Source: Cyanobacteria bacterium FACHB-DQ100 (GTDB lineage: Bacteria; Cyanobacteriota; Cyanobacteriia; Leptolyngbyales; Leptolyngbyaceae). Taken from it: a stretch of 64,000 nt of DNA. The stretch is from the NCBI GenBank assembly GCA_014695195.1, contig JACJNW010000011.1:124001-188000 (forward strand), given 5' to 3'. This document shows, in pieces, positions 1-64,000 of the stretch. The first letter of the stretch is position 1. The number at the start of each line of letters is the position of its first letter. The notes beneath the pieces were generated by a model. That model was given only the letters and a program-made list of their open reading frames with translations, searched no databases and was not told the origin of the DNA. The position numbers and the translations under genes are program-made.

Positions 1-106
1 GTGGGACTAATAAACTCAAGCTCGATCGAATCAAAGATATAGACAGAATTTTCTTAAAGCAATCTCATTGCTCAACACTGACCAATCGTAGAAATCGCGC
101 TAAATT

Positions 107-1066
107 ATGCTGAGTTGCTCTATTCCTGTTACAGTCATTACTGGTTATCTTGGGTCAGGCAAAACAACACTGCTGAATCATCTTCTGCATCATGAACACG
201 GTAAAAAAGTTGCTGTGATTGTGAATGAATTTGGGGACGTAGGCATTGATAGTCAGCTTGTGATGGATGCTGATGAAGAAATTTTAGAAATGAACAATGG
301 CTGCATTTGTTGTACAGTTCGGGGGGATTTAATTCGGATTGTTGGTAACTTAATGGAGAAGCGCGAGAAGTTTGATCACATTGTGATTGAAACCACTGGA
401 TTAGCTGATCCAGCCCCAGTCATTCAATCCTTTTTTGTCGATGAAACAATGCGATCTAAAACGCAGTTAGATGCCGTTGTTACGGTTGTTGATGCGAAAT
501 ATATTTGGGAGCATTGGGATAGCAATGAAGCGCAAGAACAAATTGCGTTTGCCGATGTTATTCTGCTCAACAAGATTGATCTCGTTTCTGCTGAACGGCT
601 CGGAACGTTAGAACAGCGAATTCGGTCAGTGAATGCCTTTGCCAAACTCTACCGGACTCACAACTGCAATCTTGAGATCAGTTCGATTTTAGGAGTGAAA
701 GCGTTTGACCTCAAAAATGCTTTATCAATTGATCCAGAGTTTCTCAACGAATCAGCGCATGAGCATGACGAGACTGTTTTCTCAGTCTCGATCGTTGAGC
801 CTGGGGTTGTAAACAGCGACAAACTCACAACCTGGTTAAATCAACTCGTCCAGATTCAAGGTCAAAACATCTTTCGGATGAAAGGCATTTTGAATGTAGA
901 CGATGAGGATCGACGGTTTGTACTTCAGGGGGTGCATATGTTGTTAGACGGCAGACCGGGGCGACCCTGGAAATCCGACGAACTGCGGAGGAATGAGATG
1001 GTGTTTATCGGGCGAGAGTTGCCAGAAGCAGAACTCAAAAGCGGCTTCCAATCATGTCTGGTCTAG
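107..1066 (+). CDS. CobW/COG0523-family GTPase, probable metallochaperone for nitrile hydratase
   Basis: G3E-family P-loop GTPase that delivers a metal ion to a client using GTP. Visible are the Walker A loop GYLGSGKT (residues 13-20), the family metal-binding motif GCICC (65-69), a DxxGLADP switch region, the guanine-specificity motif NKID and a C-terminal CobW_C domain ending near a GRPW sequence. At 319 aa it has the usual family length. It is the first gene of a plus-strand run leading into nitrile hydratase genes, so the likely client is that cobalt enzyme. Zinc or general cobalt handling are the alternatives. The family call is firm; the client is inferred from neighbours. Confidence 0.9.
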   Translation: MLSCSIPVTVITGYLGSGKTTLLNHLLHHEHGKKVAVIVNEFGDVGIDSQLVMDADEEILEMNNGCICCTVRGDLIRIVGNLMEKREKFDHIVIETTGLADPAPVIQSFFVDETMRSKTQLDAVVTVVDAKYIWEHWDSNEAQEQIAFADVILLNKIDLVSAERLGTLEQRIRSVNAFAKLYRTHNCNLEISSILGVKAFDLKNALSIDPEFLNESAHEHDETVFSVSIVEPGVVNSDKLTTWLNQLVQIQGQNIFRMKGILNVDDEDRRFVLQGVHMLLDGRPGRPWKSDELRRNEMVFIGRELPEAELKSGFQSCLV

Positions 1067-1113
1067 ATTTTGCAGCAAGAACATAACCTCATCTATCAGT
1101 AGGATCTGATGAT

Positions 1114-1629
1114 ATGAAAAAGCTAGATGCGTACAGTGTCAGTATTGGGGTGCTAGGTGCGATCGATACTCATCTCACAGCGACACTCATTCTTGTCCCC
1201 GTGTGGGTAACGTTTATTGCTTGGGCATCGTTCTTTATCCTGGGAGGTAAGTCTTCAGGGCTTAAACAGAGCATTGCGTCTAATCTAACGGGAATCGCGA
1301 TCGCATCTCTCACGCTTCTGGCGATCGCAGCTTTGGGAAGTAACCCTCTAATTGTTGCAATCTGTGTTGGACTTGGCAGCGCGGCAATGGTGCAAGCTTC
1401 AAAAGTTCCTTTATTGAGAGCAATTCCGGCGATCGTTTGGGGGTTTGCTTCCACGGTTGGAACCACGATCGCGACCGACAAAGCAATTACAACTCCAGGA
1501 CTAGAAAATCCAGCACTCGTTGCAGCAGCAGCGATGATTTTAGGCGGAGTTTTCGGTTATCTATCAGAGATTTGGGGCGAAGCGATGACGACACAAGGCG
1601 TTCCCACGAGAGAGCAAACTCGCGTCTAG
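1114..1629 (+). CDS. DUF1097-type integral membrane protein
   Basis: A 171-aa hydrophobic protein with about five membrane segments rich in Ala, Ile and Gly, and a short polar C-terminus. Its pattern resembles DUF1097 inner-membrane proteins, whose biochemical role is unknown. It lies between the CobW-type GTPase and the nitrile hydratase beta subunit with short gaps on the same strand, so it is probably co-transcribed. A role in uptake of the substrate or the metal is possible but only inferred from position. The ATG at 1114 is the first good start and lies 47 bp after the preceding stop. Confidence 0.75.
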   Translation: MKKLDAYSVSIGVLGAIDTHLTATLILVPVWVTFIAWASFFILGGKSSGLKQSIASNLTGIAIASLTLLAIAALGSNPLIVAICVGLGSAAMVQASKVPLLRAIPAIVWGFASTVGTTIATDKAITTPGLENPALVAAAAMILGGVFGYLSEIWGEAMTTQGVPTREQTRV

Positions 1630-1665
1630 GCAAGCCGTGGATCATTTACACAGAGAAGAATCAAG

Positions 1666-2385
1666 ATGAAACTACAGCACTACATTGGTGGAATTGAAGG
1701 ATTAGCACCTTCTAGCTTTGAAAAACGGGTATTTGTTCAACCCTGGGAAAAACGCATCTTTGGCATTCACGTTGCCATGATGGGATTAAGTAACCATCTA
1801 GACGCAGTTAAAACTGTCCCGACTCGGTTTAAGAGCTTTTGGACTTGGGGGCATCTGCGTAAAGGTGCTGAAGGGATGAATCCCTTTGACTATTTCAAGT
1901 ACCGCTACTATGAAAAGTGGTTGGGTGGAATTTCTGGCTTTTTTGTCGAATCAGGCTATGTTTCCAAAGAGGAGCTTGATGCAAAAACGACCGCCTATCT
2001 AGAAAAGCCAGATGCGCCCTTGCCTCAAGGTGGAGAACCCGCGATCGACAATCAAGTGATCGAGTATTTGCGGATTGGAGATTCGCCCAAATGTGAGGTT
2101 GATATTCAGCCCAAGTTCAAAGTGGGTGATGTGGTCACTGTCGGAAACCCGCCGCCAACGGAGCATTGCAAACTGCCAGGGTATCTACGAACCAAAAAAG
2201 GCGTAATTGATGTAGTCTATCCAGGCGCTTACAACTATTACTTTCCAACGGGAGATGGCGTAGGCGATCCGATGCCTATTTATAACGTCAAATTTGATTC
2301 TCATGAGATTTGGGGCAATTTGACTGAGCCGAAAACGTGGATCTATGTGCAAATTTTTGAAGCTTATCTAGAAGATCCAGCTTAA
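1666..2385 (+). CDS. nthB: Nitrile hydratase subunit beta
   Basis: Beta subunit of nitrile hydratase, which hydrates nitriles to amides as an alpha/beta complex in the cytoplasm. The 239-aa protein begins with the characteristic MKLQHYIGGIEGL segment. It contains the conserved stretch around NPFDYFKYRYYEKW, and its C-terminal SH3-like barrel includes FKVGDVVTVGNPPP and the TRxPGYLR-like region. The gene precedes the alpha subunit, the beta-then-alpha order typical of cobalt-type enzymes such as those of Rhodococcus rhodochrous J1; iron-type operons are usually alpha-first. The length and conserved blocks suggest an intact subunit. Confidence 0.93.
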   Translation: MKLQHYIGGIEGLAPSSFEKRVFVQPWEKRIFGIHVAMMGLSNHLDAVKTVPTRFKSFWTWGHLRKGAEGMNPFDYFKYRYYEKWLGGISGFFVESGYVSKEELDAKTTAYLEKPDAPLPQGGEPAIDNQVIEYLRIGDSPKCEVDIQPKFKVGDVVTVGNPPPTEHCKLPGYLRTKKGVIDVVYPGAYNYYFPTGDGVGDPMPIYNVKFDSHEIWGNLTEPKTWIYVQIFEAYLEDPA

Positions 2386-2415
2386 CTTCTGTGGAACTGA
2401 TAAAGGACAGGAATC

Positions 2416-3024
2416 ATGACTGAAAGTATTGATCGCGAAACTTATAGTGCTGCTCGTGTGAGGGCGTTGGAGTCGCTCCTGATTGAAAAAGGAATTATCA
2501 CCAGTGAAACTGTTGATAAGGTCGTTGAGTTCTTTGAAAAGGACATGGGGCCATTTAACGGCGCGAGAATTGTGGCAAAAGCCTGGATTGACCCAGAGTT
2601 TAAGCAGAAACTATTAGAGGATACGCCATCCGCGATCGCATCAATGAATTTCCCACGTGGTATGGCAGGAGCAGAAGGCGAACACATGAAAGCTGTGGAG
2701 AACACACCAGAGGTTTATAATCTGATTGTTTGCACGATGTGTTCTTGCTATCCTTGGCCCGTTTTAGGATTGCCGCCCTACTGGTTCAAAGATCCAACCT
2801 TCCGCGCCAGAGCCATTCGCGAACCTCGAAAAGTATTGCAAGAGTTTGGTCTAGACGTTCCTGACTCCACTGAAATTCGAGTTTGGGATACGAGTGCCCA
2901 GATTCGCTGGTTTGTATTGCCAGAACGTCCCACAGGAACCGAGGATTGGACTGAAGAACAGCTTGCTGCGATCGTCACTCCCGAAGCAATGCAGGGTGCA
3001 GCAAAAGTAGTTGTCCCAGCTTAA
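2416..3024 (+). CDS. nthA: Nitrile hydratase subunit alpha, cobalt type
   Basis: Catalytic metal-binding subunit of nitrile hydratase. The metal claw reads VCTMCSCY, with Cys106, Cys109, Ser110 and Cys111. Thr after the first Cys and Tyr after the last Cys are the signature of non-corrin cobalt enzymes; iron enzymes have Ser and Thr there. In the family the second and third cysteines are oxidised to sulfinic and sulfenic acids. At 202 aa the length is normal. The gene starts 30 bp after nthB, with an AGGA-type ribosome site near 2405. Thiocyanate hydrolase gamma is related, but the full-length single beta subunit next door favours nitrile hydratase. Confidence 0.94.
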   Translation: MTESIDRETYSAARVRALESLLIEKGIITSETVDKVVEFFEKDMGPFNGARIVAKAWIDPEFKQKLLEDTPSAIASMNFPRGMAGAEGEHMKAVENTPEVYNLIVCTMCSCYPWPVLGLPPYWFKDPTFRARAIREPRKVLQEFGLDVPDSTEIRVWDTSAQIRWFVLPERPTGTEDWTEEQLAAIVTPEAMQGAAKVVVPA

Positions 3025-3041
3025 AAACCTTGGAGGATCAG

Positions 3042-3386
3042 ATGCACGTCAAGTTTGAACAGTTCGCGGCAGCCAGTATGCTGGTTGATCCGAATGCACC
3101 CCCTCGAAATAACGGAGAACTGCTATTTGAAAGGCATTGGGAAGGACGCGCTTTTGGCATGGCGATCGCGCTCTCGAAGAAAGGTCACTACGAGTGGGAA
3201 GAGTTTCGCCAGCAATTAATCGCCTCGATCGCAGAGTGGGAAGCCACGCATTGTAAGGATGATCCAGACTGGGATTATTACCAGCGTTGGTTGTTGGCAC
3301 TAGAGCGACTAGCGTTGGACACGAATTTAATTTCGCTAGAAGAGCTAGAGCAACGAACGACTGAATTGGTAAAAGATTGCTTCTAG
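3042..3386 (+). CDS. Nitrile hydratase accessory (activator) protein
   Basis: A small 114-aa protein related to the N-terminal part of the nitrile hydratase beta subunit. It has the RNNGELLFERHWEGRAFGMAIAL and WDYYQRWLLALERL regions typical of the accessory family; NhlE, NhhG and P14K belong here. Such proteins carry the alpha subunit during cobalt insertion and exchange it into the apoenzyme. The start is placed at ATG 3042 because a GGAGG lies at 3032-3036, five bases upstream. The upstream in-frame TTG at 3030 would put the start before that site. It follows nthA by 17 bp and is almost certainly in the same transcript. Confidence 0.9.
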   Translation: MHVKFEQFAAASMLVDPNAPPRNNGELLFERHWEGRAFGMAIALSKKGHYEWEEFRQQLIASIAEWEATHCKDDPDWDYYQRWLLALERLALDTNLISLEELEQRTTELVKDCF

Positions 3387-3425
3387 TTCTTCCGTTAAAC
3401 AACACGCATGATCTGTGAGGGATGA

Positions 3426-4118
3426 ATGATTCAACACTGTAAGGCTTCTCGATTCACTGCTTTCAACCAAAGTATTCAGACAAAAGGGTTCATTGTTCTA
3501 AGCGCCATGAGTGTGCTGCTCATGACTTCTCCAGCAATGGCGCATCATCCAATGGACGGGAAAACGCCGAGTAACTTCTGGGAAGGATTTTTGTCAGGAT
3601 TAGCACATCCCTTGATTGGTGTCGATCACTTTGCTTTTATCGTGACGATCGGGTTATTAGCAGCCGTAAAACGACAAGGAGCGGCAATCCTATTCGCTTT
3701 TATGGGGTCTGCGATGGGCGGAACCGGGTTACATCTTCTCGGTTTCAATTTTGCAGGAATTGAACTATTGATCTCCGGAACAATCCTGCTATTTGGCTTT
3801 CTGCTGACTCAAAAGAACGATTTGAAAGCAATCACTGTCCTGAGTGCGATCGCGGGCGTGTGTCATGGATATGCTTACGGCGAAGCGATCGTGGGGGCAC
3901 AGATGACTGCCGTATTCGCATATTTATTAGGTTTCACTGGCATTCAGTTGTGTATCGCGGCGATCGCCTCTAGACTAGGCAAAGCGTTGCTGACACGCTC
4001 TGGACAACCGCAATTTTTCGACAGCTTACGATCGACGGGGTTCGTAGTTTGTGGGATTGGAATCTCGCTTCTGTTCTCTCAGATTGTAGATGTCTCTGTC
4101 TCATTCCTAAAAGGGTAA
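3426..4118 (+). CDS. HupE/UreJ-family metal permease, probably cobalt uptake
   Basis: Membrane protein of the HupE/UreJ family, secondary permeases for nickel or cobalt. It shows the family motif HPLIGVDH after an N-terminal hydrophobic stretch ending in TSPAMAHH that looks like a cleavable signal peptide with a His-rich mature end. About six further membrane helices follow. Translation may start at the internal methionine at residue 27 (MSVLLM), because residues 1-26 are polar and precede the signal-like core. As last gene of the nitrile hydratase run, with no hydrogenase or urease genes nearby, cobalt is the likelier substrate. That substrate is an inference. Confidence 0.85.
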   Translation: MIQHCKASRFTAFNQSIQTKGFIVLSAMSVLLMTSPAMAHHPMDGKTPSNFWEGFLSGLAHPLIGVDHFAFIVTIGLLAAVKRQGAAILFAFMGSAMGGTGLHLLGFNFAGIELLISGTILLFGFLLTQKNDLKAITVLSAIAGVCHGYAYGEAIVGAQMTAVFAYLLGFTGIQLCIAAIASRLGKALLTRSGQPQFFDSLRSTGFVVCGIGISLLFSQIVDVSVSFLKG

Positions 4119-4157
4119 TTCAATTCGACGGCACATCACAGGCGCTGCGAAGGTAGA

Positions 4158-4439
4158 TCAGAACAAAGCCAATCTAGAAGGTTGACCAGTTTCCGACTCA
4201 TTACCGTCGAGCGCGTTGAGAGTCTTGATCAATGCGGCTTGGTTTTGTTGCAGTGAATGCAGCCGTGAATGGGTCGCATCTAAGCCCGAAGCCTGTGAAT
4301 TTGGCAGTAAAAGCGTTGAACATATTGCCTGCTGGCAGTCCCCCGATGGGTAGAGAAAATCAGTATTAACCCAGCGCGTTAAAGTTCCATTGGGTGCGGC
4401 TTGGATCAAATCAGCATTAACGGTTGCAACAACGATCAC
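4158..4439 (-). pseudogene. Orphan reading frame, possible gene remnant
   Basis: Unrecognised. The 93-codon stretch begins at a GTG and encodes a protein-like sequence with patches such as VIVVATVNADLIQ and RWVNTDFLYPSG, a CQQAIC pair and a Gln-rich helical tail. The frame stays open upstream to at least about 4535, past the stop of the amidohydrolase gene, and adds SANLPVERTKVTLL and GLNLLLFQGVTTFED without any good start codon. This looks like the 3' part of a gene that lost its beginning, perhaps when the neighbour arrived. It could also be a chance open frame. No ribosome site was found. Confidence 0.3.
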
Positions 4440-4513
4440 ATCTTCAAACGTTGTGACTCCCTGAAATAATAAGAGATTTAATCCTGATGTCAGTAGTGTA
4501 ACTTTGGTTCTTT

Positions 4514-5875
4514 CTACAGGTAGATTAGCTGATGTGCTAATCGATTGTGTTCCTCGATCAAAGTCGGAAGATCAATCGTAGTGATTTGTCCTTGATCAAC
4601 AATCTTTCGACCATTGATAAAACTATAGTCTACAGTATTGACCTGGCAGAAAATCAGTGCTGCTACTGGATCGTGAAGCGCCCCTGCAAACTCCGGTCGA
4701 TCGAGATTGATGGCAATGAAATCGGCTGACATTCCCGGTGCTAGATAACCAATGTCGTCACGCCCTAAAACCTTTGCGCCTCCAAGCGTTGCCAGTTCTA
4801 GCGCCTCCCGTGCCGTCATTGCAGCAGCATCTAACTCTCGGACTCGTGCCATTAAAAATGCAGTCCGGGCTTCATTCAAGAGATTCGAGGTGTCATTTGA
4901 GGCGGAGCCATCAACCCCTAAGCCCACGGGAACATTATGATGAAGCATCTTACGAATCGGCGCCAGCCCGCTTGCAAGTCGCATATTACTACAAGGACAA
5001 TGCGCCACTCCAGTTCCAGTTTTGCCAAACTGTTGAATCGCTTTATCGTCTAGCTGCACACAATGCGCGTGCCACACATCAGAACCAATCCAACCCACTG
5101 AGGCTGCATAGTCTCCAGGGGTCATACCAAAGGTCGCCAAGCTGTACTCAACATCAGAGTTGTTCTCAGCCAAGTGAGTATGTAATCGAACACCGGAGTA
5201 CGATCGTGCCATTGCTGCCGATTCTCGCATTAAGTCTTGCGTTACAGAGAACGGAGAACAGGGTGCAAGCGTAATCCGTAACATTGCATGACGATCGTTG
5301 TCATGATATTGCTCAATCAATCGTTGGCTATCTTTCAAAATATCTGCTTCTTTTTCTACTACCGAATCTGGCGGCAGTCCTCCCTGACTTTCCCCCACGC
5401 TCATGCTGCCCCGACTGGCATGAAACCGCAGCCCAACCACTTGCACTCCCTGAATTTCATCATCAAGCGTACTACCATTCGGATAGATATAGAGATGATC
5501 GCTTGCGGTTGTACAGCCTGATCGAATTAGCTCAACGGCTGCCATCTGAGCGCTGATATACACGGCTCTTGGAGTGAGCTTTGCCCAGATTGGGTAAAGA
5601 GTTTGCAGCCATTTGAACAAGTCACAGTTCTGAGCGGCGGGAACAGCACGGGTGAGCGTTTGATAGAAGTGGTGATGTGTATTGACAAGACCGGGAAGCA
5701 CCACAGCCCGATCGCTCAAGTCTAATACTTCATCTGCGGTTTGCGGTAGTTCTGCTGTGGCTCCAACTTGCTCGATTACATTGTCTCGAATGAGCATTGC
5801 TGCATTGCGAATTTCCCGTCGGGTTTCATCCATTGTCACTAAGGTATGGATGTTTTTAACAAGCAAGGTAGGCAT
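4514..5875 (-). CDS. Amidohydrolase, 8-oxoguanine deaminase / TrzN-AtzA type
   Basis: Zinc-dependent amidohydrolase of the cytosine deaminase-like clan. It has the PGLVNTHHHFYQTLTR metal-binding strand, the RSGCTTASDHLY loop, HTHLAEN, HAHCVQLD, HCPCSNMRLASG and GLGVDGSASND motifs in the expected order. This set matches proteins annotated as 8-oxoguanine deaminase, related to atrazine and triazine hydrolases. The start is placed at MPTLLVKN (5875), which opens the composite beta-sandwich. The 27 upstream in-frame residues look non-coding. The exact substrate cannot be read from sequence; guanine-like purines are most likely, releasing ammonia. Confidence 0.85.
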   Translation of the reverse strand: MPTLLVKNIHTLVTMDETRREIRNAAMLIRDNVIEQVGATAELPQTADEVLDLSDRAVVLPGLVNTHHHFYQTLTRAVPAAQNCDLFKWLQTLYPIWAKLTPRAVYISAQMAAVELIRSGCTTASDHLYIYPNGSTLDDEIQGVQVVGLRFHASRGSMSVGESQGGLPPDSVVEKEADILKDSQRLIEQYHDNDRHAMLRITLAPCSPFSVTQDLMRESAAMARSYSGVRLHTHLAENNSDVEYSLATFGMTPGDYAASVGWIGSDVWHAHCVQLDDKAIQQFGKTGTGVAHCPCSNMRLASGLAPIRKMLHHNVPVGLGVDGSASNDTSNLLNEARTAFLMARVRELDAAAMTAREALELATLGGAKVLGRDDIGYLAPGMSADFIAINLDRPEFAGALHDPVAALIFCQVNTVDYSFINGRKIVDQGQITTIDLPTLIEEHNRLAHQLIYL

Positions 5876-6066
5876 AAGATTCGATGCGTTTGATTGACAG
5901 CAATGAGCGATCTCTAACTGTTCAAGACTCACACCTATTAAGTTGTTAAGTGTCAAACTGTTTGATCATGCTGTCGTCCAGAATTACAGCCTTTTCCAAG
6001 CAGGTTTTTAATCTTCAGCAATTCTTTAACATCAGATCGAAAAAAGATACTAATCCAAGATGATCG

Positions 6067-6105
6067 GGTGTTCACCAAGCTTTGAAGAAGATTGCTTGGC
6101 AAACA
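6067..6105 (-). terminator. Hairpin downstream of cphB
   Basis: GTGTT/AACAC outer and CCAAGC/GCTTGG inner arms are separated by a symmetric two-base bulge and close a 13-base loop. It lies about 30 bp after the cyanophycinase stop on the minus strand. There is no clear T-run, so it is a weak terminator or an mRNA 3' end stabiliser. Confidence 0.4.
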
Positions 6106-6137
6106 CCATAAACACTTCGTAGTTAACTAAAGATAGA

Positions 6138-6980
6138 TTAATTAAAGATGGGCGATCGCTTCTCCAAATCGAATTTGTAGCCACTCGGCAGCACATGAAG
6201 CGTTGCACCACAAAACGCTAAATCCTCGTCCGGTAACAATGCTTCAATGTTATTGTGTACCACCGTAGATTCATCGACGATCGTCACTGCACCCTCGCCG
6301 ATCACTTCTACAATCTTGCCGTTGACGACGATCGCAGTATTTTCATCAATTCCAAAGCCCAGACTGGCAGGCTGTTGCGCCAAAGCGGAAAGCAATCGTC
6401 CTAAACGTCCGCGCTGTGCGAAGTGTTGATCAATCACCACATTCGGCAAAAATCCCATGCCGCGATCCATCTCAGCCACTTCGCGTCGTGGATTGGTTTC
6501 ACCTTCACCGACCACAATCATCATATCGGGCATCATTGCTGCACCTGCGCTGGTTCCCGCGATCACAGCACCTTCGGAGAAGCGTTTGTGTAGCATTGCT
6601 TCGAGTTCTGTATCTTTGAGGCATTCTGTAATCCGGGCTTGATTGCCTCCGGTAAAAAAGATTCCGGTCGCTTGGGTAACATCCTCGATCGCTTTTGGAT
6701 CACCGGCATCATCACGGTGTGCAGTATCAACCACTCTGACATCTTCTGCACCCAAGCGGCGAAAAATTCCAATATATTGTTCTCCAACTTCGCCCGGTAA
6801 TCCGGTTGCAACCGTCATCACTACAATGCGTGACTGAAGCCCGCCCGCACGGCGCACAAATTCCCGCAGAATCTTACATTCTCCTTCTTTGTCTTCTGCA
6901 CCCCCAATAATCACAAGTTCTCCATGTGTTTCTGGCAGTGCTACGCTCTCTTGGGCTTGAGTGTCAACCTGACTCACCAT
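6138..6980 (-). CDS. cphB: Cyanophycinase
   Basis: Peptidase family S51 exo-enzyme that degrades cyanophycin to beta-aspartyl-arginine dipeptides in the cytoplasm. The nucleophile elbow GTSAGA is at residues 142-147 (Ser144). It also has the N-terminal ELVIIGGAEDK strand, the IFFTGGNQARI segment, RREVAEMDRGMGFLPN, and the DQHFAQRGRLGRLL and GFGIDENTA motifs conserved in CphB. The 280-aa length is typical. A small conserved gene and a CphA2-type synthetase lie next to it, making a local cyanophycin recycling module. The dipeptide released is the known substrate of CphA2 enzymes. Confidence 0.95.
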   Translation of the reverse strand: MVSQVDTQAQESVALPETHGELVIIGGAEDKEGECKILREFVRRAGGLQSRIVVMTVATGLPGEVGEQYIGIFRRLGAEDVRVVDTAHRDDAGDPKAIEDVTQATGIFFTGGNQARITECLKDTELEAMLHKRFSEGAVIAGTSAGAAMMPDMMIVVGEGETNPRREVAEMDRGMGFLPNVVIDQHFAQRGRLGRLLSALAQQPASLGFGIDENTAIVVNGKIVEVIGEGAVTIVDESTVVHNNIEALLPDEDLAFCGATLHVLPSGYKFDLEKRSPIFN

Positions 6981-7107
6981 AACTATGCTCCAGTCGCAAT
7001 ATCAATTAACTCAACTCAAGCACATCCAGGCAAAACGCCATCACAACCAAATGGTAGATTTAGATACACTTAAGCTCAGTTCTGAGACTGAACTTTTTGA
7101 GACTGAA

Positions 7108-7386
7108 CTATTGTGGTCGAGACTCATTCGATCGCCGACGATAGCTTTCCATCATCAACATCAACCCCAGTCGGAATTGATTAAAGCTCGTCATTTCCGG
7201 CTGCATTAAGTTGATTAAAAATGCTTTGGCGCGTTCTAACGGCAAATGTCTCGGTTTACCTTTATAAACAATTTGATACTCGCCTTCATATTCGCCATCG
7301 CCATAGCCTGAAATTAAGTGCAGATGGAACGCTTCTTCTGCTAAAGCATGAACTTCTTCCCGTAGATGATCTGTAGAGATAGTCAT
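7108..7386 (-). CDS. Small conserved protein linked to cyanophycin genes
   Basis: A 92-aa acidic protein with no family I can name. It has an N-terminal helix (HLREEVHALAEEAFHLHLISGYGDGEYEGEY), a short beta-rich centre (YQIVYKGKPRHLPLERAKAFL) and a C-terminal helix with repeated methionines. No signal peptide or membrane segment is visible. It sits between cphB (same strand) and the divergent cphA2-type gene, so a role in cyanophycin metabolism is suggested by location only. The ATG at 7386 is preceded by AAGGAAACATAGT, which can serve as a ribosome site. Confidence 0.65.
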   Translation of the reverse strand: MTISTDHLREEVHALAEEAFHLHLISGYGDGEYEGEYQIVYKGKPRHLPLERAKAFLINLMQPEMTSFNQFRLGLMLMMESYRRRSNESRPQ

Positions 7387-7536
7387 ACTATGTTTCCTTA
7401 TCTTAACTTAGTTTGGTTGTAATCATTTTGAGTAGGGTTTGTCACCCTGCCAGGGTTCTACGTCTTCTGATGTTGAAGAAATATCTACAGATAGACGCGA
7501 TCGTTCCGCTCACTTAAGTACAGTCTCAACGTAGAG

Positions 7537-9471
7537 ATGAACGGAAATCTTATGGTGCTCGATCGCGTGTCTGAAGTTAGCCGAGTCAATGCAAGAAAGA
7601 CGGATGCGTTTGACATCTTCAACATTCGCTATTACATGGGTGCAAATCCGTATCTATCAACGGCAGCGACTGTATTTGATTTTGCACAAACTGAAAATCA
7701 AAGTGTTCTGCCGTTAGAAAAGTATGCGAATGCCATCAGCGATCGCTATCCTCATTTCTACGAGATCTCGTTCAAATCTCATGCTGATTTATTCGCTCAA
7801 ACGGTCGCCCACCTGAGCCAGCTTGAGATGGAACTGCATTTACAGCATTGGAATCTGAAAGCTTATCCAAAGTTTGATCGAATTGCGATCGAAACGCTAC
7901 ACGCTCGTACCAGTCGAGAAATTATCTTTTCAGCCTGGGATTGGTTTGAGGCAATTACACAAGGGCGAGATTTCGAGATTGGTGATCATATTGAGGTGCT
8001 ACAGGCACAGTTTCGTCGATCGACCTATGGCGGCCCTACAGTTTATGCACTGCTGAAGTCGGCGCATTCCCAGGGAATTCCCGCTTTCTATTTGTGGGAT
8101 GAAGGCTTGATGCAATATGGATATGGTCGTAAGCACGTTCGAGGGATTGCAACTACGTTTGATGGTGATAGTCATCTTGATTCAGATTTCACAACGCGCA
8201 AAGATGACTGTAAAGCATTCTTGAGTACACTAGGCTTTCCGGTACCCAAAGGAAGAATTGTGAGTACCTTCAAAGAAGCTCAAAGTGCAGTCGATCGACT
8301 AGGCTATCCGGTTGCAGTCAAGCCTGTGGTTGGACATAAAGGCATTGGTGTTACTGCAAATATTCGCAGTGATGAAGACTTAGAAGCCGCCTTCGATCGA
8401 GCAGTAGATGCCGTTGAACCGGAGCATCCGGTGGAAATCATTGTTGAGCAGAGCATTGAGGGCAGTGATTTTCGATTGTTGTGTGTAGATGGTAAGTTTG
8501 TTGCCGCAACTGAGCGCCGTCCGGCTTCAGTGATTGGAGACGGTAAATTAACCATTTCAGAACTTATCGCTCGTGCGAATCGCTCTAGTGAACGTAGTGA
8601 TACTCCGACTTCACCGCTTGGAAAAATTAAAGTTGATGATGCAATGGAGCGGTACTTAACTGAGCAAGGCTTTTCATTAGACAGTGTGTTAGAGCGCGAT
8701 CGTGAAGTTTATCTCCGCAAAGTTGCCAACCTTTCTTCAGGCGGGCTGAGCATCGATGCCACTTCAAACATTCACCTGGATAACATTGTTTTAGCGCAAG
8801 ATGTCGCTCAACATTTTCGCTTGACTTGCTTAGGAATTGATATCATTACTCGCGATTTGAGTCGCTCTTGGAAAGAGGGCAACTTTGCAATCATTGAGAT
8901 TAATGCAGCTCCGGGTGTGTTTATGCACATGAAGCCCTCTGTGGGTCAAAGTGTTGATGTCACCACTCACATTCTCAGAACATTCTTTCATGCAGGGGAT
9001 ACTGGTCGCATCCCGATCATTACGTTCAATCGCGTCACCCTTCCAGAACTACAAGAAGCGATCGCTTATATTCTCCGGCATCATCCGCACTGGACGATTG
9101 GAGCCGTCTGTCAAGATGGAGTATTGATCAATCACTCTGAAAAACCCTTGCACTCAGACTACAACACCAATGTTCAAAATCTCTTGCGGCATCCGAAGCT
9201 AGATTTGCTGATTGCTGAATATCCTGAATCAGTTCTCGATCGCGCTGGAATGTTCTACACCAATAGCAATCTGGTGATTTTGAATGATCCCACTGACATT
9301 GAAATGATGCTGACGCGGGACATCTTTGAAGATACGAGAGTGGTGATTAAGCAGGGAAGTACGGTTTCAACTCAGCATCAAGGATTGATCGAACAATTCT
9401 CGCTGAGTGCAGCAGAAGGATTCAGCCGCGTTTATCTAGAAGCGATCGCCGCACTGATCCTACCTGCTTAA
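7537..9471 (+). CDS. cphA2: CphA2-type cyanophycin synthetase, short form without Mur-ligase P-loop
   Basis: A 644-aa relative of cyanophycin synthetase; classical CphA1 is near 875 aa. It keeps an N-terminal region and a full ATP-grasp domain (about 222-482), with GFPVPKGRIV, YPVAVKPVVGHKGIGV, IVEQSIEGSDFRLLCVDGK and the end motif IIEINAAPGVFMH. After this, CphA1 enzymes have a Mur-ligase nucleotide site of the GTNGKTT type. Here the sequence runs TGRIPIITFNRVTLPE with no such loop, followed by a shortened Mur-like remnant. This is the layout of CphA2, which polymerises beta-Asp-Arg dipeptides with one ATP site. The divergent cphB next door supplies that substrate. Confidence 0.88.
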   Translation: MNGNLMVLDRVSEVSRVNARKTDAFDIFNIRYYMGANPYLSTAATVFDFAQTENQSVLPLEKYANAISDRYPHFYEISFKSHADLFAQTVAHLSQLEMELHLQHWNLKAYPKFDRIAIETLHARTSREIIFSAWDWFEAITQGRDFEIGDHIEVLQAQFRRSTYGGPTVYALLKSAHSQGIPAFYLWDEGLMQYGYGRKHVRGIATTFDGDSHLDSDFTTRKDDCKAFLSTLGFPVPKGRIVSTFKEAQSAVDRLGYPVAVKPVVGHKGIGVTANIRSDEDLEAAFDRAVDAVEPEHPVEIIVEQSIEGSDFRLLCVDGKFVAATERRPASVIGDGKLTISELIARANRSSERSDTPTSPLGKIKVDDAMERYLTEQGFSLDSVLERDREVYLRKVANLSSGGLSIDATSNIHLDNIVLAQDVAQHFRLTCLGIDIITRDLSRSWKEGNFAIIEINAAPGVFMHMKPSVGQSVDVTTHILRTFFHAGDTGRIPIITFNRVTLPELQEAIAYILRHHPHWTIGAVCQDGVLINHSEKPLHSDYNTNVQNLLRHPKLDLLIAEYPESVLDRAGMFYTNSNLVILNDPTDIEMMLTRDIFEDTRVVIKQGSTVSTQHQGLIEQFSLSAAEGFSRVYLEAIAALILPA

Positions 9472-9483
9472 CCTACAATCACA

Positions 9484-10185
9484 CTAAAACAAGTTGGTGG
9501 GCTGAATGTATCGGGAGTTTGCCCGCACCAAGCAGTTATCACTCGTTCTCAGCCAGGGCACACCATTTGAGGTAGTCATTGCCAGCCCAGAACGATCGCG
9601 GTACGCAGTAATCGGCGTTCCAGTTTTATAGGTCTTTCTGAGTGCACCATTCGGTGTTGCGCGACAGTTGAGAAAGCCATCTGCTGACACGACCCGCCAA
9701 CTGCGCCAAGTGGTAGACTGGGTGCCACCATTCCACTGATTGACGATCGCAGGCGTAAAATCTCCTCGCGCATCTGGACGGGGCAGCGCATCGACTAATC
9801 TCAGCGTCGTGGTCTGCCCGATCGCCGGACAAGCTTTTCCGCCTGTGACTTTCCAAGTGACCGAAAACGTTTGACTGGGGCGATTGTTGAGAATGTCGAT
9901 CGTGCCTGTACAGACTTGCTCCGCTCCTCCTCCTGAGCGAATGTCTCGAAACGTCCCCTGATAGCGCGACACGGCACTTTCTGGCACTGGGACGCCGGAG
10001 ACATTCGCCGACCCAATCCAGTCTCTACCCTGAATTCGAGTTACGTACTCAACGATCGGTTTCCCATTGCTTTCATCCAGCACAAAGCGAGTTTGTCCGG
10101 TTTGTGTAGTGTAAACGGCGGCGGAGGCAGCCATCGGAAAGGCAAGCGACAACGCACTCACCACTAAAAGATAGCGGTATTGCAT
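9484..10185 (-). CDS. Secreted protein of unknown function with SH3-like tail
   Basis: A 233-aa protein with a clear signal peptide (YRYLLVVSALSLAFPMAASA) and a mature part rich in beta-strand, Thr, Gly and Arg. Cysteines at CTGTIDI, KACPAIG, FLNCRATPNG and DNCLV could form disulfides in the periplasm. The last 70 residues (VVSADGFLNCRATPNG to LRTSDNCLVRANSRYIQP) look like a bacterial SH3-type module. No catalytic motif is seen. It is followed on the same strand, after a 157-bp gap, by no close partner; the sensor kinase gene lies upstream. Confidence 0.7.
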   Translation of the reverse strand: MQYRYLLVVSALSLAFPMAASAAVYTTQTGQTRFVLDESNGKPIVEYVTRIQGRDWIGSANVSGVPVPESAVSRYQGTFRDIRSGGGAEQVCTGTIDILNNRPSQTFSVTWKVTGGKACPAIGQTTTLRLVDALPRPDARGDFTPAIVNQWNGGTQSTTWRSWRVVSADGFLNCRATPNGALRKTYKTGTPITAYRDRSGLAMTTSNGVPWLRTSDNCLVRANSRYIQPTNLF

Positions 10186-10342
10186 GAAACAGTCCTCTAA
10201 TTTATTGTTCGTTGAAAACTACGCTTGCGCGGTTTGCCGTTACGGAAGCAGTCAATAGAGTTTTACAATGCTCAAAAAAATAATAGAAAGAGTTCCATCA
10301 ACACTGAGCCGCTAACTAGCAACCATCCGGCTTTCAAAATTC

Positions 10343-12415
10343 CTAGCTTCGGGTTCCTAACCCCTCAATCTTTCTGCCGGACTGCTCGATCGATCCTCCG
10401 ATTGGCTCACTGCATGGAGCATTCACCTTTTCATCGATCGTACTTTTAGGCTTTTCGCTACTAGATGCTACCCACGGCAACCAAATCCGAAATGTACTGC
10501 CCTTATCGGGGACTGACCAAAACGACAGCGTTCCCCCGTGCATTTCTGCCAAGCGTTTCGTCAAGGCAAGCCCTAACCCAGTCCCCTCGTGCTTACGAGT
10601 CATGGATGAATCCACCTGCTGGAAGGGTCTAAATAGCAGGTGCCACCGATCTTTTGGAATGCCAATGCCAGAATCTTCGACTTCCAGGCAAAGATAAGAG
10701 GTTTCTTGATTAATCGGGCTGCGATCGGGGCGCACATCCTGAACGAGTTGATAGCCGTAGCCGATTCGCGCCACCAGCGAAACCGTTCCCCCTTCGGGCG
10801 TAAATTTCACTGCATTCGATAAGAGATTCAGCAGCATCTGGCGCACCCGCAACTCATCTAAGGGAACGCGATCGCAATCGGCATTAAAATGCAGCATCAG
10901 CTTTAATCGTTTCAGGTCAGCAGTCGGCTGCACCATCTTGAGGCAGTCTTGGCACAACTCGCGAATCTGGATCGGTTGCAGATTGAGTTCGGCTTTACCC
11001 GCTTCGATTTTGGCAATATCAAGCAGATCGTTAATGATTTGCAGCAGGTGCATTGCCGAACGATCGGCTTGCTGAAGAAACTCTAGTTCTTCTTCGCGGC
11101 TATCACACAATCCTTCACGGACTAATCGCACACAGCCGATGATTCCATTCAGCGGTGTCCGCAATTCGTGAGAGGTGGTGGCTAGAAACTCGCTTTTCAC
11201 CTGATTGGCAGACTGTGCCTCTTGCCATGCGGCTTCTAGCTCACTGGCTCGCTCTTCTAGTCGTTCGACCATATTATCGAGCGCTTCTGCAAGATAGTTG
11301 AGTTCGCGCACTTTAAAGTTTTTGGGAGCGCGTTCGCCGTTGAATCGTTGCCGAATTTTCAGCGCGTATTCGCTTAACTGCTCGATCGGAAGCGCTAAAT
11401 CACGAGTGAGGTAGATCGTGGCGAGCAAAATTGCCGTTAAGAGTCCTACTGTCAGGATGACCAGCACTTGTTTGATGTCTGTCAAACCGTAGAGCGCGCT
11501 ATCTACTGAAGTGGCTGCCAACACTACCCAAGTCGAAGATTCCCCGCTTTTCAGCGATACCTGAATCGCGCTGCCGCCTGCCATCCATTCTGCACCGCTC
11601 TCTTCAAACAGAACGGGATCAAGCGATTCTTGCTGATTGGTGGCACGATCGCCCACCGTGCTATTGGCGATCGCGGTTTCAAACGCACGCTGAAGCTGTT
11701 CTGCGTTGGCTCCTTGGCGAATATTGCGTCCGATGCGCTCGGCGATCGGGTGGGCCAAAATGACTCCAGAATCGTCAATCACGATGGTATAACCCGTGGT
11801 CATCGCGTTCAGCGCGGGTTCCGGCTTTGAGTAGAGAGATGCTTGGACACTCAGCGCATACCGCCCCTCTTGCTTCTCTGATTTCAGCGTTACAGGCGCA
11901 CTCACCACTAAATTAAGCTGATGATCAACGGATAGCTCTCCAGTTTTCGCTGGTGACGCGAGAGCAACCTGAATATGTTTAACATCGACAATATTCGAGG
12001 GTGTGGAGTAATTTTGCCAGGGATCAAACGGAAACTGGACGATCGCCTGATTCCCACAAGTGCTGGATCTAACGGTTCCATCGCTCACGTTGATCAGTTG
12101 GACACATTGAAGCGCGATCGGAGAAGAGCGTCGAAGCTGCTCTAGAAAATCGTAGGTGGATTGCGCGGAATTAAGCTGTAGCGCTGAAGAGGTGGCAGCG
12201 AGTGCAAGATTTGATCGCAAGCTGGCGATCGAGGTTTGTAGCGCTTCGGCTTTACGAGAGGCGCTGGCGGTGAGATTATGCCGTGCCGTTTCGAGCAGTC
12301 CTGCTCTTGCTTTTTTGTACGCAACAACCTCACCTGTCAATAGCACCGGAATGCTGAGCAGCAACAAACGTCTCAGCAGGATGCGACGGAATGAGGATTG
12401 GGATGACTTCGCCAT
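10343..12415 (-). CDS. Membrane sensor histidine kinase, dCache-HAMP-HisKA-HATPase
   Basis: Hybridless sensor kinase. From MAKSS there is a membrane helix (about 15-35), a large extracytoplasmic region resembling double Cache (contains GYTIVIDDSGVILAHP), a second helix (VLVILTVGLLTAILLATIYL), and HAMP plus coiled coil. Then comes HisKA with SEFLATTSHELRTPLNGIIG, and HATPase with NLLSNAVKFTPEGG, DSGIGIPKDRW and GTGLGLALTKRLAEMHGG. A polar tail of about 40 residues follows. Start 12415 is chosen because AAAGGG lies just upstream; the longer frame adds a cysteine-rich hydrophobic leader. No response regulator gene is adjacent, so the partner is unknown. Cache domains usually bind small organic ligands. 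Confidence 0.9.
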   Translation of the reverse strand: MAKSSQSSFRRILLRRLLLLSIPVLLTGEVVAYKKARAGLLETARHNLTASASRKAEALQTSIASLRSNLALAATSSALQLNSAQSTYDFLEQLRRSSPIALQCVQLINVSDGTVRSSTCGNQAIVQFPFDPWQNYSTPSNIVDVKHIQVALASPAKTGELSVDHQLNLVVSAPVTLKSEKQEGRYALSVQASLYSKPEPALNAMTTGYTIVIDDSGVILAHPIAERIGRNIRQGANAEQLQRAFETAIANSTVGDRATNQQESLDPVLFEESGAEWMAGGSAIQVSLKSGESSTWVVLAATSVDSALYGLTDIKQVLVILTVGLLTAILLATIYLTRDLALPIEQLSEYALKIRQRFNGERAPKNFKVRELNYLAEALDNMVERLEERASELEAAWQEAQSANQVKSEFLATTSHELRTPLNGIIGCVRLVREGLCDSREEELEFLQQADRSAMHLLQIINDLLDIAKIEAGKAELNLQPIQIRELCQDCLKMVQPTADLKRLKLMLHFNADCDRVPLDELRVRQMLLNLLSNAVKFTPEGGTVSLVARIGYGYQLVQDVRPDRSPINQETSYLCLEVEDSGIGIPKDRWHLLFRPFQQVDSSMTRKHEGTGLGLALTKRLAEMHGGTLSFWSVPDKGSTFRIWLPWVASSSEKPKSTIDEKVNAPCSEPIGGSIEQSGRKIEGLGTRS

Positions 12416-12764
12416 AAGCCCTTTATAACCGGAGTAAGAGACGCAGCAGCACAGTAGAGCAGCACCGATGATATAAAGTGACGCACAAGTCAAAGCTTAC
12501 CGCGATCGGGGAATCGCTCGAAAGAGAAGGGAAAGATCAGCGTCATGATCTTGAACGAATTTCCGCTGAAAAACGTTTCTTCACTTTAACGGTGATAAAA
12601 GATTTTTGCCATTCTCAATAAAATTCTTCTGGGATGTGGAGAGAACTGCAATCAAATCCGCCTTCTTCCGAGTTTCTAGGCATTGAACAAGTTCCACGCA
12701 GTAAAGCGTTATGCCAGATTTGAGCAAATCTATTACGCTGTATGAAGCATTCTAAAGTCTGGTT
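12416..12764. promoter_or_regulatory. Divergent intergenic region with a 16-bp dyad
   Basis: This 349-bp gap separates two divergent genes. It holds no convincing coding frame. At 12716-12731 there is a perfect dyad, AGATTTG-AG-CAAATCT, 33 bp before the acyltransferase start and just upstream of an AT-rich stretch. It could be an operator or a short hairpin in the leader. The remaining sequence is AT-rich and shows nothing I can name. Confidence 0.3.
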
Positions 12765-13955
12765 ATGGTTGAACAACTCCAGCCCCGTACCTCGATCGCG
12801 TGGATTAATCGAATTTCTGAAGTGCCGCAGGCGGCTTGGGATGCGTTGGCAATGCCGCTCTCAACGCCGTTTCTGGAGTGGGACTGGCTGCATAATATGG
12901 AGACTTCTGGCAGTACAACGGCTCGATCGGGCTGGATGCCGAATCATCTGACGGTGTGGCGCGATCGCGAACTAATTGCAGCGGCTCCCCTTTATATTAA
13001 GGGACACAGCTACGGGGAGTTTGTGTTTGATCATCAGTGGGCGGATTTGTCGGAACGGTTAGGGGTGCAGTATTACCCGAAGCTGTTGGGAATGTCGCCG
13101 TTTACGCCAGCCGAAGGATATCGGTTTTTGATTGCGCCCGGAGAAGATGAGGATGAGATCACAGAAATGATGGTGAGCGCGATCGATCATTTTTGCTCCC
13201 GCAATCGGATTTCTGGCTGTAATTTTCTCTATGTTGATCCCGAATGGCGGACGGTGATGGAGCGGCATGGATTTAGCTCCTGGATGCACCATAACTTTAT
13301 CTGGTCGAATCAGGGGTATGAGAGCTTTGATGATTATTTGAATGCGTTTAATGCCAATCAGCGCCGCAATATTAAACGAGAGCGTAAAGCCGTAGTGAAT
13401 GCGGGATTGACGTTTAAAGCGCTGACTGGGGATGAGATTCCTCGATCGCTCTTTTCGCAGATGTACAGCTTTTACAGCGATACGTGCGATAAGTTTGGCT
13501 GGTGGGGCAGTAAGTATTTAACCAAGAAATTCTTCGAGCAGCTTCATCCAACATATCGGCATCGCGTGGTGTTTTTTGCGGCATTTGCAGAAGGAAATGA
13601 CCACCCGATCGGGATGTCGTTTTGTTTAAGCAAGGGCGATCGTTTATACGGGCGCTATTGGGGCTGTAAACAGGAAATTGATTGTTTGCATTTTGACGCG
13701 TGTTATTACGCGCCGATCGAGTGGGGGATCAACAACGGGATTCAAATTTTTGATCCGGGAGCAGGAGGACGACACAAGAAGCGGCGCGGATTTCCGGCGA
13801 CTCCGAACCATTCTTTGCATCGGTTTTATAACGGTCGCCTGTCTCAAATTTTGCGATCGCACATTGATCAAATTAACGATCTCGAACAGCAAGAAATTGA
13901 TGCAATTAATCAAGAATTGCCGTTTAAGCAACAAACGATCGACTTCAAAATCTAG
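12765..13955 (+). CDS. GNAT/FemAB-like acyltransferase, COG3146 family
   Basis: A 396-aa cytoplasmic protein of the COG3146 (DUF482) family, two fused GNAT-like halves often annotated as peptidogalycan biosynthesis or GNAT acyltransferase. Recognisable are TPFLEWDWLHNMETSGS near the start, AAPLYIKGHSYGEFVFDHQWAD, the FNANQRRNIKRERKAV block, and the C-terminal DPGAGGRHKKRRGFPATPNHSLHRF motif. The acceptor is not established for the family. It lies 31 bp before a DUF4346 gene on the same strand and may be co-transcribed with it. Confidence 0.85.
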   Translation: MVEQLQPRTSIAWINRISEVPQAAWDALAMPLSTPFLEWDWLHNMETSGSTTARSGWMPNHLTVWRDRELIAAAPLYIKGHSYGEFVFDHQWADLSERLGVQYYPKLLGMSPFTPAEGYRFLIAPGEDEDEITEMMVSAIDHFCSRNRISGCNFLYVDPEWRTVMERHGFSSWMHHNFIWSNQGYESFDDYLNAFNANQRRNIKRERKAVVNAGLTFKALTGDEIPRSLFSQMYSFYSDTCDKFGWWGSKYLTKKFFEQLHPTYRHRVVFFAAFAEGNDHPIGMSFCLSKGDRLYGRYWGCKQEIDCLHFDACYYAPIEWGINNGIQIFDPGAGGRHKKRRGFPATPNHSLHRFYNGRLSQILRSHIDQINDLEQQEIDAINQELPFKQQTIDFKI

Positions 13956-13986
13956 AATTGATCAGGAGATCCATATTTTTGCTGAC

Positions 13987-14370
13987 ATGACTCAAGCTGT
14001 TTTCAACCCAGTTGCCTTTGATGATAAGTTGTCGAATCGATTCATTGAACTCGATCCGAGTGGCTACTTTATTATTTATGTCGATCGTGCCTCGCGTTTA
14101 ATTTGTGCAGAGCATTACACGAACACGATCAACGAGAAGGGTTTAGCGTGTGATCCCGAAACGGGGGAGCCGCTCCCTTGCGGTGGTGAACTAAAGCGCA
14201 GACCGACGAAGACCTTTAAAGGCAGAACTGCAAAGGAACTGTGTATCGAGGTGTTTGAGAAGCCGGAAACTTGCTGCGTTTCTCGATTAGATCATGCTGC
14301 TTATTTGGGACGCGAGTTCGTCAGGGCGGAGCAGTGTTTGTTGAGCGATCGGGAATACGTGCAGGATTAG
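13987..14370 (+). CDS. DUF4346 protein
   Basis: A 127-aa protein matching the cyanobacterial and archaeal DUF4346 pattern: ELDPSGYFIIYVDRASRLICAEHYTN, GLACDPETGEPLPCGG, FKGRTAKELCIEVFE, and SRLDHAAYLGREFVRAE. The domain resembles part of methyltransferase-associated proteins, but its function is unknown. Start ATG 13987 fits the conserved N-terminus. The only good ribosome site (AGGAG, 13964-13968) lies 18 bases away and would be better spaced for an ATT at 13975, so the true start is uncertain. A long upstream open frame inside the preceding gene is a shadow. Confidence 0.8.
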   Translation: MTQAVFNPVAFDDKLSNRFIELDPSGYFIIYVDRASRLICAEHYTNTINEKGLACDPETGEPLPCGGELKRRPTKTFKGRTAKELCIEVFEKPETCCVSRLDHAAYLGREFVRAEQCLLSDREYVQD

Positions 14371-14465
14371 TTCAGCGTAGGATGGGCCGAACTTGCAGCA
14401 ATTTCCTCTAGACTCCCGCTCCAAGTTAGCGCTACGATCCTTTTCCCACCAGAAAGTAACTTGAT

Positions 14466-15236
14466 ATGTTGGCAAAACGAATTCTGCCCTGTTTGGATGT
14501 GAAAGCGGGGCGCGTGGTTAAAGGGGTTAATTTTGTAGATCTACGGGATGCGGGTGATCCGGTGGAACTCGCGCAGGTTTACAACGAAGCGGGCGCGGAT
14601 GAGCTTGTGTTTTTGGACATCACCGCAACGCATGAAGATCGAGACATTATTTACGATGTGGTGTACCGGACGGCGGAACAGGTGTTTATTCCGTTGACGG
14701 TCGGGGGCGGGATTCAAAATTTAGACACGATTAAGAAACTCCTCAGAGCCGGAGCCGATAAGGTCAGCATCAATTCGGCGGCGGTGCGTGATCCGGATTT
14801 GATTAACCGAGCTAGCGATCGCTTCGGAGTTCAGTGTATTGTCGTGGCGATCGATGCCCGTCGTCGGGAAGATCCCACCAATCCAGGTTGGGATGTGTAT
14901 GTGCGGGGCGGTCGGGAGAATACCGGAATCGATGCGATCGCTTGGGCGAAAGAAGTCGCAGCGCGGGGTGCAGGAGAATTACTTGTGACCAGCATGGATG
15001 CGGATGGAACGCAGGCGGGGTATGACCTGGACTTGACAGGTACGATCGCTCAGCAAGTGGAGATTCCGGTGATTGCCTCTGGCGGTGCAGGGAATTGTGA
15101 ACATATTTATCAAGCCTTAACCGAGGGAAAGGCGGAAGCTGCGTTATTGGCATCGTTGCTGCATTACGGGCAGTTAAGCGTTGAGCAGATAAAGACATAC
15201 TTAAGCGATCGCCAGGTTCCCGTGCGACACGCATAG
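14466..15236 (+). CDS. hisF: Imidazole glycerol phosphate synthase subunit HisF
   Basis: Cyclase subunit of the HisFH complex. It uses ammonia from the HisH glutaminase to form imidazole glycerol phosphate and AICAR in histidine synthesis. The TIM-barrel hallmarks are all present: [17 protein letters not shown] with the catalytic Asp, [25 protein letters not shown] with the second catalytic Asp, SMDADGT and IASGGAGN. At 256 aa it is full length. hisH and other his genes are not adjacent, as is usual in cyanobacteria. Confidence 0.97.
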
Positions 15237-15320
15237 AATGACTGAACTTAGAGGAGTGTTCCGGTCGCGGCTGATAAGAATTTGCTACCACCAGGATTAA
15301 AGGATCTTTCTTTGCAATCG

Positions 15321-15349
15321 CGCTCAGATTGAAGCTTCTTTTCTGAGCG
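15321..15349 (+). terminator. Possible hisF terminator hairpin
   Basis: CGCTCAG (15321-15327) pairs with CTGAGCG (15343-15349) about 85 bp after the hisF stop. There is no strong T-run after it. An extended -10-like TGTTACAAT follows directly, at 15352-15360. Confidence 0.35.
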
Positions 15350-15369
15350 TCTGTTACAATGTGTAAACT

Positions 15370-15690
15370 ATGGTGATAACAATCTTATTCATTGTCATTG
15401 CTCTTGTGGCTTGGGCGCTTCATCTCATGCAGGAAGCGATCGAGCAGAAAGAGTTCTCTCTGATGCTGGCTGGCACATTGGTTTCGATGGCAGCCACGGC
15501 ACTGGTTGGTGTTTACTTTGTGATGGGCAACGTCATGGGTTATGTGAGTCACCTTTCGCCTCAAGAGACCGCAATGAATCAAGAGGCTTATGAATCGGTG
15601 GCGCGATATCTCGAAGAACAGGATCAGCTTTACATGGGCGTTTCGGTGTCCCGATCAGTTCCGCAAATTGCGCGAAACATTTCGCCATAA
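15370..15690 (+). CDS. Small conserved membrane protein
   Basis: A 106-aa protein with two membrane helices (ITILFIVIALVAWALHLM and LMLAGTLVSMAATALVGVYFVMG) joined by a short charged loop, and a polar C-terminal tail (QEAYESVARYLEEQDQLYMG). I do not recognise a family function. The start ATG is only about 9 bases after an extended -10-like element, so translation from a very short or leaderless mRNA is possible. Its stop is 75 bp before the Rubisco activase gene on the same strand. Confidence 0.7.
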   Translation: MVITILFIVIALVAWALHLMQEAIEQKEFSLMLAGTLVSMAATALVGVYFVMGNVMGYVSHLSPQETAMNQEAYESVARYLEEQDQLYMGVSVSRSVPQIARNISP

Positions 15691-15765
15691 GTTCGGTAGG
15701 ATCTAATGTTATAAAGTTTTAACAATTGGGGTGAGTTAGACTTGCCCCATTTTTAGTGAGCCATT

Positions 15766-17013
15766 ATGAGTTACTACATTTCTCCCCGCTTCCTCGATAA
15801 GTTATCCGTTCACATCACCAAGAATTTTCTATCCTTGCCGAATGTGAAAGCACCGTTGATTCTGGGAATTCACGGGCGCAAGGGCGAAGGGAAATCGTTT
15901 CAGTGCGATCTGGTGTTCGAGCGGATGGGAATCGAAGCCGTTTATATGTCGGCTGGAGAGTTAGAAAGTCCAGATGCGGGTGATCCGGCGCGATTGATTC
16001 GACTGCGGTATCGAGAGGCAGGGGAATATGTAAAAGTGCGCGGCAAAATGGCGGTTTTGCTGATTAATGATTTTGATGCGGGTGCGGGACGAGTGGATCA
16101 GTTCACTCAGTACACGGTGAATACGCAATTGGTACATGGAACGCTGATGAATATTGCGGATAATCCGACGAATGTTCAGCTTCCGGGCAGTTATGATTCT
16201 GAGCCGACGCAGCGAATTCCAATTATTCTGACCGGAAATGATTTCTCGACGTTGTACGCTCCATTGACACGCGATGGGCGGATGGATAAGTTTTTCTGGG
16301 AACCCGATCGCGCTGATCGCGTTGGGATTGTGGCCGGAATTTTTGAAGTCGATCAGGTTGCAAAGAGCGACATTGAGAAATTAGTCGATCAGTTTCCGGA
16401 TCAAGCGATCGATTTCTATGGCGCACTGCGGTCGCGGCTTTACGATGAGCAAATTCGTCGCTTAATTGAAGACGTGGGAATTGATCGCATTTCTCAGCGA
16501 GTGGTCAACAGTAACGATCGTCCACCAGAATTCCGCAAACCAGATTTCAGTTTGTCCCATCTAATCGAAGTCGGAACAGCAATGGTACGCGAACAGAAAC
16601 GACTTCAAGAATTGCGATTAGTTGAGGAGTACAATCAAACCGTTCACAATCGTGGACTCGGTGAAATTAAGATTGCACCGCAACCTGTTCATAATGGTGC
16701 AACGGTTGCGGAACCTGTTCGAGTGAGCAGTTACAACGGTCAGCCTTCGAGTAATCGATTGACTCCTGAAATTGTGAGCGAAGTGAATCGCATTTTGGGA
16801 CAGGGACAACGGCTCGGAATTGAAGTGGTCGATGCCCGACGGTTTAGAACGAATTCTTGGAACTGTTACGGGATGTTTGAAGGGGATGGAGCGGCGGCAA
16901 TTTCTGCATTGGAATCTTGTTTAGATGAGAATCAGAAGAATTACGTGCGGATTGTGGGAATTCGCGATCGACAAAGAGTGATTGAAACGATCGTGCATCG
17001 ACCGAGCCATTGA
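15766..17013 (+). CDS. rca: Rubisco activase with C-terminal Rubisco small-subunit-like (SSUL) domain
   Basis: AAA+ remodelling ATPase that frees inhibited Rubisco. The Walker A motif GRKGEGKS is at residues 37-44 and Walker B MAVLLINDFDAG near 95-106. Sensor and arginine regions follow (ILTGNDFSTLYAPLTRDGRMDKFFW). After an Asn/Pro-rich linker, residues 331-413 form a small-subunit-like domain like those of CcmM, which binds Rubisco and recruits the activase to carboxysomes. Two cysteines 18 residues apart (367 and 385) match the redox-active pair spacing described for CcmM SSUL domains. No rbc genes are adjacent in this window. Confidence 0.94.
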   Translation: MSYYISPRFLDKLSVHITKNFLSLPNVKAPLILGIHGRKGEGKSFQCDLVFERMGIEAVYMSAGELESPDAGDPARLIRLRYREAGEYVKVRGKMAVLLINDFDAGAGRVDQFTQYTVNTQLVHGTLMNIADNPTNVQLPGSYDSEPTQRIPIILTGNDFSTLYAPLTRDGRMDKFFWEPDRADRVGIVAGIFEVDQVAKSDIEKLVDQFPDQAIDFYGALRSRLYDEQIRRLIEDVGIDRISQRVVNSNDRPPEFRKPDFSLSHLIEVGTAMVREQKRLQELRLVEEYNQTVHNRGLGEIKIAPQPVHNGATVAEPVRVSSYNGQPSSNRLTPEIVSEVNRILGQGQRLGIEVVDARRFRTNSWNCYGMFEGDGAAAISALESCLDENQKNYVRIVGIRDRQRVIETIVHRPSH

Positions 17014-17046
17014 TGTGTGGTGCGATCGCGTTCAATCCAAAAATTC

Positions 17047-17502
17047 TCAATCTGGCAGATACTCAGAATTCATGACCTGCTCAGGAAGATAAGGGCAATT
17101 CATGGGAAAAGCTTCCAACGGAAACCCTGTTTCATCTGCTGCCTGTTCACGAGCATTCGTATAGAATTCTGCAAAGACTTCTTGAAGATAGGGAACTAGG
17201 CTCGGTGAATCTTTCAAGTCATCGTTCACGCGCCGACGATGTTCGCGAATACTGCCTCGCCAACTGCCACTCCGGTACTCTGGTTGATATTGCCATTTCA
17301 GAAGATGGAGCAGAATCACGATGAGATTGCTTTTCAGGCTTTTCCGCTCCCATCTGGACATATCTTCGATTTCTTCGAGCAGGTTTTGCCAATCGACACA
17401 AGCATAATTTTGAGTTCGCAATTGTTCTGCTGTCGTCTCAGCCCATTTAACGAAATCGGTTTCGTAAAGACTTTTTTGGCTAGTTTTTAATTCAGTTGAC
17501 AT
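17047..17502 (-). CDS. DUF29 family protein
   Basis: A 151-aa protein with the DUF29 layout common in cyanobacteria: an N-terminal YETDFVKWAETTAEQLRTQNYACVDWQNLLEEIEDM block, a central ERKSLKSNLIVILLHLLKWQYQP helix, then SWRGSIREHRRRVNDDLKDSPSL and a C-terminal YTNAREQAADETGFPLEAFP block. The family has no firm biochemical function; it is present in many copies in some genomes. It overlaps no neighbour and lies between convergent rca and an upstream hydrolase gene. Confidence 0.85.
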   Translation of the reverse strand: MSTELKTSQKSLYETDFVKWAETTAEQLRTQNYACVDWQNLLEEIEDMSRWERKSLKSNLIVILLHLLKWQYQPEYRSGSWRGSIREHRRRVNDDLKDSPSLVPYLQEVFAEFYTNAREQAADETGFPLEAFPMNCPYLPEQVMNSEYLPD

Positions 17503-17550
17503 GATCTTGTCTCCTGCATCTCTGCTCTATTGTTACTTAGCTCTCAACAC

Positions 17551-18423
17551 TTAGGTATTCGATCGCACAAACCCCTCAATACTCTCCACAAATTCCTTTG
17601 TTGATTCGTAAGGCAAAACATTTCGACCAGGAATGATTACTCCCTTAGCATTGGGAAATTTTTCTAAATAATCATCTAGTCGATCGCTCACCTTTTCCCC
17701 TTTCCCTTCGCGACTAATACTCGAAGCTTGATCCCCAAATACTGCTAAAACAGGCTGATGAATTTTCGCAATTCTTTCTGTGTAATCTTGCCGCCAAAAG
17801 CTCGATAAAAAGGCGAACACTGCATGACGACTTTCTAAATCTTCCGCACCTTGTTTCAACATTGATAACCATTCAGAATCAACCTGAGCTTCATCAGCAA
17901 ACAATTGCCGAATCGAAAATCGCTTGAGAAATTCAGTCCGACGGGCATAGCGATAAAATCCATTTCCGAATGGAGAATCGAACACATTCCAGGCAATTCG
18001 ATGCGATCGCTCTGAAGTGTCTCGGCTCAACAGCGACATCGCAGGAGAGCCGCTTAGAACGATCGCTTTAACTAAATCCGACTCAATCGCGGCAAGGTCG
18101 ATCGCAACCGGAGACAATGCGCCTTGAGCAATGACGATCGCAGGCGTTTTGATCACCGTTTGCAAAAAGTATTGCAGTTGACGCGCCCAATCGATCGGCG
18201 CATAAGCAATTCGCGGCATATCCGATTCACCGCATCCAAGTAGATCCGGATTGTAGATCGGGTTCGGTTGCCAAGTTTGAATGAATCGGTTCCAAAACTG
18301 CCGTGAAAGTCCAACTCCAATCGGGTGAATCAATAGCAACGGAACGCCCTGACCTTCGTGAAAATCATACGCACACCGAAACTGATTCCATTGATAAAAC
18401 TGTGTTTTGTTTAATTGCTGCAT
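17551..18423 (-). CDS. Alpha/beta-hydrolase fold protein, non-canonical nucleophile elbow
   Basis: A 290-aa alpha/beta-hydrolase. Early motifs are LLLIHPIGVGLSRQFWNRFI (oxyanion strand) and NPDLLGCGESDMP. The nucleophile turn reads VIAQGALSPVAIDLA, where most relatives have GxSxG, so the usual serine position holds Gly. The cap region and a late VLAVFGDQASS strand (acid residue) are present. No convincing catalytic His was located near the end (KGVIIPGRNVLPYES). It may be a non-hydrolytic or altered member. It ends two bases downstream of the 2H phosphoesterase gene start region, in the same minus-strand unit. Confidence 0.8.
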   Translation of the reverse strand: MQQLNKTQFYQWNQFRCAYDFHEGQGVPLLLIHPIGVGLSRQFWNRFIQTWQPNPIYNPDLLGCGESDMPRIAYAPIDWARQLQYFLQTVIKTPAIVIAQGALSPVAIDLAAIESDLVKAIVLSGSPAMSLLSRDTSERSHRIAWNVFDSPFGNGFYRYARRTEFLKRFSIRQLFADEAQVDSEWLSMLKQGAEDLESRHAVFAFLSSFWRQDYTERIAKIHQPVLAVFGDQASSISREGKGEKVSDRLDDYLEKFPNAKGVIIPGRNVLPYESTKEFVESIEGFVRSNT

Positions 18424-18425
18424 GA

Positions 18426-18983
18426 TTATTCCTCCTCTTTCAAAGGGTACTTGGCATGAATTTGCCAGCGCTGCCCCTCGTGTTTTAGCAGCGTGAGATG
18501 GGATGCTGTGAACTCGAAATGGAGCGATCGCTCCTTAAATTCTTGCCACGCCAGCTTAAAATTCTGCTTGGTTAAATCCCGAAATGCAACTGTCATATGA
18601 GGGGCATACGGGCGAGATTTTTCTTTCGGATCAACCAGCGCGATCGACGTTTCTAGATGCTCAATGAATTCCCGATGAAGTGTCCGGAGTGCCTCGGTTC
18701 GCTCGACGTTGATGTAAATGACGCGCGGCGGAAAAGCTCCAAATCCATTGAGGGTGATTGGGATGGCAGCGTGAGATCGGCCAAAGGTTGCGATCGATTC
18801 ATTCAGGATTGGGAAGCGATCGTGCTGCCATCGAAACGGAGGTTGTAGCGTAATGTGCGGCGGTGATTTGAATGCGTGGCAACTCGCATAATGCTGATCA
18901 AAATACGATTTAACTTCATTGGCATACTGTTGAATCTCTAATGTGGGAAGTAGCGCGATAAAGAAAAGTGACTCTGTGTTCAT
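18426..18983 (-). CDS. 2'-5' RNA ligase family (2H phosphoesterase) protein
   Basis: A 185-aa protein with the two catalytic HxTx motifs of the 2H phosphoesterase superfamily: HITLQPPF near residue 43 and HMTVAFRDL near residue 130. The spacing is that of bacterial ThpR/LigT-like proteins, which act on cyclic phosphate or 2'-5' linkages in RNA or nucleotides. The precise substrate is unknown. The gene ends two bases before the start of the downstream alpha/beta-hydrolase gene, so both are likely translated from one mRNA. Confidence 0.87.
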   Translation of the reverse strand: MNTESLFFIALLPTLEIQQYANEVKSYFDQHYASCHAFKSPPHITLQPPFRWQHDRFPILNESIATFGRSHAAIPITLNGFGAFPPRVIYINVERTEALRTLHREFIEHLETSIALVDPKEKSRPYAPHMTVAFRDLTKQNFKLAWQEFKERSLHFEFTASHLTLLKHEGQRWQIHAKYPLKEEE

Positions 18984-19098
18984 ACAATGTTAAAAATCTG
19001 ACTCACGCCCCTTAAATCCTGTCAAACTTTACTCAGGTGCTGTAATAATCCATTTACGCTACAGCATAAGTCTCCGTTGATAAAGAGGAAATGGGTCA

Positions 19099-19365
19099 AT
19101 GCCGTGGTTTGTCAAAATTGAAAAAGGAATTGTAGACAAAGCAACCTTCGATCAGTATGTTCCAGCCCACAAAGCATTTGTCAAAGATTTGATCGCCAAA
19201 GGGTACGAAGCGAAAAGCGGATACTGGGGCTGTTTTGGGGGTGGAATGTTGATGTTTAAGGCGAACTCGATGGACGAAGCCGAAAAAATCGTCAAAGAAG
19301 ATCCGCTGATTCGCAATCACTGCGTCGATTACAAGCTCTATGAATGGAAAGTTGTCGTCGAATAA
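19099..19365 (+). CDS. YciI-like family protein
   Basis: An 88-aa ferredoxin-like-fold protein. Its pattern includes PWFVKIEKGIVDKATFDQYVPAHKAFVKDLIAKG, then YWGCFGGGMLMFKANSMDEAEKIVKEDP and a C-terminal YKLYEWKVV strand. This is the YCII fold used by small dehydratase-like or enzyme-accessory proteins of mostly unknown role. A GAGG ribosome site precedes the ATG by about 8 bases. It is the only gene between divergent minus-strand genes and the SRP RNA. Confidence 0.82.
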   Translation: MPWFVKIEKGIVDKATFDQYVPAHKAFVKDLIAKGYEAKSGYWGCFGGGMLMFKANSMDEAEKIVKEDPLIRNHCVDYKLYEWKVVVE

Positions 19366-19412
19366 ACCAAGAAATTGTCAGCAGACGATCGTAGAGAGTG
19401 CTATGCTAGAAA

Positions 19413-19510
19413 GCGACTCGGATCTACGCGATCGTAACGCCCAAATCTTGTCAGGGCCGGAAGGCAGCAGCAATACGGGATGCTTATGATAGGCGTAGTC
19501 TCCGGGTCTC
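19413..19510 (+). ncRNA. ffs: Signal recognition particle RNA (4.5S type)
   Basis: The universal SRP domain IV sequence is present at 19451-19471: TCAGGGCCGGAAGGCAGCAG, with the GGAA-type tetraloop region and the asymmetric AGCA loop that binds Ffh. Flanking arms pair as a long helix: GACTCGGA (19415-19422) with TCCGGGTC (19501-19508), and CTACGC (19424-19429) with GCGTAG (19493-19498). A length near 98 nt is normal for the cyanobacterial small SRP RNA. TATGCT at 19402-19407 could be the -10 element. The exact ends are inferred from pairing. Confidence 0.93.
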
Positions 19511-19638
19511 CTTTGTTTTAAAGCGTTTTAGAGTTCAAAGGGTCGGTTTTCTACACCGCAGGCGGGAAGTATCGCACTAGGCAACCGATTAGAATTCTGC
19601 GTATCTTGGAGGAAATGAGTACCAGGAGCGCAAGTTTT

Positions 19639-20001
19639 ATGGGTTTAGGAGATTTAGTTCAAAAAGCAATGTATCTGGGCATCGGAGTTGCCTCTTATGC
19701 CGGGGAAAAGGCAGGCGAGAAGCTTTCCGAGTTGCGAGTACAGGTGCAGAAAGTCGCAGATGAAATGGTCGATCGCGGTGAGATGAACGCAGACGAAGCG
19801 CGGCGATTTGTCGATGAAATGGTCAAGCGGGCACAGCAATCGGCTCCGACTGCTTCCGTCCCCGAACAGCGTCCCACGGAGCCGCGCAAGATTGAGATTT
19901 TAGACGATGAAGAGCCAGCACCGACGCAAACTGCAGTAGATGATATGCGTCAACAAGTGGCAGATCTGCAAGAAGAACTGCGGCGGTTGAAAAAGAACTA
20001 A
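19639..20001 (+). CDS. Phasin-like / coiled-coil conserved protein
   Basis: A 120-aa protein with a hydrophobic, amphipathic N-terminus (MGLGDLVQKAMYLGIGVASYAGEKAGEKLSELR), a helical mid-part with an EF-hand-free RGEMNADEARRFVDEMVKRAQQ motif, a Pro-rich linker and a C-terminal leucine-heptad helix (MRQQVADLQEELRRLKKN). The first two parts match COG3937 phasin-like proteins. The start is placed at ATG 19639, with AGGAG ten bases upstream. ATG 19615 is also in frame, but its GGAGG is only two bases away. Confidence 0.78.
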   Translation: MGLGDLVQKAMYLGIGVASYAGEKAGEKLSELRVQVQKVADEMVDRGEMNADEARRFVDEMVKRAQQSAPTASVPEQRPTEPRKIEILDDEEPAPTQTAVDDMRQQVADLQEELRRLKKN

Positions 20002-20007
20002 TCATCA

Positions 20008-20040
20008 CAAGAAGGGTAGCGCTCTGCCCTTCTTATTTTT
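20008..20040. terminator. Bidirectional terminator between phasin-like gene and corA
   Basis: AAGAAGGGTAG pairs with CTGCCCTTCTT around a short CGCT loop and is followed by TATTTTTT. It lies between two convergent stops, and its right arm abuts the corA stop codon, so it probably serves the plus-strand gene. Confidence 0.65.
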
Positions 20041-21190
20041 TAACGGTCGTGGAGAAGTCCTCAAACCAGCCTTTGCGCTTGAAAAAATAGACCAAGCCAA
20101 GCGCGATCGCAATCATCACCGCTAGACAAAGCGGATATCCCCAATACCAATTCAGTTCTGGCATATTAAACGGTGATGTTTCAGTATTGAAATTCATTCC
20201 GTAAATTCCAGCGACAAAGGTGAGCGGAATAAAGATGGTTGAAATCACCGTTAACACCTTCATAATCTCGTTCATGCGATTGCTCACCGACGAGAGATAC
20301 ACATCCATCAAGCTAGACGCTAATTCTCGATAGGTTTCCACCATGTCGAGAACTTGAACCGTGTGATCGTAGCAATCACGCAGGTAAATTTTCACATCGT
20401 CGCTGATTAACTCAGAGCTACTATCACGAACCAGAGAATTGATGGCATCGCGCAGAGGCCAAATCGATCGGCGTAGCGTGAGCAATTCTCGCTTAATACC
20501 ATGAATCTTTTCTAAAGTTTGGCGGGTGGGGCTGGAAACTACCTCATCTTCGAGGGCTTCGATTTCTTCACCGTAAACTTCAAGAATGGGAAAGAAGCTA
20601 TCGATAATGGCATCGAGGAGCGCATAGGCAAGATAGTCAGCCTTGCGCTTACAGATCGTGCCCTTTGCTGCCCGAATGCGATCGCGCACCATCTCAAAAC
20701 AATCATGCTCCGGTTCTTCCTGCACCGTCAGCAAATAGTGTTTGCCCAAAATAAAGCTCACTTGCTCTGAGTGAAACCCTGAACCTGATTTTTTCAAAAC
20801 AACCATGCGAGTGACGATCAAAATCTGATCTTCGTACTCCTCAACCTTCGGGCGCTGTGGCACATTCACCACATCCTCTAAAACCAGCGGATGTAGACTA
20901 AAAACGCGCCCCAACCTCAGGAGAATATCTTCGCTGCCTAATCCCTTCACATCCACCCAGGAAACCGACTCTGTATCGAGATAAGGCGCACATTGTTCTG
21001 GCTCTTCGATCTGGAGCCGGACGCTTTTGTCGTTGCTGTAGTCGATCAAGACAATAACGGGAGGCTCCGCATTTTTGGGAATAGTCAGCGTGCCGGGGAT
21101 TGTGCCTGGAGCATGGTAGTGATAATCGATCGAACGGTCATCGTCGGGCTGAACGATGAAACTTGTAGGCTGAAGGTGCTTTCCCACCAT
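20033..21190 (-). CDS. corA: Magnesium/cobalt transport protein CorA
   Basis: CorA-family divalent cation channel: a large N-terminal cytoplasmic domain, a long stalk helix and two C-terminal membrane helices. The signature YGMNF precedes the short loop TETSPFNMPELNWYWGYP between the two helices. A basic tail (FKRKGWFEDFSTTVKK) ends the protein. The start is set at MVGKHLQ (21190) because GAGGA lies six bases upstream; an in-frame codon 18 bases earlier is less likely. It transports Mg2+ and in some species Co2+ or Ni2+. It is not part of the cobalt cluster at the left end. Confidence 0.94.
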   Translation of the reverse strand: MVGKHLQPTSFIVQPDDDRSIDYHYHAPGTIPGTLTIPKNAEPPVIVLIDYSNDKSVRLQIEEPEQCAPYLDTESVSWVDVKGLGSEDILLRLGRVFSLHPLVLEDVVNVPQRPKVEEYEDQILIVTRMVVLKKSGSGFHSEQVSFILGKHYLLTVQEEPEHDCFEMVRDRIRAAKGTICKRKADYLAYALLDAIIDSFFPILEVYGEEIEALEDEVVSSPTRQTLEKIHGIKRELLTLRRSIWPLRDAINSLVRDSSSELISDDVKIYLRDCYDHTVQVLDMVETYRELASSLMDVYLSSVSNRMNEIMKVLTVISTIFIPLTFVAGIYGMNFNTETSPFNMPELNWYWGYPLCLAVMIAIALGLVYFFKRKGWFEDFSTTVKK

Positions 21191-21262
21191 GCAGAGTCCT
21201 CTTAACAATTAACGGAAGATTTTACGATAAGCCAGTCAAACTCAGTTATAAACGAATTTGAT

Positions 21263-22099
21263 ATGCTTAATGCCGAGTTTGAAACAGGTAGTATCCCTTT
21301 GACTGAATCGCCTCATCAACCCTCTGCTCTCGGAGCGTGGAGCCGCCGTTTAATTGCCGCCATCTTCTTAGGAGGGCAGGTCATCGTACATCTACTGTTG
21401 GGCAAGATCAATCGTCGCAATACGGTTGATCAGATGGCAGCCGTTGGACCAGAATCGCTGCTGATTGCATTGATCACAGCAATGTTTGTGGGAGCCGTGT
21501 TCACGATTCAAGTGGCGCGTGAGTTCATTAACCTCGGTGCGGGAACAGCGGTTGGGGGAGTGTTGGCAATTTCGCTATCGCGAGAACTTGCTCCGGTATT
21601 AACCGCCGTAATTTTGGCGGGTCGGGTTGGGTCAGCGTTTGCGGCTGAAATTGGGACGATGAAAGTCACGGAGCAGATTGATGCGCTTTATATGCTCAGA
21701 ACTGACCCGATCGACTATCTCGTTATCCCCCGCGTGATTGCTTGCTGCGTGATGTTGCCGATTTTGACGCTACTCTCGCTGGTGACGGGCATGGCAGGCG
21801 GAATGGTAGTGGCGAATTCACTGTATGGCATCTCGAATACGATCTTTCTCAATTCAGCTAAGAATTTCCTCAGCGTTTGGGATATTTGTAGCTCACCGAT
21901 CAAGGGGTTAGTATTTGGGTCGATGATTGCGATCATTGGGTCGAGTTGGGGACTAACGACCACAGGCGGCGCGAAAGGGGTTGGACAATCGACGACAACG
22001 GCGGTTGTCACTTCACTGTTAGCAATTTTTATTGTGAATTTCTTTTTGTCGTGGCTGATGTTTCGAGGGACGGGAAGCGCTCTCAACCAAGGGCTGTAA
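21263..22099 (+). CDS. MlaE-family lipid ABC transporter permease
   Basis: A 278-aa inner-membrane permease of the MlaE (YrbE/TGD1) family, part of a transporter that moves phospholipids or other hydrophobic molecules between membranes. Hallmarks are SLLIALITAMFVGAVFTIQVAREF, ISLSRELAPVLTAVILAGRVGSAFAAEIGTMKVTEQIDAL, PRVIACCVMLPILTLL and a C-terminal TTTAVVTSLLAIFIVNFFLSW helix. The ATP-binding and MCE partners are not adjacent here, as in several cyanobacteria. It is divergent from corA, so the 72-bp gap carries both promoters. Confidence 0.92.
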   Translation: MLNAEFETGSIPLTESPHQPSALGAWSRRLIAAIFLGGQVIVHLLLGKINRRNTVDQMAAVGPESLLIALITAMFVGAVFTIQVAREFINLGAGTAVGGVLAISLSRELAPVLTAVILAGRVGSAFAAEIGTMKVTEQIDALYMLRTDPIDYLVIPRVIACCVMLPILTLLSLVTGMAGGMVVANSLYGISNTIFLNSAKNFLSVWDICSSPIKGLVFGSMIAIIGSSWGLTTTGGAKGVGQSTTTAVVTSLLAIFIVNFFLSWLMFRGTGSALNQGL

Positions 22100-22312
22100 T
22101 TTTCTTTTCAGAACGTCTGTACTTCTAATTGATTTTTCTGTATGGTATTGGCATCAGGGAAAAGTCATTTTCTGGCCAAAGGCGGCGGTGCGATCGATTC
22201 ACCAAAATGATCTTGACGCTTTGCTATATCTGGTGTTTTATAGTGAAGCGGCTCGAACAGAGACGCTACATCTAAATCTAAAACAGTAAATTGCCCCAGT
22301 TGAGACAGTCCT

Positions 22313-22861
22313 ATGGTTTCGCAAGTTGAAACACCTGTGTTTGATGCTCCACATTCAAGAAATCTGGCGCGCAATCTGAGTGTGGAAGGATTGGTGCAGG
22401 TGTTTACTTCGTTTCATCGCAATTTTTTTACAGGTGTGATGGCGCAGGCGATGCGGATTGCAGGACAGGGAACCCCAGTTCTAGTGGTGCAGTTTCTCAA
22501 AGGGGGCATCGGGCAGGGCTACGATCGACCGATGCAGCTTAGCCAAAATCTCGATTGGATTCGGTGCAATATGCCACGCTGCATTGATTCACCGCAGATT
22601 AGCGAGGAAGAAGCACGATCGTTGTTAGAGCTCTGGCAACATACGCGGCGGGTCGTCGAGCAAAATCGCTACGATCTTGTGGTGCTGGATGAGTTGAGTT
22701 TGGCGCTTCGCTTCGGGTTTATTCCGGAGGCGGAAGTGCTAGATTTCTTGCGAACTCGTCCGCGTCATGTCGATGTGATTTTGACAGGGCCTGAGATGCC
22801 CGACGCGCTTTTAGATGTAGCGGATCAAATTACGGAACTGCGTCGCACTCATCAACCCTAA
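22313..22861 (+). CDS. CobO/BtuR-like P-loop-fold protein without Walker A
   Basis: A 182-aa protein resembling cob(I)alamin adenosyltransferases of the CobO type. It shares the TPVLVVQFLKGG strand, the helical WQHTRRVVEQNRYDLVVLDELSLAL (Walker-B-like) segment and HVDVILTGPEMPDALLDVADQITELRRTHQP at the end. Where CobO has a GNGKGKTT P-loop, this protein has VFTSFHRNFFTGVMAQA, so ATP binding at that site appears lost. It is therefore probably a paralogue with a changed role. It sits 12 bp upstream of dcd on the same strand. Confidence 0.82.
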   Translation: MVSQVETPVFDAPHSRNLARNLSVEGLVQVFTSFHRNFFTGVMAQAMRIAGQGTPVLVVQFLKGGIGQGYDRPMQLSQNLDWIRCNMPRCIDSPQISEEEARSLLELWQHTRRVVEQNRYDLVVLDELSLALRFGFIPEAEVLDFLRTRPRHVDVILTGPEMPDALLDVADQITELRRTHQP

Positions 22862-22873
22862 AACACTAGCATC

Positions 22874-23455
22874 ATGATCAAGAACGATACCTGGATTACG
22901 CAAATGGCGCAGGAAGGCATGATTGCGCCGTTTGAACCTCAGCTTGTACGACGAATTCATGGACTGCCTGTGATTTCGTATGGGTTAAGCAGCTACGGCT
23001 ATGATTTGCGCCTGTCTCCGTCTGAGTTTCGGATTTTTAGACATATTCCTGGCACGGTTGTTGATCCGAAGAATTTTAGCGATGCGAACTTAGAGCCTGC
23101 ACCGTTACATCAAGATGATAATGGTAGCTTCTTTATTCTGCCTGCTCATTCCTATGGATTAGGCGTTGCATTGGAACGATTGGAAGTGCCGGATAACGTG
23201 ACAGTGATTTGTATCGGAAAATCCACTTATGCGCGGATTGGACTGATTGCAAACTTGACTCCGGCAGAAGCAGGTTGGAGAGGACATTTAACATTAGAGT
23301 TCTCGAATTCATCGAGTGCAGATTGCCGGATTTATGCCAATGAAGGGATTGTGCAGTTATTGTTCCTTGAGGGTGCGCCTTGTGCTGTGAGTTACAACGA
23401 TCGACGCGGCAAATATCAAGATCAAGTCGAACGGGTTACGCTGGCACGAGTTTAA
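22874..23455 (+). CDS. dcd: dCTP deaminase
   Basis: Trimeric enzyme that deaminates dCTP to dUTP for thymidylate synthesis. Visible are SSYGYDLRLS, the nucleotide-binding GKSTYARIGL and the catalytic TPAEAGWRGHLTLEFSNSS with its Glu, followed by GIVQLLFLEG. At 193 aa the length is normal. The gene follows the CobO-like gene by 12 bp and is followed by a strong 16-bp inverted repeat that looks like its terminator. Confidence 0.96.
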   Translation: MIKNDTWITQMAQEGMIAPFEPQLVRRIHGLPVISYGLSSYGYDLRLSPSEFRIFRHIPGTVVDPKNFSDANLEPAPLHQDDNGSFFILPAHSYGLGVALERLEVPDNVTVICIGKSTYARIGLIANLTPAEAGWRGHLTLEFSNSSSADCRIYANEGIVQLLFLEGAPCAVSYNDRRGKYQDQVERVTLARV

Positions 23456-23500
23456 GAAATTACAGCGATCGTGCTTGTGAAGTGCGATCGCTGTAATTTC
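23456..23500 (+). terminator. Perfect 16-bp inverted repeat after dcd
   Basis: GAAATTACAGCGATCG at 23456-23471 is exactly complementary to 23485-23500, with a 13-base loop. It begins directly after the dcd stop codon. A HIP1-like core GCGATCG lies in each arm. There is only a short T-run inside the right arm, so it may act as a terminator or an mRNA end protector. Confidence 0.7.
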
Positions 23501-23508
23501 ACACAGCA

Positions 23509-23921
23509 ATGGCTAAAGATATATTTCACGAAGCTGTAAAACGTGCATTGCAAGAAGATGGATGGACAATTACTCACGATCCTTACGAACTGCGTGTGGG
23601 TGGTGTGGAAATGTACATTGTTTGGGAGCCGAGCAGCTAATTGCAGCCGAACGAGATCAAACGAAGATTGCGATCGAAATCAAAAGCTTTATCGAAACTT
23701 CTGCAATTTCAGAGTTTCACGCTGCACATGGACAGTTTCTTGGTTACCGCTATGCGCTGGAAGAAGAGGAGCCTGATCGTCACCTTTATCTAGCAATTCC
23801 GGTAAAAGCATATCGAGCCTTTTTCTCATTACGGTTTATTTGAGCTGTAATTGAGCGCAGTCAAATCGATCTCTTGATCTATGATCCAGACCAGGAGGTG
23901 ATTGTGCAATGGAATCTGTAG
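23509..23921 (+). pseudogene. xisH: xisH, disrupted by a frameshift and a premature stop
   Basis: XisH proteins are PD-(D/E)XK-fold partners of XisI, historically named for fdxN element excision control. The start encodes MAKDIFHEAVKRALQEDGWTITHDPYELR and then reaches a stop at 23640. The rest continues in the next frame: LGAEQLIAAERDQTKIAIEIKSF to AFFSLRFI. One base is missing near 23620, where a normal gene would read GAT-TTG for Asp-Leu. A second lesion, TGA at 23841-23843, cuts off the tail VIERSQIDLLIYDPDQEVIVQW, still recognisable and ending at TAG 23919-23921. The intact xisI start overlaps this tail. Confidence 0.88.
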
Positions 23922-24250
23922 AGCGATATCGAAAAATTATTCAAAAGTTATTAGGCGATCGGGCTGCCCGATCACAACGTTCTAATTCTCAAGTTGAAGC
24001 TCAGACAATTTTTGATACTGAGCGCGACCATTATCAGCTTGTCTATGTGGGTTGGAGACGGAACGGCGATCGGGATTATGGATGCTTAATTCATCTTGAT
24101 CTAAAAGAGGGCAAAATCTGGATTCAATACGATGGAACTGAAGGCGGAATTGCTCAAGAGCTTGTAGAACAGGGCGTTCCAAAGGAAGACATTGTTTTGG
24201 GGTTTCACCCGCCCTCAGTTCGGAAGTTGACAGAATTTGCAGTGGGATGA
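23909..24250 (+). CDS. xisI: XisI family protein
   Basis: A 113-aa protein of the XisI family, intact. It has MESVERYRKIIQKLL at the start, then DTERDHYQLVYVGWRRNGDRDYGCLIHLDLKEGKIWIQYDGTEGGIAQELVEQGVPKEDIVLGFHPP, the diagnostic block. The ATG overlaps the old xisH stop by 13 bp and is preceded by AGGAGGTG at 23893-23900, inside the broken xisH. Normally XisI is made with XisH as a pair, so here it is an orphan. Its function without a partner is unknown. Confidence 0.93.
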   Translation: MESVERYRKIIQKLLGDRAARSQRSNSQVEAQTIFDTERDHYQLVYVGWRRNGDRDYGCLIHLDLKEGKIWIQYDGTEGGIAQELVEQGVPKEDIVLGFHPPSVRKLTEFAVG

Positions 24251-24251
24251 G

Positions 24252-25631
24252 CTATTTGACGCGCTTGCGCTGCCAAGCAAAATAGCTCTCCTGTAAATCC
24301 TGAAGGAAGTTATTTCGCTTTAAAGTGTGCCATTCATGAACCGCATTTTTGATGACTTCCGCCAGTGCTGGAGACGCATAAGAAAAACGATCGAAGCGTT
24401 GAAGCCTGAGATTCTCAGACATTGCAAGCGAGATTAAGTGAATGAGTTCGATCGCACCGTCGCCAACAATATGAGCGCCAACAATTCGACCATCGCGCCG
24501 CACAATCAATTTACATAGCCCCGTTGTTGCTCCAGTGATTTGAGCCTGCATCAACGAGTGAAAGGGCTGCCGCAATACGATGACATCGCGGCGATACCGA
24601 CGAATTGCTTGAGTTTCGGTTAGTCCGATCCATGCGAACTCAGGATCAGTTGCAACAGATTGAACTACACGATCGTAATCAACTTTGAAAATCGGCAGCG
24701 ACGAGAGATTCTTAATCACGACATCTGATTGATAACGGGCGATCGATTGCAGCGGATGAGCGACCCAATACACGCGTCGATGAACAGTTTGTAAGCGATC
24801 GTTGAGTTGAATCGGTTCCTGAATCCCCATTGCAGGTAGATTTAAGTTCGCTAAGATAGGCTGCCAACCTACAGCGATGAGAACTTCATCCGCCTCGATC
24901 GTTGTGTTCTCAATCTCAATAATTTTCTGATTTCCGTTCTGCTGAATTCCTCGAATGTGCAACGTATTAATCACCCGAATTCCCTCCGCTTCGAGTGCGG
25001 CTTGGACGAGAAACGCTGCTTCAAGATCAGCGATCGCGAGGAGATGCGCCTGCCGAATCAGCATCGTTACCTGTGCGCCCAATCGTGAATACAACTGCGC
25101 CAACTCAACACCGATCGGATCATCGCCGATAATCGCGATCGATTTAGGAATTTCCGTCACGATCGAGTCTGGTGTGAGAAATGGAATAGCAGACGGCTCT
25201 AGAAAGGCTGGAATCGCCGATGTGTAGTCTGTGGCAATCAGGTAAGAACGCGCTTTAAGAATGCGTCCATTGACGGCAAATCCGGTCTGTGGCTTGCAGC
25301 AAAACTCACCTGAACCTGAAATCAACTCAATCCCTAATCCCTCCAGTTTTGCAGGGTCGTAGAACTCCTGATGAGATTGAGCGATCGCATCAACATAGCG
25401 ATTCACCGGATCAAGCCGGAGCGATCGCACATCGAAATCGAGAAATGGACGCGATCGAGAAACTTGATGAATCGTTTTGGCAAAATGAGCGAGAACGCGA
25501 GCGCGTGGAATTTTCGGCTGACAATTTTGCGTAATCAGTGCGACTCTTGCTCGTTTTCGAGCCGCTTGGATTGCCGCATAAATTCCAGTCTCAGAATATC
25601 CGATGATTACGAAATCGTAGTCAGCAGGCAT
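24252..25631 (-). CDS. FAD-dependent pyridine nucleotide oxidoreductase lacking the redox disulfide
   Basis: A 459-aa flavoprotein with the glutathione reductase layout: N-terminal FAD-binding strand FVIIGYSETGIYAAIQAA, NAD-binding strand SIAIIGDDPIGVELAQLYSRLG, an IAVGWQP segment and a C-terminal dimerisation domain (GLCKLIVRRDGRIVGAHIVGDGAIELI). Normal members carry CVNVGC-type paired cysteines after the first FAD strand. Here that area reads NCQPKIPRARVLAHFAK with a single Cys, so it cannot be a classical disulfide reductase. The physiological electron acceptor is unknown. Its start overlaps the 3' end of the upstream CobD-like gene by 25 bp. Confidence 0.82.
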   Translation of the reverse strand: MPADYDFVIIGYSETGIYAAIQAARKRARVALITQNCQPKIPRARVLAHFAKTIHQVSRSRPFLDFDVRSLRLDPVNRYVDAIAQSHQEFYDPAKLEGLGIELISGSGEFCCKPQTGFAVNGRILKARSYLIATDYTSAIPAFLEPSAIPFLTPDSIVTEIPKSIAIIGDDPIGVELAQLYSRLGAQVTMLIRQAHLLAIADLEAAFLVQAALEAEGIRVINTLHIRGIQQNGNQKIIEIENTTIEADEVLIAVGWQPILANLNLPAMGIQEPIQLNDRLQTVHRRVYWVAHPLQSIARYQSDVVIKNLSSLPIFKVDYDRVVQSVATDPEFAWIGLTETQAIRRYRRDVIVLRQPFHSLMQAQITGATTGLCKLIVRRDGRIVGAHIVGDGAIELIHLISLAMSENLRLQRFDRFSYASPALAEVIKNAVHEWHTLKRNNFLQDLQESYFAWQRKRVK

Positions 25632-26653
25632 GAAGTCAGCCCATCAATCAAACGTTGATTTTCCGAAGTTAAGCGAACTGCCACTCGGAAATAGCGATCG
25701 CCCAGTTCCGCGAAACTGAGACAATCTCGAATAAGAATCTTATCGTGTTCCAGCAATTGTTTTTGTAGCTGTGGGACGGAACATTCAGACTGGACTAAGA
25801 AATAGTTTGCAGCACCGGGGAGCGGCGACAGTCCTGGAATCGCCTTCAAGCCTTCAAAAAGCTGTGGACGAGCTAGATTGAGCCAAGCGAACGTCTGTTT
25901 TTGAAATTCGTGATCCTGTAAAACGGCTTCAGCCGCAGCCGCAGCTAAAGTATTCACCGACCAAGGATCGCGCCGTTGCTGCCAAAGTTTCAGGCGATCG
26001 GGATGCGCGATCGCGTATCCAAATCGCAATCCTGGCAACGCGTAGAACTTAGTCAACGATCGCAAAATCACCAAATTCGGATAGTTCTGCACCTCCGAGA
26101 TTAAACTCTGTTCTTGATCGGGCGGCAAGAAGTCCATGAACGCTTCATCCACGACGACCAATCCAAACTGATTGAGCTGTTCGAGAATCCAAGCCCGATC
26201 GAACAGTTTCCCAGTCGGATTGTGCGGATTGTTTAACAGCAGTCCAGTCGATTTTGAGCCTTGCAGATTTGAACCGATCGACACACGCTGAACCTTCGCG
26301 CTAAAGGCATTCAGCGCCCGAAAGTAATCCCCAAATGCAGGTGTAAATAGGACAGTCTGATCAAATTCCGCTAAATCCCAACACGCCCAAGTCAGCAACT
26401 CTGCCGACCCATTTCCGGGCAAAATCCAATCCGGAGAAAGCTGGTGGATCTGAGCTAGCATCGATCGCACCTGCTGATAATTCGGATCAGGATAGTCCCG
26501 CAGAAGCGGCAAATGCGCTTGAATCGCATCAATTGCCGATCGAGGCGTTCCCAGAGGATTGATACTGGCAGAAAAATCAAGAATTGCAGCGGGGGAACAG
26601 CCAACCAGACCTGCTGCCCAAGATAAATTTCCCCCGTGCGCTGGACGAACCAA
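25607..26653 (-). CDS. cobD: CobD-like threonine-phosphate decarboxylase / histidinol-phosphate aminotransferase family
   Basis: PLP enzyme of aminotransferase class I/II. N-terminal HGGNLSWAAG and ILDFSASINPLG are typical of CobD (threonine-O-3-phosphate decarboxylase, making the cobalamin aminopropanol linker). They are followed by PGNGSAELLTWACWD, LLNNPHNPTGK, VDEAFMDFLP and the PLP-lysine site SLTKFYALPGLRFGYA. Start: TTG 26653 is preceded by AGGA at suitable spacing and gives MVRPAHGG. The longer open frame, up to 26842, would overlap the HU gene in another frame and is rejected. Length 348 aa is normal. HisC-like activity is the alternative. Confidence 0.86.
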   Translation of the reverse strand: MVRPAHGGNLSWAAGLVGCSPAAILDFSASINPLGTPRSAIDAIQAHLPLLRDYPDPNYQQVRSMLAQIHQLSPDWILPGNGSAELLTWACWDLAEFDQTVLFTPAFGDYFRALNAFSAKVQRVSIGSNLQGSKSTGLLLNNPHNPTGKLFDRAWILEQLNQFGLVVVDEAFMDFLPPDQEQSLISEVQNYPNLVILRSLTKFYALPGLRFGYAIAHPDRLKLWQQRRDPWSVNTLAAAAAEAVLQDHEFQKQTFAWLNLARPQLFEGLKAIPGLSPLPGAANYFLVQSECSVPQLQKQLLEHDKILIRDCLSFAELGDRYFRVAVRLTSENQRLIDGLTSCLLTTIS

Positions 26654-26687
26654 AATTGTTTCCTGCCTGTTGTTAACGATGAGCGAA

Positions 26688-26975
26688 TTAATCTTCTGAC
26701 TGAGGCGCGACTTTCTCTTTGAACAATTTGCCCGCCGAGAATGCCGGAACGCGAGTTGCAGGAATTTCCATCTTATCCCCAGTTTTGGGGTTACGTCCTT
26801 CCCGTGCTTGACGTTCGCGTGATTCAAACGAGCCAAACCCAACCAACGTTACTTTATCGCCAGATGATACTGCTTCGACGATCGTTTCGATCGCGGCTGA
26901 CAAGACTGCATCGGCTTGCTTTTTTGTGACACTAGCTTTTTCTGCCACTGCATCAACGAGTTCACCTTTGTTCAT
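26688..26975 (-). CDS. hup: HU-family DNA-binding protein
   Basis: A 95-aa histone-like nucleoid protein. MNKGELVDAVAEKASVTKKQADAVLSAAIETIVEAV forms the dimerisation helices, GDKVTLVGFGSFESRERQAREGRNPKTGDKMEIPATRVPAFSAGKLFKEKV the DNA-binding arms. The start MNKGEL at 26975 is the family start and has a GGGAG site six bases upstream. The upstream open frame would add a non-homologous leader. The CobD-like gene starts 34 bp downstream on the same strand. Confidence 0.96.
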   Translation of the reverse strand: MNKGELVDAVAEKASVTKKQADAVLSAAIETIVEAVSSGDKVTLVGFGSFESRERQAREGRNPKTGDKMEIPATRVPAFSAGKLFKEKVAPQSED

Positions 26976-27467
26976 AAAAATCTCCCATGAGTTAAAGAAA
27001 GGGCGTTTTGTCTCAAATGAGACGGATGGGCTAACTCCGAGGTTGGAGAGTTCAGATCGCCTGAAACTCCGATTCTCTCGAAATTTCAATTGCTCATTCT
27101 ATAGGCTGTTTCCAAAATCTGAACGCCTGAAACCTTTAAGTTATATGGATTTGAGAATTATTTTTTGATTTTTTCGGTTTTGAGTAAGCATTTGTACTCA
27201 AAAAATTAGTTTTCCTGATCGAATTGAGACAGAATCTAACGATTTGGCAATATTCATCAGCGATCGAGAGACGATCGGGAAGAGGGCGATCGTCTCACTA
27301 ACTCAGTCTCATTTAAGACAGAAGAGAGAATCGAGAAAAATAAAATGCGACGAATCTAAAGTATCTAAAGTAGGTAGACAAACCTAATTAAACATCAGAC
27401 CACCGATCCGCTCTCACCCCAAATCTCTCCCACGGGAGAGGGAGCTAAAAGGGTCGATCGCCCCAAT
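26976..27467. other. Intergenic region upstream of HU with several hairpins
   Basis: 492 bp without a convincing gene. It holds the HU promoter on the minus strand. Three inverted repeats stand out: TTTTGAGTA/TACTCAAAA (27178-27186 with 27195-27203), GAGACGATCG/CGATCGTCTC (27268-27277 with 27287-27296), and CTCTCCC/GGGAGAG (27425-27440). None has a T-run placed for a neighbouring gene. The last one lies in a CACCCCAAATCTCTCCCACGG context resembling a repeat widespread in cyanobacterial genomes. Confidence 0.5.
27405..27456. repeat. CTCTCCC-AC-GGGAGAG interspersed repeat-like element
   Basis: Sequence of the form CTCACCCC-AAATCTCTCCCACGGGAGAGGGAG. Very similar segments are scattered in many cyanobacterial genomes, usually as short degenerate copies. 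The call rests on remembered pattern and the hairpin only; a genome copy count is needed. Confidence 0.4.
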
Positions 27468-27960
27468 TTAAACCTCATCTGGATCGATTCCTAATTCCCG
27501 TAGCCGCGCTGCCAATCGTTCTGCTCTGGCTCGTTCCTGCTCTGCTCTGGCTCGTTCCTGTTCCGCTCTAGCTCGTTCCTGCTGGAATTGTTGGTTTAGT
27601 TCGCTATAGCTCAAAAACTTCTCACCATTCGGGCGATAAATTTGCATCGGATTCAGCGTGACATCAAACCAAATGCCCAAACGCGGGCTGACATAGCTCG
27701 AAAAATCCTCAATTTCTTCGAGAAAGACATCGGCTCGGAGCCAACCACGCAACTGGTTTGTATCCGGATCGTAGAGATAGGCTTGCCTTCGACGGATACC
27801 ATAGCAAATCGCCAGCAACAAAAATGTTCGGATGATGTTGAAACAACAAATCCAGATTCTTCTTGATCAACACAAGCCATTCAAACTGCTTGGTATTATC
27901 CGCCATCGGCTTACCATCGCTGTCCGGGTAAATCATGTCCGATTTGATTTCAGCAACCAT
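27468..27960 (-). pseudogene. Decayed Uma2-family nuclease gene with internal deletion
   Basis: Two parts of a Uma2 (DUF820, PD-(D/E)XK-like) gene remain. The 5' part encodes MVAEIKSDMIYPDSDGKPMADNTKQFEWLVLIKKNLDLLFQHHPNIFVAGDLLWYP and then drifts into another frame. The 3' part resumes as AYLYDPDTNQLRGWLRADVFLEEI, with FLSYSELNQQ. Between WYP(V)EGKP and YLYDPD a full member has roughly 60-80 residues of the catalytic core; these are gone. The 3' end carries a tandem 7-residue repeat ERARAEQ (three copies) then RAERLAARLRELGIDPDEV, a common coiled-coil tail in this family. A functional protein is unlikely. Confidence 0.82.
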
Positions 27961-27963
27961 AAG

Positions 27964-29574
27964 CTACATCCAATCGACTGCAAATTTCCGTTCTAGCAAG
28001 CCCAAACCTAAATCGTCGGAAGTCAGCGATCGCACCTCATACAGCGCCATCATATCTTTCAAGCTCGGATTGCCCCGGCTCGCTCCCGTCAATCCTTTCG
28101 CAATTAGCAACCCACAAATTCCTTTGGTTTTCTTGCAGCGCTGATCCCACTTTTTCCGCGCTTGGGCATGAGTCGGATCGTCTTCTTCAAACTCACCAAA
28201 TAGATGCAAATCCCCATTCTGCGTTTGCAGCAAGCCGATATCGTAGCGATCGCCCATAAACGGATCAGCCCCCGGATTAAAGCAAATTCCACCCAATCCT
28301 CCCGCTGCTTCGATTTCTTCAATCATCTGCTTCGCTTTGGGACGCGAGGTCTGAATCAAAATAATCGGCAATCCGTCGCCTGCTTGCGTTGGAGAATCGA
28401 GTTGAACATGAGTTGCACTCGATCGTAGCTCTTCCACGACTTCCCAGGGCACGACTCCCAAACTCAAGAAAGAATTTTCGGGCACCAGATCATCGCGAAT
28501 CATCGGCATCTGGCTCAGATCCGCCTCATCATCCTCGACCATTGCATACAGTTCTTCTGCGACTTCCGGTAGCGTTGAAACTTTGACCGAAATCGTATCC
28601 CCTTCAGGAGAAGGAATCTTAAATCGGCTACTAATTGCAGGGAATTCATCGTTCATTAACTTGCGGCGATGCGACTTGAGGAATCGATGGAACGCCTCTA
28701 AAACAACAATCAACGCCATCGCTTCTTCTTCGTAAAGAAACGATCGAATCCCTTCCAGCGGATGCAAATTTCCAAAAACAGGATTGAGCAGAGCGTCGGG
28801 CATTCCTTCTAAATCGCCGTCGAATTCCTCATCGTCGTCATCGGTTTCGTACGTCAGAAACAAGCAATCCTGCGCCAAGAACGCCTCTTCCATGCGTTCC
28901 ATCGATTCGTTGGAAAGCACTCGCTGCCGAAACTGCCTGAGTGAATCGAGCGATCGGTACAGCAAAATGCCGTACTCCATCCCCAGCATTCCCATGACCG
29001 AGGCGTAGACACAGCCCAAATCCCAGCGATTTAGCTCGATCTCTAGAATCTTGTGATCTGGCAATAGCGACCAAGGGGCATCCTCCCAGAGTGAACTTGC
29101 TTTTGCCAGTAACTCTTCTGCAAACTGTGGCGGTATTGCAGGCGGACGAGTATTCGTCGTCTCTTGAAATCCCCGAAAGATCTCATCGATCAGCGGCAGT
29201 TCCGGGACATAATCCAGCACAATCTCTAAATCTTGAAGTACGCCTCTAAGGTAGAAGAGCGTTTCTCGATCGCGCACCACAATCTTCTGCGGTCGAGCCG
29301 GTTTCGCGGGATTGTGAGGATGCTCCATCGCCCGCAGGAGCGTTCTCACGATCGCTTCATGCCCCGTCTCAACGGGTACGACATCCATCGCCCGCACTAC
29401 GCCCTGAGAGCCATCCACCCAGAGAATACATTCTCCTTCGGTTGAAGAAGACTCAGACCAAGCCGGATCGATCGGCGCACCAGAAGTGAGGACTCGTCGA
29501 TCGCCTTCCCAGACCGAGGAAATTTGGGGGAGTTCTAGCAAACGACGATGAGTAGAAGGATTGAGACCAGTCAT
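27964..29574 (-). CDS. Conserved cyanobacterial protein, DUF6930-like
   Basis: A 536-aa cytoplasmic protein with no signal or membrane segments. It combines an N-terminal region ending near GHEAIVRTLLRAMEHPHNPAKPARPQKIVVRDRETLFYLRGVL (a strand-helix typical of DUF6930 proteins), a highly acidic middle (TDDDDEEFDGDLEG), and a C-terminal region with GLPIILIQTSRPKAKQMIEEIEAAGGLGGICFNPGADPFMGDRYDIGLLQT. Function unknown. Start at MTGLNPST (29574) is chosen; a GTG 33 bases earlier is also possible. Neither has a clear ribosome site. Confidence 0.78.
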   Translation of the reverse strand: MTGLNPSTHRRLLELPQISSVWEGDRRVLTSGAPIDPAWSESSSTEGECILWVDGSQGVVRAMDVVPVETGHEAIVRTLLRAMEHPHNPAKPARPQKIVVRDRETLFYLRGVLQDLEIVLDYVPELPLIDEIFRGFQETTNTRPPAIPPQFAEELLAKASSLWEDAPWSLLPDHKILEIELNRWDLGCVYASVMGMLGMEYGILLYRSLDSLRQFRQRVLSNESMERMEEAFLAQDCLFLTYETDDDDEEFDGDLEGMPDALLNPVFGNLHPLEGIRSFLYEEEAMALIVVLEAFHRFLKSHRRKLMNDEFPAISSRFKIPSPEGDTISVKVSTLPEVAEELYAMVEDDEADLSQMPMIRDDLVPENSFLSLGVVPWEVVEELRSSATHVQLDSPTQAGDGLPIILIQTSRPKAKQMIEEIEAAGGLGGICFNPGADPFMGDRYDIGLLQTQNGDLHLFGEFEEDDPTHAQARKKWDQRCKKTKGICGLLIAKGLTGASRGNPSLKDMMALYEVRSLTSDDLGLGLLERKFAVDWM

Positions 29575-29686
29575 AACGCGCCATGAAACAACGGGGGAAT
29601 GCTGCACACGCAGTAGACTTTATCTTAATCTGTTCACCCTATCTCAGCACCGAAACGATTAAGGTTCTGCAATGTTTAATCGAAGC

Positions 29687-29716
29687 TTTAGGGAGACAGA
29701 AAGACATCTCCCTAAA
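29687..29716 (-). terminator. Hairpin after murA
   Basis: TTTAGGGAGA (29687-29696) pairs perfectly with TCTCCCTAAA (29707-29716), 25 bp beyond the murA stop. An extra copy of ATCTCCCT lies at 29720-29727. No T-run follows on the minus strand, so termination efficiency is uncertain. Confidence 0.45.
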
Positions 29717-29740
29717 AAACATCTCCCTCAGTTGGCTGAA

Positions 29741-31081
29741 TTAACTGCGCTTTGATTCGGCCGGAGCCGCTGGAATCTCAGCTTCTTGAGCACGCTGAAT
29801 TTTCGCACCCAAACCGCGCAGCTTTGCCTCGATGTTGTCATACCCACGATCGAGGTGATTTAGTCCGCGCACCGTGGTCATTCCGTTTGCTGCTAAGCCT
29901 GCAATCACTAAGGCGGCAGATGCGCGTAAGTCGGTTCCTTGGACGGGCGCACCCGACAATTGGGGCACACCCCGCACGATCGCAATATTGCCTTTCAAGC
30001 GGATGTCGGCTCCCATGCGATTTAGCTCTGCAACGTGCTGGAGCCGATTCTCAAACAGCTTCTCCGTAACCATGCTGTCGCCTTCCGCTAAGGTTAGAAG
30101 CGACATGAACGGAGCTTGCAGATCCGTTGGAAATCCCGGAAAGGGGAGGGTTTCGATGTCGGTTCCTCGGAATTGTTCAGTCGGAAGTACCCGAATTCGA
30201 TCGGGTGCATCGATCGCAACTTTCACCCCAATTTCACTCAGCTTCGCGATCGTAGCACTCAGATGATCGGGCACGATCGGAGATAAGCTAATCTCCGATC
30301 GTGTAATTGCACCTGCCAGCAAAAAGGTTCCAGCTTCGATACGATCGGGAACGACGGAATACTCGGTTTCGTGCAGTTGCGGCACCCCATTGATCACAAT
30401 GCGATTTGTGCCCGCACCGCGAATTTGTGCGCCCATTGCCCGGCAGAAATTTGCTAGATCTACGACTTCAGGCTCTTGAGCTGCATTCTCGATGATGGTT
30501 TCCCCTTCGGCTAGAGTTGCCGCCATCATGATGTTCTCGGTTGCACCAACGCTGGGAAAGTCGAGATAAATCCGCGCCCCAGTTAATCGTTTGCGATTGC
30601 CACGAAGACGAGCATGGACGACTCCGTGTTCGATAATCACTTCTGCGCCCAGGGCTTGCAATCCTTTGACGTGCAGATCAACGGGTCGATCGCCGATCGA
30701 GCAACCGCCAGGTAAGGGAACCTGTGCCACTCCGAGCCGCGCTAGTAGCGGGCCTGCAACGAAAAAGCTGGCTCTAAGCTGGCTCACCAAATCATAGGGT
30801 GCTTTCGACTGCGTAATTTCGGACGCATCGAGATCTAAAATTCCTTGACTGTGAGAAACTTTCACGCCCAATGCGGACAAGATTTCACCGATGCGGGTGA
30901 TGTCCAACAGAGAAGGAACATTGCGTAACCGACAAGTGCCTGAGCATAAGATTGATCCTGCCATCAGGACGAGTGCAGAGTTTTTGGCACCGCTAATGGT
31001 GACGTGTCCACTCAGGGGCTGGCGACCCCAGATGTGCAGGACAGAGTGGCGTTCTTCGGGTGAAGAATGGGAGTTAGACAA
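29741..31081 (-). CDS. murA: UDP-N-acetylglucosamine 1-carboxyvinyltransferase
   Basis: First committed enzyme of peptidoglycan synthesis; adds enolpyruvate to UDP-GlcNAc. Motifs are [13 protein letters not shown] near the start, [19 protein letters not shown] with the catalytic Cys (fosfomycin target), [16 protein letters not shown], and [16 protein letters not shown]. Length is normal. The usable canonical start is TTG 31081, but an AGGAGG at 31108-31113 is ideally spaced (8 bases) for an in-frame ATT at 31099, adding six residues. The true start is therefore doubtful. Upstream is the divergent tRNA-Leu region. Confidence 0.95.
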
Positions 31082-31316
31082 GCTGGGAGCGAGAGTAATG
31101 GCCTTATCCTCCTGGATTGCAATCGTTACAATTACTTTAAAGTTGGTTTAGATTCTACCGGAAAGTCGAAAATTGTCCAGCATTATGCTAAACCGTCTGT
31201 CGAAGCGGGTGAGGAGAAGCGCGATCGCGCTGGGCAAAATCAGATTACCCAAAAGATTGACATTTTGAGCCAGGTGCGTAACAATCAGAGATCGCGGTGC
31301 TTAAATGCTTCGCCCT

Positions 31317-31400
31317 GCGGGACTGGCGGAATTGGTAGACGCGCTAGATTCAGGTTCTAGTGTTCGCAAGGACTTCCGGGTTCAAGTCCCGGGTTCCGCA
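31317..31400 (+). tRNA. trnL: tRNA-Leu (anticodon CAG)
   Basis: Type II tRNA of 84 nt. Acceptor arms GCGGGAC (31317-31323) and GTTCCGC (31393-31399) pair, with discriminator A at 31400. The anticodon arm is CTAGA-TTCAGGT-TCTAG with anticodon CAG. The long variable arm (around GTGTTCGCAAGGACT) and the T arm CCGGG-TTCAAGT-CCCGG are intact. CCA is not encoded. No intron is visible. Confidence 0.96.
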
Positions 31401-31420
31401 TCTTCATAACGATGCCTTTG

Positions 31421-31455
31421 ATGGGCTGCTCTTGATTTTGAGCAGCCCATTTTTG
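31421..31455 (+). terminator. Terminator after tRNA-Leu
   Basis: ATGGGCTGCTC (31421-31431) pairs perfectly with GAGCAGCCCAT (31440-31450) and is followed by TTTTGATT. It is 20 bp after the tRNA. Confidence 0.8.
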
Positions 31456-31540
31456 ATTAAGAGGATCATGAGCTGCAATCAATCCTGCTTCTGCGATTCT
31501 GCTTATCGATCGTGCAGGGTTAGTTGGAAAAGTCTAATCG

Positions 31541-32194
31541 TTACAGCTGCCCTGAAATGGGCTGACAGGTTTTGCTCACGGCGGTTGTATTGATCGGGAT
31601 GAGTTCGTCGCGCTGCAAGATTTGATTGTCTACGCCCAAGGATCTGACATCGCAAATCGCTGTTGCTCCAGGGGCAACGAGTAGCAGCATTCCATCCAAG
31701 CTGTTGTCGCGTAAAACTTTTCCGTTGTTGAAGGTAACTTCTACGGCTGCAACGGTTGGCGATAGCACTTCTCCATAGAAAACTGCTTGTCGCTCTTTAC
31801 CCTTGGTGGTCGTGCGCCCGACGCTGTACTCAATCAATTTTTTAGACTTGGAAGAAGCAGATTTGCTCTGCTGACTGACATAGCTCCCGGTATCAATCAA
31901 GTTCCATTCCATGCCGCTGCGCTTTACGACTCGGTAGCTCAACATCGGTTGAGACTTAGTTTGGAAGGTTGAGCGATCGCTGCTGCAATTGCCGCGGTAC
32001 AGAGCGACTAATCCTTGCGACCATTTTCGTACCGTAAGCACCTGAAAATTTTTTGCTTCGGCTTCTGATTGCCCTGGACAGGTGAAAGGACGGCGGATCA
32101 CTTCTTCAGGTGTCGCAGCCACGATCGAAACTGTGTAGCCAACTGTTGCAACACAAACCATTCCCACCAAACCACCCAGCCAGCGTCGATTCAT
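31541..32194 (-). CDS. Secreted or membrane-anchored protein of unknown function
   Basis: A 217-aa protein starting MNRRWLGGLVGMVCVATVGYTVSIVAATPEE, an uncleaved or cleavable signal segment. The mature part has a conserved-looking FTCPGQSEAEAKNFQVLTVRKWSQGLVALYRGNCSSD, a YRVVKRSGMEWNLIDTGSYVSQQ block, a Ser/Lys-rich stretch and scattered cysteines. No enzyme motif. Start at 32194 is supported by AGGGA seven bases upstream; the eight residues before it are discarded. Function unknown. Confidence 0.7.
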   Translation of the reverse strand: MNRRWLGGLVGMVCVATVGYTVSIVAATPEEVIRRPFTCPGQSEAEAKNFQVLTVRKWSQGLVALYRGNCSSDRSTFQTKSQPMLSYRVVKRSGMEWNLIDTGSYVSQQSKSASSKSKKLIEYSVGRTTTKGKERQAVFYGEVLSPTVAAVEVTFNNGKVLRDNSLDGMLLLVAPGATAICDVRSLGVDNQILQRDELIPINTTAVSKTCQPISGQL

Positions 32195-32412
32195 GGTCAG
32201 TTCCCTAAAGCAACCCAAATGTTAAACTCCACCTCAGTTTGCCTGCTTTCTCGACAAATCTTCTCTTTCTACGGGGGAGTTTTAGAATTGCTGATACTCT
32301 AGCTGCTCAATGCGAGTGCGCGATCAATTTTTGTGGGATGAGCCGCTGGTGGTTGCGATCGTCACCATCAGAGCGATCGCAGCCACTAGCGGTGTGTTGT
32401 TTTCTAGAGAAT

Positions 32413-32628
32413 TTATTTGAAGGGTTCAAGCTGATCTTGTCTCAACCAAATATTCGGTGTGGGAACGGTGCCGAACTTGACGTAAGCATAGTCGCCCTTG
32501 AGGTCAACGATTTCGCCTTTTGTTTCAAAGATGTAGTTGGGGAAACGCGGATCACTGGCTTTGGCTTCGAGGCTGTTTTCGAGCTTTTCGCGGATGACAC
32601 GAACCATGTCGCCTTTTTTGACGGGCAT
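32413..32628 (-). CDS. ndhO: NAD(P)H-quinone oxidoreductase subunit O
   Basis: A 71-aa protein matching NdhO, a cyanobacterial and plastid-specific subunit of the NDH-1 complex that moves electrons from ferredoxin to plastoquinone in cyclic flow. The diagnostic start is [22 protein letters not shown], followed by [19 protein letters not shown] and [14 protein letters not shown]. The length is typical. It is a single gene here, as in other cyanobacteria. Confidence 0.95.
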
Positions 32629-32746
32629 AACCTACCTCACGAGTCTTTCAGTTTCTATTATGTTGCACAGGTGTATCGAGTTCGATGGAAGTTTGTAAGC
32701 GTTTCCATAGATAGATTACGACAAGATTCTTAATCATTGTCAGTCA

Positions 32747-33730
32747 GTGCAATATGATGAAACGGTTGCAAGCCGATCGAGTTCGATGAGTTTTGAGAAA
32801 AAACACTGGTTGAGAACCGCACTGCAAATTAAAGGATCAGTGTTGCTGCAAGTGCTGCCCCGCTCTCTCTTTTGCGGTGGGTTTGCGTTGCTGATTACGA
32901 TCGCGTTCGTAAAGGGGCAACCTGTTTCGCTGCCGGCATTGGCGAGTTTGATCCCGAATATTGTGCTGGGATTGCTGCTGGTGTTTCGCACGAACACGGC
33001 TTATGACCGATTTTGGGAAGGGCGGAAGGCTTGGGGAAAACTGGTGAACGATACGCGCAATCTGGCGCGGCAGATTTGGGTTGCGGTGGCGGAAGTCACA
33101 GAAAGCGACAGAGCCGGAAAAATTGAAGCGCTGTATTTGCTAGTGGCGTTTTCTGTGGCAGTCAAATCTCACTTGAGACAAGAGCCATTGGGGTCTGAGA
33201 TTGAAGTTGTAATTTCGCTCGATCGCGTAGCGCGATTAAAGGGGATTCAAAATCCACCGTTGAGGGTTGCATTCTGGATTGCAGATTACTTGCAACTTCA
33301 GTATCAGCGCGATCGCGTCAAGATTCATCAGCTCACCGAAATGCAGCGTTTACTAGATGGGTTAGTGGATAGCTTGGGTGCATGTGAGCGAATTTTAAAG
33401 ACACCGATGCCAATCGCTTATGCGATTCACTTAAAACAATTAATTCTGCTGTACTGTCTCTCTTTGCCGTTTCAAATGGTGGAGAGTCTGGGTTGGTGGA
33501 CTCCTCCGGTTGTGGTGCTAATTAGTTTTACGCTGTTTGGAATTGAGGCAATTGGGATTGAGATCGAAAATCCCTTTGGGCGCGACCCGAATGATTTACC
33601 GCTCGACGCGATTTGCGAAACGATGTTGAAAAACATTCAAGATTTAACGGAACTTAGACCGAGTAATCATCCTCAGGATCTACCGTTGATTGCGGCTTAC
33701 GAAGAACAGCAAAACGGCGGTTATTCCTAA
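32747..33730 (+). CDS. Bestrophin-like chloride channel family protein
   Basis: A 327-aa membrane protein of the bestrophin/UPF0187 family. Conserved parts are LLLVFRTNTAYDRFWEGRKAWGKLVNDTRNLARQ, the YRxxxx helix region and DAICETMLKNIQDL at the end. Four membrane helices are expected, in a pentameric anion channel. In cyanobacteria and chloroplasts, relatives are linked to lumen ion balance. It ends in a 51-bp tail-to-tail overlap with lnt. ATG 32786 (MSFEKKHWLR) is an alternative start. Confidence 0.92.
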   Translation: MQYDETVASRSSSMSFEKKHWLRTALQIKGSVLLQVLPRSLFCGGFALLITIAFVKGQPVSLPALASLIPNIVLGLLLVFRTNTAYDRFWEGRKAWGKLVNDTRNLARQIWVAVAEVTESDRAGKIEALYLLVAFSVAVKSHLRQEPLGSEIEVVISLDRVARLKGIQNPPLRVAFWIADYLQLQYQRDRVKIHQLTEMQRLLDGLVDSLGACERILKTPMPIAYAIHLKQLILLYCLSLPFQMVESLGWWTPPVVVLISFTLFGIEAIGIEIENPFGRDPNDLPLDAICETMLKNIQDLTELRPSNHPQDLPLIAAYEEQQNGGYS

Positions 33731-35191
33731 TAATGTCGGGGTTAGCCAATTACCCCATTTCACATAGAAAGTCTGTGTTTGCTGGCGATAGATTGTGTCT
33801 GCGTGTGTTTGGTATTGATTGTTTTGCGATCGCCATTTGACGCGACCATGCGGATCAACAATGCCCGAATATCCGGTATTTGTCACGCGCACTGCCCAGC
33901 GATCGGTTTCGATCGCCCGAATAATGTCATGAGCTTCATGTTGTGCCATTAATACAGTGCTGTAGGGATCTAAGTTTGATGCAGTGATGAGAAACTCCGC
34001 CTTGTTTGCAACTTGATGACGAAAGACTTCTGAGAATGCAGAATCAAAACAAATGCCGATCGCAATTCGTCCAATGGGTGTCTCAAACTGTTGGTTAAAA
34101 TCGCCCGGAATCATGAAAGCGTCGATCGGAGATAAGCGCCCAATTAATCCACCCAGTAATTTTTCAAATGGCAAATACTCACCTAATGGAACTAATTTGA
34201 TTTTGTTGTAGCGAGCGATCGGACTTCTATCGGGTGCAGTTGCAATTAAGCTTTGCGTGTATCGCGTTCCTTCTGGCACAAAAGTTCCAAGCAACGCTAA
34301 AACTCGTTTTTCTGCGATCGCTTGCGTGACAGCATTTCGGATGTTTTCGCCCTGCCACAGAAACGGTAAAGCGCCTTCTGGAGTTACAACAAAATCAACG
34401 GATTGATCTGCAAGCGATCGATATCCCGATGAATATCCATCTAATGCTTTTCTCAATCCTTCGGCAAATAGTTTTTGTCGAGTTGGAACATTGCCTTGAA
34501 TAATTCCTGCGGTTAACTTTGCTTCGGAAGATTGTACGATCGCAGTCTGATATAATCCAAATCCGATCAGATGCAGAATGATTAATAGCGTGATCGCACT
34601 TGCAATAATTTTTTTACTTTTGGCTAACCATGCTTCTGCAATTAATCCATTTACGGCAACGATCGCGGCTGTTACGGTCAATGCTCCAGAAATTCGCCCC
34701 AAATGCAGAATCACTAAGTTATGCGGACTCTGCGTATAAGCCAGCGATGTCCAATCCAATGCACTCCACTGCCGCACGAATTCTAATCCGCACCATAGCG
34801 CGGTTCCTGCAATCACTCGCACAATCGAACGATTGGGAATTCGTGCTAATCCCCACGCCCAAATTCCTGTGCAGAATGCGCCCCACAAGGTAATAAACGC
34901 CCACGCAAACGCCACGATCGACACGCTTGCAGCCCAGGATAATCCCAACCACATCAATGGATGCAATCCTGTGATCCAGTGCAGTGCAAAGCCGTGATAG
35001 ACAATGCCCCAAACGATCGTGGGTTTAATTGATCGTGTTCTTACAGTCATCGCCCAAACTGGAGTCAACGCAAACCACGCCAGCCACCAAAAGCTCATCG
35101 GCGCAACAGCAAGCCCCATCAGAAAAGCGCTGAGAATCGCGATCGTCAACGCTGTTCGTCCCTTCATAAAATTACTCAATTGCTGATTCAA
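33680..35191 (-). CDS. lnt: Apolipoprotein N-acyltransferase
   Basis: Transfers a third acyl chain to the N-terminus of lipoproteins at the outer face of the plasma membrane. About six membrane helices (up to residue 205) precede the nitrilase-like domain. The catalytic Glu is in VTPEGALPF, Lys in RYNKIKLVPLGEYLP and Cys in GICFDSAFSEVFR. A final helix (TPTLLGITAVLLFFV) closes the protein. Length 503 aa is normal. Its 3' end overlaps the bestrophin gene, and a ribbon-helix-helix gene overlaps its start by 4 bp. Confidence 0.95.
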   Translation of the reverse strand: MNQQLSNFMKGRTALTIAILSAFLMGLAVAPMSFWWLAWFALTPVWAMTVRTRSIKPTIVWGIVYHGFALHWITGLHPLMWLGLSWAASVSIVAFAWAFITLWGAFCTGIWAWGLARIPNRSIVRVIAGTALWCGLEFVRQWSALDWTSLAYTQSPHNLVILHLGRISGALTVTAAIVAVNGLIAEAWLAKSKKIIASAITLLIILHLIGFGLYQTAIVQSSEAKLTAGIIQGNVPTRQKLFAEGLRKALDGYSSGYRSLADQSVDFVVTPEGALPFLWQGENIRNAVTQAIAEKRVLALLGTFVPEGTRYTQSLIATAPDRSPIARYNKIKLVPLGEYLPFEKLLGGLIGRLSPIDAFMIPGDFNQQFETPIGRIAIGICFDSAFSEVFRHQVANKAEFLITASNLDPYSTVLMAQHEAHDIIRAIETDRWAVRVTNTGYSGIVDPHGRVKWRSQNNQYQTHADTIYRQQTQTFYVKWGNWLTPTLLGITAVLLFFVSRNQR

Positions 35192-35373
35192 CGCAAGTTT
35201 ACAGTCTCTGTAGAGCTTTGTTGCTCTCGTCGTTCCTGCAGTGCTCGTTCAATTAACTTTGAAACGAGCCAGGAGACCGATCGTTCGTCCGCTTGTGCCC
35301 ATGCTTCTAGATCCTTCTTCCACTCCGGAGGCACATAGGCAACCACTCGCTCTAAGTCTGTTTTTCCGCCCAT
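35188..35373 (-). CDS. Small ribbon-helix-helix-type protein
   Basis: A 61-aa basic protein with an N-terminal strand-like VVAYVPPEWKKDLEAWAQ, then RSVSWLVSKLIERALQERREQ, the layout of CopG/MetJ-like DNA-binding folds. It overlaps the lnt start by four bases (ATGA type), indicating coupled translation. It could regulate its own transcript or be an antitoxin, but no toxin is adjacent. The role is not established. Confidence 0.65.
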   Translation of the reverse strand: MGGKTDLERVVAYVPPEWKKDLEAWAQADERSVSWLVSKLIERALQERREQQSSTETVNLR

Positions 35374-35460
35374 AGTCGAGATCTTGTTCTGCTGGTCTAT
35401 AGCATCCTATCAGTCCCGCCTGTGTTACGCTAGGCTATGCTGTGCCAGCAAGAAAGCGCT

Positions 35461-36276
35461 ATGAATCTGCAAAATTTATTGTCCATTGCCAAACCTGCAA
35501 CTCAACATCGTGGGATTGTTCTGCTTTCAGCGCGGGAACTCGACAAAATGCGGACAGTGGGCAAGCTTGCAGCACAGTTGTTGGATTATCTTGAGCCTTT
35601 GGTACAACCGGGAGTTAGCACTCAAGAATTGAATGACGAAGCCGATCGCTGGATGAAAGAACACGGTGCAATCAGCGCCACACTCGGCTATGCTCCTCCA
35701 AATCATCCGCCTTATCCCGGTTCCATTTGCACTAGCGTTAACGAAGTCGTTTGTCACGGCATTCCCAGCCCCAAGCAGATTCTTAAAGACGGCGACATTA
35801 TTAATATTGATGTCACTCCGATTCTCGATGGTTATCACGGGGATACATCGAGAATGTTTCTGGTTGGGAATCCTTCGGAGGCGGCTCGAAAGTTAGTCGA
35901 AGTGACAAAAGAAGCAATGATGCGCGGCATTGCGGCAGTGAAACCGGGTGCAAGGGTCGGGGATATTGGTGCGGCGATTCAGGAGTATGCTGAGGCGAAT
36001 GGTTTCTCAGTTGTGCGCGATATGGTGGGTCATGGGGTGGGACGAGTGTTTCACACAGAACCGCAGATTCCACACTTTGGCAAGCGAGGAACAGGGGTGA
36101 AGCTGCGTCCGGGAATGGTGTTTACGATCGAACCCATGCTGAACGAAGGCACGTATGAACTGAAGTTTTTAAGCGATCGTTGGACTGTGATCACCAAAGA
36201 TAAGAAGCTCTCCGCACAGTTCGAGCATACGATCGCGGTGACTGATAATGGATATGAGATTTTAACGCTTCCCTAG
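35461..36276 (+). CDS. map: Methionine aminopeptidase, type I
   Basis: Removes the N-terminal Met from nascent proteins. Type I pita-bread fold with the five metal ligands: DVTPILDGYHGDTSRMF (Asp pair), GHGVGRVFH (His), FTIEPML (Glu) and FEHTIAVT (Glu). ICTSVNEVVCHGIP precedes them. Length 271 aa from MNLQNLL. The ATG at 35461 is chosen over an upstream in-frame codon at 35437, which only adds a poorly conserved leader. Confidence 0.96.
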   Translation: MNLQNLLSIAKPATQHRGIVLLSARELDKMRTVGKLAAQLLDYLEPLVQPGVSTQELNDEADRWMKEHGAISATLGYAPPNHPPYPGSICTSVNEVVCHGIPSPKQILKDGDIINIDVTPILDGYHGDTSRMFLVGNPSEAARKLVEVTKEAMMRGIAAVKPGARVGDIGAAIQEYAEANGFSVVRDMVGHGVGRVFHTEPQIPHFGKRGTGVKLRPGMVFTIEPMLNEGTYELKFLSDRWTVITKDKKLSAQFEHTIAVTDNGYEILTLP

Positions 36277-36338
36277 TTCAATGCTGGGATAGCATGAAGA
36301 TCTGGTAAGGCACAGGTATTCCGTAGAGTAATAAAGTT

Positions 36339-36929
36339 ATGGCTCAACTACTCACAAGAACGACGGATCAGCGCATTGTGCTGTATGGAGACTGGGAGCG
36401 CTTCAAACTGATTCAGCAAGGATTTGATGAAACTCCGGGCGCAAAGCTGGCTTACTACCAAGGAATGATCGAAATTTTTATGCCTGGTGAAGATCATGCG
36501 ACCTTTGTTCACATTATTGGTTATCTAATCACGACCTTCTTAATCGATCAAAATATTGCATTTAAACCCACTGGTGATAAAACTTTGGAGCGAGAGAGAG
36601 AGGCTTCGGCGCAAGCGGATCAGTCCTACTGGATTGAGCGTCCTAAGCCATTTCCTGATTTAGCGATCGAGGTGATTTTTACGAGTGGAAGTTCTGCCAA
36701 GCTTGCGAGATATCGGATATTAGGCGTTCTTGAAGTTTGGTTTTGGCAGGATGGGACACTCACGCTCTATCGATTAAAAAATGGGGAATATGAGCAGATC
36801 GATCGTAGTGAGCTACCGGGACTTGAAGATCTAGATTTAGATCTGCTGAAGCGCTGCATCCTAATCGGAGAAACGGATCTGGCAGAGGCAGTCCGAGTAT
36901 TTCGAGGAATTGATCAGCCCAGTGCTTAG
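36339..36929 (+). CDS. Uma2 family endonuclease-like protein, intact
   Basis: A 196-aa member of the Uma2/DUF820 family, one of many lineage-expanded PD-(D/E)XK-like genes in cyanobacteria. It has DWERFKLIQQGFDETPGAKLAYYQGMIEIFMPGEDHATFVHIIGYLI, YWIERPKPFPDLAIEVIFTSGS with the acidic active-site residues, and a KLARYRILGVLEVWFWQDGTLTLYRL strand-turn. The function of the family is not settled; proposals include nuclease activity. It appears intact, in contrast to the copy at 27.5-28 kb. Confidence 0.92.
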   Translation: MAQLLTRTTDQRIVLYGDWERFKLIQQGFDETPGAKLAYYQGMIEIFMPGEDHATFVHIIGYLITTFLIDQNIAFKPTGDKTLEREREASAQADQSYWIERPKPFPDLAIEVIFTSGSSAKLARYRILGVLEVWFWQDGTLTLYRLKNGEYEQIDRSELPGLEDLDLDLLKRCILIGETDLAEAVRVFRGIDQPSA

Positions 36930-37019
36930 ATTCTTGCAATTTCGGTATTTTATAAATTTAGTACGCTGGTACTAAAATTCGTGCTATCCTCTTTGTCGTT
37001 AGAGAGTATCAGAGGTGGC

Positions 37020-37541
37020 ATGAGTATAGACGACACGACCCAATTGATTCAACTGATTCTCAATTCGGTGCTGATGCTGCTTGCCTGTGCGTTTGTTTTG
37101 GGTGGGCTACTGCTGCGGCGAAGCGTAATTGAAAATCGTCTGCAAATTACGAATGTGGAATATTTTCAAGTGCTGGGTCAACTCGATCGAGCCAATCGGT
37201 TATCTATGCTGCAAAAGCAGATCCGCTATCTGCAACAGCGCGTTAAATCGGCAAATAACGGCATTTTAGTGATGTATTACGCGCTGGCTTTGTTTGTGTC
37301 GAGTACGTTTGCGTTAGCAATTCGCACGGTTCTAGAGGCACAATGGCTGGTCACGGGATCGATGGCGCTATTTGTCGGGGGAACTGCGATCTTGTTGTTT
37401 AGTGTGGCGATCGTTCTGGTTGATCTGCATCATTCCGATCGTCCCTTCTGGCAAGAAATGCGGGATATTCTCGCATCGGATCTGCCAAGAAAACGCCGGA
37501 TCAAAAAGATCCGGAGTCGTCGCAAAGTGGTTTTGCGTTAG
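37020..37541 (+). CDS. DUF2721 membrane protein
   Basis: A 173-aa protein. It has a first membrane helix (IQLILNSVLMLLACAFVLGGLLL), a cytoplasmic coiled-coil-like block (RLQITNVEYFQVLGQLDRANRLSMLQKQIRYLQQRV), two more helices (ILVMYYALALFVSSTFALAI and GSMALFVGGTAILLFSVAIVLVDL) and a basic tail. This fits DUF2721 inner-membrane proteins of unknown role. Start at ATG 37020, preceded by GAGG; the longer frame from 36981 has no ribosome site. Its stop shares bases with the convergent neighbour's stop. Confidence 0.8.
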   Translation: MSIDDTTQLIQLILNSVLMLLACAFVLGGLLLRRSVIENRLQITNVEYFQVLGQLDRANRLSMLQKQIRYLQQRVKSANNGILVMYYALALFVSSTFALAIRTVLEAQWLVTGSMALFVGGTAILLFSVAIVLVDLHHSDRPFWQEMRDILASDLPRKRRIKKIRSRRKVVLR

Positions 37542-37891
37542 GGTTCGGGGGCGATAACTCTGGCTTGTTTCCCGGAGGCATCGACCACGATCCAACCCGT
37601 AGCAGCATCGCTCGGTTCGGATTGCGTGACGCGAAAGGCAACTTTTTCGCCTTTGGTGGTTACGGCAAAATCGGCATTTTGGGCAGATTGCACCATGAAG
37701 CCACGATCGCGTAAACAAAACATCGCCCAACCTTTAAGCGTTTGATTTGCCGGATTAAAGGGCACAGGAGGACGATCGAATATACTTTGCATTACTTGAA
37801 TTAACTGCGACATATTCCCCAATTGCAAATCGCTATTTTCAGCGTAAACGGTAATGGGCGCAACGTCCGATCGTGGCTGAATTTGGTACAT
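37538..37891 (-). CDS. Conserved cyanobacterial protein of unknown function
   Basis: A 117-aa protein, mostly beta. It contains MYQIQPRSDVAPITVYAENSDLQLGNMSQLIQVMQSIFDRPPVPFN and FCLRDRGFMVQSAQNADFAVTTKGEKVAFRVTQSEPSDAATGWIVVDASGKQARVI. No membrane segment or signal peptide. Not recognised beyond that. Its stop codon overlaps that of the DUF2721 gene by four bases, and it is divergent from dnaE. Confidence 0.7.
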   Translation of the reverse strand: MYQIQPRSDVAPITVYAENSDLQLGNMSQLIQVMQSIFDRPPVPFNPANQTLKGWAMFCLRDRGFMVQSAQNADFAVTTKGEKVAFRVTQSEPSDAATGWIVVDASGKQARVIAPEP

Positions 37892-38033
37892 TGGTATTGG
37901 GATGTGAATCGGGGTGCGAATTCTCTTGACTCTATATCTGGGGACAGTTGGGAATTTATTTCAAAAAATTCGTAGATATAGCGCTCAAGATCGGTTACTG
38001 TAAAACTCATTCCTTCGCGTGGGTTGAGTGATT

Positions 38034-41000
38034 ATGTCTTTCGTCGGTCTGCACATTCACAGTGATTACAGTTTGCTTGACGGTGCGGGGCAGTTGTCGA
38101 AATTGGTCGATCGCGCCGTGGAACTTGGAATGCCCGCGATCGCGCTGACGGATCATGGGGTGATGTATGGTGCGATCGAACTGATTAAGACCTGTCAAGG
38201 AAAAGACATTAAGCCGATCATCGGCAACGAGATGTATATCATCAACGGCGACATTACGAAGCAAGAACGCCGCCCGAAATATCATCAAGTTGTTTTAGCG
38301 AAGAATACACAAGGCTATAAGAACCTCGTTAAGCTCACCACAATCTCGCACCTCAAAGGCGTTCAGGGTAAAGGAATCTTTTCGCGTCCCTGTGTCAACA
38401 AAGATTTACTCGCTGAGTATCATGAAGGCTTGATCGTGACGAGTGCTTGTCTCGGTGGAGAAGTGCCGCAAGCGATTCTGCAAGGAAAGCCCGAAATTGC
38501 TCGGAGAATTGCGGCTTGGTATAAGGAGCTATTTGGGGATGATTACTATCTTGAGATTCAGGATCATGGATTGTTAGAGGAGCGCATTGTTAATCCTGAG
38601 ATTGTCAAGATTGCTCAGGAACTAGACATTAAGCTGATTGCGACCAATGATTCGCACTATGTGTCTTGCTATGATGTCGAAGCTCACGATGCTTTGTTAT
38701 GTATTCAAACCGGAAAGTTAATTTCTGAAGAGAAACGACTGCGCTACACCGGAACCGAGTATCTAAAATCAGCAGATGAAATGCGATCGCTCTTTCGAGA
38801 TCATTTGCCGCAAGACATCATTGAAGCTGCGATCGCAAACACTGTAGAAGTCGCGGACAAGATTGAACAATACACCCTAATGGGTGGTGAACCTCGACTG
38901 CCAGACTATCCGATTCCACCCGGATTTACTGCGGATACTTACATCGAAAAGATTGCTTGGGAAGGATTGATTCAGCGTCAGAAACGGGACTCGCGAGATG
39001 AAATCAGTGATGAATACCGCGATCGTCTTATCTATGAGTTGAATATGCTCAAGCAGATGGGATTCTCAACTTACTTCCTGGTCGTTTGGGACTACATCAA
39101 GTATGCAAGAGACAATAAGATTCCGGTCGGGCCGGGACGCGGTTCTGCGGCGGGTTCATTGGTTGCTTATGCACTAGGAATCACAAACATTGATCCGGTA
39201 CATCATGGCTTACTGTTTGAGCGATTCTTGAATCCAGAGCGTAAATCGATGCCAGATGTGGATACGGATTTTTGTATCGACAGGCGGGATGAAGTGATCA
39301 AATATGTGACCGAAAAGTATGGCACAGAGCGAGTCGCGCAGATCATCACCTACAACCGGATGAACTCGAAAGCCATTCTGCGAGATGTAGCGCGGGTGCT
39401 GAACATTCCATTGAGTGAAGCCGATCGCATGGCGAAACAAATCCCAGTGTTTCGCGGTAAATCCACGAAGCTCAAAATCATGGTGTCTCCGACTGAAACA
39501 CCCTCGAAAGAGTTCAGCCAGAAATACCATCAAGATCAAGTCATTCCGAACACCAATCCGCCCATTACCTACCGTCGCTGGCTAGACATGGCAATGCGGA
39601 TCGAAGGCACAAACAAAGCCACCGGAGTTCATGCGGCGGGTGTCGTGATTTCTTCAGAGCCATTGGATGAGATTGTGCCACTAGAAATGACCAAAGATGG
39701 CGGCATTGTGACTCAATATGCAATGGAAGACATTGAGCTACTAGGCTTACTGAAGATGGACTTCCTAGGCTTGAAGAATCTCACCATGATCGAGAAAACG
39801 ATCGAGCTAATCGAACAAAGCCAAAACATCAAACTCGATTTGGATAGCTTGCCGCTCAATGATCCAGAAGTCTACAAGCTGCTAGCGCGAGGCGAACTTG
39901 AAGGGATCTTCCAGCTTGAATCCTCTGGAATGCGTCAGATTGTGCGTGACCTGAAACCCGATGGAATTGATGATATTTCCTCGGTGCTTGCGCTTTATCG
40001 TCCAGGGCCATTGGATGCAAAGCTGATTCCTAAGTTCATCAATCGCAAACACGGTCGTGAAAAGATTGACTATGCTCATGAGATTCTTCAGCCGATTCTG
40101 AAAGAAACCTATGGCATCATGGTGTTTCAAGAGCAGATCATGAAGATTGCTCAGGATATGGCAGGCTATTCGCTCGGTCAAGCGGATCTGTTGCGTCGAG
40201 CAATGGGTAAAAAGAAAAAGGCTGAAATGGAAAAGCACCAAGCCTTGTTTGTCAAAGGTGCAAAAGATCGGGGGGTTTCTGCCAAAATTGCCGAAGAACT
40301 GTTTGAGCAGATGGTGAAGTTCGCGGAATACTGCTTCAATAAATCGCACTCAATGGCGTATGGTTATGTCACTTTCCAAACGGCTTATCTGAAGGCGAAC
40401 TATCCCGTTGAATATATGGCAGCAATCTTAACGATTAACAGTGGTGAACAAGACAAAGTTCAGCGCTACATCGCAACCTGTCATAGTTTAGGAATCAAAG
40501 TGCTGCCCCCGGATATCAACCGATCGGGCATCGACTTTACGCCCACCGGAGATGCGATCCTGTTTGGACTCTCTGCGGTGCGAAACGTAGGAATGAGCGC
40601 GATCGAAGCCATTCTCGAAGTTCGTGACGCAGGCGGACAGTTCAAATCACTGGCGGATTTATGCGATCGTGTTGATTCCCGTGCCTTGAATAAACGTGCA
40701 TTAGAAGCCTTGATTCACTGTGGAGCGTTTGACTCGATCGCGCCGAATCGTCATCAACTCGCCAATGATCTAGAACTCGTGATGGACTGGGCACAATCGA
40801 GGGCACGAGATCGCGCTAGTGGACAAGGTAGCTTATTCGATCTACTCGGTGCAGTAACGCAGAAAAGCAGCTTTGAGACGGCTCCAAAAAGTGCAACGGT
40901 TGCCGACTATCCTTCGCAAGAAAAGCTCCGGCTCGAAAAAGAAGTCCTCGGCTTCTACATTTCCGATCATCCCCTAAAGCAACTGCAAGACTCGGCAAAA

Positions 41001-41549
41001 GTGTTAGCACCAATTAGTTTAGGCAACTTACAGAACAGTCGAGAAGGTTCAACCGTCAGCGCGATCGTCATGATTACTGCGGTAAAACGAGTTACAACCA
41101 AGAAAGGGGATGCAATGGCAGTGATTCAGATCGAAGATTTGACCGGACGAGCAGAAGCGGTTGTGTTTCCCAAATCCTTCGATCGCATCGGTAGCCTGAT
41201 TGAGCCGGATGCGCGTCTGATGGTCTGGGGCAAGATTGATAAACGCGATGAAGATCAGTTCCAGTTCATTGTTGACGACGCGGAACCGATCGATCAGGTG
41301 CGAATGGTGATGGTCGAACTTGAGCCCAGGATTGCAGATGATGCAATGGAACGGCACCGGCTTAAAACGGTGTTGCAGGAGAATGGAGATCGAGACCATG
41401 CTAAAGTTTCAGTGATTGCGATCGTCGGGACTCCGACTCGAAGCCAGATTGTGCGCTTTGGCTCTCAATTCCGTGTTCAAGATGAAGAGGCAACCGTGAG
41501 CGCTTTGGAGCAAGCAGGCTTCAAAGCGAGAGTGTCATCATTGGTTTGA
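38034..41549 (+). CDS. dnaE: DNA polymerase III subunit alpha, uninterrupted
   Basis: Replicative polymerase, 1171 aa. An N-terminal PHP domain ([29 protein letters not shown]), the catalytic domain with [34 protein letters not shown] and [39 protein letters not shown], a helix-hairpin-helix part and an OB-type domain near the C-terminus. In many cyanobacteria a split intein interrupts the gene after KFAEY before CFNKSHS. Here the codons run straight through (Cys at 40332-40334), so this gene has no intein. Start ATG 38034; GTG 38028 is two codons earlier. Confidence 0.97.
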
Positions 41550-41663
41550 GAGGATATTTGCAGAGTCTTCGTTCGTTGCAGCACTCCGCTCTGAGCTGAA
41601 GTTCGGGCGGAAGCGCAACGAAACGAAGGGGCTACCTATACTTTTCTCAAACATCCTCTAAAG
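41545..41663. other. Nested inverted repeats between dnaE and a receiver gene
   Basis: Two imperfect nested inverted repeats lie between convergent genes. Outer arms TTTGAGAGGATATTTG (41545-41560) and CAAACATCCTCTAAAG (41648-41663); inner arms CTTCGTTCGTTGC (41567-41579) and GCAACGAAACGAAG (41615-41628). The 35-base centre is GC-rich. It may be a bidirectional terminator, a small RNA or the relic of a mobile element. Confidence 0.5.
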
Positions 41664-42062
41664 ATCGTTAGGGGGCGTATCGATCAGTTGCTCGATCGTG
41701 TTCAACAAAATTTCTGAATCATACGGTTTTGGCAGATACACATCAAATCCTACCGACTCTGAATCCTGCTGAATCATCGCGATCACCTCTCCAGTCAGCG
41801 CGATCGCGACTGTTCGATGCGTCTCTTGCTGTCGAATGACATCTAAAACTCGTGCTCCATTACCGTCCGGTAGCCGAATGTTACTCACTAATAAATTTGG
41901 CTCAAACCCAAATCGAATGATTTCAATTCCCTCCTGAATCGAACCGGCTGACAGCACGATCGCGCCTTGATGCTCCAGAAGCACGGTTAGGGCCAGTCGT
42001 GTCACTGCTTCATCCTCAACAATCAAGACGCGTGATGAATGTAACCCAGAAGATTTAATCAC
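41658..42062 (-). CDS. Single-domain receiver protein with Asn in place of the phospho-acceptor Asp
   Basis: A 134-aa CheY-like receiver. It has the acidic pair in VLIVEDEAVTR, the switch Thr in IALTGEV, and the Lys in YLPKPYDSEIL. The usual phospho-acceptor Asp in the third strand is replaced: the sequence is LLVSNIRLPDGNG with Asn61 (codon AAC) where Asp is expected. Such pseudo-receivers cannot be phosphorylated in the normal way. They may be locked in one state or bind ligands. It is convergent with dnaE. Confidence 0.87.
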   Translation of the reverse strand: MIKSSGLHSSRVLIVEDEAVTRLALTVLLEHQGAIVLSAGSIQEGIEIIRFGFEPNLLVSNIRLPDGNGARVLDVIRQQETHRTVAIALTGEVIAMIQQDSESVGFDVYLPKPYDSEILLNTIEQLIDTPPNDL

Positions 42063-42186
42063 AAAAATGCTAGAAGTCAGATTTTGATAAACAACATTAA
42101 TTTACTATGGTATTAAAATGATGCACCGTAAGATAGACTCGTTTCCCTAACTTCGGATGCGTTTTTCTAAAGATTTAACTAAGTTT

Positions 42187-43245
42187 ATGGCAACCGTTCG
42201 ACTCGATCGCATCACTCGACGTTTTAGTAAGTCCGCAGCCGTTGAGGATATTAGCTTTGAGATTCCTGATGGCGAGTTCTGGGTGTTGGTGGGTCCCTCT
42301 GGCTGTGGTAAATCAACCGTCTTACGCACGATCGCAGGGCTAGAAACGGCGACTTCTGGGAATTTGTACATTGGCGATCGGCTGGTGAATCAAGTCCCGG
42401 CTCGCCAGCGCGATGTGGCAATGGTGTTTCAAAATTACGCGCTTTACCCGCACATGACCGTGGCTGAGAACATTGCATTCGGGCTAAAAATGCGACAGGC
42501 AGAGCCGAAAACGATTCAAGAACGAGTCGAGTCAGTGGCAAGAATTTTAGAAATCGGTCACTTACTAGAGCGCAAACCGAGACAGTTATCGGGCGGGCAG
42601 CAGCAGCGAGTCGCCTTGGGAAGAGCGATCGCTCGTCAGCCGCAAGTGTTTTTGCTGGATGAGCCGCTCTCGAATCTAGATGCCCAACTGCGTGATGGGA
42701 CTCGAACTGAGCTTAAACAATTACATCAACAGGTCGGCATTACTACGATCTACGTTACGCACGATCAAGTTGAAGCGATGACTTTAGCCGATCGCATTGT
42801 TGTATTGGAGCGCGGCAGAATTCAGCAGATTGGTACACCTCAGGAAATTTACGATCGGCCCGTTAATCGTATGGTTGCTACGTTTCTTGGTAGTCCACCG
42901 ATGAATTTAATTTCAGCAACATTCACCGGGTCAAGCTTTCAGATTGGGGGGCAATCGTTTGCGCTCGCGCTCGATGTCCCACCCGGACAATACGATCTCG
43001 GAATTCGTCCAGAGCATCTTTCTGTGAATGCGACAGATCCACACTGCGTTGCTCAAGTGAGTGTAATTGAACCGTTGGGACGAGAAGTGCTGGTTCGTGC
43101 GGCGCTGGAAGGTCGATCGATCAATTTGCAGACTGAGCCAGCTTTGAATTTAAGATTGGGCGATCGCTTGCCGTTGCGGTTGGATCTCAATCGATTGTTT
43201 CTGTTTGATCCGATTTCTGGCGATCGAGTTTATCCGACTGATTGA
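42187..43245 (+). CDS. ABC transporter ATP-binding protein, UgpC/MsmK type
   Basis: A 352-aa importer ATPase. Walker A GPSGCGKST, signature LSGGQQQR, Walker B VFLLDEPLSNLD, and switch His in VTHDQ, then a TOBE-like domain with GIRPEHLSV. UgpC/MalK-type ATPases energise sugar or polyol importers and may serve several permeases. No permease or binding protein is adjacent. Start at ATG 42187 (MATVRLDRI) is preferred over the ATG at 42157, because the ten extra residues are not family-like. Confidence 0.93.
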   Translation: MATVRLDRITRRFSKSAAVEDISFEIPDGEFWVLVGPSGCGKSTVLRTIAGLETATSGNLYIGDRLVNQVPARQRDVAMVFQNYALYPHMTVAENIAFGLKMRQAEPKTIQERVESVARILEIGHLLERKPRQLSGGQQQRVALGRAIARQPQVFLLDEPLSNLDAQLRDGTRTELKQLHQQVGITTIYVTHDQVEAMTLADRIVVLERGRIQQIGTPQEIYDRPVNRMVATFLGSPPMNLISATFTGSSFQIGGQSFALALDVPPGQYDLGIRPEHLSVNATDPHCVAQVSVIEPLGREVLVRAALEGRSINLQTEPALNLRLGDRLPLRLDLNRLFLFDPISGDRVYPTD

Positions 43246-43284
43246 TATAGGAGCTTGATAGAAGAAGTTGGCTTCGATATTGCG

Positions 43285-44235
43285 TTATTGATAAAGCGAT
43301 CGAATCCATTCCCATTCATTTGTGAGTCCTTCTTTGAGTGCGACCTTGGGCTGATAGTTCAAGATTCGTTTTGCTTTAGAAACATTAGCCGAAGTATGAC
43401 GCGCATCGCCGATCGCTGTCTCGATTTTTTCCTGGCGAATCGATCGACCAATAATCGCCTCCATCGTGGCAATCACATCAGTTAGCATCACACGACTTCC
43501 ACCACCGATATTAAACACTTCTCCGACTGCCTCTGGAACCTCTGCTGCTGCGAGATTTGCCGCAATCACATCTGAAACAAAGGTAAAATCTCGCGTTTGC
43601 TGTCCATCGCCGTAAATGACGATCGCTTCATCCTGTAGAGCCGCTTTGAGAAACTTGTGAAACCCCATATCCGGGCGTTGTCGCTGACCGTACACCGTAA
43701 AATAGCGCAGCGCGCAAGTCGGAACCCCAAAGTTTTGATAATACAGTCCGCAGAGTTGTTCTGCTGCAAGTTTAGTAATGCCGTAGGGTGAAACGGGCTG
43801 CGGACTGATCGTTTCGGCGGTGGGAAGGGTTTCCGCATTGCCATAGATCGAAGAACTCGAAGCATAGATCAAGCGCTGGAGCCGTTTCGCAGATTTTGCC
43901 GCTTCTAAGAGAACTTGCGTGGCGTTGATGTTTTGCTCAGTGTAAGTGCGAAACCCTGCGCCCCAACTCGATCGCACTCCCGCCTGAGCCGCTTGATGAT
44001 ACACAACTTCTACATCGGTTAAAAGCGCCTCCCAGTCTAATTTCTGGAGGTCCGCTTCGATTAGCTCAAAGTTGGGATGCGCTAAACTACGAGCAAGATT
44101 TTTCCACTTCAGCGCAGAATCGTAATAATCATTGAACTGATCGACTCCAATGACCCGATCGCCACGATCGAGCAATGCCTCGACTAAATGAGAGCCGATA
44201 AATCCTGCCGCTCCGGTCACTACGCTAAGGGTCAT
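43285..44235 (-). CDS. NAD-dependent epimerase (UDP-sugar epimerase type)
   Basis: Extended short-chain dehydrogenase of 316 aa. NAD motif VTGAAGFIGSHL, DxD-like QFNDYYDSALKWKNL typical of UDP-glucuronate 4-epimerases and GDP/UDP-sugar epimerases, YASSSSIYG and catalytic YGITK. C-terminal HTSANVSKAKRILNYQPKVALKEGL resembles the UDP-GlcA epimerase end. It opens a minus-strand glycan block, so it probably supplies a modified nucleotide sugar, possibly UDP-galacturonate. The exact sugar is not determined. Confidence 0.9.
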   Translation of the reverse strand: MTLSVVTGAAGFIGSHLVEALLDRGDRVIGVDQFNDYYDSALKWKNLARSLAHPNFELIEADLQKLDWEALLTDVEVVYHQAAQAGVRSSWGAGFRTYTEQNINATQVLLEAAKSAKRLQRLIYASSSSIYGNAETLPTAETISPQPVSPYGITKLAAEQLCGLYYQNFGVPTCALRYFTVYGQRQRPDMGFHKFLKAALQDEAIVIYGDGQQTRDFTFVSDVIAANLAAAEVPEAVGEVFNIGGGSRVMLTDVIATMEAIIGRSIRQEKIETAIGDARHTSANVSKAKRILNYQPKVALKEGLTNEWEWIRSLYQ

Positions 44236-44306
44236 ATTGGAAACCGATTCCTCACGCCTAAAGGGTTCATCTTACCCGATCGTGGGCTTCGGTTGAAAAT
44301 GACGAT

Positions 44307-45344
44307 TTAACCGCGCATTTTGTTCAGTTGAAGCTTGAGTTTGCGGAATCGGTGATTCAGATTGCTAATTTTCTGTCTGCGGAATTTCGTGATTAGAGAG
44401 CGAGCCTGAGTGAAGCGATCGGGCGACTTAAATTCTTTGGGTCGATCTTGAGGAGCCTTGAGATAACGGTAGTGCAAAAACAAGTCCCGGTAAGGAATCG
44501 ACACATCTTCACCCTGGCACAAACGAGTAAAAGCAAAGGAAGGAATGCTCATATAGTGGAGGTATGTAAGCGGCTGCCCTTTGTCGTAGAGCACATGATC
44601 GTGCTGCTCAAAGCTTGATGACCAGTGTGAACCTGGTGCAGTACCAGTGATTGCGAAATTGTAGTAAGCAATTTGGCTCCGCAGTACCATGTAATTCATC
44701 AGCGATTGATCAGTTCCCCACAGAGCAAGCAGATTTGATTCTCCAGTTTGGAGCGAAGTCAGCAGCGATCGTAGAATTTCATCGGTAAATACGTTTTTCT
44801 TTGAAGCAAACCAGCCTGCACAAAAAATATCTGCTTTCAGTGTTTCAGCATCAAAGACCTTCATCAGTTCTGTTTCTGGGGCATCAAAAATATATTTAAT
44901 GTCTGAACTGTACTGATAGTCATTTGATACCCAATCATAGGTGTCTAACTTCTGAAAGACCGAATCAATTGAACCAAACGCTAAAGTATCGGCATCAAAA
45001 TAAACAAATCGATCGAACTCACCATCAAAACAGCACAGTTTACGGTGCATTTCGATGCGATAAACCTCAGGAAGCTGCCGTTCGCGCCAGACTTTTTGAG
45101 CGCGAACGTGAGATTTCCAAACCTGAGTTGCAAATGCTTCCCACTTCTGGAGCGATGCAGTGTTCTCAAATAAAGAAACCTGTGGTCGAGTGGCAATCTC
45201 CGATCGTACTTTTTCTAAACGGTCATTATAAGGAATGATACAGACTGGAATTTCAGGGCTGATATTTGCCTCAATACTATTGAGCAAAGCAACAAGCTGA
45301 TCGAATACGACATCATTGGCAAGAATGTAAATTCCATCTTTCAT
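44307..45344 (-). CDS. Npun_R2821/R2822-family GT-A-like glycosyltransferase (copy 1)
   Basis: A 345-aa protein of the Npun_R2821/R2822 type, a cyanobacterial family with a GT-A nucleotide-sugar fold like GT8. The start GIYILANDVVFDQLVALLNSIEANIS is the family signature, DAD at residues 117-119 in VYFDADTLAFGS is the metal-binding DxD motif, and WGTDQSLMNYMV and YLHYMSIPS follow. It has a basic C-terminal tail. The sugar donor and acceptor are unknown. Two related genes lie next to it. Confidence 0.88.
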   Translation of the reverse strand: MKDGIYILANDVVFDQLVALLNSIEANISPEIPVCIIPYNDRLEKVRSEIATRPQVSLFENTASLQKWEAFATQVWKSHVRAQKVWRERQLPEVYRIEMHRKLCCFDGEFDRFVYFDADTLAFGSIDSVFQKLDTYDWVSNDYQYSSDIKYIFDAPETELMKVFDAETLKADIFCAGWFASKKNVFTDEILRSLLTSLQTGESNLLALWGTDQSLMNYMVLRSQIAYYNFAITGTAPGSHWSSSFEQHDHVLYDKGQPLTYLHYMSIPSFAFTRLCQGEDVSIPYRDLFLHYRYLKAPQDRPKEFKSPDRFTQARSLITKFRRQKISNLNHRFRKLKLQLNKMRG

Positions 45345-45357
45345 TGCTCAGGCTCCT

Positions 45358-46233
45358 TCAGACTTTGAATGGCACAAGTCGCGAGAGTTTCCGCCAGAAT
45401 GCAGAACTCGGTTCATGTAAACATCGGTAGTGTTCCCACAAGCGCCAATAAGGCGCACCCGGACGCATTGAAATTCCTGCCCAGTGGAGGTATTTGAGTC
45501 TTTGATCTCGATCGTACAGAACATACTGTCGATTCTCAAAGTGCTTTGATCCTGCCCAACTTCCCGGAGCATTTTCCGGTGGTTTGACTAAATTCATCCG
45601 CTTCTCAAAGCACTTCAGAATCAAATAATTCAGAATCGGCTGATCCGTGACACCTTGAGTAAAGTCAAAGTATTCGCGATGTTGGGCGCAATCTTTCAGC
45701 ACATCATAGAGTTGATCCTCGGTGATCACTCCTTTGCGAGATCCCCAAAATCCACTGTTAAACACATCTTGTAGCTGTTCATCGATAAAGATGCTGTCTT
45801 TAACTACAGGTGAAAAGATGTTTCTCAAGCCTTCACTAGAATAGTGATAGTCACAGCAGAAAAAATCACACTTTGATAGATGTTGCAGCGTTTCGGAGAT
45901 CTGCTCAAACACCACAATATCTGTGTCAATGTAGAGAAATTCATCTAACACACCAAACCAGACTGCAAGCTTTCGCATTTTGTTTGGTAACTTGAGAAAG
46001 TCTCGATCGAAAATCTCTCCTACACGGCTGGTTAACCGCTCCAGTAGTTCTAAATCTGGAAACAATTGAACATTGTGCAATCGATTCAGCGTTGAGAAAA
46101 CATTCTCATACTCATCATTAAACGGAATCAAATAGATTAGAACAGTTGGATCATACAGTCGAATACTATTGAGCAGTGCGATCGCGTTTTCGATCACTTT
46201 GTCATTTGCAACAATGTAAATTCCTCGTTTCAT
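45358..46233 (-). CDS. Npun_R2821/R2822-family GT-A-like glycosyltransferase (copy 2)
   Basis: A 291-aa paralogue, more divergent than the others. MKRGIYIVANDKVIENAIALLNSIRLYDPTVLIYLIPFNDEYENV starts it, the metal motif is DTD (103-105) in FLYIDTDIVVFE, and TDQPILNYLILKCF and KYLHWAGISMR are the later family blocks. A short C-terminal helix follows. Its start overlaps copy 3's stop by four bases, so they are translated in sequence. The product of all three is probably added to a surface glycan. Confidence 0.87.
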   Translation of the reverse strand: MKRGIYIVANDKVIENAIALLNSIRLYDPTVLIYLIPFNDEYENVFSTLNRLHNVQLFPDLELLERLTSRVGEIFDRDFLKLPNKMRKLAVWFGVLDEFLYIDTDIVVFEQISETLQHLSKCDFFCCDYHYSSEGLRNIFSPVVKDSIFIDEQLQDVFNSGFWGSRKGVITEDQLYDVLKDCAQHREYFDFTQGVTDQPILNYLILKCFEKRMNLVKPPENAPGSWAGSKHFENRQYVLYDRDQRLKYLHWAGISMRPGAPYWRLWEHYRCLHEPSSAFWRKLSRLVPFKV

Positions 46234-47189
46234 GCTCGTCTCAACTTTTGTAGAACTTTCTGAACAAAACTCGGCTGTGCCTTTGGCATCGGAGGTTCTG
46301 TGAAAACAGGTCGCTTTTCTGGCTCGTGCAAAAATCGATAGTGCAAAAACAAATCACGATATGGAAAAGCAACATTCTCACCGTGACAAGCTTTTTCCAT
46401 GCGCTGTGGTTTTACCCCGATGTAGTGCAAGTATGTGAGGCGAAGTCCACGATCGTACAAAATATGTTCCTTGTCCTCAAAATGCTTTGAGGTGATTGAA
46501 CAACCCGTCGATTTTCCAAACGGCAATAGATGCGCTAAATTACAGCTTTTGATGCCCGATTTCATCACCATGTAATTGATCACAGGTTGTTCACCTGCTC
46601 CACCATAGAGAATCTCTCGATCGCCCTCTAACAATTGAGCAATCAGTGTTTCTCGCTGCTCTGCGTCAAAGAGTCCCCGTTTTGCAGCAAAGAAGCCTGA
46701 GCAAAAGATTTCTTTATCAACTCGCTCTTTCGGGAATACCTCGTACAGCTTTGGAGAATCAATGTTGTAGATCTTAGTGGGATCAAGAAATTGAAAGTCG
46801 TAAACGACCCAATCATGATCATTCAATTGTTCAAAGATGTGATCCATTGAACTCATCGCCAATGTATCTGCATCCATGTAAATAAAGCGATCGAACGGTG
46901 CATCAAACGCACAAAACCGCCGATGTGCCCCATACAGTCGCATCTTCTGATCCAATCGCTCCGGTGCAATCCGTTGCATAAACTGATCCCAACGGTCGAT
47001 CGAATCTTGGTCATCGTAAAGCATCACATTCGGACGATTACGAATTTCAGCCCGAATTCGATCAAGGTGATCATCAAATGGATAAATGCAAACGGGAATA
47101 TCGCAGCTAATATTGGCTTCAATGCTATTAAGCAAAGCGACTAACTGATCGAACACACGATCGTTTGCCAGAGTACAAATGCCATCCAT
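46230..47189 (-). CDS. Npun_R2821/R2822-family GT-A-like glycosyltransferase (copy 3)
   Basis: A 319-aa paralogue closest to copy 1: both share FDQLVALLNSIEANIS, (F/Y)xDADTLA, ENVAFPYRDLFLHYR(F/Y)L and a polar tail. The DxD is at residues 106-108 (MDADTLAMSS), and EQPVINYMVMKSGI and LTYLHYIGVKPQRM follow. It starts two bases after the GT10 gene ends. The three copies probably arose by tandem duplication, with copy 2 older or faster diverging. Confidence 0.88.
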   Translation of the reverse strand: MDGICTLANDRVFDQLVALLNSIEANISCDIPVCIYPFDDHLDRIRAEIRNRPNVMLYDDQDSIDRWDQFMQRIAPERLDQKMRLYGAHRRFCAFDAPFDRFIYMDADTLAMSSMDHIFEQLNDHDWVVYDFQFLDPTKIYNIDSPKLYEVFPKERVDKEIFCSGFFAAKRGLFDAEQRETLIAQLLEGDREILYGGAGEQPVINYMVMKSGIKSCNLAHLLPFGKSTGCSITSKHFEDKEHILYDRGLRLTYLHYIGVKPQRMEKACHGENVAFPYRDLFLHYRFLHEPEKRPVFTEPPMPKAQPSFVQKVLQKLRRA

Positions 47190-47191
47190 AA

Positions 47192-48157
47192 CTAAGAAAC
47201 CCGCTCAACGTATTCAGAAAGCCAATTCATTAGATTAAGTTTGTGCAGAATGATTTGCCGAGCTTCCGCGATCGCGTCTTTTGCTTCATACCAAGCATCC
47301 GGAGTCGCAGTCACTTCCTCAATGTATTTCCAGCCTTTTTCATCCATACTCGGCAACCGCAAAAAGCTCCCCGGAGGAAGTAATTTATCTGCGGCAGATC
47401 CACCGTAGTAAATGGGTAAGCACCACGCGAGCAGAGCATCCCAGAGCTTCTCAGTCACATACCAATCATTCTCGGCATAGTTCTCGATCGCTAAGTTGTA
47501 GTAGTAAGGAGCCATACCGTACCATTTCCCATTAATTCGACCCGTTGTAACTGCCCAATCCGGTAGATCTCGCCCATATAAGTCAAACTCCAGTCCGTTC
47601 TGCTGCAACAGTTTGAGAAATGCTAACCGCTTCAGATGATTCTCACTCCGACTAATGCCAGACGTAATCCAGCTACACTTGCGAACCTTCTCAGGCGGCG
47701 GCATTTCATTTAGCTCCCGAAACGAATTGCCTAAGTACCAAATCGCAGGCATATAGTCGGGAACAGGTGCATAGTCATCAGGGCCAGACACATAAGCACA
47801 GTATTGTTGTGCTTTCTCGTAGTTTGCTTTAGCAATATGTAAAATCTCATCGAGCGGGGGTTCTCGCAATAGATAAATCATTCGCTCTTTCGGAACACCT
47901 CGAAACTGTGGAGTCACATCCGGTAACGGAGCTGGACGTAATTGAGCGCGAACCTTTGATATTAATGTTTTTGGTGGTTTAGAACGAGGAAAATCGAACT
48001 GATACAACAACAAAAAATCTGGATTTGCAGCAGAGGCTTCAAGCTGAATGTTGCCCCAATGTCCAAACGGGTAAGGCGACTGTTGCCATAACCAATCGAT
48101 CGGGCTAGGCTTCAACCCGACATAACTACTCACCATTCCAACTACTTGCTTTTTCAT
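47192..48157 (-). CDS. Glycosyltransferase family 10 (fucosyltransferase-like)
   Basis: A 321-aa GT10-type enzyme. The signature block NYAENDWYVTEKLWDALLAWCLPIYYGG matches the alpha-1,3/4-fucosyltransferase motif with YVTEK. Earlier, YCAYVSGPDDY and SGISRSENHLKRLAFLKLLQQNGLEFDLYGRDLP resemble the donor-site region. Start MKKQVVGM (48157) has AGGA eight bases upstream; the longer frame runs back into the ABC gene and is rejected. It may add fucose or a related 6-deoxyhexose. Acceptor unknown. Confidence 0.9.
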   Translation of the reverse strand: MKKQVVGMVSSYVGLKPSPIDWLWQQSPYPFGHWGNIQLEASAANPDFLLLYQFDFPRSKPPKTLISKVRAQLRPAPLPDVTPQFRGVPKERMIYLLREPPLDEILHIAKANYEKAQQYCAYVSGPDDYAPVPDYMPAIWYLGNSFRELNEMPPPEKVRKCSWITSGISRSENHLKRLAFLKLLQQNGLEFDLYGRDLPDWAVTTGRINGKWYGMAPYYYNLAIENYAENDWYVTEKLWDALLAWCLPIYYGGSAADKLLPPGSFLRLPSMDEKGWKYIEEVTATPDAWYEAKDAIAEARQIILHKLNLMNWLSEYVERVS

Positions 48158-48167
48158 CGCCTTGTTC

Positions 48168-49970
48168 CTAAACAGTCTGAGCTTCTTCTGAAAACTGCAT
48201 TGCATGAAGTTGGGCATACAATCCACCCTGCTTTAACAGTTCCGCATGGGTTCCCACTTCTACGACGCGCCCTTTATCTAACACTGCAATCTGATCCGCT
48301 TTCTGCACGGTCGAGAGTCGGTGAGCAATCACCAGGGTTGTACGATCGCGGCTCAATTCATCGATCGCGCTCTGTACCAACCGCTCCGAGACTGTATCGA
48401 GTGCAGAAGTTGCTTCATCCAGAATGAGAATTTCTGGATCACGTAACAATGCTCTTGCGATCGCCAATCGTTGTCTTTGTCCGCCTGAAAGCATTACGCC
48501 GCGATCACCAATCAATGTATCGAACCCTTGGGGTAATTTGATAATGAACTCATAAGCATTGGCACGTTTTGCCGCTTCAATAATTTGCTCATCTGTAGCA
48601 TCTTTGCGAGCATAAGCAAGATTGTTCCGAACGGAATCGTTAAACAAGAAAGTATCTTGACTGACAATGCCCATTGCTTGACGAAGAGAACGGATCTCGA
48701 AGTCTTTGAGGTCGCGATCGTCAATCAGAATCCGTCCAGCGGTTGGATCATAAAATCGCGGCAGCAAATCCGCTAAGGTTGATTTTCCCGCCCCCGATGA
48801 TCCGACGAGCGCTAAAGTCGTTCCTTTAGGTAGCCAGAGATCAACTTGATTGAGCACTTGTCGATCGTGCCCCGGATAAGTGAATGCTAATTGCTCAAAC
48901 CGAATTCCCGCAGTCATTCCCGTATAAGGAATGTGCCCTTTAGACATGAATGGCTTACCTTCGCGCCGCAAGAAGTCATTCACCACAGAAACACTCGGAG
49001 CCAGATTCGCAAATGAACTACGTGCATTATTCAGTTGCCCCACAAACGGCAACATCCGAAACAACACCAGCAGGTATGTCAACAACACCGCAGAAAGCGA
49101 TTCTAGTTCGCCTCTAAAAAAGATTCGTCCTAGCAATAAAATCGCAATCACAACGGTTAATCCTGCCATCTCGTTGAGAGGTGGAATTAGCGCAGAATTA
49201 GCTTGAGAACTGAAATCAGCTTTTTCACGATAATCAATCAATCGTTCAATTTTTTGATACTCGTATGATTCGCTTCCGGTTGCTTTCACCAATCGAATTC
49301 CCGATAGCATTTCTAACACTGCGATCGAATAATCTCGCGACTGATCAGATAACTGTTGACCAAATCGTTTAGCACGTTTCACAAAAAAGCTATTGGAAAG
49401 AGAGACTGCTGCTAATAGAACAGTAGAGATTACAGTTAACTGCCAGGAAATCGATACAAGAATAATCAGAAACACAAAAATAGTAATCACCATAGACAGC
49501 ATTTGAACTGCTGTCCGAATCGCTGTTGCAGTCGAACCAATCTCACCCCCTAGCCGATTGATCAAGTCTCCAACTTTGGTTTTGATATAGAAATCAAAAT
49601 CAACATCGAGCAATAACCGCAAGCCTTCCTTGCGAATGTCACTGACTAGCGATCGTGATAAATGCCCCGAAGACAAGGTGCTGACATAGCTCGTCACATT
49701 CTTGAGCAAAATCGCCAGCAGAATCAATCCCAACATCGACAAAAACTGCGACTCTCCGCCTGATGCAGCCATGCTCGAAAAGACCTTCTGCAAAATCGGT
49801 GGCGCACCTTTAAGGTTCACCTCCTCGCCTAATAACCCCAGCACAACCGGGATAATCAGCATCGTACTCACGCCGTTAAACAACGCACCGGAAAATCCAA
49901 GCACGATCGTCAAGCCAATCCAGAGCGGACGACGGAGGGCAAATTGAAGCAGCAATCGATTTGGGGACAT
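48168..49970 (-). CDS. MsbA-type ABC exporter, fused permease and ATPase
   Basis: A 600-aa half-transporter. Six membrane helices lie in residues about 15-320, with an extended N-terminal loop around ASGGESQFLSML. The ATPase part has Walker A GSSGAGKST, Q-loop GIVSQDTFLF, signature LSGGQRQR, Walker B ILILDEATSALD and switch His in VIAHRLSTV. Flanked by glycosyltransferases, it most likely flips a lipid-linked or other glycan across the plasma membrane. It forms homo- or heterodimers; no second half is nearby. Confidence 0.93.
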   Translation of the reverse strand: MSPNRLLLQFALRRPLWIGLTIVLGFSGALFNGVSTMLIIPVVLGLLGEEVNLKGAPPILQKVFSSMAASGGESQFLSMLGLILLAILLKNVTSYVSTLSSGHLSRSLVSDIRKEGLRLLLDVDFDFYIKTKVGDLINRLGGEIGSTATAIRTAVQMLSMVITIFVFLIILVSISWQLTVISTVLLAAVSLSNSFFVKRAKRFGQQLSDQSRDYSIAVLEMLSGIRLVKATGSESYEYQKIERLIDYREKADFSSQANSALIPPLNEMAGLTVVIAILLLGRIFFRGELESLSAVLLTYLLVLFRMLPFVGQLNNARSSFANLAPSVSVVNDFLRREGKPFMSKGHIPYTGMTAGIRFEQLAFTYPGHDRQVLNQVDLWLPKGTTLALVGSSGAGKSTLADLLPRFYDPTAGRILIDDRDLKDFEIRSLRQAMGIVSQDTFLFNDSVRNNLAYARKDATDEQIIEAAKRANAYEFIIKLPQGFDTLIGDRGVMLSGGQRQRLAIARALLRDPEILILDEATSALDTVSERLVQSAIDELSRDRTTLVIAHRLSTVQKADQIAVLDKGRVVEVGTHAELLKQGGLYAQLHAMQFSEEAQTV

Positions 49971-50037
49971 ACGGGGCAGAGGATAACAATCTGAAGTTTT
50001 GGCAAGAAACTGCTTCTAGTTATCCCGATGCCTGCAC

Positions 50038-51192
50038 TTAACTCACGCTTTGCAGAACATCCGCCAGAATTGGAGCCATCGCATCAACGCTATACTGCGC
50101 GACACAGCGCGCTCGCAGCGCTTGACCTCGTTTTTCTGCTTCCTGCCAATCCTGAAAGATTTCGGCGATCGCACTCGCTAACTGATCCGGAGATTCTGGC
50201 TCAACAAGATAGCCTAAATTCCCCAAAATCTCTGGAATATCTCCTACACGAGTTGCCAAGACCGGCTTTGCCATCGACATCCCTTCGGTGAGCTTGATCG
50301 GAAATTGCGCTTGAGCCGTGACCGTATCGCGCTGAGGAACCACGACCACATGAGCCGCCGCCACAATCTCCGGCATCTGCCAAAATGGAGCAGGTGGCAG
50401 CTTGACCACCCATTGTCCCCATCGATCGATTAACTGTCGATCGTAGTCATCATAGGGGCTTCCACCGACGATCACCAGTCTAAGATCCGGCTGGTTTAAG
50501 CGATCGAGTGCGATCAAAACCTCTTCTAATCCTTTATGCGGACGCGATGCCCCCGGGAACATCAGCACCCGGTACTGGGATAAGCCATATTTGCGCCGAC
50601 TTTCCACGGGATCAAATCGGCTTGGATCAAACATATCTGTATCCTTGCCGTTGGGAAGATAGGTTCCACCAAACCGCTTTTGCAGAAAGTTCGTGTCGAT
50701 CGTAATCGCATCCGCGTATCCGATCAGCCGTTCCATCCATTGCAGGTAAAGGAAATGATCGGGCGATCGTAGCGCTCCATTCGATTTCAAAATATCTCGC
50801 CCAAATTGCTTTAGGTTCGGTCGATAGCGCGTTTGATCACCGCCTGTCCAACTCAATTCCCAGTCATCCACATCGAGAAACACAGGAACACGCGATTTTA
50901 ACTTCTTTAAAAGTCCAACTCCAAAGCTTGAAGGCTTCGGCTTCACGGCATAAATCAAATCACCATCTATACGATCGAGCAATTGACCCACAGAACTAAA
51001 AAACTGCGGATAGTTACAGCCTGGTAAACAGACGATTGGCAAATCTGCGGGTGGTTCTGGATAGATTTTTTCACCAAATAGAAATCCGAGGATTTCGACT
51101 TCGTGATTTAGCTTTTTGAGAACTTGGGCGAGAAGATAGGCGCGATCGACTCCACCTTTAGAAAAGTTAGGCGTGAGAATAGAAACTTTCAT
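50038..51192 (-). CDS. Glycosyltransferase family 4 (A)
   Basis: A 384-aa GT-B-fold transferase. KVSILTPNFSKGGVDRAYLLAQVLKKLNHEVEIL opens the N-terminal domain. YRVLMFPGASRPHKGLEEVLIALDRL and RLVIVGGSPYDDYDR lie in the middle. FPIKLTEGMSMAKPVLATRVGDIPEILGNLGYLVEPESPDQLA is the donor-binding E-x7-E-type end. Start MKVSIL at 51192; the fourteen residues before it are non-family. Nucleotide-sugar specificity unknown. Confidence 0.92.
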   Translation of the reverse strand: MKVSILTPNFSKGGVDRAYLLAQVLKKLNHEVEILGFLFGEKIYPEPPADLPIVCLPGCNYPQFFSSVGQLLDRIDGDLIYAVKPKPSSFGVGLLKKLKSRVPVFLDVDDWELSWTGGDQTRYRPNLKQFGRDILKSNGALRSPDHFLYLQWMERLIGYADAITIDTNFLQKRFGGTYLPNGKDTDMFDPSRFDPVESRRKYGLSQYRVLMFPGASRPHKGLEEVLIALDRLNQPDLRLVIVGGSPYDDYDRQLIDRWGQWVVKLPPAPFWQMPEIVAAAHVVVVPQRDTVTAQAQFPIKLTEGMSMAKPVLATRVGDIPEILGNLGYLVEPESPDQLASAIAEIFQDWQEAEKRGQALRARCVAQYSVDAMAPILADVLQSVS

Positions 51193-51261
51193 ACAGGAAA
51201 AAATGGGGAACGGAGGCGTATTCAACAGATGCAATTCCCCAATGCCCTGAGTATTCCCGCT

Positions 51262-52551
51262 TTAGTATTCCCGCTTTAAGTTTTGATAAAGCTTTAACAT
51301 CTCGGCGGCGACCGCTTGCCGTGTTTTTACGGGCTGAATACCTTGTCTCAGTTGAGCGATCGTTCCCGGATTTTCAGAAAGATAAGCGATCGCATTTGCC
51401 CAAGCCTTAACATCTTTTGCCGGAACTAACCAGCCATCTCTCCCCTGCGTGACCAGTTCTGCAATTCCACCCAAATCTGAGCCGATCACAGGAGTTCCTA
51501 CGGCAAACGATTCCAGTACGACGAGCGGGCCTGTTTCTAACCATTGTGAAGGAACTGCGAGCAGATCAAACCCTGCAATTGCGTCCATGATTTCCGATCG
51601 TGCTAACGGCGGCTTAATTTGAATGCGCGAATCTGATTGAGCGATCGCTAAAACTTTCTCGCGATTTGCTGCACCATGCTGGTCGGCGTGAGTTGCATAG
51701 ATCACCAGTTCGACGGCTGTACTCGGGACTAGTTGAAGTGCTTGGGCAAGCATTTGAACTCCTTTCGTTTCTTGCCAACGACCGAGAAAGCCAATCCGAA
51801 TTGGAGAATGGATCGATCGTTCTGTCGGTTTCCTTTCAACTAAAACCCCATGACGGCTCAGAACTAGCTTCGATTCCGGCACGCCATTCAGCACAAACGC
51901 ATCATAAAGCCACTGGCAAACGACGACAATCCGATCGCTCGATTCCACCAATTGATCAAACTGTCGCTGATGCTGATGCACTTGGGCAGGAGTCGCGATC
52001 GTGGTTCCCAGTTGCCGCAATCGCACTTCAGAGGAGTGACGCAAGCGATCTCGAAGGGAAAGCGTGAGCGAACTGGGGAGATGACTTAATGTTTTAGCTG
52101 CCCAAGTTGGAACTCGCTTAGATACCCCTAAACAAGCACTACACCGAGCAAGATCAATTTTTCCATTACAGGCAGAATGTCCCCCTTGCATCATCGTTCC
52201 TCGCAAGCAGGAAACATCGGGCATATGAATCGTGGCGATCGTTTTCATTCCCAATTCTTTTGCGATCTGCAAATGAGGCAGACCGCAGCCTGATCGCAAG
52301 GTGTGCTGATGATAGATTTCGCTTTTATTTTCAACAAGCCAAGCGCGAAACGCATCGAGATCCTGACTTGGATAGCGGTAGACCTCGATCGCGTTGTAAT
52401 GCTCGATCGTCGGTTGATCCTGCGCTCTTGAGGCTGTCACTTTGCAATTCAAGCCGATCGCGCTCAAGTCCTCGACTAAGCCATTGAGATACACCTCAAC
52501 GCCGCCAAGCGAATCTGGCGGAAACCAAGCGCTCGCTTGAATCACATTCAT
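51262..52551 (-). CDS. Glycosyltransferase family 4 (B) with a cysteine-rich insertion
   Basis: A 429-aa GT4 enzyme. ASAWFPPDSLGGVEVYLNGLVEDLSAIGLNCKV starts the first domain. An insertion with CLRGTMM, HSACNGKIDLARCSACLG holds four cysteines in a zinc-binding-like arrangement, seen in a subset of GT4 enzymes. The donor-side end is FLGRWQETKGVQMLAQAL, then VLESFAVGTPVIGSDLGGIAELV. Its 5' end overlaps a small gene by four bases. Confidence 0.91.
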   Translation of the reverse strand: MNVIQASAWFPPDSLGGVEVYLNGLVEDLSAIGLNCKVTASRAQDQPTIEHYNAIEVYRYPSQDLDAFRAWLVENKSEIYHQHTLRSGCGLPHLQIAKELGMKTIATIHMPDVSCLRGTMMQGGHSACNGKIDLARCSACLGVSKRVPTWAAKTLSHLPSSLTLSLRDRLRHSSEVRLRQLGTTIATPAQVHQHQRQFDQLVESSDRIVVVCQWLYDAFVLNGVPESKLVLSRHGVLVERKPTERSIHSPIRIGFLGRWQETKGVQMLAQALQLVPSTAVELVIYATHADQHGAANREKVLAIAQSDSRIQIKPPLARSEIMDAIAGFDLLAVPSQWLETGPLVVLESFAVGTPVIGSDLGGIAELVTQGRDGWLVPAKDVKAWANAIAYLSENPGTIAQLRQGIQPVKTRQAVAAEMLKLYQNLKREY

Positions 52552-52772
52552 AAAAGCGGCTTCCCTTCATCTACAAGCTTGATCTGACCCGATTGAATTT
52601 GATCAAAAATCTGATTGATTTGTCGGCGTTCTTCGGCAGTGAGGCGATGATTTGCAAGCAGCAGAGACGTAAGATGCAAATGCTCGTGACGATTTAGCTG
52701 GCGCTGTTCGAGAATCCGTTCAAGGATGCGCTGTGGCGGTTGGTTAAATCGATTTGGGACTGCTTTCGCCAT
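52548..52772 (-). CDS. Small conserved hypothetical protein
   Basis: A 74-aa basic helical protein starting MAKAVPNRFNQPPQRILERILEQRQLNRHEHLHLTSLLLANHRLTAEERRQINQIFDQIQSGQIKLVD. No family name comes to mind, though similar small proteins precede GT genes or stand alone in cyanobacteria. A GTG 36 bases upstream is an alternative start. Overlap of ATGA type with the GT4(B) gene supports joint expression. Confidence 0.65.
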   Translation of the reverse strand: MAKAVPNRFNQPPQRILERILEQRQLNRHEHLHLTSLLLANHRLTAEERRQINQIFDQIQSGQIKLVDEGKPLL

Positions 52773-52914
52773 ACGATCGTCATTGTTCAACAGAGAAATA
52801 TCAAGCACAAGTGAGCCTAATAGCTAGATGAGGACTCGATCGACACCTGAGTAAAATCATCTACAGGTCTTAGTATTGACGACTTTAGAATCAAAATAGA
52901 CATAAATTAGCCGT

Positions 52915-53685
52915 ATGCAAATTTATCGAATTTCAGCACTCTCTGATAACTATATTTTCCTGTTGTACGATGAAGCGCGTCAGATTGCGGCAGTTGTTGA
53001 TCCAGCAGAAGCTCGCCCTGTCCTAAAAAAATTAGAAGAACTCAGCGCGACCTTAGTCGCAATTTTCAACACGCATCATCATGGTGATCATGTCGGTGGC
53101 AATCGCGAACTGCTCGATCGCTTCCCTGATGCGATCGTTTATGCAGGAGTTCACGATCGCGGACGCATTCCCGGACAGCAAGTGGAATTAAACGCAGGCG
53201 ATCGGGTCAAGTTTGGCGATCGGACAGGTGAAGTGTTATTTGTTCCCGGACATACACGTGGACATATTGCTTACTATTTTCCCCCAATCGCAGATGAACC
53301 AGGAGAATTATTTTGCGGAGATACGTTATTTAGTGCGGGTTGTGGGCGATTGTTTGAAGGAACTCCGGCGCAAATGGTGGATTCGCTGAGCCAGATCCGA
53401 TCGTTGCCTGACAATACACGGGTTTGGTGCGCTCATGAATACACATTGAGCAATTTGAAATTTGCGGTGACGGTCGATCGGCAAAATTCCGATTTACAAG
53501 CAAGATTTGCTCAGGTGCAAGTGGCTCGAAGTCGAAATGAAGCTACAATTCCAACACATCTCGGACTGGAGAAACGTACAAACCCATTTCTACGCTGGGA
53601 TACGCCTGAGATTCAAAGGGAGATTGGTCGTCGGGATGCGATCGAAACTTTCGCCGCGCTGCGTCAACAGAAGGAGCGATTCTAG
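52915..53685 (+). CDS. gloB: Hydroxyacylglutathione hydrolase (glyoxalase II)
   Basis: Binuclear-zinc enzyme that hydrolyses S-lactoylglutathione in methylglyoxal detoxification. The metallo-beta-lactamase motif is [13 protein letters not shown]; further ligands lie in [32 protein letters not shown] and [14 protein letters not shown]. The C-terminal glutathione-binding part ([17 protein letters not shown]) is present. Length 256 aa is normal. The phosphatase gene starts one base after its stop. Confidence 0.95.
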
Positions 53686-53686
53686 A

Positions 53687-54136
53687 ATGGAATCCATTCT
53701 AAATTTTGTGCAAATCAACGATCGACTCGCGACCGCAGGACAGCCGACGATCGAGCAATTCGCCGCAATTAAAAACGCAGGCTACAACGTGGTAATCAAC
53801 CTTGCGCTTCCGACTTCGGACGGCGCAATTCAGAACGAGCGGGAAATTGTGGAATCGCTGGGAATGCAGTATTTCCACGTTCCGGTAATTTGGGAAAACC
53901 CGACGATCAACGATTTCAATCAGTTCTCGAATCTCATGCAAACGCACTCTAATCAATCGATCTTTGTGCATTGTGCAATGAATATGCGAGTGTCAGCGTT
54001 TGTCTATTTATATCGTCGATCGCACGAAAATATCAGCGAGGAGCAAGCCAAGGCCGATCTAAACAAAATTTGGCAACCGAATTTAACTTGGCAGGCATTT
54101 CTTGACCAGTACAAACCGTCAGACAATCAAAATTAA
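53687..54136 (+). CDS. Tyrosine-phosphatase-fold protein with short CX4R loop
   Basis: A 149-aa protein tyrosine phosphatase-like protein. The loop reads FVHCAMNMRVSAF, with four residues between Cys and Arg, whereas classical PTPs have five. Related small prokaryotic families (for example DUF442) also have a four-residue loop. N-terminal NFVQINDRLATAGQPTIEQFAAIKNAGYNVVINLALP is the usual start. The ATG at 53687 follows the gloB stop by one base, and the stop overlaps that of ribE. Activity and substrate uncertain. Confidence 0.85.
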   Translation: MESILNFVQINDRLATAGQPTIEQFAAIKNAGYNVVINLALPTSDGAIQNEREIVESLGMQYFHVPVIWENPTINDFNQFSNLMQTHSNQSIFVHCAMNMRVSAFVYLYRRSHENISEEQAKADLNKIWQPNLTWQAFLDQYKPSDNQN

Positions 54137-54795
54137 AGATATCCGTGTTCTGCCAAAAATTCCACCGAAATTCGATCAGGCACTTCTGTCTCCGATCGAC
54201 CCCCGCGCAGAAATTTCTCCACATACTTACCGAGAATATCGCCTTCTAAATTCACCCAATCTCCGGGTTTTAGCTCAGACAAATTCGTTTCAGCATAAGT
54301 ATGAGGAATCACCGCTACCGTAAACCATGAGCCATCCGCCGCACAGTTTGCCACGGTGAGACTAATGCCATTCACCGAAATGCTTCCTTTCGGAAGAATG
54401 TATCGTGCGACCTGTTTGCTTTCCGTCTTAAACCGAACTTCCCAGGAAGTTGCAGTTGGAACCGCCGATTCAAACGCGCCAATACCATCCACATGACCGG
54501 TAACAAAATGCCCACCTACCTTGCTTCCAACCCGCAGCGAGGTCTCTAAATTTACCACTTTTGCCCCCCCTGCCGATCGTTCCAATGTGGTGCGGCTCAC
54601 CGTCTCCGGCGACACATCCGCCACAAATCCATCGCTCAAAATCTCAGCCACGGTTAAACACACGCCATCCACCGCGACACTATCGCCGATCGCTAAATCC
54701 TGCAAAATCATGCCGACTCGCGCACCTGAGATCCTGACCTGTTCAGGACTCAAGATCGCCAAATGTCCCACCGTTTGAATCAGTCCTGTAAACAC
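54133..54795 (-). CDS. ribE: Riboflavin synthase, alpha chain
   Basis: Trimeric enzyme that dismutates two lumazines to riboflavin. MFTGLIQTVGHL is the typical start, and the two lumazine-binding repeats are each visible: IGDSVAVDGVCLTV with FVADVSPETVSRTTL, and HFVTGHVDGIG with SISVNGISLTV. C-terminal GDWVNLEGDILGKYVEKFL follows. Length 220 aa is normal. The 4-bp tail overlap with the phosphatase gene is convergent. Confidence 0.95.
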   Translation of the reverse strand: MFTGLIQTVGHLAILSPEQVRISGARVGMILQDLAIGDSVAVDGVCLTVAEILSDGFVADVSPETVSRTTLERSAGGAKVVNLETSLRVGSKVGGHFVTGHVDGIGAFESAVPTATSWEVRFKTESKQVARYILPKGSISVNGISLTVANCAADGSWFTVAVIPHTYAETNLSELKPGDWVNLEGDILGKYVEKFLRGGRSETEVPDRISVEFLAEHGYL

Positions 54796-55179
54796 AAATA
54801 CTATCCTTCTTGCAAAACAATAATAGTTCGGGAGCGATCGTCCCCGTGTGTGATTTTGCTTCTGTGACTAGGATTGCGGAATTGTTGAAATCTGCTCCTT
54901 TAGACAGGTTACAGTCTAAAATCACAATACAGTTTCGTGCTGATTTGATTTCCGCCTCAGAAAAATTGATGAAATTGGGAAGTCTTCTTTATTTTGTCAA
55001 ATTTTGAAGTGGATGATTTAGGATCAAGTTCAAAGACTAGGGCATTGTAAAACGGCATTGCTCGACCCTTATTCCGCTCCCGGATGCGATCGGGTACGTT
55101 TCTTGACCTAATGTTTGTTTATTTTGTCTGTTCACTTCTCCACCCTATACTGTGCTTCCGGAGTTCTAGAGGCTACACC
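54796..55179. other. Intergenic region, no convincing gene
   Basis: This 384-bp gap holds the divergent promoters of ribE and the nuclease gene. An open frame at 54810-55007 encodes a 65-aa peptide from a TTG; it has no clear ribosome site or recognisable motif. Nothing else structured stands out. Confidence 0.4.
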
Positions 55180-55686
55180 ATGATTGAAATGAAGGTTGCG
55201 GGCATTGCGTTAGACGCGCAGACTCGAAGCCCGATCGTATTGCTCAAAGACGCAACCGATCGACGAGCGCTTCCAATTTACATCGGTCAAGATCAGGCTA
55301 AGGCAATTATTAGCGTTCTCGAAGGTCAAGTCCCGCCGCGACCCCTGACCCACGATCTGATCGTGAACTTCCTGGAAGCTTGGCAAATGACCGTGGAAAA
55401 AGTAATTATCCATTCCCTACAGGATAATACCTTTTATGCGGTGCTAATTGTGGCGCAGGGAGAAGCACGGCGCGAGGTTGATTCGCGTCCGAGTGATGCG
55501 ATCGCAATTGCTCTCCGCACGAATAGCCCCATCTGGGTGATGGAAGAAGTCGTGGCGGATGCGTCGATTCCAGTCGATCGCGATGCAGACGAAGCAGAAC
55601 GACGCGCCTTCCGGGAGTTTTTGTCAAATCTTAGCCCGGATGAACTGATCCAGCGCGGACGGTTTAGCAGTGGGGAAGCCCAGTAA
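55180..55686 (+). CDS. Bifunctional nuclease family protein (DUF151)
   Basis: A 168-aa protein with the BFN/DUF151 pattern: MIEMKVAGIALDAQTRSPIVLLKD, ALPIYIGQDQAKAIISVLEG, RPLTHDLIVNFLEAW, and SRPSDAIAIALRTNSPIWVMEEV. A C-terminal acidic tail (FREFLSNLSPDELIQRGRF) is typical. Related proteins show DNase and RNase activity in plants and fungi. Start at ATG 55180, with GAGG eight bases upstream; the longer frame from 55084 is not family-like. Confidence 0.93.
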   Translation: MIEMKVAGIALDAQTRSPIVLLKDATDRRALPIYIGQDQAKAIISVLEGQVPPRPLTHDLIVNFLEAWQMTVEKVIIHSLQDNTFYAVLIVAQGEARREVDSRPSDAIAIALRTNSPIWVMEEVVADASIPVDRDADEAERRAFREFLSNLSPDELIQRGRFSSGEAQ

Positions 55687-55697
55687 ACATTCCGCTC

Positions 55698-56798
55698 ATG
55701 CAGTATCGCCGCTTCGGTCAGACGAATTTGTTTTATTCGATGTTTTCGCTGGGGACGATGCGCTGTTTGTCGTCTCCCCAGGTGATGGAACAAACGGTTC
55801 AACGAGCGATCGAGTTTGGGATTAATCACATTGAGACGGCGCGGGGATACGGCAAAAGCGAGGAATTTTTGGGAATGGCGTTGCAGGCTGTCTCGCGTGA
55901 CTCTCTTTTTCTAACGACAAAGCTTCCACCCAGTTTAGATGCCGCACAAACAGATCGCCTGATCGATGAATCTCTAGATCGGCTTCAGGTCAGTTCGATC
56001 GATAGCATTGCGATTCACGGCTTAAATACCTGGGAACATCTCGACTGGGTTAAAGCTGAGGCGGGCTGCATGAAAGCGATTCAAGCGGCGATCGCAGATG
56101 GGCGAGTGCGGCATATTGGCTTTTCGACCCATGGCTCGCTCGATTTGATTTTGGCAACGATCGAAACCAGTTTATTTGAGTTCGTCAATTTGCATTATTC
56201 GTTTTTCTTTCAGCGAAATGCTCCTGCGATCGAGCTTGCTCATCAGAAAGATATGGGCGTTTTCATTATTTCGCCTGCGGATAAAGCTGGAATGCTACAC
56301 ACGCCGCCACAAACATTAATCGATCTCTGTGCGCCATTCTCACCGCTTGAGTTGAATTATCGATTTTTATTGAGCGATTCTCGAATTACCACTCTGAGTG
56401 TAGGAGCCGCGAAGCCTGAAGAATTAGATTTGCCGGACTTAGAGAAAGATTTGAGCATCGAGGAAGCAATCGATCGCCTGCAAGCGAGAACAGCGATCGA
56501 CCCCAATCAGTGCAGCCAGTGTTATCAGTGTTTACCTTGTCCCGAATCGATCCATATTCCTGAAGTGCTGCGCTTGCGAAATCTAGCAACAGCCTATGAT
56601 ATGACCGGTTTTGGTGAGTACCGCTATCGAATGTTTGAGAATGCGGGGCACTGGTTTCCGGGAAACAAAGCAAATCGCTGTACGGATTGCGGCGATTGTT
56701 TACCGAGATGTCCGGAAGAGTTAGACATTCCGAAATTATTACGGGAGACGCACGATCGCTTAAATGGCAACCCTGGGCGGCGATTGTGGCAGGATTAG
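55698..56798 (+). CDS. Aldo/keto reductase with C-terminal 2x[4Fe-4S] ferredoxin-like domain
   Basis: A 366-aa protein. Residues about 1-270 are an AKR barrel (RFGQTNLFYSMFSLGTMRCL, GINHIETARGYGKSEEFLG, STHGSLDLILATI). The end carries CSQCYQCLPCPESIHIP and CTDCGDCLPRCPEELDIP, two ferredoxin-type clusters. The layout is widespread among bacteria, and the natural substrate is unknown. The catalytic Tyr of normal AKRs corresponds to ARGYGKSE. The start is 11 bases after the nuclease stop, so one transcript is likely. Confidence 0.92.
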   Translation: MQYRRFGQTNLFYSMFSLGTMRCLSSPQVMEQTVQRAIEFGINHIETARGYGKSEEFLGMALQAVSRDSLFLTTKLPPSLDAAQTDRLIDESLDRLQVSSIDSIAIHGLNTWEHLDWVKAEAGCMKAIQAAIADGRVRHIGFSTHGSLDLILATIETSLFEFVNLHYSFFFQRNAPAIELAHQKDMGVFIISPADKAGMLHTPPQTLIDLCAPFSPLELNYRFLLSDSRITTLSVGAAKPEELDLPDLEKDLSIEEAIDRLQARTAIDPNQCSQCYQCLPCPESIHIPEVLRLRNLATAYDMTGFGEYRYRMFENAGHWFPGNKANRCTDCGDCLPRCPEELDIPKLLRETHDRLNGNPGRRLWQD

Positions 56799-56883
56799 AC
56801 TGCAGAGAGCGACAAACCGTGACATTGTGCAAGGCTGAGGTTTGTATAGAAGAGCCTGAAGCCTCAATTTGTCCATAAAAAAC

Positions 56884-56906
56884 GGGCAGAGAACAACACT
56901 CTGCCC
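56884..56906 (-). terminator. Strong terminator after apcF
   Basis: GGGCAGAG pairs with CTCTGCCC around a 7-base loop. Read from the apcF side, the hairpin is followed by GTTTTTTATG, a classic intrinsic terminator 20 bp after the stop. Confidence 0.88.
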
Positions 56907-56925
56907 ATTGACAAAAATAGAAGTC

Positions 56926-57435
56926 TTACAGATCCTTTTCGCCCAATTCCCGCGCCATATAGTCAAAGGGTTGATCCAGGAAGCGAGTATCTGCAATACC
57001 GGCTGCGGCAGCTTTCGATTTCACAATGTCCTTCATGATTTGAATACCGCGCACGGTCGGGCCACAAGGAACGCCTAACGAGTTGTAGGTCTCGCGCAAT
57101 CCTTCTAAAACCCGCTCATCTAAAACATCCGTGTCGCCTGCAACCAGCGCATAAGTGGCATAGCGCAAGTAGTAGTCCATATCGCGCAGGCAAGCGGCAT
57201 AGCGACGAGTCGTGTAAGCGTTTCCGCCCGGACGAATCAGTTCTGGATTTTCTTCAAACAACTGCGAGCCAGCTTGGCGCACAATTTCTGCGGCATCTGC
57301 ATTAATCGTCGCAGCCGCTTGAACGCGAGCCATTCCGGTATCAAAATAAGTTTTCAGGCTGTCGATCGCATTGCGATCCAAATAACGCCCTGTAATGTCG
57401 TAGTTTCTAATCAGGCTTGTCACTGCGTCCCGCAT
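56926..57435 (-). CDS. apcF: Allophycocyanin beta-18 subunit
   Basis: Phycobilisome core component of 169 aa, replacing one ApcB subunit in the bottom core cylinders near the terminal emitters. MRDAVTSLIRNYDITGRYLDRNAIDSLKTYF is the typical ApcF start, distinct from ApcB. Chromophore-binding Cys82 lies in RRYAACLRDMDYYLRYATYAL, next to the Asn72 that is methylated in this family. C-terminal GPTVRGIQIMKDIV and FLDQPFDYMARELGEKDL fit ApcF. It is a single gene, as is usual. Confidence 0.95.
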   Translation of the reverse strand: MRDAVTSLIRNYDITGRYLDRNAIDSLKTYFDTGMARVQAAATINADAAEIVRQAGSQLFEENPELIRPGGNAYTTRRYAACLRDMDYYLRYATYALVAGDTDVLDERVLEGLRETYNSLGVPCGPTVRGIQIMKDIVKSKAAAAGIADTRFLDQPFDYMARELGEKDL

Positions 57436-57854
57436 GAAAGTCTTCTCCCAAAAATTGGCTCAATTTGAGTTTTGCCGAATTTCCCCGCTTTACAGCAAGC
57501 TTCGGGGATTCGTAAAAGATGTAAGCTCAGTTTACCACGCAGGCTTGAGCCTCCATGTTGAACCGTACCTTGGAGCTTGTCGCCAGATGAGATGATTGTT
57601 ACAATTTTTAATTCTTGTAGAAGCGATCGCCAAGCCAGAATTCCTACTAGCCGTGCGCTTTGAGCCTTAATCAATACTTAATTCTGTAGAACGTAAATGA
57701 TTTTGTATCTTATGATACAAAACTGCGTTAAACCTGTTCCTACCATGATTCAGGACAGATTGCGGTGAGCGGACGGCATCCCTCTAAATGTCGATTCCTG
57801 ATCCGATTCAATGCTCAGCGTAGAGCAAGTTACGCGATTTACTAGGAGTATTTC
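57436..57854. promoter_or_regulatory. Divergent apcF/glnA promoter region
   Basis: A 419-bp gap with no credible gene. The glnA side has an NtcA-type promoter (separate entry) and a leader of about 100 nt. The apcF side has a CCCCG...CGGGG hairpin near 57483-57507 that could lie in its leader. Both genes respond to nitrogen status in other cyanobacteria. Confidence 0.5.
57704..57746 (+). promoter_or_regulatory. NtcA-activated promoter of glnA
   Basis: TGTATCTTATGATACA at 57704-57719 is a perfect palindromic NtcA box (GTA-N8-TAC, 57705-57718). The -10-like TACCAT at 57741-57746 follows after exactly 22 bases, the canonical spacing of class II NtcA promoters (TAN3T). It lies 109 bp upstream of the glnA start. 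Confidence 0.88.
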
Positions 57855-59273
57855 ATGGCAACCCCACAAGAGATCTTGGCGAAGATCAATGACGAGAACA
57901 TTGAGTTGATTGATCTCAAATTCATCGATACGCCAGGGATTTGGCAACACCTCACCCTGCACAGAAGCCAAATTGACGAAAGCAGCTTCACCGACGGCGT
58001 TCCGTTTGATGGATCGAGTATTCGGGGTTGGAAATCGATCAACGAGTCAGATATGTCGATGGTTCCTGATCCGGATACGGCATGGATCGATCCGTTTATG
58101 GAACACAAAACGCTGAGCATGATTTGCTCGATTCAAGAGCCGCGTACCGGACAGCCCTACAGCCGCGACCCGCGATCGATTGCCCAAAAAGCGATCGATT
58201 ATCTGCAATCGACCGGACTGGGTGACACCGCTTTCTTTGGTCCTGAAGCAGAATTCTTCATTTTCGACGATGTTCGCTACGACCAAAACCAGCACGAAGG
58301 CTACTATCACGTCGATAGCGCTGAAGGGATTTGGAACTCTGGTCGCCAAGAACCCGGCGGAAACTTAGGATATAAGCCCCGCAACAAAGAAGGCTACTTC
58401 CCCGTGGCTCCGACCGATACTTCGCAAGATATGCGATCGGAAATGCTGTTGACGATGGCGAAGTGCGGCGTGCCGATCGAAAAGCATCACCATGAAGTGG
58501 CAACGGGCGGACAGTGCGAACTCGGCTTCCGTTTCGGAACACTGATTCAAGCCGCAGACTGGCTGATGACCTACAAGTATGTGATCAAGAATGTCGCTCG
58601 CAAATACGGCAAGTCTGTCACCTTCATGCCGAAGCCTGTATTTGGCGATAACGGTTCGGGAATGCACTGTCACCAGTCGATCTGGAACAACGGTCAACCG
58701 ACTTTTGCAGGCGATGGCTACGCAGGGTTGAGCCAAACTGCACTGTGGTACATCGGGGGTATCCTCAAGCACGCGCCGTCGCTGTTGGCATTCACCAACC
58801 CGACCACGAACTCCTACAAGCGCTTGGTTCCTGGCTTTGAAGCTCCGGTGAACTTGGCATACTCGCAAGGCAACCGCTCCGCATCGGTACGGATTCCGCT
58901 CTCTGGCACCAACCCGAAAGCAAAACGCCTAGAGTTCCGCTGCCCGGATGCGACCTCGAATCCCTACCTGGCATTTGCGGCAATGCTCTGTGCGGGTATC
59001 GACGGCATCAAGAACCAAATCGATCCGGGTTCACCGCTGGATGTAGATATCTACGAACTCAGCCCCGAAGAATTGGCAAAAGTGCCCTCAACTCCAGGAT
59101 CGCTTGCTGAAGCGCTGAAGAGTTTGGAGACCGATCACGAGTATTTGACCACAAGTGGAGTCTTTACCGAAGACTTCATCGAAAGCTGGATCAGCTACAA
59201 GCTCGATCGCGAAGTGATTCCGATGAGCATTCGTCCGCATCCGTATGAGTTCATGCTCTACTACGACTGCTAA
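57855..59273 (+). CDS. glnA: Glutamine synthetase type I
   Basis: Main ammonium-assimilating enzyme of 472 aa, forming dodecamers. [15 protein letters not shown], the metal ligand [12 protein letters not shown], GHxCHQS-type [12 protein letters not shown], the loop [27 protein letters not shown] and [24 protein letters not shown] are conserved. In cyanobacteria it is controlled by small inactivating factors and by NtcA, not by adenylylation. AGGAG precedes the ATG by seven bases. Followed by a strong terminator hairpin. Confidence 0.97.
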
Positions 59274-59281
59274 AGCGTTCT

Positions 59282-59341
59282 GATTTTGCATGAAAAAAGC
59301 GATCGAGCTAAGTGGCTTGATCGCTTTTTTCATGCAAAATC
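59282..59341 (+). terminator. Perfect 23-bp hairpin terminator after glnA
   Basis: Positions 59282-59304 are exactly complementary to 59319-59341, with a 14-base loop. Six A and six T bases sit inside the arms, so the stem has an AT-rich segment between GC-rich ends. It begins 9 bp after the glnA stop. Confidence 0.85.
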
Positions 59342-59418
59342 GTTCGCTCAAAGACGATTCTCACCGATTAGAATTCGTTACACTTATTCATAGTCGTAGA
59401 TTGCTGCTTAATATCACC

Positions 59419-60534
59419 ATGCCCGATACACTCACCAAGCTGGCATATCAAACTTTTCAGCAAGGCAAAAGCTACTTTGGTTTAGCGCATAAAGCTCTTA
59501 GCACTCAATTGCTTAACATCGTTGCGCCTGCTCCAGCCGAAACCAAGCCGAATCCAAAACCGCTCTCGTTTGAACTGATTCACACCATCCAAAAGCGCAT
59601 GGATGCCATTCTTGAAACCGACTGGCAAGATGCCGAAAAAGGAGTTTATCCTGCAAGTCTCTTGTTCGATAATCCCTGGGACGATTTCTTCCGCTACTAT
59701 CCTGCCGTTTGGCTGGATCTACCGGAAATGTGGCAGCGCGTGAATCAAAAGCGCCACCAAGACTTTGATCCTGGAGTCGAGACTCAAGGATTACCCAGCT
59801 ACTATGTGCAAAATTTTCATCATCAAACCAATGGTTATCTGAGTGACGAGTCGGCGAACCTGTATGATTTGCAGGTTGAACTTTTGTTCAACGGAACTGC
59901 TGATCCAATGCGCCGTCGAATCCTCGCGCCCCTTAAAGACGGCTTGAGCGCATTTAGCGATGTGCTACCACATCAAATCAAAATTCTAGATGTCGCCTGC
60001 GGGACTGGACGCACTCTGAGAAACATTCGAGGAATGTTGCCGAAAGCTTCGCTGTATGGCGTGGATCTATCCGCTGCCTATTTGAGAAAAGCAAATCAAT
60101 TACTGTCTCAAGTGCCCGGAACGCTGCCGCAATTAGTGCAAGGCAATGCAGAAGAGCTGCCTTACCTGGATAACTACTTCCACGCGGTGACGAGCGTATT
60201 TCTATTCCACGAACTGCCTCCCGCAGCTCGTCAAAATGTGATCAACGAAGCCTTTCGCGTGGTGAAACCGGGTGGAACTTTTATCATCTGTGACTCAATT
60301 CAGATGGCTGACTCACCGGACTTGTCGATCGCAATGGAAAACTTCCCGGAAATCTTTCATGAACCGTATTACCGCCATTACACGACTGATGATCTGACCA
60401 AGCGGTTGACTGATGCTGGCTTTACAGGAGTGTCTGAGCAGGTTCACTTTATGAGTAAGTATCTGATTGCAAAAAAGCCGAGCGCAGTTCGTCCAGAACC
60501 TGAAAGCGCTGCGGTTGGTATTGCGATCGGTTAG
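59419..60534 (+). CDS. Class I SAM-dependent methyltransferase
   Basis: A 371-aa protein with an unusual first half and a typical methyltransferase second half: KILDVACGTGRTLRNIRGML, SLYGVDLSAAYLRKANQLL, LVQGNAEELPYLDNYFHAVTSVFLFHELP, VINEAFRVVKPGGTFIICDS. The N-terminal 170 residues (FDNPWDDFFRYYPAVWLDLPEMWQR, FHHQTNGYLSDESANLYDLQVELLFNG) are family-specific and may bind the acceptor. Start MPDTLTK at 59419. The longer frame from 59290 would run back through the glnA terminator and is rejected. Substrate unknown. Confidence 0.88.
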   Translation: MPDTLTKLAYQTFQQGKSYFGLAHKALSTQLLNIVAPAPAETKPNPKPLSFELIHTIQKRMDAILETDWQDAEKGVYPASLLFDNPWDDFFRYYPAVWLDLPEMWQRVNQKRHQDFDPGVETQGLPSYYVQNFHHQTNGYLSDESANLYDLQVELLFNGTADPMRRRILAPLKDGLSAFSDVLPHQIKILDVACGTGRTLRNIRGMLPKASLYGVDLSAAYLRKANQLLSQVPGTLPQLVQGNAEELPYLDNYFHAVTSVFLFHELPPAARQNVINEAFRVVKPGGTFIICDSIQMADSPDLSIAMENFPEIFHEPYYRHYTTDDLTKRLTDAGFTGVSEQVHFMSKYLIAKKPSAVRPEPESAAVGIAIG

Positions 60535-60558
60535 GTATCAAATAGTCATTTGAGTTTT

Positions 60559-60590
60559 GCCCTTCTTTCGGATTGAAAGAAGGGCTTTTT
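60559..60590 (+). terminator. Terminator after the methyltransferase gene
   Basis: GCCCTTCTTTC (60559-60569) pairs with GAAAGAAGGGC (60575-60585) and is followed by TTTTTG. It starts 24 bp after the stop codon. Confidence 0.85.
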
Positions 60591-61253
60591 GTGATTCATC
60601 GGTTGGTAAATCTATGCGAGCTGGAGAAAAAAGTAGATTAACTCATCTCTTGAGTTTACAGATTTTGAAACCACTTGTTGAATGCTCAGAGTTCAAAAAC
60701 CTTCAGATTAGTTTGTAAATCTTATTAAGTAAGTCAAATTTTAAACAGCAGGAAGGCAGTTTGACAAAGCTGCCTTCGACTGTGATCCATAATTAAAATG
60801 GCAAAGCGTTTCCTAAAAAATACGCAGATCGTTCTTGAGACTGAAGCCTTTGCAATCTAAGTAAGGCTTGCCTTCCAATCCTAATGTTTACAACGGCAAA
60901 CGCACTTCATCTAATCTGCACAATTGAGCGAAGCAGCCTTGTCAAATCTTGCTTAAATTATGCGTAAGTTTGCTGAGAGTCAGAGCGAGATGAATGTAGT
61001 ATTTTAATTGCGACGGTCAACTTCAGCAAATTGGCGGGTTGACAAACTGGCTAATTTTGACAGGTCAAGTTGAGCAATTCTACTTAAGCAAAATTCTTAT
61101 CAACGTGCTTAAAAATTGACTCCCCAAGCCCGCTCTACTGAAGTCCTGTTATGCAGTGTTCATGGTCTTTCCCTGTAATTCGTTGCTGTTCAATCAGCGA
61201 TCGAGTGCGTGGAAGATCTCCGATTCATCAGCGTCCATCTACTAATCACAACC
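60591..61253. other. Long intergenic region without a clear gene
   Basis: About 660 bp, AT-rich. It contains a hairpin GAAGGCAG/CTGCCTTC (60752-60759 with 60770-60777) lacking a T-run, and an imperfect direct repeat of the type GGTCAA-TT-AGCAA-TT (61015-61032 and 61063-61079). No open frame with a good start and motif is seen. It may hold promoters for the CHASE2 kinase unit. Confidence 0.45.
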
Positions 61254-61412
61254 ATGTCTCTCAATCAAATCTCTCGTAACTTCTGTAGTCTCAGTATAGT
61301 GATGGGGTTGTTCCTCAGCCTGGTATTCATCTCACCCGTTTGCGCTCAGATTGAGCCACCGCCCGGCTCAGGAACGCCGAGCGGGACAGCCGGGGGTGGT
61401 TCACGATCGTAG
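61254..61412 (+). CDS. Short secreted peptide, possibly a truncated DUF928-type N-terminus
   Basis: A 52-aa frame with a signal peptide (SLNQISRNFCSLSIVMGLFLSLVFISPVCAQ) and a short Gly/Pro-rich mature end (IEPPPGSGTPSGTAGGGSRS). That mature start resembles DUF928 proteins, which sit next to CHASE2 genes in cyanobacteria. The stop TAG at 61410-61412 is followed in the same frame by PVQLCNGQLYQPCPTVVTGL and a second stop, so readthrough or decay is possible. The rest of DUF928 is missing. Function unknown. Confidence 0.5.
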   Translation: MSLNQISRNFCSLSIVMGLFLSLVFISPVCAQIEPPPGSGTPSGTAGGGSRS

Positions 61413-61502
61413 CCAGTTCAACTTTGTAATGGACAACTTTATCAACCCTGCCCTACAGTCGTTACAGGATTGTAATCACCACACCTCAAGGTTAAGAAGC
61501 AG

Positions 61503-63533
61503 TTGAAACGAGTGCGGCAATGGGTAGGGGTTGGGCTGAGCGCAATGACTGTCGTAACAGCAGTGGTTGCGCTCCAGCTCGCAGGCGGATTTCAGCCACT
61601 CGAACTCATGACGCTCGACTATTGGTTTCGCCTCCGTCCTCCTGAAGCCGCCGATTCACGCATTGTGGTGGTGACGATCGACGAATCTGACTTTAATGAG
61701 ATCGGGCGATATCCGATTCCAGACCAGCAGCTTGCGGATGTATTAAGCAAAATTAAGCAGCAAAAGCCGCGTGTGATTGGGATAGATATCTATCGCAATC
61801 TGCCGATCGAGCCAGGACATAAGGCTCTGCGGCAAGTCTACGCAACGACTCCCAATCTCATCGGCGTAGAGAAAACTTTGAGCGGCGCAAATCTGCCCTC
61901 GGTTGATCCGCCTCCAATTCTGAGAGATCGGGGGCAGATTGCCGCAAGCGATTTGGTGATTGATTTCGATGGGAAAGTCCGCCGGAACTTATTATCTCTA
62001 CGGGTTAATCCGATTTGGGGTAAGCAGGAGCGAACGATCGAAACGTTGGGGACGCGGCTGGGTTTAGAGTATCTCAAACGAGAAGGGGTTAAGCCAGTTC
62101 AGCGAGGGAACGGGTTTGAATTGGGTAAAACTCGTTTGGAGCCGCTACAGCCAAATTCAGGCGGCTATGTTCGCGGAGATACGGGTGGCTTTCAAGTTTT
62201 ATCGAATTTTCGTAATTTGCAGGGGCAGTTCACGTCTGTCAGTTTTACCGATGTGTTAAACGATCGAGTGCCTGCACAGTTAATGCGCGACCGAATTGTT
62301 CTATTGGGTTCGATTGCAGAAAGCCTGAACGATCGCTTTTTCACGCCTTATTCTAGCGCCGCAAAGCTGACTGCGGCAGGCGTTGAAATCCATGCGGACT
62401 TTGCCAGCCAATTGATCAGTGCAGCTTTGGACAACAGACCGATTTTGCGGAGTGTATCAGACTGGGTTGAGGCAATCTGGCTGCTGCTGTGGTTGGGTGT
62501 AGGGACGGTGTTGGGGGCACAACTGCGATCGGTGCGGCGAATGATCACCTACATGATCGGCATTGTTCTGGCGGGAGTGCTTTCGGTGTATGGGCTATTT
62601 TTGGGAGGATGGTGGATTCCGATCGTCACCCCGCTTGTAGGATTCGGCGCTATTGTGGTGGCAACGCGGGGGTATCTCATGTGGGAGTCACTGGCGCGAT
62701 CGCACGATACTTTACAGGATTATGCACGCACACTTGAGCAGAAAGTGCAAGAGCGTACCCAAGCATTAACAGAGCAAAATGTTGAATTGATGCGGGCAAA
62801 ACAGGAGGCGGAAGCTGCCGATCGTGCAAAAACCGCGTTTCTAGCGAATGTGAATCATGAATTAAGGACTCCTTTGTCGATTATTTTGAGCAGTAGTGAG
62901 TTGATGAGTTACGACAAGGCACTGACTCCAAAACAGAAAGAGCGCTTAGGTTTAATTAATCAGAGTGTGGAACATTTGCTGGATCTAATTAATGGAGTGT
63001 TGGAGTTAGCCAAACTTGAAGCAAAAGCCGAAACGGTTGAGATTGAGGAGATAGCACTAAAACCATTGCTGTACAGCTTAATAGAAATGTTTGAGTCGCA
63101 AGCGATCGAGAAGTGTTTAAGTTTATCGATCTCCTGTACGAATGATGTTCCAGATTGGATTGAAACAGATGAGCGAAAAATACGACAAGTGCTGATTAAT
63201 TTGCTGACGAACGCACTGAAGTTTACTAATGAAGGAAGCATTGCTTTGCGAGTATTTCCTGTGAAATCTTCTCTACTGCGGTTTGAGGTAGAAGACACCG
63301 GAATTGGCATTGCAGATTATGAGATTCAAACCTTGTTTAAACCGTTTACGCAAACAGAGTCAGGGCGTAAATCCGGTAAGGGAACAGGATTAGGCCTGTC
63401 GATCAGTCAGCAGTTGCTGCAACTTCTTGGTACAAGGCTTCAGGTTCGGAGTATGCCGAATGTTGGGACGCTGTTTTGGTTTGAGTTACCGATCGCGCCG
63501 ACGATCGCTTCTGAAGCCGATTTGATTTATTAA
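61503..63533 (+). CDS. CHASE2-domain sensor histidine kinase
   Basis: A 676-aa membrane kinase. An N-terminal helix is followed by the CHASE2 domain (LDYWFRLRPPEAADSRIVVVTIDESDFNEIGRYPIPDQQLADVL to FADF-like HADFASQLISAA), then two or three membrane helices around residues 320-395 and a coiled coil. The cytoplasmic part has HisKA AFLANVNHELRTPLSIILSS and HATPase NLLTNALKFTNEGS, DTGIGIADYEIQ, GKGTGLGLSISQQLLQLLG. Starts at TTG 61503, where the family N-terminus begins. A partner regulator is not adjacent. Its stop overlaps the NUDIX gene stop. Confidence 0.92.
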   Translation: MKRVRQWVGVGLSAMTVVTAVVALQLAGGFQPLELMTLDYWFRLRPPEAADSRIVVVTIDESDFNEIGRYPIPDQQLADVLSKIKQQKPRVIGIDIYRNLPIEPGHKALRQVYATTPNLIGVEKTLSGANLPSVDPPPILRDRGQIAASDLVIDFDGKVRRNLLSLRVNPIWGKQERTIETLGTRLGLEYLKREGVKPVQRGNGFELGKTRLEPLQPNSGGYVRGDTGGFQVLSNFRNLQGQFTSVSFTDVLNDRVPAQLMRDRIVLLGSIAESLNDRFFTPYSSAAKLTAAGVEIHADFASQLISAALDNRPILRSVSDWVEAIWLLLWLGVGTVLGAQLRSVRRMITYMIGIVLAGVLSVYGLFLGGWWIPIVTPLVGFGAIVVATRGYLMWESLARSHDTLQDYARTLEQKVQERTQALTEQNVELMRAKQEAEAADRAKTAFLANVNHELRTPLSIILSSSELMSYDKALTPKQKERLGLINQSVEHLLDLINGVLELAKLEAKAETVEIEEIALKPLLYSLIEMFESQAIEKCLSLSISCTNDVPDWIETDERKIRQVLINLLTNALKFTNEGSIALRVFPVKSSLLRFEVEDTGIGIADYEIQTLFKPFTQTESGRKSGKGTGLGLSISQQLLQLLGTRLQVRSMPNVGTLFWFELPIAPTIASEADLIY

Positions 63534-64000
63534 ATCTGAATCATCGACTTGCGGATCATGCGCTCAATACCTGGATCAAGTTGGAGCGCGTTGAGTTGAT
63601 CGAGTGAAAACCATTCTGCTCGAACTGCATCTGTAGCAGGCTGCAAGGGTTGAGAATTGGTGAGGCAAAGATAACGAAAATCAAAGTGTAAATGGCTCGG
63701 ATATTTTTTGGTGTCTGGAATCCGATGGACATCGAGGTCGAGTAGGCAGGTTTGAGCACGATCGAGCGTAATTCCAAGTTCTTCCTGGGCTTCTCTGAGC
63801 GAAACGGTGAGCAGATCGGGTTCTTCGGGTTCTGCGTGTCCGCCAGGTTGTAACCAATGATCGAGGGTTTTGTGATAAATCAGCGCAAATTGCTGCGTGT
63901 CTTTTGCAATTACCCAGGCGCTTCCGGTGGCATGTCCGGGTTCAAAGCAGAATGAGTCTGTAGGAGCGCTACTCTGACGGAAATGATCGAGAATTGCAAT
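63530..64000 (-). CDS. NUDIX hydrolase, 5' end beyond the window
   Basis: Partial gene; the first 156 codons before the stop are visible and the frame is open through base 64000, so the start lies outside. Translated it reads IAILDHFRQSSAPTD, then AWVIAKDTQQFALIYHKTLDHWLQPGGHAEPEEPDLLTVSLREAQEELGI, a NUDIX box with one extra residue before REAQEEL. The C-terminal half carries DVHRIPDTKKYPSHLHFDFRYLCLT. It probably hydrolyses a nucleoside diphosphate derivative. It overlaps the upstream kinase stop by four bases. Confidence 0.88.
   Translation of the reverse strand: MAILDHFRQSSAPTDSFCFEPGHATGSAWVIAKDTQQFALIYHKTLDHWLQPGGHAEPEEPDLLTVSLREAQEELGITLDRAQTCLLDLDVHRIPDTKKYPSHLHFDFRYLCLTNSQPLQPATDAVRAEWFSLDQLNALQLDPGIERMIRKSMIQI

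What the first reader, a model, noticed from the sequence alone, without database searches (positions are those of the whole stretch)
107..4118. Self-contained cobalt-type nitrile hydratase cluster in a cyanobacterium
Seen: CobW GTPase, DUF1097, nthB, nthA with CTMCSCY, accessory protein, HupE-type permease, all on one strand with short gaps. Known: the Thr/Tyr claw and beta-alpha order are cobalt-type features; activator proteins load cobalt by subunit swapping; HupE proteins move Ni or Co; CobW proteins chaperone metals. Inferred: a HupE-plus-CobW cobalt supply replaces the NhlF-type transporter found in Rhodococcus. DUF1097 in such a cluster is unexplained and no amidase is adjacent.
Basis: partly seen in the sequence, partly recalled or inferred. 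Interest (0 to 1): 0.6.

Follow-up and report, generated by a model that had tools for sequence, protein, structure and literature searches.

The report
Cobalt nitrile hydratase with dedicated chaperone
A cyanobacterial gene cluster encodes a probable cobalt enzyme that turns nitriles into amides, and it appears to carry its own cobalt importer and its own GTP-driven metal chaperone, a chaperone type described so far for the iron form of this enzyme.

Summary
In detail: six same-strand genes (window 107-4118) encode a COG0523 GTPase, DUF1097, nitrile hydratase beta and alpha (CTMCSCY), an NhlE-type accessory protein and HupE. Of 46 related loci 44 have the GTPase, 34 HupE, 24 DUF1097. The GTPase is not CobW proper; its general cyanobacterial paralogues form a clade of their own, and no COG0523 gene was found in 37 other NHase loci. 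Reviews assign GTPase chaperones to iron-type enzymes, so a cobalt-motif enzyme with one is a variant that breaks that rule. HupE here lacks the B12 riboswitch seen at 17 of 20 other HupE loci; the one B12 riboswitch found in this genome precedes cbiMN. 'No amidase adjacent' is a window-edge artefact: formamidase fmdA and fmdB lie just upstream, same strand. DUF1097, a six-helix membrane protein, was found in 2 of 386 cyanobacterial genomes, both at NHase. Likely role: nitrogen from small nitriles via amide to ammonia, with cobalt supply kept apart from B12. Metal content and substrate are untested.

The parts
107..1066 (+). COG0523 GTPase of the NHase-linked kind (GCICC motif); proposed GTP-dependent cobalt chaperone
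   Evidence: PF02492 1.8e-62, CobW_C 6.4e-24; below CobW/YjiA/ZigA cut-offs; groups with NHase-linked rows, outside the clade of the general paralogues
1114..1629 (+). DUF1097 six-helix membrane protein; proposed small-solute channel or permease
   Evidence: PF06496 5.4e-34; AlphaFold2 mean pLDDT 87, six helices; found in 2 of 386 cyanobacterial genomes, both NHase-adjacent
1666..2385 (+). nthB, nitrile hydratase beta subunit
   Evidence: TIGR03888 210.8 bits, cut-off 152.2; chains labelled cobalt 62-103 bits, 1ahj/2ahj/4fm4-type chains about 40 (that these last are iron enzymes is recalled)
2416..3024 (+). nthA, nitrile hydratase alpha subunit, CTMCSCY metal site
   Evidence: TIGR01323 298.9 bits, cut-off 249.85; chains labelled cobalt 229-304 bits, 1ahj/2ahj/4fm4-type chains 190 or less (iron identity recalled)
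3042..3386 (+). NhlE/P14K-type accessory protein (ATG start; a TTG at 3030 is possible)
   Evidence: TIGR03889 74.1 bits, cut-off 46; present in 46 of 46 clade loci
3426..4118 (+). HupE/UreJ permease, proposed cobalt importer without a B12 riboswitch; the only PF04955 match found in this genome
   Evidence: PF04955 1.9e-33; one match in G000; no riboswitch in L004 at gathering score; HPLIGVDH in the translation

Best explanation
The cluster encodes a cobalt-type nitrile hydratase with its own cobalt supply line, used to obtain nitrogen from small nitriles. HupE brings in Co(II); with no B12 riboswitch, B12 should not shut it off, while this genome's B12 cobalt goes through riboswitch-controlled CbiMN and a separate true CobW. 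The COG0523 GTPase takes up Co(II) at its CXCC site and hands it, with GTP hydrolysis, to the alpha subunit or to the NhlE-type accessory protein, which completes loading by subunit swapping. The enzyme hydrates the nitrile to an amide; the formamidase just upstream (fmdA, with fmdB) can release ammonia from formamide-like products. DUF1097 is most likely a membrane channel or permease for the nitrile, the amide or another small nitrogen compound. Shown here: gene content, order, conservation, the split of the GTPase from its general paralogues, the motif, the scatter of the HupE copies on their tree, the riboswitch contrast. Inferred: metal identity, direction of metal transfer, substrate, regulation, DUF1097 role.
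For: Linkage: GTPase in 44 of 46 clade loci (one of them, L018, a fragment at a contig start); the two lacking it are cut off 103 and 0 bases upstream of alpha; accessory 46 of 46; HupE 34 of 46. No COG0523 protein at E <= 1e-5 in 37 other NHase loci; the same profile gave 46 hits in the clade loci, from which it was largely built. The 20 sampled general paralogues fall in one clade (SH-aLRT 99) that holds no NHase-linked row except two long-branch ones; six columns separate 44 NHase-linked from 20 general sequences fully, and divergence is highest in the C-terminal domain. HupE copies at NHase do not form one group: 9 changes of the label on the best tree, at least 3 forced by supported branches, which fits repeated recruitment. 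B12 riboswitch on the same strand upstream at 17 of 20 other HupE loci, at 0 of 13 NHase-cluster loci and none in L004. The one riboswitch found in G000 precedes CbiM-CbiN; its true CobW is elsewhere (514.6 bits, cut-off 332.1). Motif C[ST][LM]CSCY in 55 of 55 alpha proteins from 44 of the 46 loci, second NHases included. Nitrogen: in Arthrospira PCC 8005 nthA, nthB, fmdA and cynS rise on nitrogen depletion (PMC4509649, passages); GTAN8TAC sites lie upstream of 13 of 41 clade clusters against 2.5 expected from shuffles; FmdA at E <= 1e-50 in 20 of 35 NHase genomes against 14 of 194 sampled. HupE is reported as a cobalt transporter in Synechocystis (PMC7689651, PMC4284471, passages).
Against: No metal or activity data. 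On the GTPase tree the general clade branches from among the NHase-linked rows, so the NHase-linked GTPases are not one clade (3 changes, 2 forced; quick tree, long outgroup). The comparison set of 37 NHase loci showed no CSLCSCT (iron) motif, and no authentic Nha3 was used, so the profile's power to find Nha3 is untested. HupE is missing at 12 of 46 loci and DUF1097 at 22 of 46, some on short contigs, so neither is essential next to the enzyme. The HupE label changes may include losses as well as gains. fmdA is near in only 2 of the 46 relatives (L006, L035). No exact NtcA-type site was found upstream of the window's own fmdA or GTPase gene, nor in L006. The FmdA contrast does not correct for kinship or genome size. 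The one riboswitch rests on 150 scored of 193 candidates. GCICC does not tell the metal, and the general paralogues have it too. Whether the Arthrospira NHase belongs to this clade was not tested.
Confidence: 0.66

Rival explanations
1. The COG0523 GTPase is an iron (Nha3-like) or zinc chaperone; the enzyme is loaded with iron, or the GTPase serves general zinc economy and merely rides in the operon.
For: The COG0523 activators described for NHase are iron-type (PMC2770081; PMC9164220, passages). The closest solved protein is YjiA, and proteins related to CobW are reported to prefer zinc (title of PMC7895991). Its general paralogue occurs without NHase, and branches from among the NHase-linked rows.
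Against: All 55 alphas read carry the cobalt form of the site and none the iron form CSLCSCT; alpha and beta score higher with chains labelled cobalt; the NhlE-type accessory is in 46 of 46 loci; the partner transporter family imports Co or Ni (PMC4284471, PMC7689651, passages); the NHase-linked GTPases differ from the general group at six columns.
Confidence: 0.2
2. The cluster is an ordinary cobalt-type NHase operon; GTPase, HupE and DUF1097 are neighbours kept by descent or by shared regulation with no joint role.
For: Order varies among relatives (12 arrangements, truncated loci included), and HupE, DUF1097 and fmdA are each absent from many loci.
Against: GTPase linkage has no clear exception in 46 loci from Cyanobacteriota and Pseudomonadota; HupE copies at NHase are scattered over the HupE tree; DUF1097 was not found in the other 384 of 386 sampled cyanobacterial genomes.
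Confidence: 0.14
3. HupE here supplies nickel, not cobalt, for another enzyme.
For: Some HupE/UreJ members lie in hydrogenase and urease clusters and are taken to import nickel (PMC4284471, passages).
Against: Placement beside a cobalt-motif enzyme at 34 of 46 loci; the cyanobacterial relatives that I sampled mostly have a B12 riboswitch (17 of 20), which points to cobalt.
Confidence: 0.07

Closest known systems
Cobalt-type NHase operon of Rhodococcus rhodochrous J1 (nhlBA, NhlE-type activator, NhlF transporter)
   Same: Beta-alpha order, cobalt motif, NhlE-type accessory protein, a linked cobalt permease.
   Different: HupE/UreJ permease instead of NiCoT-type NhlF; an added COG0523 GTPase; DUF1097. 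(The J1 gene layout is recalled; NhlF and NhlE are named in the passages.)
Nha3/P44K/P47K (NhpC) activators of iron-type NHase
   Same: COG0523 GTPase with CXCC encoded beside NHase subunits.
   Different: Nha3 was reported exclusively with iron-type NHase, which is said to be assembled differently from the NhlE-dependent cobalt type (PMC2770081); here the motif is cobalt-type and an NhlE-type protein is present too. Sequences were not compared.
Cyanobacterial hupE-cobW pair
   Same: HupE beside a COG0523 gene, a likely cobalt supply unit.
   Different: That pair carries true CobW in the two cases tested (TIGR02475 494 and 490 bits), and 17 of 20 sampled HupE loci have a B12 riboswitch; the NHase cluster has another kind of COG0523 protein and no riboswitch.
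NHase genes of Arthrospira/Limnospira PCC 8005 (nthE, nthA, nthB)
   Same: Cyanobacterial NHase with an activator gene, raised on nitrogen depletion along with fmdA and cynS (PMC4509649; PMC8400943; passages).
   Different: Locus numbers in PMC8400943 run nthE, nthA, nthB; no GTPase or HupE is mentioned in the passages seen. Its sequence was not compared here.

Membership tests
Nitrile hydratase (alpha/beta) | Alpha and beta subunit models above curated cut-offs | tested here: met
   TIGR01323 298.9 (249.85) and TIGR03888 210.8 (152.2); thiocyanate hydrolase gamma model not reached, 186.4 (291.45)
Cobalt-type NHase | Metal site CTLCSCY rather than CSLCSCT | tested here: met
   CTMCSCY in the window; C[ST][LM]CSCY in 55 of 55 alphas read
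Cobalt-type NHase | NhlE-type accessory protein beside the subunits | tested here: met
   TIGR03889 74.1 (46); 46 of 46 loci
Cobalt-type NHase | Cobalt bound in the purified enzyme | not testable with these tools
   needs metal analysis
CobW (cobalamin biosynthesis) | TIGR02475 equivalog score above 332.1 | tested here: not met
   226.6 bits; this genome's true CobW elsewhere scores 514.6
Nha3 iron-type NHase activator | COG0523 protein with CXCC encoded beside NHase | tested here: met
   GCICC; GTPase at 44 of 46 loci
Nha3 iron-type NHase activator | Partner enzyme is iron-type | tested here: not met
   cobalt motif in 55 of 55 alphas read; metal itself not measured
Nha3 iron-type NHase activator | Sequence kinship with Nha3/P47K | not tested
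   no Nha3 sequence was fetched; no COG0523 protein turned up in the 37 other NHase loci
HupE/UreJ permease | PF04955 above cut-off and HPXXGXDH motif | tested here: met
   115.9 bits (23); HPLIGVDH; motif from PMC7689651
Formamidase FmdA (upstream of the window) | NF045496 equivalog above 500 | tested here: met
   671.1 bits
DUF1097 / YcdZ | PF06496 above cut-off | tested here: met
   117.9 bits (24.6)
ALMT-like channel fold (DUF1097) | Fold match well above unrelated rows | tested here: inconclusive
   Best Z 9.3 to 7voj_A, rmsd 4.2, 156 aligned; next other fold Z 7.3; Foldseek E 0.22

The most novel reading that the evidence does not exclude
A second route of NHase maturation: in a clade of cobalt-type NHases a dedicated COG0523 GTPase acts as a GTP-dependent cobalt chaperone together with the NhlE-type swapping protein, fed by a HupE importer that has escaped B12 control, so that cells split cobalt between B12 and a nitrogen-scavenging enzyme; DUF1097 is the membrane gate for the nitrile or amide.
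Probability: 0.42. Interest if true: 0.66.

Novelty: new variant of a known kind. Interest (0 to 1): 0.52.

Why it matters
[quoted passage not shown] A clade where a cobalt-motif enzyme travels with a COG0523 GTPase at nearly every locus would break that rule, give a further cobalt-handling COG0523 group besides CobW, and offer a simple in vivo test of how a chaperone's metal is chosen. It also suggests a cell that separates two cobalt budgets by regulation: CbiMN under a B12 riboswitch versus a HupE without one. NHase is an industrial enzyme whose cobalt loading is a practical concern, so a better maturation set could be useful.

Tried and rejected
Considered and dropped: (1) Thiocyanate hydrolase: gamma model below its cut-off. 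(2) A B12 riboswitch in the cluster: none in L004 at gathering score. (3) The second PF02979 hits of this genome (contig C44) as another NHase: they are an NHLP leader peptide. (4) The FGE-like protein (PF03781), at 14 loci, as the enzyme that oxidises the active-site cysteines: the copy that I read (L044) starts with a Tat-like signal, so it is probably exported, and it matches PvdO only below the cut-off. (5) Strict exclusion of DUF1097 and the FGE-like protein: 0 of 45 tree rows have both, but only 2 independent pairs lie on supported branches, so the pattern is not significant (L036 and L042 were set by hand as having DUF1097). (6) A UreI/AmiS-type channel fold for DUF1097: no such match among the rows shown, which is no evidence of absence. 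(7) NtcA control of the window's own genes: no exact site upstream of fmdA or the GTPase. (8) The accessory protein against solved structures: no match at E <= 0.001.

Selections that affect counts. One search kept the best 80 of 88 loci; the 46 clade loci are those with alpha at 64% identity or more, and L028 and L057 are cut off at the 5' side. Gene presence means a tblastn match over 45 bits on alpha's strand within 6 kb (fmdA: over 200 bits anywhere in the locus). The 20 general GTPase loci and the 20 other HupE loci were picked by me from the top parts; for HupE I left out the highest-scoring group and the weak Nostoc-type hits, so 17 of 20 is not a random sample; G121, G170 and others give two loci each. 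The 13 NHase-cluster loci were picked, out of 34 with HupE, to fit the size limit. FmdA: I sent 36 of the 46 loci as handles (one, L015, was not held), and counted E <= 1e-50 in both searches; one search lists 30 of 35 at E <= 0.001, mostly distant family members. NtcA: 41 loci with the GTPase and at least 200 bases upstream. GTPase trees left out proteins under 250-280 residues (such as the L018 fragment) and L133, which repeats L016. In one search the two L047 rows and the L024 second copy, that is the long-branch rows, are not in the count. The 37 other NHase loci are 34 plus L134-L136. Families of clustered neighbours were tested on one member each.
Full report
What is there. Window 107-4118 holds six same-strand genes with gaps of 17-47 bases: a COG0523 GTPase, DUF1097, nitrile hydratase beta and alpha, an accessory protein and HupE. 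Family models confirm each. The alpha site reads CTMCSCY. Alpha and beta both score higher with solved chains labelled cobalt than with 1ahj/2ahj/4fm4-type chains, which I recall as iron enzymes.

What the window edge hid. The window begins 106 bases before the GTPase gene. The own genome (contig C11) shows, on the same strand, a formamidase (FmdA_AmdA 1.1e-189; NF045496 671 bits against a cut-off of 500) ending 530 bases before the GTPase, and between them an FmdB-family zinc ribbon (L004 9644-9904). So an amidase is adjacent. Further upstream on the other strand are an OsmC protein, an acyl-CoA dehydrogenase-like protein and an ABC transporter whose ATPase is of nitrate type (TIGR01184 314.5 bits, cut-off 291.8). 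Downstream on the minus strand come an 8-oxoguanine deaminase and cyanophycinase.

Conservation. One search kept 80 of 88 confirmed loci. In 46 of them the alpha subunit belongs to this clade (64% identity or more). Within these, the GTPase is present at 44, beta at 44 (the exceptions, L028 and L057, are cut off upstream), accessory protein at 46, HupE at 34, DUF1097 at 24, and fmdA within the held flanks at 2. Seventeen have the exact order of the window. The clade is mostly Cyanobacteriota but includes Pseudomonadota (Granulosicoccus, Cellvibrionaceae, Nitrosomonas). It is rare: full NHase alpha appears in 6 of 386 sampled cyanobacterial genomes, and three of those (G014, G312, G133) hold divergent alphas (34-47%) without the GTPase nearby. 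The other PF02979 hits are short; I read them as NHLP-type leader peptides, tested only in the own genome.

The GTPase. It misses the CobW, YjiA and ZigA equivalog cut-offs (226.6 of 332.1, 248.6 of 361, 198.1 of 600). Relatives are widespread: 131 of 386 genomes have a match at E <= 1e-60, and more than 80 of the listed matches are at least 60% identical. In a tree of 80 rows the 20 sampled general paralogues form one clade (SH-aLRT 99), which holds no NHase-linked row except two long-branch ones. That clade branches from among the NHase-linked rows, so the latter are not one clade on this quick tree. The window protein sits with NHase-linked rows, and no other copy at E <= 1e-60 was found in its genome. 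Six alignment columns separate 44 NHase-linked from 20 general sequences completely, and divergence is highest in the C-terminal domain. A profile found no COG0523 protein in 37 other NHase loci, and gave 46 hits in the clade loci from which it was largely built; those 37 loci showed no classical iron motif, so they do not test Nha3. A survey says that Nha3-type GTPases go exclusively with iron-type NHase (PMC2770081, passages), and a review that cobalt-type enzymes do not appear to need a GTPase chaperone (PMC9164220, passages). My searches listed no paper that, by title, abstract start or the passages I opened, describes a COG0523 GTPase or HupE with cobalt-type NHase; Edmonds 2021, a COG0523 review, was not held.

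HupE and cobalt. HupE is reported as a cobalt transporter in Synechocystis, and some cyanobacterial copies as B12-riboswitch controlled (PMC7689651, PMC4284471, passages). Of 20 other HupE loci that I picked, 17 have a cobalamin riboswitch on the same strand upstream of hupE. Of 13 NHase-cluster loci none has, nor has L004; the other NHase loci with HupE were not scanned. HupE copies at NHase are scattered over the HupE tree: 9 changes of the label on the best tree, at least 3 forced by supported branches. Repeated recruitment is the simplest reading, but losses could account for part. In this genome the cluster HupE is the only one found; the one B12 riboswitch found (150 of 193 candidates scored) precedes CbiM-CbiN, and true CobW lies elsewhere. 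I read this as two separate cobalt budgets.

DUF1097. In the cyanobacterial sample it occurs in 2 of 386 genomes, both within 1 kb of nthA. The model has six helices at mean pLDDT 87. The best solved match is the plant channel ALMT1 (Z 9.3, rmsd 4.2, 156 aligned), only modestly above other folds (Foldseek E 0.22), so the fold is unsettled. The E. coli relative YcdZ has been proposed as a transporter in the CytR regulon (PMC3454398, passage), and a relative sits before preTA and hydA in Anaerostipes (PMC11036815, passage). A permease or channel for a small nitrogen compound is the best guess.

Nitrogen role. In Arthrospira PCC 8005, nthA, nthB, fmdA and cynS all rise on nitrogen depletion (PMC4509649, passages and table); whether that NHase belongs to this clade was not tested. 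NtcA-type GTAN8TAC sites lie upstream of 13 of 41 clade clusters against 2.5 expected, but not upstream of the window's own genes. FmdA matches at E <= 1e-50 occur in 20 of 35 genomes with this NHase and in 14 of 194 sampled genomes, at least two of which (G000, G005) also have the NHase; kinship is not corrected for. Cyanate lyase is near the cluster in 4 loci, and this genome has one elsewhere.

Verdict. This is a real, conserved variant of the cobalt-type NHase operon. The strong new point is the COG0523 GTPase beside a cobalt-motif enzyme at nearly every locus of the clade; the riboswitch-free HupE supports a private cobalt supply. Metal identity, substrate and the DUF1097 role remain inference.

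Noticed in passing
L022, L023, L024, L025, L026, L030, L033, L037, L040, L043, L044, L046, L048, L058, upstream of the GTPase or nthB: At 14 loci that lack DUF1097 a protein of one cluster (PF03781, FGE/PvdO-like, in the member tested) takes a similar place; the L044 copy has a Tat-like start. No locus has both.
   Followed up: partly
L007, L008, L024, L027, L029, L031, L033, L036, L038, L041, L042, L043, L132: A second, divergent NHase lies in the same region (alpha before beta in most; cobalt motif where read). Ten of these loci also have some of: isochorismatase-family hydrolase, AsnC-type regulator, NMT1-type ABC transporter.
   Followed up: partly
L118, L119, L120, L123, L125, L127, L128, L129, L131: hupE followed on the same strand by a CobW-like gene, with a B12 riboswitch upstream of hupE (the two tested, L119 and L125, are true CobW); an earlier survey said cyanobacterial cobW is not regulated by a B12 riboswitch (PMC2770081).
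   Followed up: partly
L026 2-433, L030 2-433, L032 4349-4792, L034 1106-1549: Cyanate lyase genes (L032 copy tested) near the NHase cluster; in L032 and L034 close to ABC transporter genes related to those upstream of our window.
   Followed up: partly
L005 5301-5969 (G000 contig C44): NHLP leader-peptide precursor (TIGR03793 132 bits) beside a large LanM-like protein, a radical-SAM-like protein and two ABC-type transporters: a probable RiPP locus (the neighbours are my reading of the sequences).
   Followed up: partly
window 6138-6980 (-) and 7537-9471 (+): Cyanophycinase next to a 644-residue cyanophycin synthetase-like protein well below the synthetase cut-off, possibly a CphA2-type short form (CphA2 name recalled).
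   Followed up: partly
L108 (G121), 4342-6206: HupE next to the general type of COG0523 GTPase, beside ABC transporter genes related to those upstream of our window, in a genome where no NHase was found.
   Followed up: no
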